Shown here: positions 1 through 23,020 of the stretch, piece after piece
Position numbering within the stretch: position 1 is the stretch's first letter
How the letters are laid out: the number at the start of each line of letters is the position of its first letter
Virus record (IMG/VR): IMGVR_UViG_3300035187_001755
Span: 1-23,020 of that record
Source: a virus
Length of the DNA stretch: 23,020 nt
Strand: one strand, 5' to 3'
The notes under the pieces: generated by a model
Database searches by the model: none
What the model was told of the DNA's origin: nothing
The model's input: the letters and a program-made list of their open reading frames with translations, nothing else
Position numbers and translations under genes: made by a program

Positions 1-93
1 CTAGGTATTGTAAATGACGCTACTTTCCAACTACGATTTAGTGGTTTTGGCCGTTTTGTTTGTACTGATGGAGTCTTGGAGGTTTATCAATGA
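1..93 (+). CDS. C-terminal end of an upstream virion gene (partial)
   Basis: Reading frame 1 is open from the first base and stops with TGA at 91-93, giving the last 30 residues of a protein that begins outside the window. The fragment has alternating hydrophobic residues (for example LRFSGFGRFV), which suggests a beta-rich virion protein. It overlaps the next start in an ATGA arrangement (ATG at 90-92), so the two genes are translationally coupled and belong to the same late operon. A head-tail connector or tail-accessory protein is the natural guess from position, but the fragment is too short to assign a family. Confidence 0.7.
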   Translation, partial: LGIVNDATFQLRFSGFGRFVCTDGVLEVYQ

Positions 94-419
94 CAACCGT
101 AAGTGATAGAAATGTAACACGGATACCAAATTTACACATGGGTGAAATGGTTGATAGCAATGGTTACCCGACCGATGATGAATTAACATTTCGTCAAGTG
201 CTTATTAGTAATTTACAAAGACTATTTGGCAGCGAGGGCGTTGTTTTGCCATCATTAACAAGCGCTGATATATTGGTAATACAAAACAATGTAGATATAC
301 AAGGACGCAAGACTTGCGCGTATGGCACAATGGTTTATGACACAACAGTCAATGAAGTTAAAGTAGCAATTAACATTGGCGGCATACCGCAGTTTAAAAT
401 TATACCTTACACACCTTAA
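90..419 (+). CDS. Small virion-associated protein of unknown function
   Basis: This 109-residue protein starts at the ATG that overlaps the upstream stop, with a GGAGG-type ribosome binding site at 79-83. It has no signal peptide or membrane segment. The N-terminal half is polar and probably helical around residues 35-47. The C-terminal part (about residues 70-109) is a run of short beta strands with a VYDTTVNEVKVAINIGG-like stretch, as in small head or tail accessory proteins. Being between virion genes and directly before the ejection-type proteins suggests a structural or head-tail joining role. I do not recognise a named family. Confidence 0.72.
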   Translation: MTTVSDRNVTRIPNLHMGEMVDSNGYPTDDELTFRQVLISNLQRLFGSEGVVLPSLTSADILVIQNNVDIQGRKTCAYGTMVYDTTVNEVKVAINIGGIPQFKIIPYTP

Positions 420-428
420 GGAAATACT

Positions 429-1265
429 ATGGCACAGAATCAAATGTCCAACGAAGATATCAGTAAATTTTTAAACATGTTTGGCATGGGAGCCGGTGCT
501 GCTGGTATTGGCTCAGGTTTGTATAATATTTTTGGCCCAGGGCCGGGAATTGCTAAAGAAGCTAACAAATATTTAAACCAAATTCCAGGCGCAATGCAGC
601 CTTACTATCAACCTTACATGGGTGCAGGGCAAAATGCTCTAGGACAACTCATGGGGCAGTATGGGCAACTAACAGGCTCTACTGGTGACGTTTACAATAA
701 ACTTGCTGGAGGCTATCAACAAAGCCCTGGATTTCAATCCGCACTTAAACAAGCATTGGGCGCGGCTGGAAACCAAGCGGCGGCAGGTGGAATGACTGGT
801 ACACCGCAGGCCCAATTACAAGCAGCCGATGTTGCGGGCACTTTGTCACAACGAGATTTCGGCGACTACATGAATAGAATGCAAAATCTATATTCCACAG
901 GACTTGAAGGCATGAGCGGCATTAATCAAATGGGTTTTGGAGCAAGTACCGACTATGGCAATATGCTGGGAAGTTTATTAGGTCAGCAAGGCCAATATGC
1001 AGCTATGGAAAAAGCTATGCGCAATCAACAGCGTGGTCAAGGCATTGGTCAGGTAGCTGGTGGTATAGGCACTATGGCTGCCGGCCCATTAAGTCAGTAT
1101 TTTAATCAACAAATGAATGCTGGTGGCAAAAAATCACAAGGTATGGACTGGGGCACTATGGCTGGATTACTTGGCGGATTAGGCGGCTTCATGTTAGGCG
1201 GCCCTGCTGGGGCCACAGCCGGCTATACAATGGGTAAGGGCGCAAGCTCTATGTTTGGAGGTTAA
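429..1265 (+). CDS. Probable internal virion / DNA ejection protein (Gly-Ala-Gln rich)
   Basis: This 278-residue protein is very rich in Gly, Ala, Gln and Met. A hydrophobic glycine-rich segment sits near residues 18-38 and a second long Gly/Ala segment is at about 235-270. The middle is amphipathic helix with many Gln and Tyr residues. This composition, with hydrophobic ends and a helical Gln-rich middle, is typical of the small ejection or DNA-transfer proteins of P22- and T7-like phages, which leave the capsid with the DNA and build a channel across the cell envelope. It is followed within the same operon by two further proteins of similar character. The start is ATG after an AAGGAAA ribosome binding site (418-424). 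The role is inferred from composition and order, not from a recognised domain. Confidence 0.65.
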   Translation: MAQNQMSNEDISKFLNMFGMGAGAAGIGSGLYNIFGPGPGIAKEANKYLNQIPGAMQPYYQPYMGAGQNALGQLMGQYGQLTGSTGDVYNKLAGGYQQSPGFQSALKQALGAAGNQAAAGGMTGTPQAQLQAADVAGTLSQRDFGDYMNRMQNLYSTGLEGMSGINQMGFGASTDYGNMLGSLLGQQGQYAAMEKAMRNQQRGQGIGQVAGGIGTMAAGPLSQYFNQQMNAGGKKSQGMDWGTMAGLLGGLGGFMLGGPAGATAGYTMGKGASSMFGG

Positions 1266-1266
1266 G

Positions 1267-2139
1267 ATGGCTATAGGTTTTAATTTACCAGGTATTCCAA
1301 GTCAAATCAGAGGCACTGCCGAAGAAGCTGGGGCGTTACCTGATTTACAGCAAGCGATAATGCAAGGATTTGGTAGTGGACTACAAATGCAATATGCGCC
1401 CAAACAGATGGCTCAAGACTTTTTGGCTAAGCAGCTTTCAAATAAAATGTTAGGCACGCAAGCGCAATATGCTGAACCAGAAGCACAAGCAAAATTAAGA
1501 TTATTAGAAGCCCAAAGAGCAAAGGCATTGAGAGCGCCTGTTGAAAAATTAGGTACTTATGCATCTGCTTTAAAAGATGTTAAATTTGTTGAAAATCAAT
1601 ATGGAAAAGATTCAATAGAGGCGCAGCAAGCAAGAAATTATGCGCAAAATCTATCTCGATCTGGCGGTGCAAAATCAGGAAAATTATCACAAGCAGAAGA
1701 AAAAGCCTTAGCTGGTGGTAGAGTAATGGATTATTTAACTCCAGTCATTCAAGAAAATCCTTATATTGGCGTAAATCCCACTTATCAAATTGCAAAAGAT
1801 CAATATAAATATAAATTTGGTTCTCCACAGGAAAAATCTGAAGCCAAAGAAAGATTATTAAAATTTGGTATTGCTTCTGGATTGGTTTCAGAGCAAGTGG
1901 CTGGAACATTATTGGGACAACGAATTACTGCTACAGTCCCAGCATTAGCGCACCAAAGAAAATCCCTAACATTGGGCTGGCCGATAGGATTTGAAGAACA
2001 GGCATCATTATTACCTAAAGAAATACAAGAACAAGCTAAAACAGAAATCAATAAACATTTAAAAAACTTAAAGGTTATGCCTGAAGGTGACGCTATGCAA
2101 AAAGAAGCGTCTGAGTCAGATCCATTGGGAATATTATGA
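1267..2139 (+). CDS. Probable internal virion / ejection protein, helical
   Basis: I start this 290-residue protein at ATG 1267, not at the in-frame TTG 1255, because the sequence GGAGGT at 1257-1262 is an ideal ribosome binding site for the ATG and would lie inside the longer reading frame. The gene begins one base after the previous stop codon. The protein is largely helical: residues 25-115 are rich in Gln, Ala, Lys and Leu with coiled-coil tendency, and the middle and C-terminus are soluble and mixed-charge. No enzyme motif or membrane segment is seen. Its position between two ejection-type genes suggests the middle member of a three-protein ejection set. Family assignment is uncertain. 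Confidence 0.65.
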   Translation: MAIGFNLPGIPSQIRGTAEEAGALPDLQQAIMQGFGSGLQMQYAPKQMAQDFLAKQLSNKMLGTQAQYAEPEAQAKLRLLEAQRAKALRAPVEKLGTYASALKDVKFVENQYGKDSIEAQQARNYAQNLSRSGGAKSGKLSQAEEKALAGGRVMDYLTPVIQENPYIGVNPTYQIAKDQYKYKFGSPQEKSEAKERLLKFGIASGLVSEQVAGTLLGQRITATVPALAHQRKSLTLGWPIGFEEQASLLPKEIQEQAKTEINKHLKNLKVMPEGDAMQKEASESDPLGIL

Positions 2140-3425
2140 TGGCTATTTCAATAGAACAAATTAGACAACAATACCCACAATATAATCATTTATCTAATGA
2201 AGATTTAGCGACTAGATTGCATCAAAAATTTTATTCATCTATGCCGCAACAGGAATTTTTTAATCAAATTGGCTTATCTGAATCTGTACAGCCTGAAAAA
2301 ATTACCCAGGCGCAAGATATAAAACAAGAAATGCCTTCAGCATATGTTCGATACCCATTGGCAATTTTACAAGGTTTAGCTGAGTCAGGTCAGAATTTAG
2401 GGAAATTTCTTGGCACAGGAAGATTGCGAAAAGCATTTGGTATGCCTGAAGAAGAGCCAGTTGATTTTAGAAAAGCTTTAGGTTATGAATATCAACCTAC
2501 TGGTGGTGAACAGTTAGCAGAATTTGCTACAAAAGAGGCCCCAGGTTTTTTAATTCCCGAAACCAAATTATTTGGCGCTGTTAAAAAATTAAAACAATTA
2601 CCAAAAGTTGGGCAATTTGTGGGAGAAATTGCAGCAAAAGGTATACCATTTGGCGCGTATCAAGCGACTCAAGAAGAATCCCCTTTAGAAGGTTTTGCAA
2701 AAGGGGTCGGTGGTTATGCCGCTGGATTAGGAGCGCTCAAAGGGCTTGGAGCTGGCGCAAAAGCAGCAAAATTAGCTATTCGTCCTGTAGATGTTGAAAA
2801 AACATATGGCGGCATACAAGAGGCATTTAATGCTGAAAATAAAAAACTGGGCGATATGTTTAGTTATGTTTCTGATGAAATGAAAAATCGAGGCATCGAA
2901 AACGTTGGGCAGATAGACAAAACATTTATTCAGGATGCTCGCAATATATTACCCTCAAGCAAAACGAATAAAATATTATTAGATAAAGTTGAGTCAGGTA
3001 ATTATGATGATATTCGAAAGTTATATACAAAAATTGGTAAAAAAATTAGAACAGCTAAAGATGACGATGTAAAAGAATTATATGAAGATTTGCGTGATAG
3101 AATTAATGAAGGCATACAAAATCATGCGGAAAAAACTGGTCAATCAGATTTATCTAAAATATTAAATGAAGCTAAATCAGGTTATGCAAACTTAAAACAA
3201 ACTTATGAATCTACTCCGATGTTGAGAAAACTTGTCGGTGAAAGCCAAGAAATACCTCAAACATTGACGCCGCTGATGAAAAAAAATACACAAATAGCCA
3301 GAATCAGAAAATTGCATCCAGAAGTAGAAAAAGATATTGCCGCACAAACAATAAGAAAAAATTTAAAAAAATTAGGTATTGGCGCTCTAGGTTATGAAGC
3401 TTATAAAAAATTAACAAGAGATTAA
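2136..3425 (+). CDS. Large ejection / internal virion protein
   Basis: This 429-residue protein overlaps the preceding gene through ATGA. Two ATGs are adjacent (2136 and 2139), and the second has better spacing from GGGA at 2127-2130. The N-terminus carries IRQQYPQYNHLSNEDLATRL followed by a KFYSSMPQQEFFNQIG-like stretch, a short conserved helical segment I recognise from the start of many phage internal virion and penetration proteins. Residues about 185-215 form a Gly/Ala-rich hydrophobic stretch that could enter a membrane. Residues 220-400 are charged helices with a lysine-rich C-terminus. No lytic transglycosylase catalytic motif is visible. Together with the two genes before it, this completes a plausible ejection-protein trio. 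Confidence 0.7.
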   Translation: MMAISIEQIRQQYPQYNHLSNEDLATRLHQKFYSSMPQQEFFNQIGLSESVQPEKITQAQDIKQEMPSAYVRYPLAILQGLAESGQNLGKFLGTGRLRKAFGMPEEEPVDFRKALGYEYQPTGGEQLAEFATKEAPGFLIPETKLFGAVKKLKQLPKVGQFVGEIAAKGIPFGAYQATQEESPLEGFAKGVGGYAAGLGALKGLGAGAKAAKLAIRPVDVEKTYGGIQEAFNAENKKLGDMFSYVSDEMKNRGIENVGQIDKTFIQDARNILPSSKTNKILLDKVESGNYDDIRKLYTKIGKKIRTAKDDDVKELYEDLRDRINEGIQNHAEKTGQSDLSKILNEAKSGYANLKQTYESTPMLRKLVGESQEIPQTLTPLMKKNTQIARIRKLHPEVEKDIAAQTIRKNLKKLGIGALGYEAYKKLTRD

Positions 3426-3492
3426 CAGCAACTGGCTAATTGTAAAACCACCGAACTAATAGCATAATGATGTAATAAAAAAAGGACTTAAT

Positions 3493-5649
3493 ATGGCGAC
3501 ACAGAATCCTATGTACTTCGCTTGCTTTCCTTTGCAAGAGTACTTTGTAAATAAAGACACAGGCTTTCCGCTTGCTGGCGGCTATGTTGAGTTTTTTAGC
3601 GACCCTGCTTTTACTGTACCTAAGGATGTTTTTCAACAATCTTTAATTAGCAATAATTTTACATATACCAATCTTGGTTCCGTATTAGTTCTTACTAGCG
3701 TAGGCACCTTTCAAGATAACAATGGTAACGATATTATTCCATTTCTTTATCCTTATAATGCGCAAGGTGAATTGGAATTATACTTCATTCGCGTCTGGAG
3801 TGGCGACCCCAGTGTTCAAGGCTCTGTCTTGCAATTTACTCGTCAAGGCTGGCCTCCTAACTTAATACAAAGCACTAGCCCTACGGACGTTTTTGAAAGC
3901 TCACAAAATTTGTTTACCAATCCGCAATTTTCGATTGTTAACTTTAACAACACTTCAGGTCAAACTTACTATGAAATTACTGTTGCAGGCGCTGGCAACT
4001 TTGAATTTGCACCTGGCTGGTCAATTTATTATGCCGGGACTGGTAGTTTAAAAATTAGTCAACAACTTTTATCTGTTGATTGGCCAACTAATCCAAGTTA
4101 CTATTTAGAAATTGATAGTGCGTCAACAGTTACGCCAATTACGATACGACAACGCTTAGACCAATCACCCCGTGTGTTTGAAAATAATTATCTTAGTGTT
4201 GCCATGCTTGCAGCTTGTGCTGATAATATTGCAGAAGTTTTAACTATTAATTATGTTATTAATGGCGGCACATCAAAACAAGTATTATCTCAAGCCGTAC
4301 CAAATAATTCGACTTTTGGTTTATTGGCAGGTGTTGGCGGCGCACCTGTGCTGATAGATATAACAAATAATACCGCTCCTGATACTGGATATGTTGAAAT
4401 GCAAGTTTCAGTACCATCAGGTCGCATTATGCGCTACACAAGCTTATTTGGATGTACTGTGCAGAATGCAACTTCTTTAGTTTCAGGAACACAATCAACG
4501 AATGCGCAGCAAACAAATGCAACTTTTTGGTATTACAAACCACAGCTCGCATACAAGCCTATTCCAAGTTATACATTAGGCTGGGATTTTGCAATGAACC
4601 CGTTCCAAGCGCAAGGCACCGCTGGGGTAACATACAACGTAACTGGTCCTGGTAAATCAACTTATATAGCTGACCAAACTATTTTGTTTCAAAGCGTTGT
4701 GAACAATACCACCGTATCTAAAGTTGATAATCGCGCATTAAAATTAGCCGTCGCAGGAACCGCCACATCTTTGGCGTTAGTTCAATATTTAGGGCCAAAT
4801 GAAGCACAAGAATTGCTTAATAATCCTGTATGTTCACAGTTAAGAGCTAAAATAAGCACAGGCACCTTAAAAGGGCAAATTCATCTGTATTATACAGTTG
4901 CTGCAAATTTACCAACATTAGGCGTCGACCTAACCGCAAACTCTTATAGCTTAGTCACAGCCGTAAACAATACTTCAGGCGCACCTTCTGTAGGCGGTGG
5001 TTCTTCTGGCACATGGATTGAAGTCACGCGCGATACTTTAGGCGCTGCGAATTTTACGCTTTCTAGCGCTATGGCTAATTATGGTTTTGCAGGCTGGGAT
5101 GAATCAGCGGTGGCAGGTATAAATAGTGCTACATATTTTGCAATTGTCATTAGCTTTGCGGAGATTCCAGTTGGCTCTAGCGTAGAAGTTGAACATATTA
5201 GCTTGCAAAAAGGCTATATTCCAACACCTCCTGCTGCGATGAGTTTTGGCGAGACATTGGCTGGTTTACAACAGTATTATGAAAAAAGTTATAATTATGA
5301 TGTTCCTAAACAAACAGCAACCACTATTGGGGCAGTTGTTTTTGGTCAATCCACAAATAGTACGCAAGACCAAATAGGAACAACAGCATTTTATAAAACC
5401 ATGAAAAGAACCGCGCCTACTGCATCATCACCTCCAGCCGCTACAGATAATTTAAAAGTTTATTCTACTGTTGCGCCTTTTACTGAAGGACAAATTTATG
5501 ATGCGTCAACAGTAGGTAATAGAAATGTGAATTCTGTAATTTCTGGACAAAGTTCATTCTGGATTACATTCGGGGCACAAGCACTTGGACTTGGCAATAC
5601 TTTAATTTATCAATGGGTTGCAGACGCACGTTACGGCATACAAAATTAA
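3493..5649 (+). CDS. Fibre or spike-like virion protein, 718 aa
   Basis: The start is ATG 3493 behind AAAGGAC. Residues 1-120 contain PLQEYFVNKDTGFPLAGGYV and then a FFSDPAFTVPKDVFQQ stretch, a compact beta domain describing a conduit-like fold also seen at the N-termini of phage tail spikes that attach to the particle. The remainder is long beta-rich sequence full of Thr, Ser, Asn, Gly and aromatic residues with no signal peptide, as in receptor-binding fibres. The C-terminal 120 residues include GETLAGLQQYYEKSYNYD, a motif I associate with the end domains of phage fibre proteins. It is the first gene of the adsorption apparatus after the ejection genes and is separated from them by a 67-base gap. 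No glycosidase or deacetylase motif is evident, so receptor cleavage is not supported. Confidence 0.72.
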   Translation: MATQNPMYFACFPLQEYFVNKDTGFPLAGGYVEFFSDPAFTVPKDVFQQSLISNNFTYTNLGSVLVLTSVGTFQDNNGNDIIPFLYPYNAQGELELYFIRVWSGDPSVQGSVLQFTRQGWPPNLIQSTSPTDVFESSQNLFTNPQFSIVNFNNTSGQTYYEITVAGAGNFEFAPGWSIYYAGTGSLKISQQLLSVDWPTNPSYYLEIDSASTVTPITIRQRLDQSPRVFENNYLSVAMLAACADNIAEVLTINYVINGGTSKQVLSQAVPNNSTFGLLAGVGGAPVLIDITNNTAPDTGYVEMQVSVPSGRIMRYTSLFGCTVQNATSLVSGTQSTNAQQTNATFWYYKPQLAYKPIPSYTLGWDFAMNPFQAQGTAGVTYNVTGPGKSTYIADQTILFQSVVNNTTVSKVDNRALKLAVAGTATSLALVQYLGPNEAQELLNNPVCSQLRAKISTGTLKGQIHLYYTVAANLPTLGVDLTANSYSLVTAVNNTSGAPSVGGGSSGTWIEVTRDTLGAANFTLSSAMANYGFAGWDESAVAGINSATYFAIVISFAEIPVGSSVEVEHISLQKGYIPTPPAAMSFGETLAGLQQYYEKSYNYDVPKQTATTIGAVVFGQSTNSTQDQIGTTAFYKTMKRTAPTASSPPAATDNLKVYSTVAPFTEGQIYDASTVGNRNVNSVISGQSSFWITFGAQALGLGNTLIYQWVADARYGIQN

Positions 5650-5658
5650 GGAATCAAC

Positions 5659-6027
5659 ATGTCAACTAAATATAATGTAATACGAGATATTAACGGTAGT
5701 GTAACTGGCATCAATGGCTTTGGTTTGCAATTCAGTGATGATATTCAAAATGGTTTACTAGCCGCAACTGTTGCGCAAAGCATTACTGTTCCTGACAATT
5801 ATCAAAAATGGATTGCAATTTTTAGCTACCAATCCGGCAAAAATGTGTTTGTCAGTACCAAAACAACTGCCGCGGTTCCTGCTGGGGCTTTTGGAGCTGC
5901 ATCATCCTTGCTTAATCCACCAGCTCTGCAAGTTAATGCAGGTGATACTATCAGTTTGATTACAAATGATACTGGCGGAGCGTTAGTTTCCGTTCAATTC
6001 CAAGTCATACAAAACTACCAAAATTAA
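5659..6027 (+). CDS. Small beta-rich virion protein
   Basis: This 122-residue protein follows the 718-aa protein by nine bases, with AAGGAA as ribosome binding site. It is made of predicted beta strands separated by Gly, Asn and Ser turns: an N-terminal strand pair, a central IAIFSYQSGKNVFVST stretch, and a C-terminal LQVNAGDTISLITNDTGG stretch ending in VQFQVIQNYQ. The pattern is that of a single beta-sandwich, such as small fibre-associated or surface-decorating proteins. It resembles the 109-aa gene at 9182 in size, fold type and place next to fibre genes. I cannot name a family and infer a role only from context. Confidence 0.65.
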   Translation: MSTKYNVIRDINGSVTGINGFGLQFSDDIQNGLLAATVAQSITVPDNYQKWIAIFSYQSGKNVFVSTKTTAAVPAGAFGAASSLLNPPALQVNAGDTISLITNDTGGALVSVQFQVIQNYQN

Positions 6028-6036
6028 GGGTGAGAC

Positions 6037-8355
6037 ATGTCGATTCCTATTAGTCAGCTTGTCAATGGTGGGTTGCCGAACGGCGACATTGAAATACCCG
6101 CTACTAATCCGTTAAATACAACACAATCTATTAACGGGACAACATTTAAATATATTCTCGCTGACATTTTGCAATATATTTTAATTGCCCAAGGTTTTAC
6201 AACTTACGCAAGTTGCCGTGTTGCAACAACTGCGGCACTTACTGCAACATATGCAAATGGCGTAGCAGGCGTAGGGGCGACTCTTACAAATGCTGGCGCA
6301 CAAGTAGCATTAAGCATTGATGGTGTAACTCTTGCACTTGCTGACCGTGTATTGATTAAAAATCAAATTAACACGTTTGAAAATGGTATTTATGTTGTCA
6401 CTGACGTAGGCGGTCTTACTTCTAATTGGGTTTTAACTAGAGCTACAGATTATGACCAATCGTCTGAAATTGTTTACTTAGGTGTTGTTGCAATTACCCA
6501 AGGCACACAAAATGCAGGTCTTGTATTTCAAGAAAACTCGCAAGGCCCTTTTGTTATTGGCACAAGCCCAATTACATTCCAGCAGTTGCAAATTGATATC
6601 ACTTTATTGCCCTCTGCAAGCCCTGCTAACAAGATTTTACGCAGCGACGGGACTTACTGGGTGCAAAGCACAAACGCTTCTCTTAGCTCAACAGATGCGC
6701 TTACAAATCTTACTGAATTGCAAGTTGATAATATTAATATTAACGGTAACTCAATCACTTCCACTGACGTGGGAGGCAACATTGTTATTACGCCTAATAC
6801 TGTAGGCAGTATTGTTTTAGACGGTTTAAATTGGCCTCAAGTTGACGGTACATCCAATCAGGCTTTAGTTACAAATGGTGCCGGTCAATTGTCATGGGCA
6901 AGTTTTGGTGCTTCTTATACACCTTCTGCTCTTACAGAAATCGATGATGCTAACGTAACTATGACACTTGGTGGAACACCCAATACAGCATTATTGCAAG
7001 CAGTTTCAATGACTCTAGGTTGGACTGGGCAATTAAGTATTGCCAGGGGTGGTACAAACAACGCAGTATTAGGTGCCAACGGTACATTAGCACAGTCAGA
7101 TGGTACTAAGTATACATTTACAACTGCTACCTACCCAAGCACTGCAACGGCCACAGGAACCATTCTTAGAGCTGATGGTACAAACTGGGTGGCGACTACT
7201 GCGACATATCCTGCAACGACTACGATTAATCAGATTCTTTATAGTTCTGCTAACAATGTTATTGGTGAAATTACTACAGCTAATAGCGCAACACTGGTGA
7301 CAAGCTCAACAGGTGTTCCAGCTTTCACTGGAAGCATGACAAACGGACAACTGGTTATTGGCTCTACTGGTGCAACTCCAGTTGTTGGAAGCATTACAGG
7401 AGCAGGCTCTATTACTGTTACACCCGGTGCTGGAACAATTCAAATTTCAAGTTCTGCTGGTGGTGTTGTTAATGCAGGAACTGCAAACGAATTAGCTTAT
7501 TATGCAACAACGGGCTCCGCTGTTTCTGGATTAGCAACTGCCAACAATGGCGTTTTAATCACAAGTGGAGCAGGCGTTCCAAGTATTAGCTCCACATTGC
7601 CTACAGCAGTACAAGGTAACATAACAAGTGTTGGTACGATTGGTTCAGGAACATGGCAAGGCAATACTGTTGCTATTGGTTATGGTGGCACTGGGGCTAC
7701 ATCAATCGGCGCAAATGGTACTCTAGCGCAAAGTAATGGCTCGATTTACACATTTACAACAGCCACATACCCATCAACAACAACTGCAAATCGCTTGCTT
7801 TACAGTTCTGCTACTAACACAGTCACAGATTTAGCAACCGCTAATAGTGCAACTTTGGTGACTAATGCGTCTGGCGTTCCTGCTTGGACTAGTTCAATGA
7901 CCAATGGTCAAGTATTAATTGGTTCAACTGGCGCAACCCCAGTTCCAGCAACAATTACAGGAACTGCAGGAATCACAATAACAAATGCTGCCGGGTCAAT
8001 TACCATTAGCGGTGGCGGTGGTGGATATACCTGGACTGAAGTTACAGGCGTAAGCCAGGCTATGGCTGCTAATAATGGGTATATTACAAATAATCCAGCC
8101 CTTGTTACTTTAACACTACCTGCAACGGCTGCTTTAGGCACAACAATATCAATTGCAGGCAAAGGCGCTGGCGGTTGGAAAATTGCTCAGAATGCAGGCC
8201 AAGAAATATTTTTTGGGTCAAGTGCTACAACAATTGGCGCAACAGGTTATCTACAAAGTACACAACAGTTTGATAGTATAGAGTTATTGTGTATCACGGC
8301 TGACACCCAGTGGACTGTCATTACAGGGCCGCAGGGCGCAATCACTGTAGCATAA
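6037..8355 (+). CDS. Modular tail fibre protein with internal repeats, 772 aa
   Basis: Residues 60-190 match a module common in phage fibres: VATTAALTATYANGVAGVGA, then DRVLIKNQINTFENGIYVV and WVLTRATDYD. The rest is low-complexity Gly, Thr, Ser and Ala beta sequence. From about residue 336 and again from about residue 549 a long unit recurs: GGTn then GANGTLAQSdG, YTFTTATYPST, a LYSSAnN stretch, TANSATLVT, GVPA, SMTNGQ and IGSTGATPV. This is an internal tandem duplication of more than 100 residues. Such units are thought to form elongated trimeric fibre shafts. The C-terminal 80 residues form a separate domain (MAANNGYITNNPALVTLTLP onward) that may cap the fibre. It lies between small fibre-associated genes in the late operon. 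Confidence 0.78.
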   Translation: MSIPISQLVNGGLPNGDIEIPATNPLNTTQSINGTTFKYILADILQYILIAQGFTTYASCRVATTAALTATYANGVAGVGATLTNAGAQVALSIDGVTLALADRVLIKNQINTFENGIYVVTDVGGLTSNWVLTRATDYDQSSEIVYLGVVAITQGTQNAGLVFQENSQGPFVIGTSPITFQQLQIDITLLPSASPANKILRSDGTYWVQSTNASLSSTDALTNLTELQVDNININGNSITSTDVGGNIVITPNTVGSIVLDGLNWPQVDGTSNQALVTNGAGQLSWASFGASYTPSALTEIDDANVTMTLGGTPNTALLQAVSMTLGWTGQLSIARGGTNNAVLGANGTLAQSDGTKYTFTTATYPSTATATGTILRADGTNWVATTATYPATTTINQILYSSANNVIGEITTANSATLVTSSTGVPAFTGSMTNGQLVIGSTGATPVVGSITGAGSITVTPGAGTIQISSSAGGVVNAGTANELAYYATTGSAVSGLATANNGVLITSGAGVPSISSTLPTAVQGNITSVGTIGSGTWQGNTVAIGYGGTGATSIGANGTLAQSNGSIYTFTTATYPSTTTANRLLYSSATNTVTDLATANSATLVTNASGVPAWTSSMTNGQVLIGSTGATPVPATITGTAGITITNAAGSITISGGGGGYTWTEVTGVSQAMAANNGYITNNPALVTLTLPATAALGTTISIAGKGAGGWKIAQNAGQEIFFGSSATTIGATGYLQSTQQFDSIELLCITADTQWTVITGPQGAITVA

Positions 8356-8364
8356 GGAATCGAT

Positions 8365-9180
8365 ATGGCAACTAATAATGCAGTAAATACAAGTCTAGCA
8401 GGCCAAACGGGCACAGGCAAGTTTGTTGGTGATACAGCTCCGACTATGACTAACGTAACAATTAATGATATTAACATTAATACAGACACAATCAGCACTA
8501 TTACAACCAACGGCAATTTATACTTAGAGCCAAACGGTACAGGACATGTAGATGTTGGGGACCCAGGTCTCGAAGTAGGCAATATCTTAATTGATGGCGT
8601 GGCATTTAATTCCAGATTTCGTGTAAATGATATCGGCAATACTGCACCCGCGATGGTTACAATTCATAAGCATTCAACCACGCAGGAGCCATTGCAGATT
8701 GCAGCTAGAAGCAATTCTAATACTTCTGCTCACGCTACTGTCACCGCAAACATGCCATTGTATAGCATGTATGCGACTGGCTGGTTAAATAGTTACTATG
8801 GCGTCTTTGGTCAAATTCGTTTCAGTGCTGATAGTACTGGAACTTTGGCCGATGGCTCGGCTCCAGGTAAACTAGAATTGATGGTTACACCTGATGGCGC
8901 GTTGATTCCTGTCACAGCTTTAAGCATTAGTAATGCTGGTGTTACAACCCTTGCAAATGCATTGCCTGTTGGTTCGGGAGGTTCAGGTAGAACTACAGCA
9001 ACAGCCTATTCAGTGATTTGTGGCGGGACTACATCAACTGGCGCACAACAATCAGTGGCTAGTGTTGGAACCGCAGGCCAAGTTTTAACAAGTAACGGTG
9101 CTGGTGCATTACCTAGTTTCCAAACTCCTGCTGCTGGCGGTGCTGATGCAGCTTTCTCTTTCCTTTTGATGGGTGGTTAA
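8365..9180 (+). CDS. Fibre protein carrying the shared GQVLTSNGAG module, 271 aa
   Basis: The gene begins nine bases after the 772-aa fibre gene behind AAGGAA. The N-terminus has NNAVNTSLAGQTGTGKFVG, a phage fibre start motif. A central domain (residues about 85-190) includes KLELMVTPDGALIPVTAL, as in fibre domains that carry a ligand or glycan-like fold. Residues about 205-255 hold the shared module GSGRTTATAYSVICGGTT then GQVLTSNGAGALPSFQ, which recurs in the genes at 9521 and 10148. Here the module sits at the C-terminus and is followed only by a short tail (SFLLMGG), whereas in the other two genes it is at the N-terminus. This one may therefore be a base or connector to which the others relate. 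Confidence 0.72.
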   Translation: MATNNAVNTSLAGQTGTGKFVGDTAPTMTNVTINDININTDTISTITTNGNLYLEPNGTGHVDVGDPGLEVGNILIDGVAFNSRFRVNDIGNTAPAMVTIHKHSTTQEPLQIAARSNSNTSAHATVTANMPLYSMYATGWLNSYYGVFGQIRFSADSTGTLADGSAPGKLELMVTPDGALIPVTALSISNAGVTTLANALPVGSGGSGRTTATAYSVICGGTTSTGAQQSVASVGTAGQVLTSNGAGALPSFQTPAAGGADAAFSFLLMGG

Positions 9181-9181
9181 A

Positions 9182-9511
9182 ATGGCGGTAACTTACAAAA
9201 TATTAGGACAATCTAAACCAAGTGCAACGACACTTACTGCGGCTTATACTGTTCCAGCTTTGACAACAGCAACAGTTTCTACAATAACAGTTGCAAATCA
9301 AAGTGCTACAGCAACAAGTTTTAGAATTAGCGTTGCGGTGAATGGAGCTAGTGATACTGCATCACAGTATTTGTACTATGACATTGCGATTCCAGGAAAT
9401 AACACGTTTGCTACAACCATCGGTATTACCCTTGCAAGTGGCGATGTTGTACGAGTATACAATACGCTTGCAACTTGTTCATTTAATATTTTTGGCGTGG
9501 AAAATACCTAA
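9182..9511 (+). CDS. Small fibre-associated beta protein
   Basis: I choose ATG 9182 over the GTG at 9173, because the GGGTGG at 9171-9176 can serve as a ribosome binding site only for the ATG. This gives a 109-residue protein that starts one base after the previous stop. It begins AVTYKILGQSKPSATTLTAA and continues as a regular succession of beta strands rich in Thr, Ala, Val and Ser. I recognise this type as a recurring small protein next to phage tail-fibre genes, with no known biochemical activity. A structural or decoration role in the fibre assembly is an inference from its fold type and location. Confidence 0.68.
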   Translation: MAVTYKILGQSKPSATTLTAAYTVPALTTATVSTITVANQSATATSFRISVAVNGASDTASQYLYYDIAIPGNNTFATTIGITLASGDVVRVYNTLATCSFNIFGVENT

Positions 9512-9520
9512 GGAGCTAAT

Positions 9521-10138
9521 ATGTCACAAGGTTTTGTAAATCCACAAACAATTACGTTACCTTTGCCAGTTAGCGACGGCGGTACAGGAGCAACTTCTGC
9601 TACCGCTTATGCTGTACAGTGTGGTGGCACTACTTCTACAGGTGCGCATCAATCGATTGCAAGCATTGGCACAAGTGGACAGGTCTTAACATCAAATGGG
9701 GCTGGGGCGTTGCCTACGTTCCAAAGTATTATTACTGATTGGGTGGCTTATACACCAACATTCACAGCATTCGGGACAGTAACAAACATACAAATTTGGT
9801 CTAGAAGAGTTGGCGACACATTGCATATTAGAGGGCGTTTTCAGGCTGGAACTGTTACAGCTACAGAAGCACAAATGACATTAGGTTATGCTGGCTCTAA
9901 TTCAAATGTTACTAGTTCTAGTACAAAAATAACAAATATACAGTTATCCGGCGGTATTGTTTTTGGTGGCACTGGAGCAACTTTTGCAAATACATTGATA
10001 GAATCAAATAAAGGATATATAACGTTTGGATTTCAATCGGCTGGAAATGTTGGATTAACTAAATTAAATGGCAATTTCTTTGCTAATAGTACGGTGTTTT
10101 CAATAATGGCTGAAGTTCCAATTGCAAGTTTCCCATAG
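9521..10138 (+). CDS. Fibre protein: shared module plus tip domain A, 205 aa
   Basis: The start is ATG 9521 behind AAGGAG. Residues 1-15 (MSQGFVNPQTITLPLP) lead into the shared module at about residues 18-68: GGTGATSATAYAVQCGGTTS, then GQVLTSNGAGALPTFQ. The C-terminal domain, residues about 72-205, has VAYTPTFTAFGTVTNIQIW and RRVGDTLHIRGRF. I recognise it as a tip domain widespread in phage fibre proteins, probably trimeric and involved in receptor contact. The next gene has the same start and module with a different tip. The gene is in the late operon and has no signal peptide. Confidence 0.75.
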   Translation: MSQGFVNPQTITLPLPVSDGGTGATSATAYAVQCGGTTSTGAHQSIASIGTSGQVLTSNGAGALPTFQSIITDWVAYTPTFTAFGTVTNIQIWSRRVGDTLHIRGRFQAGTVTATEAQMTLGYAGSNSNVTSSSTKITNIQLSGGIVFGGTGATFANTLIESNKGYITFGFQSAGNVGLTKLNGNFFANSTVFSIMAEVPIASFP

Positions 10139-10147
10139 GAGTATAAC

Positions 10148-10648
10148 ATGTCACAAGGATTTACATCACAACTACCAGTGCCATTACCTACAGCACAAGG
10201 CGGAACTGGTTTAACTAGCACTACAGCGTATGCCGTAGTATGCGGTGGCACAACTAGCACAGGTAACCTACAAAGTATCGCTGGTGTAGGAACATCTGGG
10301 CAAGTGCTTACCAGTAATGGCGCAGGGGCTTTGCCTACGTTTCAAAGTTTGACTGGAAGTGTAAAAGCATGGGTAAATTTTAATGGCACAGTAACGCCCA
10401 TTACAATTACTGGCTCAGGAAATGTAACTAGTATTACCGATGGTGGTGTTGGCGTATACACTGTTAATTTTACAAATGCTCTTGCTAGTGCAACTTATAG
10501 CGCAGTAGCAACAAATGGTTTTGTGGCATACATTACTAGTGCTGGAAGCACTCTATCAACTACGGCTTGTAGTGTTGAGGTTTGGAGGCGAGATTCTAGT
10601 AACGTTGCGGCAGATGCAAATCCAGTATGTTTTGCAGCAATTTTATAA
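10148..10648 (+). CDS. Fibre protein: shared module plus tip domain B, 166 aa
   Basis: The start is ATG 10148 behind TAGGAG. Residues 1-63 repeat the layout of the preceding gene: MSQGFTSQLPVPLP, then GGTGLTSTTAYAVVCGGTTS, then GQVLTSNGAGALPTFQ. The C-terminal domain (about 68-166) begins VKAWVNFNGTVTPITITGSG and continues through NVTSITDGGVGVYTVNF. I recognise it as another widespread phage fibre tip domain, one unrelated in sequence to that of the gene before. The two genes thus look like copies of one module with exchanged tips. No enzymatic motif is seen, and receptor binding is inferred. Confidence 0.75.
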   Translation: MSQGFTSQLPVPLPTAQGGTGLTSTTAYAVVCGGTTSTGNLQSIAGVGTSGQVLTSNGAGALPTFQSLTGSVKAWVNFNGTVTPITITGSGNVTSITDGGVGVYTVNFTNALASATYSAVATNGFVAYITSAGSTLSTTACSVEVWRRDSSNVAADANPVCFAAIL

Positions 10649-10657
10649 GGATTTATT

Positions 10658-10855
10658 ATGTCACAAGTAATTATTTATCCAAATGGACAAGGTGGAGTTT
10701 GTGTTGTTACACCAACCCCAGACGCTCTACAAACAATGACTATCGAAGAAATCGCAGCTAAGGACGTTCCACAGGGCATTGAGTATACAATTATCGATGC
10801 AAGTGAGTTACCTCAAGACAGAACTTACAGAAATGCATGGGAGTATCAAGAATGA
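10658..10855 (+). CDS. Small tail-fibre accessory protein, 65 aa
   Basis: This 65-residue protein starts MSQVIIYPNGQGGVCVVTPT and ends in DRTYRNAWEYQE. Both segments are familiar from short proteins coded directly after tail-fibre genes in many phages, which are thought to help fibre assembly or to form part of the fibre base. It has no membrane segment. The ribosome binding site is AAGGA at 10647-10651, and the gene overlaps the next by ATGA. Chaperone-like function is an inference from location and from the family's usual context. Confidence 0.7.
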   Translation: MSQVIIYPNGQGGVCVVTPTPDALQTMTIEEIAAKDVPQGIEYTIIDASELPQDRTYRNAWEYQE

Positions 10856-11097
10856 GCATTGTAATTAATTTAGATAAAGCAAAAGAAATCACTAACGCTA
10901 AACGCAAAGAAGTGAGAGCGGAAGAGTTCAAGCCATTTGATGCTGTAATCGCATTACAGATTCCAGGTGATGATTTTAATGCAGCAGAAGCAGAGCGTGT
11001 GAAGATTCGTGAAAAGTATGCAGTTATTAAATCTGATATCAATGCGTGTGCTGATATAGATTCATTAAAAGTGATTCATGACCTATTAGGTGCATAA
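10852..11097 (+). CDS. Small helical protein next to the fibre genes, 81 aa
   Basis: I use ATG 10852, which overlaps the upstream stop as ATGA and has GGGAG at 10840-10844. An upstream in-frame start at 10837 would add five residues and has no ribosome binding site. The protein (SIVINLDKAKEITNAKRKEV and onward) is charged, alanine-rich and nearly all helical, without cysteines in the first half. Pairs of this type and the preceding 65-aa type are common after fibre genes in phages. It ends at a TAATG overlap with the next gene. The function is unknown, but coupling to the 65-aa gene suggests a joint role in fibre assembly. Confidence 0.68.
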   Translation: MSIVINLDKAKEITNAKRKEVRAEEFKPFDAVIALQIPGDDFNAAEAERVKIREKYAVIKSDINACADIDSLKVIHDLLGA

Positions 11098-11366
11098 TGA
11101 AAAAGAAGCCATCTGTTGTAATGACTAAAAAAGACAAAAATCCGACTGGTGGATTAACTGCTGCTGGGAGAGCCAAATACAACGCCGCAACAGGTGGTAA
11201 TTTGCAAGCCCCGGTGAGTGCTAAGGCTGCTGCCAAAAGCCCTAAAAAAGCGGCTCGCCGAGCTAGTTTTTGTGCCCGCATGTCTGGCGTTAAAGGTGCA
11301 ATGAAAGACGAAAAAGGCAAACCTACACGCAAAGCTTTGGCTCTTAAGAAATGGGATTGCAAATGA
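11097..11366 (+). CDS. DUF6321-like basic protein
   Basis: This 89-residue, strongly basic protein contains GGLTAAGRAKYNAATGGNLQ, an Ala/Lys-rich linker, then RRASFCARMSGVKGAMKDEK and GKPTRKALALKKWDC. These three blocks are what I know as the DUF6321 phage family. The function is unknown. The charge (many Lys and Arg) suggests nucleic-acid contact or packaging with DNA in the particle, but that is inference. It starts at TAATG with the previous stop and overlaps the next gene by ATGA, so it is translated as part of the late operon. Confidence 0.75.
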   Translation: MKKKPSVVMTKKDKNPTGGLTAAGRAKYNAATGGNLQAPVSAKAAAKSPKKAARRASFCARMSGVKGAMKDEKGKPTRKALALKKWDCK

Positions 11367-11530
11367 CACACAAAGAAATCTGGGACAAGCCAAGACCCGC
11401 AAAACTTGGCAAACCTAAACCACTATCACCCAAAAAGAAAAAGGCTGCTAAAGCTTCTGCGAAAGCCGCAGGACGCCCCTATCCAAACTTGGTTGATAAC
11501 CTAAAAATGGCGCGCAAAAAAGGAAAATAA
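11363..11530 (+). CDS. 55-aa lysine-rich protein
   Basis: This short gene was found by reading the gap between its neighbours. ATG 11363 overlaps the stop of the DUF6321-like gene as ATGA, and the frame ends with TAA at 11528-11530. The 55-residue product is extremely basic: it has LGKPKPLSPKKKKAAKASAK in the middle and AGRPYPNLVDNLKMARKKGK at the end, and the only acidic residues are a few Asp and Glu. Similar short Lys-rich proteins with a GRPYPNLVDN motif accompany DUF6321 genes in other phages, to my knowledge. DNA or RNA binding, or a role inside the capsid, is plausible but not shown. Confidence 0.72.
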   Translation: MTHKEIWDKPRPAKLGKPKPLSPKKKKAAKASAKAAGRPYPNLVDNLKMARKKGK

Positions 11531-11533
11531 ATC

Positions 11534-12220
11534 ATGGCAATTTTAAACATTGTAACATCTGTAACAGGTTTAGTAGGCGTTACTCCTCGTATCGTTTACA
11601 TTGACACAAATGACACTCTAGCAACTGTTACCACTGCTGGCTACTTAAATAAAGCCCAGCAAGAAGGCGCAAGTTTTAAAGAATCTGATATGGCATTAGT
11701 CACAATCAAATCATCACCAAGTGCTATCAGCGTACAAGTTGCATGGCTTGAGATTAGCTACAGTTCGGGCAATTGGAGCTTGGTTGCTTCTAGCACTACT
11801 CTACCTTTAGCTACTGCTAATATTTTAGTGGGAAACGCAGCGGGAGTAGCGACAGCGGTTTCAATGTCTGGGGATGCCACAATAGCATCATCCGGCGCAT
11901 TAACAATTGCAGCTAATGCAGTGACTACTACAAAAATTATCAATGCTGCTGTAACTAAAGCAAAACTTGAAACTGCATTACAACCTGCGGCAGTGGTTAA
12001 ATTTGCAAATAAGCATACAGAAGCTGGTGGTTCTGCAACTGTAACCATTACAGCGACTGGAGCGGCTGCTACAGATTTAGCTTTCGTTGCGATTCAGTCT
12101 AGTGCTAATGCTGTATCAATTCAGAAAGTAACACCTAGTGCTAATACCATCACAGTTCTTTGCTCTGGCGACCCTGGGGCTTCAGTATTTGCGTGGCAGG
12201 CCCTAACGCTTACACCATAA
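11534..12220 (+). CDS. Fibre or decoration-like virion protein, 228 aa
   Basis: The protein begins AILNIVTSVTGLVGVTPRIV with a YIDTNDTLATVTTAGYLNKA block, a start domain I recognise from many phage virion proteins. The middle contains LPLATANILVGNAAGVATAV and a DATIASSGALTIAANAVTTT stretch typical of repeated fibre shafts. The C-terminal third (from about residue 155) is a separate beta domain (GGSATVTITATGAAATDLAF). It is the last gene of the late operon: the terminator follows four bases after the stop. The ribosome binding site is AAGGAAA at 11519-11525. Its exact place in the particle is unknown. Confidence 0.72.
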   Translation: MAILNIVTSVTGLVGVTPRIVYIDTNDTLATVTTAGYLNKAQQEGASFKESDMALVTIKSSPSAISVQVAWLEISYSSGNWSLVASSTTLPLATANILVGNAAGVATAVSMSGDATIASSGALTIAANAVTTTKIINAAVTKAKLETALQPAAVVKFANKHTEAGGSATVTITATGAAATDLAFVAIQSSANAVSIQKVTPSANTITVLCSGDPGASVFAWQALTLTP

Positions 12221-12223
12221 TCT

Positions 12224-12250
12224 AAGGCCCCTTTATTGGGGCTTTTTTTT
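12224..12250 (+). terminator. Intrinsic terminator ending the late virion operon
   Basis: AAGGCCCC at 12224-12231 pairs with GGGGCTTT-side bases at 12238-12245 around the loop TTTATT. The eight-pair stem contains one G-T pair, and an uninterrupted T run reaches 12250. It starts four bases after the stop of the last fibre-like gene and separates virion genes from the lysis cassette. Confidence 0.92.
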
Positions 12251-12271
12251 ATCTTAGTTTGAGATAAGGAG
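12249..12271 (+). promoter_or_regulatory. Hairpin abutting the ribosome binding site of the lysis cassette
   Basis: TTATCT (12249-12254) and AGATAA (12262-12267) form a perfect 6-bp inverted repeat with a 7-base loop. Its right arm touches AAGGAG (12266-12271), the ribosome binding site of the gene at 12282. A weak stem here could tune translation of the first lysis gene. The structure is seen in sequence; the effect is inference. Confidence 0.4.
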
Positions 12272-12281
12272 ATATCAAGCT

Positions 12282-12497
12282 ATGTTTTGTCATGCCCATA
12301 ATAATATTTTGTTAAAAAATTTGTTTGTATTGTTATTTTTTACTCTTATTTCACATGCGTATATTTATACAGTCTTGTTACAGCTTCAAGAATTAGTTAA
12401 TCTAACAAAAAAGCGAGCGATTTTTGGCAACGGATATCGCCGAAAAATTAATTTAGAGCCTTTGAAGGGATGTCATGAAAATAAAAAAAGTGATTAG
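12282..12497 (+). CDS. Small membrane protein of the lysis cassette, candidate holin
   Basis: This 71-residue protein has a strong AAGGAG ribosome binding site ten bases before its ATG. Residues about 9-33 (ILLKNLFVLLFFTLISHAYI and onward) form one long hydrophobic segment, and the C-terminal half is basic and polar. It lies directly before the DUF1353 protein and the muramidase and overlaps the next gene by 23 bases. A small one-pass membrane protein before an endolysin suggests a holin or other lysis-timing protein, but no holin family motif is recognisable and the overlap with the next start is unusually long. A short leader gene without lysis function is the main alternative. Confidence 0.5.
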   Translation: MFCHAHNNILLKNLFVLLFFTLISHAYIYTVLLQLQELVNLTKKRAIFGNGYRRKINLEPLKGCHENKKSD

Positions 12498-13014
12498 GAA
12501 ATATGGTTTAATTAGTGCGTCAATTTTTGCTGTGCTATTTTTTGCAATTACAATACAATTGAATGAAATACAAATACATAACGTAGACATTCAAGAAAAA
12601 AGCCCTGTATTTCCATATTATAATTATGATTATATGACAACTGAAGATACTCATTATGTTATAGATAATGATTACTCTATAATACCAGCGTATTTTAGAA
12701 CTGATTTTGCAAGCATACCTAAAATTCTATGGTTTATAGATGCGCCCTATAAAGCTTCTTTTATTTATCCTGCATTGTGGCATGATTACAATTACAGTTG
12801 CCCAAATAAAAAAAGCAGAAAAGAAATTGATGATGTCTTTTTTTGGCTTTTGCGTAATGAGGAAAACTCATTGTACACTAGTTTAAAAATGTATTTAGCA
12901 GTAAGAATTTTTGGTTTTTCGCATTTCAATGAAGACGGTATATGCGAAGAGGTAATTATACAAATGGAAAAAGACGAAAAATATTACAATAAGGAAAATA
13001 TTAATCATGGCTGA
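12475..13014 (+). CDS. DUF1353 protein with N-terminal membrane anchor
   Basis: The protein has 179 residues. Residues about 11-29 (LISASIFAVLFFAITIQL) form an N-terminal membrane anchor. Residues 75-130 hold the DUF1353 signature: FRTDFASIPKILW, then YPALWHDYNY and a KKSRKEIDDVFFWLL helix, matching the family pattern TDFASvP, HDy and raDdvF. DUF1353 proteins occur often in phages near tail or lysis genes, and their biochemical role is not settled. The anchor is not usual in the short versions of the family and would place the domain at the inner membrane. The gene overlaps the muramidase start by eight bases, so it is probably expressed with lysis. Confidence 0.8.
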   Translation: MKIKKVIRKYGLISASIFAVLFFAITIQLNEIQIHNVDIQEKSPVFPYYNYDYMTTEDTHYVIDNDYSIIPAYFRTDFASIPKILWFIDAPYKASFIYPALWHDYNYSCPNKKSRKEIDDVFFWLLRNEENSLYTSLKMYLAVRIFGFSHFNEDGICEEVIIQMEKDEKYYNKENINHG

Positions 13015-13546
13015 TTTTGAAAAGGCATTTAAAACAACCATCAAACATGAAGGTGGCTACAATGATATTAAAGGTGATGCGGGCGGTGCTACTAATTTTG
13101 GTATTAGTTTACGTTTTCTTAAAGACCTTTTTAAAACTGATTCTTGGATTGATATTGATGGTGATGGTGATGTTGATGCAAATGATATCAAAAATCTTAA
13201 AATTGAAGATGCAAAAAAAATATATTTTGACCAGTTCTGGAACAAACAAAAATGCGGTTTAATAGCTAGTGATTTGGTTGCGGCAAAATTGTTTGATATG
13301 TCAGTAAACATGGGATTAGGACAGGGCGCAAAATTATTACAAAGAGCTTGCAATCAATTTGGTAAAAGTTTAACTGAAGACGGTAAGCTAGGCCCAGCAA
13401 GTTTAAAAACAATAGACACGATTGATGAGCATGCATTGATGGCAGCAATTAGATATGAATGCGTTAAGTTTTATTTAGGTTTAGTAGAAAAAAATGCGAG
13501 TTATTCAAAATTTTTACATGGATGGCTTAAAAGGGCGGTTAGTTAA
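13007..13546 (+). CDS. GH108-type muramidase (endolysin) with EF-hand-like loop
   Basis: This 179-residue enzyme has the GH108 N-terminal motif HEGGYNDIKGDAGGATNFGI, with E15 as the expected catalytic glutamate, and a C-terminal peptidoglycan-binding domain of the PG_binding_3 type (about residues 90-179, with NMGLGQGAKLLQRACNQFG and DGKLGP). Members hydrolyse the bond between N-acetylmuramic acid and N-acetylglucosamine and lyse the host. Residues 49-60, DIDGDGDVDAND, form a calcium-binding loop of the EF-hand/dockerin kind. There is no signal peptide, so release needs a holin, for which the gene at 12282 is a candidate. The start is ATG 13007 with AAGGA upstream. The length is normal for a compact phage GH108 enzyme. 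Confidence 0.92.
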   Translation: MADFEKAFKTTIKHEGGYNDIKGDAGGATNFGISLRFLKDLFKTDSWIDIDGDGDVDANDIKNLKIEDAKKIYFDQFWNKQKCGLIASDLVAAKLFDMSVNMGLGQGAKLLQRACNQFGKSLTEDGKLGPASLKTIDTIDEHALMAAIRYECVKFYLGLVEKNASYSKFLHGWLKRAVS

Positions 13547-13548
13547 AT

Positions 13549-13601
13549 GCTGGCTAAGAAATAGTGAAAAACTTAACCAGCGTGCTAAGTTTTAATTAGC
13601 A
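13549..13601. repeat. Two tandem hairpins after the endolysin gene
   Basis: The first stem is GCTGG-c-TAAG (13549-13558) with CTTA-a-CCAGC (13572-13581). The second is TGCTAA (13583-13588) with TTAGCA (13596-13601) around a 7-base loop. They lie in the 87-base gap between the muramidase and the VRR-NUC gene. No long T run follows, so they could act as a weak terminator, RNA processing or RNA stability element. Confidence 0.5.
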
Positions 13602-13633
13602 TAAATATTTTACCAAGATTTAAGGATAAGTCT

Positions 13634-13975
13634 ATGGCAGAACGTGATGAGCAGATTAAATTATTTAATTGGATACATTTACAGCCACAAATTAAAGATT
13701 TAGCTTTTATGATACCCAACGAGGGTAAGCGCAGTTTAATTCTAGGGCATTTATACAAGCGCATGGGGCTACGTTCTGGAATACCCGACATATTTATACC
13801 CTACCCAACAAAAACGCACCACGGGCTTTTTATCGAGCTTAAATTTGGCAGAAACAAACCAACGCCGGCACAACTTAAATTTATAGAAAAATTAAAATCT
13901 CAAGGTTATGCTGCTGAAATTATGTGGGGAGCAGATGCTGCGATTGATTGTATTGTAAATTATTTAAAAGATTAG
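13634..13975 (+). CDS. VRR-NUC domain nuclease
   Basis: This 113-residue protein is a stand-alone VRR-NUC domain of the PD-(D/E)XK nuclease superfamily. The visible motif is GIPDIFIP with D52, then HGLFIELK with E68 and K70, and Q80 in the following helix (PTPAQLKFI), while E6 lies in the first helix (ERDEQIKLF). Such small phage enzymes cut branched or structured DNA, for example Holliday or replication intermediates, and often sit close to replication or packaging genes. The length fits the minimal family. Start ATG 13634 follows AAGGATA. It converges with the SSB gene, which ends 50 bases downstream. Confidence 0.88.
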   Translation: MAERDEQIKLFNWIHLQPQIKDLAFMIPNEGKRSLILGHLYKRMGLRSGIPDIFIPYPTKTHHGLFIELKFGRNKPTPAQLKFIEKLKSQGYAAEIMWGADAAIDCIVNYLKD

Positions 13976-14025
13976 ATATCGCCCCTGTGTGGTCAGAGAC
14001 GATAAATGGACGTTTCAATTCATCT

Positions 14026-14427
14026 TTACCATGGAATGTCATCATCAAATTGATCACATTCTTTTACATTACCACTTTTTGGTTCTGTTTGTGAAGCCTT
14101 TTCTGTATTAGACGAATTCAAAATTTTAAATTCTGTTGCGGTAATACTAGGGCTAATTTTTTCAATACCATCTTTGTCTTTATATTTATTTTGCGCGATA
14201 CGCCCTTCAACGTAAACCATGTCACCAATTTTGGCGTATTTACCAATGATTTCACCTAATTTATTGAATCCATAAACATTATGCCAAATTGTTTTTTCTT
14301 GTTTTACACCTTCTTTATCTTTCCATTGCTCATTTGTAGCAACAGAAATTTTTGTATAAGTATTATTATTAACTTCTTTTGTTTCCATAAAACCGATGCG
14401 GCCTAAAATAATTGCACGATTAATCAT
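14026..14427 (-). CDS. ssb: Single-stranded DNA-binding protein
   Basis: The 133-residue protein has an OB fold over residues 1-105: INRAIILGRIG at the start, then WHNVYGFNKLGEIIGKYA and GDMVYVEGRIAQNKYKDKDG. These blocks match bacterial SSB. A flexible Ser/Thr/Glu region leads to the acidic end DDDIPW, the protein-interaction tip, which is DDDIPF in most bacterial SSB. It protects single-stranded DNA in phage replication and recombination and would recruit partner proteins through the tip. It is the last gene of the recombination operon and overlaps the 52-aa gene before it by ATGA. The length is shorter than the 178 residues of E. coli SSB because the linker is short. Confidence 0.94.
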   Translation of the reverse strand: MINRAIILGRIGFMETKEVNNNTYTKISVATNEQWKDKEGVKQEKTIWHNVYGFNKLGEIIGKYAKIGDMVYVEGRIAQNKYKDKDGIEKISPSITATEFKILNSSNTEKASQTEPKSGNVKECDQFDDDIPW

Positions 14428-14582
14428 TTTGCTTTCCTAATGTTGTTTAATTTCGTTATTAAATCTAATCTTTGATTTTCTAAGCGCAAATAACTACTGA
14501 TGTCTGATGCTTGTGTAAGTTGACGATTAAGACTTTTGATTTTTTTGTTTACAAAATAACATTTTAATTTTTTTACGATCAC
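14424..14582 (-). CDS. 52-aa helical protein between recT and ssb
   Basis: This short reading frame fills the gap between the annealing protein and SSB. It starts with GTG at 14580-14582, nine bases after a GGAGG at 14592-14596 (read on the minus strand), and ends in an ATGA overlap with the SSB start. The 52-residue product is basic and likely a single long helix with coiled-coil tendency (SLNRQLTQASDISSYLRLEN). The ribosome binding site and end overlap support real translation. A competing short frame from ATG at 14599-14597 would give only 23 residues. The function is unknown, and a helper of SSB or RecT is possible from its place. Confidence 0.6.
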   Translation of the reverse strand: MIVKKLKCYFVNKKIKSLNRQLTQASDISSYLRLENQRLDLITKLNNIRKAK

Positions 14583-14597
14583 GTCCGTGTGCCTCCA

Positions 14598-15449
14598 TTA
14601 GTTTGATTTAAGTTTATTAAGTTGATAGATAAGAATCTTGGCTTTTGTTTCAGTAAGTTCTTCGAGACAGCTAACTTCATGTGTAATCAAAGCTTTTGTG
14701 ATTCGGTCATCTGTCAAAGCAAGCTCTGTAAACAACCCTTCAATTTCTTTTAACTGTTCATCGGTAGCTTTTGGATGCTCAAATGGCTCATCAATAACCG
14801 TGGGCGTAAATAAGTCCTTTAATTCATCATTTTGTTGAAAGGCGGGACGAGGCGATTCCGCTTTTTTCTCGCCTTTTTCTTCCCACTCCTCTTCTTCAGC
14901 ATAGGTGCCACCTAACAAGTCTTGAAAACAAGCGCGCAAACATTGGCTTTCAGCAACTTTTTTAATCATAGTTGCTGGCTTTCCTGTTTGTGTATTCCAT
15001 AAACTTCTGCCAGTTGAGTATTCGCTTAATTCACAAAATACATAAATTGGACGCGATGATTTATGGCGTTTAGCCACGCAGTATGCGCCAACCAGTTTGC
15101 CACGGTTACTTAATTTATATTTATGATGAACTACACCATTAACAACTTCATATTCATCGTTTTCATAAACAGCATCAGCTTGATGGAAGTCATATTCTGG
15201 ATGCGCTTGAGCAGCTTTTCTATAACCATCACGACCAATAAATACTTGAGCGGGTTGGCTTTCTTGATATTTTACGGCCCATATTTCACGGGTGAATGGA
15301 TTTAATCTTGATGCTTTACCTAGTCCAACGAAGAACTGAAATTCGCTATCACTCAATTTTGGCGCAAATAGTTTTCTAATTTCTTGTAGTTGCTCTTTGT
15401 TTTCCCACATCATTAATACATCATTTACAGTTGTCATAGCATTCGTCAT
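14598..15449 (-). CDS. recT: RecT/Bet-like single-strand annealing protein
   Basis: The 283-residue protein matches the RecT/Bet family over residues 20-200: SRLNPFTREIWAVKYQESQP, then VFIGRDGYRKAA, and a conserved end block WNTQTGKPATMIKKVAESQC with LRACFQDLLGGTYAEEE. The LNPFtreIwA and GRDGy elements correspond to LNPWTKEIYA and GVDGW in lambda Bet. It anneals complementary single strands left by the partner exonuclease. The C-terminal 80 residues are a separate charged domain (KATDEQLKEIEGLFTELAL). It is five bases downstream of the RecE-like gene with GGAG before ATG 15449. The C-terminal domain could interact with exonuclease or SSB, which is inference. Confidence 0.92.
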   Translation of the reverse strand: MTNAMTTVNDVLMMWENKEQLQEIRKLFAPKLSDSEFQFFVGLGKASRLNPFTREIWAVKYQESQPAQVFIGRDGYRKAAQAHPEYDFHQADAVYENDEYEVVNGVVHHKYKLSNRGKLVGAYCVAKRHKSSRPIYVFCELSEYSTGRSLWNTQTGKPATMIKKVAESQCLRACFQDLLGGTYAEEEEWEEKGEKKAESPRPAFQQNDELKDLFTPTVIDEPFEHPKATDEQLKEIEGLFTELALTDDRITKALITHEVSCLEELTETKAKILIYQLNKLKSN

Positions 15450-15454
15450 TTTAA

Positions 15455-16315
15455 TTACTCCGTTTTTAACCAGGCAGGTATTGATAAAGTTTGTATTCCA
15501 TAATCAGGGAATTCATTGCGTTCGATATATTTTTGTAATTCAACCATAAGCGTATCAAATTCATTTGCACCATATTCTAAAGCTTCATCATCAAGTTTGT
15601 AGATGCCGATAGCATAGGGTTCTTTTTTCTCAACAACTACAAATATGAAATTCTTTAAAGGTTTTTTTAAGCTTTCTAATGCGCGTTTAATCATACCTGC
15701 TTGCAAGTAATACCCATTAGTAACTGCGCTTGATTGAAATGCTCTAAATGATGCGTCGGCAGATGTTTTTAAATCAATAACAATGTCTCCGAGCCATGCG
15801 TCAGGACGCACTTTACACTGTAAGCCAGTTAACTCATGTCGAAAAAATATGGAATTTTCGACACGATAACCTTGTGATAGGTATTGTTTAAACATATGGT
15901 TATTGACAGCATCAGCATAAGTTTTAGCTTTAGCGTAATGATTTGATTCTATGATGCGTTTGCCATCACTAGTAAACTCAAATTCATCCATAATTCTTTT
16001 GTTGTTATCTTGTATAAATTTGCGTTGTGTTTTGTAAGCTTCAAATTGCTCTTTGCCAACATCTTTTAAACGCACTTCGGGTGGCAATTTATCTAAAACT
16101 GGCTTTAAAACAAATTTTATATCAAATAATTCTGGCTCTAAAACTAATGTATGAACTAATTCACCAATGATTAAAGCTTCAGTTTCTTCTGTGATAGGTT
16201 TGTGTTTGAAATGCATCGGGGATTTTTTGAAACGCATTAAATCGCTTCGTGAGATACCTTCTGAGCTGTGATATTGCTCATTGGTAATTGCATGTATACC
16301 ATTTTCAAATTTCAT
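15455..16315 (-). CDS. RecE-like PD-(D/E)XK exonuclease
   Basis: I start at ATG 16315. The GTG at 16330 would lie on the GGAG that serves as ribosome binding site for this ATG. The 286-residue protein aligns by eye with the C-terminal nuclease domain of E. coli RecE (exonuclease VIII): GISRSDLMRFKKSP, GELVHTLVLEPELF with a conserved His, CKVRPDAWLGDIVIDLKTSA with the active-site D-D-K set, GYYLQAGMI, and the end TLSIPAWLK. It should degrade the 5' strand of linear duplex DNA and feed the RecT-like protein. It heads the recombination operon and is driven by a near-perfect promoter. It is much shorter than full E. coli RecE, which is normal because only the C-terminal domain is the nuclease. 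Confidence 0.92.
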   Translation of the reverse strand: MKFENGIHAITNEQYHSSEGISRSDLMRFKKSPMHFKHKPITEETEALIIGELVHTLVLEPELFDIKFVLKPVLDKLPPEVRLKDVGKEQFEAYKTQRKFIQDNNKRIMDEFEFTSDGKRIIESNHYAKAKTYADAVNNHMFKQYLSQGYRVENSIFFRHELTGLQCKVRPDAWLGDIVIDLKTSADASFRAFQSSAVTNGYYLQAGMIKRALESLKKPLKNFIFVVVEKKEPYAIGIYKLDDEALEYGANEFDTLMVELQKYIERNEFPDYGIQTLSIPAWLKTE

Positions 16316-16319
16316 ATTT

Positions 16320-16379
16320 GTGAACTCCACTACTCGTTAATAACAACACAATTATATATTTCATTTTACCTATTGTCAA
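16320..16379 (-). promoter_or_regulatory. Sigma-70 promoter and leader of the recombination operon
   Basis: On the minus strand TTGACA (16379-16374) and TATAAT (16356-16351) are both perfect consensus hexamers separated by exactly 17 bases. Transcription should begin near 16344, just before the leader AACGAGTAGTGGAG, whose GGAG is the ribosome binding site of the exonuclease gene. The same leader recurs at two other minus-strand genes. Confidence 0.88.
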
Positions 16380-16381
16380 CC

Positions 16382-16424
16382 TTGACTTGACGATGTATTA
16401 TCTAACCTATATTTTAGAAATAGG
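16382..16424 (+). promoter_or_regulatory. Divergent promoter with operator-like dyad for the Cro-like gene
   Basis: TTGACG at 16387-16392 and TATTTT at 16410-16415 are 17 bases apart. TTGACT at 16382-16387 is an alternative -35. GTCAA (16375-16379) and TTGAC (16382-16386) form an inverted repeat holding the -35 elements of both divergent promoters. A 19-bp dyad with arms CCTAT (16406-16410) and ATAGG (16420-16424) covers the -10 region and probable start site, and another CCTAT is at 16369-16373. These are candidate operators for the Cro-like protein. Confidence 0.65.
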
Positions 16425-16433
16425 AAATAAAAA

Positions 16434-16676
16434 ATGACAATAGATGAAGTACTTAAATATTTTAAAACTCAATATCGAGTATGTAAAGAGTTAGAAATAA
16501 GCAGACAAAATTTTACTAAATGGATTGAGAAAGGTTATATACCTTATACTCAACAACATCGACTTGAAAATTTAACAGAAGGTAAGCTAAAAGCAAATAT
16601 AGATGATTTGTTTGATAGATTTACTCATCACGGCGATAAAACTAAATTAGGCATACAACAAAAAAAAGGGAGTTAA
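16434..16676 (+). CDS. Cro-like HTH regulator
   Basis: The 80-residue protein has a Cro/YdaS-type helix-turn-helix over residues 1-55: MTIDEVLKYFKTQYRVCKEL, then EISRQNFTKWIEKGYIPYTQ and QHRLENLTEGKL. The order helix, turn, recognition helix (SRQNFTKW) and the phrase GyIPy..Q.rlE..TeGkL are typical of small phage Cro proteins. It probably binds operators in the 118-base region before its own start and represses its own promoter and perhaps the divergent recombination promoter. It is the first gene of the rightward early operon. The ribosome binding site is AGGAAA. No CI-like partner is in the window. Confidence 0.85.
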   Translation: MTIDEVLKYFKTQYRVCKELEISRQNFTKWIEKGYIPYTQQHRLENLTEGKLKANIDDLFDRFTHHGDKTKLGIQQKKGS

Positions 16677-16677
16677 A

Positions 16678-16947
16678 ATGATTAAAGCTTTATCATTTGC
16701 GTTAAGGCAGCATCCTGATAAATTATCTAGTTTAGAAAAATTGGTGTTAATTGGATTAGCTGACATGAGCAATGACGATATGGTTGTTAATGTTTTAAAA
16801 TACAAAATTGCTAGATTTGCATGTTTAGACGTGCATGAGTTAGGCAATATTTTAAAAAATTTAGTGGACAAAGGTTTTATTAAAGAGATAGAAAACAATA
16901 CAGAAGCGGTTGATACATCAATCGTATACAGATTAATTGCAATTTAA
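16678..16947 (+). CDS. Winged-helix DNA-binding-like protein, 89 aa
   Basis: This protein begins one base after the Cro-like gene with a GGGAG ribosome binding site. Residues 15-75 look like a winged helix: LSSLEKLVLIGLADMS, then VLKYKIARFACLDVHELGNI and LKNLVDKGFIKEI, ending in a beta wing. The shape resembles the N-terminal DNA-binding domain of phage replication initiators or small replication accessory proteins. It has no catalytic domain. Its place second in the early operon suits a regulator or an accessory factor of the initiator coded further down. No named family is claimed. Confidence 0.65.
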   Translation: MIKALSFALRQHPDKLSSLEKLVLIGLADMSNDDMVVNVLKYKIARFACLDVHELGNILKNLVDKGFIKEIENNTEAVDTSIVYRLIAI

Positions 16948-16958
16948 GGAAAATTGGC

Positions 16959-17420
16959 ATGTATGCAGATATGGACAAACGAGTGGCAGCTACAATTCGT
17001 GGTTTAAAAGAAAAGCATGATTTAGAATTGAATGAAAACGAAGTTTTGGAATTGTTAGAACAAATTAGATCTAATTTAAATTTTGGTTCTACAACATTTG
17101 AATCCGAAATCGTGCGCATGTTGATGGCTTTACATACAATTGATGAAGATGAGTATTGTACTGGCTTCTATTTTGACGTACAAGAACGCTTGGATGAATT
17201 AAGAATGGGGGAAGGTTTTGAACCCATCAAAGATAAATTATATTCAAATTCAGTAAATAACTTAATTAGCTCTGGTCATCTTGAAGAAATAAAAAGATTC
17301 AATTACAAAGAAAACAAAATTGAAAAAGGTCAAAGAATTAATCTTGATTATAAAATTAGGATGCAAAATCTTACTCAAAAAAATATTCAAGAATGGGTTG
17401 CTAAAAAAAATCCTCAATAA
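16959..17420 (+). CDS. Unknown early protein, 153 aa
   Basis: The gene starts at ATG 16959 behind AAGGAAA and follows the winged-helix gene by 11 bases. The product is acidic in the first two thirds and basic at the end. Residues about 5-45 are helical (MDKRVAATIRGLKEKHDLEL), and the region 60-115 contains further helices and three aromatic residues in a row (GFYFDV). The last 35 residues are Lys-rich. No catalytic or metal-binding motif is visible and I do not recognise a family. It is the last coding sequence before a 180-base non-coding leader. Confidence 0.7.
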   Translation: MYADMDKRVAATIRGLKEKHDLELNENEVLELLEQIRSNLNFGSTTFESEIVRMLMALHTIDEDEYCTGFYFDVQERLDELRMGEGFEPIKDKLYSNSVNNLISSGHLEEIKRFNYKENKIEKGQRINLDYKIRMQNLTQKNIQEWVAKKNPQ

Positions 17421-17600
17421 AACAAGTAGATATATTTCTATATTGCGGCTAAAGTAAAGCCCCAGGGAGATGGGGCTCGACAAGGATATAGGATGTAAAA
17501 ATCGATAGGAGTTTAACAATTTACATTAGCTTTAGGCTTAAATTAAAACTAATTGACTTGATAAAGGTCTAACAATAACTACAATTAAGAGTATAACAAT
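17421..17600 (+). promoter_or_regulatory. 180-base non-coding leader with hairpins and a promoter
   Basis: AGCCCC (17458-17463) and GGGGCT (17472-17477) form a 6-bp stem with an 8-base loop. An alternative stem uses GGCT at 17447-17450 with AGCC at 17458-17461, so the two compete for the same bases. The T run needed for a terminator is missing. Further down, TTGATA (17558-17563) and TACAAT (17580-17585) are 16 bases apart and form a likely sigma-70 promoter for the genes at 17601 onward. TAACAAT occurs three times, near 17514, 17570 and 17594. No convincing reading frame is seen. Confidence 0.55.
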
Positions 17601-17789
17601 ATGTCAAAATTAGATAAAGAATATTTTATAGAACATTTCGAAACAGAATTACGTTGTGACAAAAATGAATTTAAACATTGGATTGAATGTTATAAAGACA
17701 CCAAAAGCAATGATGATTTTGAGTTAATAATCAAATATGCAGAATCGATTTGTTTTAATATAGATTTATTAGATGTTTTAAAAGAGTAG
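17601..17789 (+). CDS. Small acidic protein, 62 aa
   Basis: The 62-residue product is acidic with several aromatic residues (EYFIEHFETELRCDKNEFKH, then WIECYKDTKSNDDFELIIKY) and is probably all helical. The start ATG 17601 has only a weak AGAG ribosome binding site, but the promoter at 17558-17585 lies directly upstream. A transcript from it would have a very short leader. No membrane segment or known motif is seen. It is flanked by two non-coding stretches with hairpins, and it separates the first early genes from the initiator gene. Its function is unknown; small acidic early proteins often act on host proteins, which is only a general possibility here. Confidence 0.6.
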   Translation: MSKLDKEYFIEHFETELRCDKNEFKHWIECYKDTKSNDDFELIIKYAESICFNIDLLDVLKE

Positions 17790-17808
17790 TTGTAAAAATA
17801 CAGCTTCC

Positions 17809-17838
17809 ATGCTTTCCCGACTGCAATCGGGCTTGCAT
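17809..17838 (+). promoter_or_regulatory. Hairpin between the 62-aa gene and the initiator gene
   Basis: ATGC (17809-17812), three unpaired bases and CCCGA (17816-17820) pair with TCGGG (17827-17831), three unpaired bases and GCAT (17835-17838). The result is a nine-pair stem with a symmetric 3x3 internal loop and a CTGCAA apical loop. It lies in the 102-base gap before the replication gene, without a T run. It may be an RNA control element of the initiator. Confidence 0.5.
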
Positions 17839-17891
17839 CATACAACATATAGGGTTTTAGAGTTCCCTGTAACACAATAAGGATTTTACCA

Positions 17892-18857
17892 ATGACTGGT
17901 CAAAATAGCAACACCTGTAAACAATTTTATTTCGATCCTAATCATGCCGCCCTAGTTCCTTTCTATATTGCACAAGACTTAGAGTTAAATGCCTCTCAAT
18001 TAAGAATTTATATTTTTATCGTAGGACTCAAATTTAGAATGCAAAACGTCTACATCACAAACAAAATGTTATGTGAGCAGTTAGGTATTAAGGAAGAATC
18101 AAAAATGCTGCAAAAATATATGAGAGGGTTAAAAGAGAAAGGGTATTTATCACGAGATAAAAAAATTATTACTCAGCCTGATGGTAAACAAGTTGAAGTG
18201 TGGTGTTGGGATGTAGGTCACCCAGTTTGCATGCCAGTAAGTAATCAAAAATTAGATAAAAAAACTAATGACTTATCCACAGAAAAGAGTGAGGGGGGTG
18301 TTCCAGAAGGACACGGGGGGGGTGTTCCAGAAGGACACCCAAATAGATATATAAATAAAAATAAAGATAAAGAGATATCTAAGGTTTTAAAAAACAAAAA
18401 AAATAATGAGTACAGTTCTGAGTTTTTAGAATTCTGGGAAACAACAAATAAAAAAGGTTCAAAATGGAATGCATATAAAGCATGGAGAAGTTTAAAATTA
18501 GATAAACGATTAGAAGAATTAAAAGATTTATGGAATGTTTATTTTAAAAATGATTTTAAAAATAGAGATTATAATTTTATACCTAATATTTCTACGTGGT
18601 TAAATAGCCACCCATGGGATAATGAAAAGATTCCATCTTTACCATCACAGGCAAACACTTCTAAAACTCAAAATAAGGCCCCTACAAGCAATTATCCAGC
18701 TACAGTGGAACAAGAAGAGCGGTACAGGTTAAATAAACAGTTACAAGCCACACAAGACGCTTTAATTTATAGAGACATTCAAAACAAAGTTCATACAGAA
18801 AAAAGCCAAAACGAAATTAAAAAAATGTTTGAAAAGTTAAAGGGTAAATTTTTATGA
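17892..18857 (+). CDS. O-like replication initiator with origin repeats in its gene
   Basis: The 321-residue protein starts with a winged-helix domain (residues about 15-120: LELNASQLRIYIFIVGLKFR, TNKMLCEQLGI and YMRGLKEKGYLSRDK), typical for phage replication initiators. A Gly-rich linker follows at about residues 135-149, GGVPEGHGGGVPEGHP, which is coded by two iterons. The C-terminal half (from about 175) holds FLEFWETTNKKGSKWNAYKA and WRSLKLDKRLEELKDLW, a domain found at the ends of many phage replication proteins, then a charged tail. The protein should bind its own origin in the gene and load the helicase. Start ATG 17892 follows AAGGA. No DnaC- or DnaB-like helicase gene is recognised next to it. 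Confidence 0.82.
   Translation: MTGQNSNTCKQFYFDPNHAALVPFYIAQDLELNASQLRIYIFIVGLKFRMQNVYITNKMLCEQLGIKEESKMLQKYMRGLKEKGYLSRDKKIITQPDGKQVEVWCWDVGHPVCMPVSNQKLDKKTNDLSTEKSEGGVPEGHGGGVPEGHPNRYINKNKDKEISKVLKNKKNNEYSSEFLEFWETTNKKGSKWNAYKAWRSLKLDKRLEELKDLWNVYFKNDFKNRDYNFIPNISTWLNSHPWDNEKIPSLPSQANTSKTQNKAPTSNYPATVEQEERYRLNKQLQATQDALIYRDIQNKVHTEKSQNEIKKMFEKLKGKFL
18273..18411. other. Probable replication origin inside the initiator gene
   Basis: TTATCCACA at 18273-18281 is a perfect DnaA box. Two 22-bp iterons, each six G followed by TGTTCCAGAAGGACAC, are at 18293-18314 and 18317-18338 with a 24-bp period. Arms GTGT and ACAC of each iteron are inverted. An AT-rich tract follows at about 18340-18411, suited to unwinding. 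The layout copies the lambda origin, where iterons and an AT-rich region lie inside gene O. Confidence 0.72.
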
Positions 18858-19060
18858 AATATCAAACAAATTATCATGATTATTTAATTTATGAACTACA
18901 AAAAAATACCAAATTGAATCAACAAGAAATTTTTAATCAAATTTATTTATTTTCAAAAACACAAAAATATAAAGATGGTTATAATATTTGGTTAAAATTA
19001 AACAACAAGCCAATAAAAAGCTATAGTGAACAAACGCACGCTCTTTTAAGAACAAAATGA
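18854..19060 (+). CDS. Unknown protein, 68 aa, coupled to the initiator
   Basis: The start overlaps the end of the initiator gene (ATGA at 18854-18857) and the end overlaps the next start in the same way, so translation is coupled across three genes. The product is basic and rich in Lys, Asn, Gln and Tyr (QTNYHDYLIYELQKNTKLNQ, then QKYKDGYNIWLKLNN). It is probably helical and has no membrane segment or cysteine. The place right after the initiator is where lambda has its helicase loader, but the product is far too short to be one. No family is recognised. Confidence 0.65.
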   Translation: MKYQTNYHDYLIYELQKNTKLNQQEIFNQIYLFSKTQKYKDGYNIWLKLNNKPIKSYSEQTHALLRTK

Positions 19061-19332
19061 ATTCACATCTTATGGAATTAAAATCCATTATAGACGGCAC
19101 TAATAAACAAAAAGATGCTAAATGGGAAACAATTAAAGCAATTAAGTTAGTAAATCAAAAATTAGATTTTAGAAATAAAGTTACATTAAAAGAAGTAAGG
19201 GAGAATTTGATTGCTGATTGCGACGTAGAAGATATAAAAAATGGTTTATACAGCACTGAACATTTAGCTTATGTTATTCAGTGCTGGATTGAATCAGGAA
19301 AATATTCTTGTATTAATAATCGGTGCATCTAG
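19057..19332 (+). CDS. Unknown protein, 91 aa, end of the replication operon
   Basis: The ATG at 19057 overlaps the stop of the 68-aa gene. The product is helical and mixed-charge (LMELKSIIDGTNKQKDAKWE, then LTLKEVRENL-like helices) and ends in CWIESGKYSCINNRC with three cysteines in the last 15 residues. That end could be a metal site, but the spacing matches no zinc finger I know. Its last 20 bases overlap the end of the minus-strand secreted-peptide gene at 19313, so the operons converge here with no terminator between them. The function is unknown. Confidence 0.62.
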   Translation: MNSHLMELKSIIDGTNKQKDAKWETIKAIKLVNQKLDFRNKVTLKEVRENLIADCDVEDIKNGLYSTEHLAYVIQCWIESGKYSCINNRCI

Positions 19333-19447
19333 TTTCGCAACTTTGCCCAAATCCAGGCCCATGGTCTGTGCAATAAGTTCTGCAAACTTCTGCAAATGTA
19401 ATGTTTGATAAAACGGATAAAACTGTTAAAAGTACTAATTTTTTCAT
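19313..19447 (-). CDS. Secreted small cysteine peptide with twin CX3C motif
   Basis: This 44-residue gene starts at ATG 19447 behind CAAGGAG. Residues 1-19 are a clear Sec signal peptide: MKK, a hydrophobic core (LVLLTVLSVL), then NITFA with cleavage after Ala19. The mature part would be 25 residues with four cysteines at positions 22, 26, 37 and 41, arranged as CX3C, ten residues, CX3C. The halves repeat each other: CRTYCTD and CETRCTD. This layout can close into a disulfide-linked helical hairpin. There is no lipobox cysteine, so it is not a lipoprotein. It is the last gene of a small minus-strand operon. A periplasmic role, for example against superinfection or in lysis, is speculation. 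Confidence 0.6.
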   Translation of the reverse strand: MKKLVLLTVLSVLSNITFAEVCRTYCTDHGPGFGQSCETRCTDY

Positions 19448-19464
19448 GATTGCTCCTTGGTTAT

Positions 19465-19506
19465 TTAAAAAAATTTGTTATACTGCCGACGCTGGCAGCC
19501 TTTCAT
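19465..19506 (-). CDS. 13-residue reading frame before the secreted peptide
   Basis: ATG 19506 has a strong CAAGGAG ribosome binding site and a 13-residue frame (MKGCQRRQYNKFF). Its start region, ACCAAGGAGCACATGAAA, closely resembles that of the next gene, ACCAAGGAGCAATCATGAAA. The frame contains a small hairpin, CTGCC and GGCAG around AGCGTC. It may be a leader peptide controlling the secreted peptide, or the remains of a duplicated copy. Confidence 0.35.
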   Translation of the reverse strand: MKGCQRRQYNKFF

Positions 19507-19578
19507 GTGCTCCTTGGTATAGCCAATTACATGATAAAGGTGTCAGCACCAGGAAAAGCCGGTTTGTGGATAGGGCTG

Positions 19579-19722
19579 TTAATTCAGCCCGCTTAATCCA
19601 ATTTCTAAATTTAAATCATATTCGCTTAAAATGTATGGCTCTGGGTTTTTTTGCCAATACATTAATTCATAATGCCAATCTTCATTAGGACAGTTACACT
19701 GACATTCGTGGCAGTTGTTCAT
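19579..19722 (-). CDS. 47-aa cysteine-rich protein
   Basis: ATG 19722 follows the leader AACGAGTAACGGAG, which is shared with two other minus-strand genes, at normal ribosome-binding spacing. The 47-residue product starts MNNCHECQCNCPNEDWHYEL, with four cysteines and one histidine within the first 11 residues, suggesting a metal site. The rest is acidic and aromatic. No signal peptide is present. It starts 24 bases after the stop of the 106-aa gene, so both are probably on one transcript. No family is recognised. The plus-strand frame over the same bases has no ribosome binding site and is less likely to be coding. Confidence 0.6.
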   Translation of the reverse strand: MNNCHECQCNCPNEDWHYELMYWQKNPEPYILSEYDLNLEIGLSGLN

Positions 19723-19746
19723 ATGCGCTCCGTTACTCGTTGATAA

Positions 19747-20067
19747 TTATTTATTAAGTCTGTCATAACTTGCTAAATAGCGTCGGCAAAACTCTGCAAA
19801 GCCATCTATAGCACAAGAATTGATTTGTACGTCTTCAGCAATAACTTTATTGTCAAAGTCTTCTACGGTTAGCGTATAGTCGCCGTTAACATCTTTGCTA
19901 AGATAAGGGTAGTAATCGTCACCCATGAGGTCATAAAGATTAATGTCGCTAGTTGATGGGGGATTTGGTTCGTCGATACAAACTAAATTGCCGTCGTCGC
20001 CGAACATGCCGTTTTGTAAAATGTTGTCAAAGTAATCACGTAATCTATCTTCGTTTTCTATAAACAT
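19747..20067 (-). CDS. Acidic protein, 106 aa, first gene of a small minus-strand operon
   Basis: Start ATG 20067 follows the shared leader AACGAGTAGCGGAG and a promoter at 20100-20127. The 106-residue product is strongly acidic: ENEDRLRDYFDNILQNGMFG at the start, then DDGNLVCIDEP, GDDYYPYLSKDVNGDYTLTV and EDFDNKVIAED, with many more Asp and Glu than Lys and Arg. The C-terminal part (GFAEFCRRYLASYDRL) is helical. Acidic small phage proteins are sometimes DNA mimics that block host nucleases, but nothing here proves that. No family is recognised. Confidence 0.68.
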   Translation of the reverse strand: MFIENEDRLRDYFDNILQNGMFGDDGNLVCIDEPNPPSTSDINLYDLMGDDYYPYLSKDVNGDYTLTVEDFDNKVIAEDVQINSCAIDGFAEFCRRYLASYDRLNK

Positions 20068-20294
20068 TTTTATCTCCGCTACTCGTTGTTAATGATTGCA
20101 TTATAGCATAGCTTTAGGTTACGTCAACATATATTTTACTAAATAATTATAATACGCTTATATTTGACATGCAACAGGTTGTTTGGTAAGTTATCAATCT
20201 AACTTGCATCCGCAGAAATACTGGGTTGCAAGAGCATTTTTTACAATTATAAACAGATTTATCAACAGAATCTGTGGAAAACTGAGGTAAATCC
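20068..20294. promoter_or_regulatory. Divergent control region between 20067 and 20295
   Basis: On the minus strand TTGACG (20127-20122) and TATAAT (20105-20100) are 16 bases apart and drive the 106-aa gene. On the plus strand TTGCAA (20226-20231) and TATAAA (20248-20253) are 16 apart and can drive the genes from 20295. TTGACA near 20164 is a second possible -35. TTATCAACA (20259-20267) and inverted TGTGGAAAA (20273-20281) each differ from the DnaA box by one base. No gene is seen in these 227 bases. Confidence 0.62.
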
Positions 20295-20546
20295 ATGCAT
20301 CAAAGATGTCAACAATGTAGAGGCCAAAAATACGCAACAGGTTTAGGCGGTATGCGTAAAAAATGTTATGTATGTAATGGCATAGGTTATGTTGACATGT
20401 CTGAAGATCTAGAACATGATGAAAGTTATGTTGAAGATTCGGCAGACATTGATGATGAGCAAGCAGAAATGGAAGAACAGGAAAGAGATGTTGAAGAAGT
20501 TTCTATGCCGCCTCAGAAGAAATCTAGAAACCGTCGTAGTGAGTAG
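20295..20546 (+). CDS. DnaJ-type zinc-ribbon protein, 83 aa
   Basis: Residues 5-32 hold CQQCRGQKYATG followed by CYVCNGIGYV, two CXXCXG elements like half of the DnaJ cysteine-rich domain, expected to bind one zinc ion. Residues 35-70 are a long acidic helix-like stretch (Glu/Asp rich, EEQERDVEE), and the end is basic (KKSRNRRSE). Start ATG 20295 has GAGGT eight bases upstream. Small phage proteins with one such zinc site are common and of unknown function. It opens a three-gene run ending with the terminase small subunit, so a regulatory or packaging-accessory role is possible. Confidence 0.7.
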   Translation: MHQRCQQCRGQKYATGLGGMRKKCYVCNGIGYVDMSEDLEHDESYVEDSADIDDEQAEMEEQERDVEEVSMPPQKKSRNRRSE

Positions 20547-20551
20547 TTAAA

Positions 20552-20779
20552 ATGACTAGAGGTCAATTCATTGCTTACAAGCGAGAGTGCTGTGGTTTTA
20601 AAAAAATGGAATTTTGTAATTTACTTGGCGTCTGTGATGATACTTTACGCTCATGGGAACGCGATAGATTCAAACCAACAGGAATTAATTTAAGAAATCT
20701 AGTTAAATATTTAAATTTAAGTGATGATGATATAAATACATATTTTGAGTACGAATATGTCCCGACCAACAATGTATAG
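20552..20779 (+). CDS. Helix-turn-helix protein, 75 aa
   Basis: The 75-residue protein is a single HTH domain of the Xre/Cro type: TRGQFIAYKRECCGFKKMEF is the first helix and turn, then CNLLGVCDDTLRSWERDRFK holds the recognition helix (DDTLRSWE), with further helices (INLRNLVKYLNLS). The pattern lGv...tlrsWE is typical of such domains in phage regulators. The start is six bases after the zinc-ribbon gene. The end overlaps the terminase small-subunit start by 23 bases. It may control late or packaging genes. What it binds is unknown. Confidence 0.78.
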   Translation: MTRGQFIAYKRECCGFKKMEFCNLLGVCDDTLRSWERDRFKPTGINLRNLVKYLNLSDDDINTYFEYEYVPTNNV

Positions 20780-21176
20780 CAAAGAGCTTGCTGAAAAAAT
20801 ATGCGAAACAATTGCCACACACACGGAAGGCTTGCCTACCCTTTCAAAAATGTATCAATGGTTTCCTGATGAACTGGCTATTCGAGTTTGGAGATTTAAG
20901 CATCCCGAGTTCGCGAGCATGTACACACAAGCAAAGCAGTTCCAAGCTGAGTTATTAGCTGAACAAGTCAAAGAAATTGCTGCTGAAAAAGCCTATTATA
21001 TTGATGCTGAAGGCAATCAAAAAGTCGACCCTGGATTTGTAGCCTCACAACGTTTACAAGCTGATACAGTTAAATGGCTGGCTTCTAAATTAGCTCCTAA
21101 GATTTACGGCGACCGTCAAACCATTGAGCAGACAGTCACAGTAAAACATGAAGATGCGTTGAAAGAGTTAGAGTAA
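20757..21176 (+). CDS. terS: Terminase small subunit
   Basis: I start at ATG 20757 (MSRPTMYSKELAEKICETIA). The in-frame TTG at 20745 is possible but less likely. The 139-residue protein has the layout of phage small terminases: a helix-turn-helix at residues about 8-50 (GLPTLSKMYQWFPDELAIRV), EFASMYTQAKQFQAELLAEQ, then the conserved end block LQADTVKWLASKLAPKIYGD. The small subunit recognises the packaging site on phage DNA and regulates the large subunit. The large subunit is not next to it: the following genes run in the opposite direction. The stop is eight bases from the end of the convergent operon. Confidence 0.88.
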   Translation: MSRPTMYSKELAEKICETIATHTEGLPTLSKMYQWFPDELAIRVWRFKHPEFASMYTQAKQFQAELLAEQVKEIAAEKAYYIDAEGNQKVDPGFVASQRLQADTVKWLASKLAPKIYGDRQTIEQTVTVKHEDALKELE

Positions 21177-21184
21177 TATATTTA

Positions 21185-21385
21185 TTATTTAACTCTAATA
21201 TTGTTTGTCATGTGAGCTGTATCTTGGGCAATTTTCTCAAGTTCATCATAAATACGATTAATAGAAGTACATAATTTATTATTCATTTCTTGTTGGTAAA
21301 AAGCATGTTCTTTCATTATGTTATCAAGACCTTCAACTAAATGCTCTACAGCCGCCTTAATTACCATTTCTGTTTTGTCATCCAT
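21185..21385 (-). CDS. Small helical protein downstream of thymidine kinase, 66 aa
   Basis: I start at ATG 21385 (MDDKTEMVIKAAVEHLVEGL), which has AAGGA nine bases upstream, not at 21499, which would overlap the kinase gene by more than 100 bases. The 66-residue product is one long helical stretch with heptad-like hydrophobic positions, and is likely a coiled coil (MNNKLCTSINRIYDELEKIA). The gene follows the thymidine kinase by ten bases on the same strand and is probably co-transcribed with it. Function unknown. Confidence 0.66.
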   Translation of the reverse strand: MDDKTEMVIKAAVEHLVEGLDNIMKEHAFYQQEMNNKLCTSINRIYDELEKIAQDTAHMTNNIRVK

Positions 21386-21395
21386 TTTATTTTCC

Positions 21396-21938
21396 TTATT
21401 TGAATTTAAAAAAATCCGCCCTACACACTGATACATAAGATTCTTCGCGCCCAATTTGTACTTGAGCGCCTTCATCAATTCGTTTGCCATCTGCACCAAT
21501 ACGGATGTTCATTGTGGCTTTTTTACTACATGAGCATATTGTTTTAATCTCATTAATCTCATCAGCCCAAGCTAGTAAATATTTACTGCCTTCAAATGGT
21601 TCGCCTTTAAAATCTGTGCGCAATCCATAGGCTTGAACTGGTATATCTGAAATATCTACGACACTTGCAAGAAATGTGACTTGTGCTTTTGTGAGAAACT
21701 GCGCTTCATCTACAAATACGCAACTTATGTCTCTAAGTAAACTTGCGTCAAATGTATCGGCATCCCACACCATCGCATCGCTAGAAAGGCCTATACGAGA
21801 CTCTATTCTAGTTTTACCTACAACAGCAGGAATCAATAAAAGTGTCTTCATGCCCCGCTCTTGATAGTTATATGCTGATTGTAAAAGGGATGTCGTCTTG
21901 CCAGCATTCATCGCTGAGTAGTAGTAGTAGAATTTCAT
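21396..21938 (-). CDS. tdk: Thymidine kinase (type II)
   Basis: The 180-residue enzyme phosphorylates thymidine to dTMP with ATP and supports the nucleotide supply of the phage. It is very like E. coli thymidine kinase: [20 protein letters not shown] holds the P-loop (SAMNAGKT), NYQERGMKT follows, [10 protein letters not shown] holds the catalytic Glu and Mg-binding Asp, [20 protein letters not shown] is the lasso region, and [11 protein letters not shown] and [10 protein letters not shown] carry the zinc ligands. The fourth ligand, His in E. coli (VCRKH), is Asp here (VCRAD). The protein is about 25 residues shorter at the C-terminus than the E. coli enzyme. The ribosome binding site is AGGAAG. 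It lies in a minus-strand operon that converges on the terminase small subunit. Confidence 0.95.
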
Positions 21939-21996
21939 ATTTCTTCCTAAATATTTAACAAGCGCTCATGTAATTATTTAACATTTTATAACATAT

Positions 21997-22017
21997 AACC
22001 CAGAGTTTATCTGGGTT
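21997..22017. terminator. Hairpin between the DUF3310 gene and thymidine kinase
   Basis: AACCCAG (21997-22003) and CTGGGTT (22011-22017) are a perfect 7-bp stem with a 7-base loop. On the plus strand it is followed by only two more T and then mixed sequence. On the minus strand, the direction of the genes, it is followed by ATATGTTATAAAATG. It may act as a weak attenuator or RNA stability element between the two genes. Confidence 0.45.
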
Positions 22018-22043
22018 TTCATCTGATTGTGTTGCGCTAAAAT

Positions 22044-22490
22044 TTAACTTTTCCATTTGGGAATTACAAAACCATGTTTAGTAAGTTCATCAGATAATAA
22101 GTTATAACTTTTTTTGCCGAAATTCGGAATTCTTTGTAACGCTCTTTTGTCGCCTATTTTGAAAAGTAAATTTAAAATATCTTCGATTGTGTGCAAGCCA
22201 TCGGCTAATAAGCAATTTTTAGTTCTTGCATTTAAATCTAAATCATTTATTAATGTGTTTCGAGTTGCCTTTAACTTTTGTTCTTGAACGCTCTTTATAA
22301 GCTCATTTAGATAAAATTTAGCTTTATGCAAATCTTCAATTCCGTTTTTTTGTCTCCAACGCCAAACATATTTAATTATGTTGCCATCAACAAATGGTAA
22401 GTTTTTTACAATATCTAAGCATTCTATGTTTTTACCGCATTCGCAATGTATATCAAGCGAATAGTGTTTCGGGTGATTTACGTTACTCAT
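22044..22490 (-). CDS. DUF3310 fused to an RNA polymerase alphaCTD-like domain
   Basis: The 148-residue protein has two parts. Residues 1-65 are a DUF3310 domain: NHPKHYSLDIHCECGKNIEC, then FVDGNIIKYVWRWRQKNGIE and DLHKAKFYLNEL, the usual pattern of this phage family. Residues about 82-142 match the C-terminal domain of bacterial RNA polymerase alpha: NDLDLNARTKNCLLADGLHT, then RIPNFGKKSYNLLSDELTKH. The DNA-binding residues of E. coli alphaCTD, R265, N268, C269, G296, K298 and S299, correspond to R89, N92, C93, G125, K127 and S128. A helix-hairpin-helix of another origin is the alternative. It overlaps the upstream gene by eight bases. A role in transcription control is inferred. Confidence 0.8.
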   Translation of the reverse strand: MSNVNHPKHYSLDIHCECGKNIECLDIVKNLPFVDGNIIKYVWRWRQKNGIEDLHKAKFYLNELIKSVQEQKLKATRNTLINDLDLNARTKNCLLADGLHTIEDILNLLFKIGDKRALQRIPNFGKKSYNLLSDELTKHGFVIPKWKS

Positions 22491-23004
22491 AAGACCTCAA
22501 CATGTTTAATCGTTTAGCGTCGTGAATAATTTGGCGAATTTCTTGAACATAACGGAAGTTAACTAATCTTCGTAATTTTTCGGCTTCTTCTTTTTCTAAG
22601 CCTGTTGCATTTCCACCAACATGAGCAATTGAAAATTCAAGTTCATTTAAAATACACAAACACAAATCCAACTTAAATTCATACACTGAGCTTTCAATAG
22701 GGTGATTTAAAAATAATTCATGATTATATTCTCTTAGTTGTGGCCCAAGATTTCCGGTTATTTGTTCAATTATAAATTTTTTTTTTGGTGTTATTGTTTC
22801 TTTTTTCTCATAAATTGCTTTCAAATTTTCAGATAAATTAATTATTTGCACAATATTTCTATCAATTTGTAAAAGAATTAATGTTTCTTCATCCATTATT
22901 GATTTTTCCTTAATTTTTATATTTGCGAATCGCATGTTAAATCCTACAATGCTAAGTATATCACCAACTTTTCGAATGTCATCTATACTTTGACAGTCAA
23001 ACAT
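22483..23004 (-). CDS. Unknown early protein, 173 aa
   Basis: Start ATG 23004 has AAGGT at suitable spacing. A second in-frame ATG at 22896, with AAGGA ten bases upstream, would give 137 residues, so two products or the shorter one alone are possible. The protein is helical and mixed-charge: residues 37-110 (MDEETLILLQIDRNIVQIIN and onward), then a block with LDLCLCILNELEF and an end with LRRLVNFRYVQEIRQIIHDA. No catalytic motif, membrane segment or metal site is evident. It overlaps the DUF3310-alphaCTD gene by eight bases, so the two are translationally coupled. Family unknown. Confidence 0.66.
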   Translation of the reverse strand: MFDCQSIDDIRKVGDILSIVGFNMRFANIKIKEKSIMDEETLILLQIDRNIVQIINLSENLKAIYEKKETITPKKKFIIEQITGNLGPQLREYNHELFLNHPIESSVYEFKLDLCLCILNELEFSIAHVGGNATGLEKEEAEKLRRLVNFRYVQEIRQIIHDAKRLNMLRSYE

Positions 23005-23020
23005 AATTAGACCTTTTTTA

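Follow-up and report, generated by a model that had tools for sequence, protein, structure and literature searches.

A phage protein joining DUF3310 to an RNA polymerase alpha C-terminal domain: a candidate DNA-tethering regulator

Introduction

UP elements and many activators act through the C-terminal domain of the RNA polymerase (RNAP) alpha subunit (alphaCTD), a domain that phages are known to inactivate. If a phage protein were instead to carry a working copy of this domain, it would represent a different route to transcription takeover, namely a small, genetically separable tool that competes with the host alphaCTD. A gene of this kind was predicted in a 23,020-nucleotide stretch of viral DNA (hereafter the window; positions 1 to 23,020 of IMG/VR record IMGVR_UViG_3300035187_001755), where an alphaCTD-like segment follows a DUF3310 domain. 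The locus raises the question of whether this segment is a true alphaCTD and, if so, what a phage would gain by attaching it to DUF3310.

The fusion gene and its neighbors

The fusion gene (22044..22490) is read on the minus strand, which the original prediction had not specified, with its ATG at 22490 and its stop codon ending at 22044; it encodes 148 amino acids and has in-frame relatives in eight other IMG/VR contigs. A gene for 173 amino acids lies upstream (22483..23004, minus strand), and because the two overlap by 8 bp they are likely carried on one transcript. This upstream gene differs strongly between close phages (37–52% in several).

Downstream lies a thymidine kinase gene (21396..21938, minus strand; Pfam TK, 143.8 bits), which by synteny adjoins the fusion gene in the window and in contigs L003, L004, L006, and L008. 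The thymidine kinase gene moves within the lineage and is found elsewhere in L005, L079, and L114; the gene that takes its place 3' of the fusion (L079:5596-6006 and L005:5476-5898) opens, by eye, like a CHC2-type zinc-finger primase. Just past the fusion gene, a pattern scan located a hairpin with a T-containing tail (21997..22017, minus strand; -11.4 kcal/mol), a possible though weakly evidenced intrinsic terminator, given that the scan returned 2 such patterns versus 1.8 expected in shuffles. Promoter matches around the fusion gene were no more numerous than in shuffled sequence, and tRNA and Rfam scans gave no matches.

Identity and fold of the C-terminal domain

Profile searches divided the protein as originally predicted, with Pfam DUF3310 at residues 4–62 (22305..22481, minus strand) and RNA_pol_A_CTD at residues 70–136 (22083..22283, minus strand). 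The latter profile (PF03118, gathering cut-off 23.8 bits) matched at 41.5 bits (E 1.1e-10; 41.5–43.2 bits overall), compared with 14.8 bits for the generic helix-hairpin-helix (HhH) profile HHH_5, a comparison that had been set beforehand, and among the relatives scanned the alphaCTD profile outscored HhH wherever both matched. Eight NCBIfam rpoA models aligned to the protein through their C-terminal ends only, and the nearest PDB sequences were those of E. coli alphaCTD. The alpha N-terminal dimerization and assembly domain was absent from the Pfam and NCBIfam results, the 148 residues consisting of DUF3310 and CTD only.

Structure prediction agreed with this assignment. An AlphaFold2 model, for which 24 sequences (the window protein and proteins of the locus) were aligned, had a mean pLDDT of 90.1 and a pTM of 0.64. 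In it, DUF3310 includes a beta hairpin and is followed by a long predicted helix (residues 51–77; 22260..22340, minus strand; pLDDT about 89–98) that leads into the alphaCTD helices. The expected alphaCTD arrangement was present in the model: Foldseek against the PDB matched B. subtilis alphaCTD (1z3e_B; TM on target 0.91, rmsd 1.4 A), and all 50 matches listed were RNAP alpha. Against predicted viral proteins, one half of the model retrieved DUF3310 proteins and the other half retrieved uncultured-phage proteins labelled 'RNA polymerase, alpha subunit, C-terminal'. A generic HhH protein is ruled out by the profile scores and by the predicted fold. Judged from sequence profiles and the model, the C-terminal part of the fusion protein is a genuine alphaCTD homologue.

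DNA-contact and activator surfaces

Surfaces are described here by the 265, 261, and 287 determinants of E. coli alphaCTD. In the window protein, R89, N92, C93, G125, K127, and S128 correspond in the alignment to E. coli R265, N268, C269, G296, K298, and S299, L131 stands at the place of E302, and five inserted residues precede the second HhH block; the residue numbering, the leucine, and the approximate length of the insertion had all been given correctly in the original prediction. Six of the seven main DNA-contact residues of the 265 determinant are therefore kept in the window protein, E302 being replaced by Leu. The stronger claim that all main UP-contact residues are retained thus holds for these six, but not for E302, and relatives vary at N268, C269, S299, and E302.

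This variation was followed in six proteins of the lineage (window, L005, L006, L008, L079, and L114). R265, N294, G296, K298, and D259 are invariant in this set, position 261 being occupied by D, E, or N; the variable contacts are N268 and S299 (each kept in 5/6), C269 (3/6), and E302 (1/6), with both N268 and C269 lost in L079. Overall, the DNA-contact columns are identical to E. coli in 32 of 42 cells (permutation P 0.005), a value in which DNA contact and general structural conservation are not separable. By comparison, T285, E286, V287, and E288 are each kept in none of the six proteins, and the 287-determinant columns match E. coli in 0 of 24 cells (permutation P 0.013). At the sequence level the contrast between the DNA face and the 287 surface is clear, and the CRP-contact (287) surface, which also holds the insertion, is lost in the lineage. 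Among 24 phage alphaCTDs compared more broadly, R265 is present in 23, N294 and G296 in all, and K298 as K or R in all. In E. coli, R265 and N268 contact DNA in both UP-element and CRP complexes (PMC11434276).

These surfaces also bear on the explanation that the phage domain is a protein decoy, which would sequester sigma region 4 or those transcription factors, of host or phage, that otherwise dock on host alphaCTD, with DNA binding secondary. Activators converge on alphaCTD (PMC11434276), and an invariant D259 with an acidic or Asn residue at 261 would suit a protein-docking role; however, the surface that CRP contacts is the one that is lost and interrupted, and it is the DNA-face residues that are better kept. 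The decoy explanation is a serious rival, if an unlikely one.

The DUF3310 domain

The N-terminal part matches DUF3310 (PF11753, cut-off 24 bits) at 44 bits, supported by alignment and by the model, and it retains the hallmark residues N5, P7, H9, Y10, E23, K40, Y41, R44, K48, and K56, defined as invariant among 31 aligned DUF3310 relatives. A lineage-specific hairpin insertion, CECGK, occupies residues 16–20 (22431–22445, minus strand). It lies close to the C of an IEC(L/I)D motif, and might bind metal.

The original prediction had treated DUF3310 as a domain without a proven role, a position that needs revision: a role has been proposed, since the T7 protein gp1.7, annotated as a nucleotide kinase, carries DUF3310 at residues 122–184 (81.5 bits; hhalign of residues 120–185 against the DUF3310 alignment, 97% probability). 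The kinase work on gp1.7 (Tran et al.) is cited in two mycobacteriophage papers, which also report that DUF3310 proteins are strongly toxic when overexpressed (PMC9339283; PMC10700055). A PDB search for fold relatives of DUF3310 found none.

It can be asked whether alphaCTD serves simply as a general DNA tether, by which a nucleotide-metabolism activity of DUF3310 stays near replicating, AT-rich phage DNA, transcription not being the target. The intact hallmarks, the kinase precedent of gp1.7, and the thymidine kinase gene adjoining the fusion in several members would all fit such a tether. Yet in gp1.7 DUF3310 accounts for no more than the C-terminal third, and the kinase activity of the whole protein need not extend to the short domain by itself; moreover, the thymidine kinase gene is not beside the fusion in three members (L005, L079, and L114). 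Together with the evidence from other phages discussed below, this leaves the metabolic tether a serious rival to transcriptional regulation, less likely than not but somewhat more credible than a decoy.

Distribution of the fusion

Besides the window, the fusion occurs in frame in eight IMG/VR contigs (L002–L008 and L079), of which L002–L004 are near-identical to the window and L007 has the gene cut by the contig end. The other DUF3310 ORFs inspected in IMG/VR have no alphaCTD, most of them stopping soon past the domain; of the 33 records searched with PF03118, eight matched, every one from this lineage, and the further DUF3310-only records gave no match above the cut-off. A tblastn search of INPHARED with alphaCTD alone gave no DUF3310 partner among the matches inspected, five longer INPHARED DUF3310 matches that were inspected had alphaCTD nowhere in the whole record, and no full-length fusion relative was found in the GTDB genomes or plasmids searched. 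Because the IMG/VR, INPHARED, GTDB, and plasmid searches yielded no other carrier, the fusion appears, as far as seen, to be confined to one uncultured phage lineage. The survey suggested by the original prediction accordingly found the same extension in no DUF3310 gene examined outside this lineage, and the idea that the fusion is common among DUF3310 proteins is rejected on the alphaCTD-free DUF3310 genes inspected elsewhere.

No cultured near relative of the lineage was found at the DNA level, and the best terminase relatives are from Vibrio and Pseudoalteromonas podoviruses (about 52%). A search of the lineage for a T7-type RNA polymerase gave no match, as did its control search. A literature search, with most subscription journals outside its coverage, found no description of a DUF3310-alphaCTD fusion.

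Cassette-like exchange and selection

Synonymous divergence differs sharply along the gene. Between the window and L006, Ks is 0.08 in the DUF3310 core (residues 1–48) and 0.14 in the thymidine kinase gene, compared with 1.70 in alphaCTD; for L008 the corresponding values are 0.23, 0.43, and 1.31. Third-position identity likewise differs between core and alphaCTD (Fisher P 2e-8 and 9e-7), and L005 shows the reverse pattern (core Ks 0.42, alphaCTD Ks 0.06). These contrasts indicate that alphaCTD alleles have been exchanged independently of their surroundings.

The N-terminal partner is replaced as well. In the sister phage L114, an alphaCTD 68% identical to that of the window sits at the same locus, between the homologue of the upstream 173-aa gene and the small terminase gene, on a coiled-coil-like N-terminus of roughly 110 residues without DUF3310; the 15.5-kb partial contig of L114 contains no DUF3310. 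Read from these sequences, alphaCTD evolves as a cassette whose N-terminal partner is also exchanged. L114 shows that alphaCTD can be retained at the locus where DUF3310 is missing, so no DUF3310 activity is required, which counts against the metabolic tether. For the same reason, and because only one lineage carries it, the fusion is less informative about DUF3310 as a family than the original prediction had hoped. The swapping of alleles between close phages is what a partner- or host-specific part, such as a decoy, might show.

That the fusion is a recombination by-product, with an alphaCTD that has no role, might be suspected from its restriction to one lineage and its mosaic joints. Diverged alphaCTD pairs nevertheless show a dN/dS of about 0.2–0.5, with Ks close to saturation, the fold and the DNA-face residues are conserved across strongly diverged alleles, and the fusion is maintained in nine contigs; a functionless by-product is therefore very improbable. 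Based on these dN/dS values, alphaCTD is under purifying selection and the fusion, as far as sequence can tell, is real and selected. A frameshift or assembly artefact is ruled out by the in-frame fusion in other contigs and by a dN/dS below 1.

Other phage alphaCTD architectures

Phage alphaCTDs are also found with other partners. AlphaCTD and sigma-70 region 4 occur together above cut-off in L126, L150, L156, L166, and L167, with L134 just below (L126:2737-3333, L134:4797-5312, L150:1386-2234, L156:2416-3198, L166:2587-3198, and L167:2845-3393). These proteins come from phage contigs of several unrelated-looking families and each combine two promoter-binding parts of RNAP; that of L156 also has HTH_17. 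The recurrence of sigma region 4 as a partner argues that phage alphaCTD modules act at promoters, and its frequency weighs against a purely metabolic tether.

A different pairing is seen in gp23 of Ruegeria phage vB_RpoS-V16 (AWY09459.1; L076:1429-2295), which has an N-terminal alphaCTD and a C-terminal half matching PHROG pyrophosphatases. Here, as in the fusion protein, alphaCTD has a nucleotide-metabolism partner, which counts in favor of the metabolic tether. Elsewhere, alphaCTD sits on coiled-coil-like N-termini (L123 and L136) or stands nearly alone (L131, L119, L148, and L159), and an 888-aa protein from an Erysipelotrichales genome combines two alphaCTDs with sigma region 4 (L146:4974-7637). 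Homology-based annotation already recognizes alphaCTD proteins in phages, and the DUF3310 partner is a variant on these. Tentatively, phage alphaCTD may be a mobile promoter-targeting module, detached from RNAP and rejoined to DUF3310, sigma region 4, pyrophosphatase-type domains, and coiled coils, forming a class of RNAP-independent UP-element-binding regulators.

Proposed role and significance

The reading we prefer, with a probability of roughly 0.4, is that the fusion protein is a DNA-tethering phage regulator acting at AT-rich promoter DNA and carried by DUF3310, which is perhaps also an enzyme. It is the best-supported reading, drawing on the alphaCTD score far above that of HHH_5, the fold match, the conserved DNA face, the company of sigma region 4, the L114 arrangement, and dN/dS. 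Against it may be set the leucine at E302 in the window, the absence of N268 and C269 in L079, and the DUF3310 hallmarks, which are kept as an active enzyme domain would keep them. The interpretation offered by the original prediction, in which the protein might compete with host alphaCTD or bring DUF3310 to promoters, is overall partly supported.

Here we infer that the protein binds DNA, that it oligomerizes, and in which direction it would shift transcription. With its 265-type surface, the alphaCTD would hold on to the minor groove of AT-rich, UP-element-like DNA, and DUF3310 with the long predicted helix would serve as a carrier, probably pairing or multiplying alphaCTDs as the alpha dimer does in RNAP. 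Such a protein would occupy AT-rich sequences upstream of promoters, lacking both the remainder of RNAP and a CRP-contact surface. There it would most likely mark phage promoters or, at strong UP-dependent host promoters, compete with host alphaCTD, and the outcome would be a shift of transcription to the phage. As the same DUF3310 occurs with different alphaCTDs, and a similar alphaCTD with a different partner, the question is open to point mutants and domain swaps.

Comparison with known systems

The closest known counterpart is the CTD of E. coli RpoA (PF03118, residues about 250–329), to which the window domain is homologous by profile and predicted fold, sharing the counterparts of R265, N268, C269, N294, G296, K298, S299, and D259. 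Unlike RNAP alpha, the window protein has no alpha N-terminal domain, carries Leu for E302, and uses DUF3310 as a carrier; unlike E. coli alphaCTD, it has lost the 287 determinant and gained a 5-residue insertion. T7 gp1.7 shares DUF3310 and its hallmark residues, but differs in having about 120 more N-terminal residues and no alphaCTD. The other DUF3310 genes surveyed likewise have no alphaCTD, and only the window's lineage has the CECGK insertion.

Small phage proteins annotated with alphaCTD include the Bacillus phage Goe8 'RNA polymerase subunit alpha' (QDP42789.1) and the 'RNA polymerase, alpha subunit, C-terminal' entries of uncultured Caudovirales, in which the N-terminal partner is different or absent; in the literature searched, their functions are undescribed, and no phage alphaCTD fusions were found. 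Among phages that act on the host subunit itself, T4 ADP-ribosylates alpha. The phiKMV-like phage protein Rac cleaves the alpha linker, thereby attacking alphaCTD function (PMC7552054). Whereas Rac and T4 cleave or modify host alpha, the window protein would imitate it, and all of them would share one target function, the interaction between alphaCTD and the UP element.
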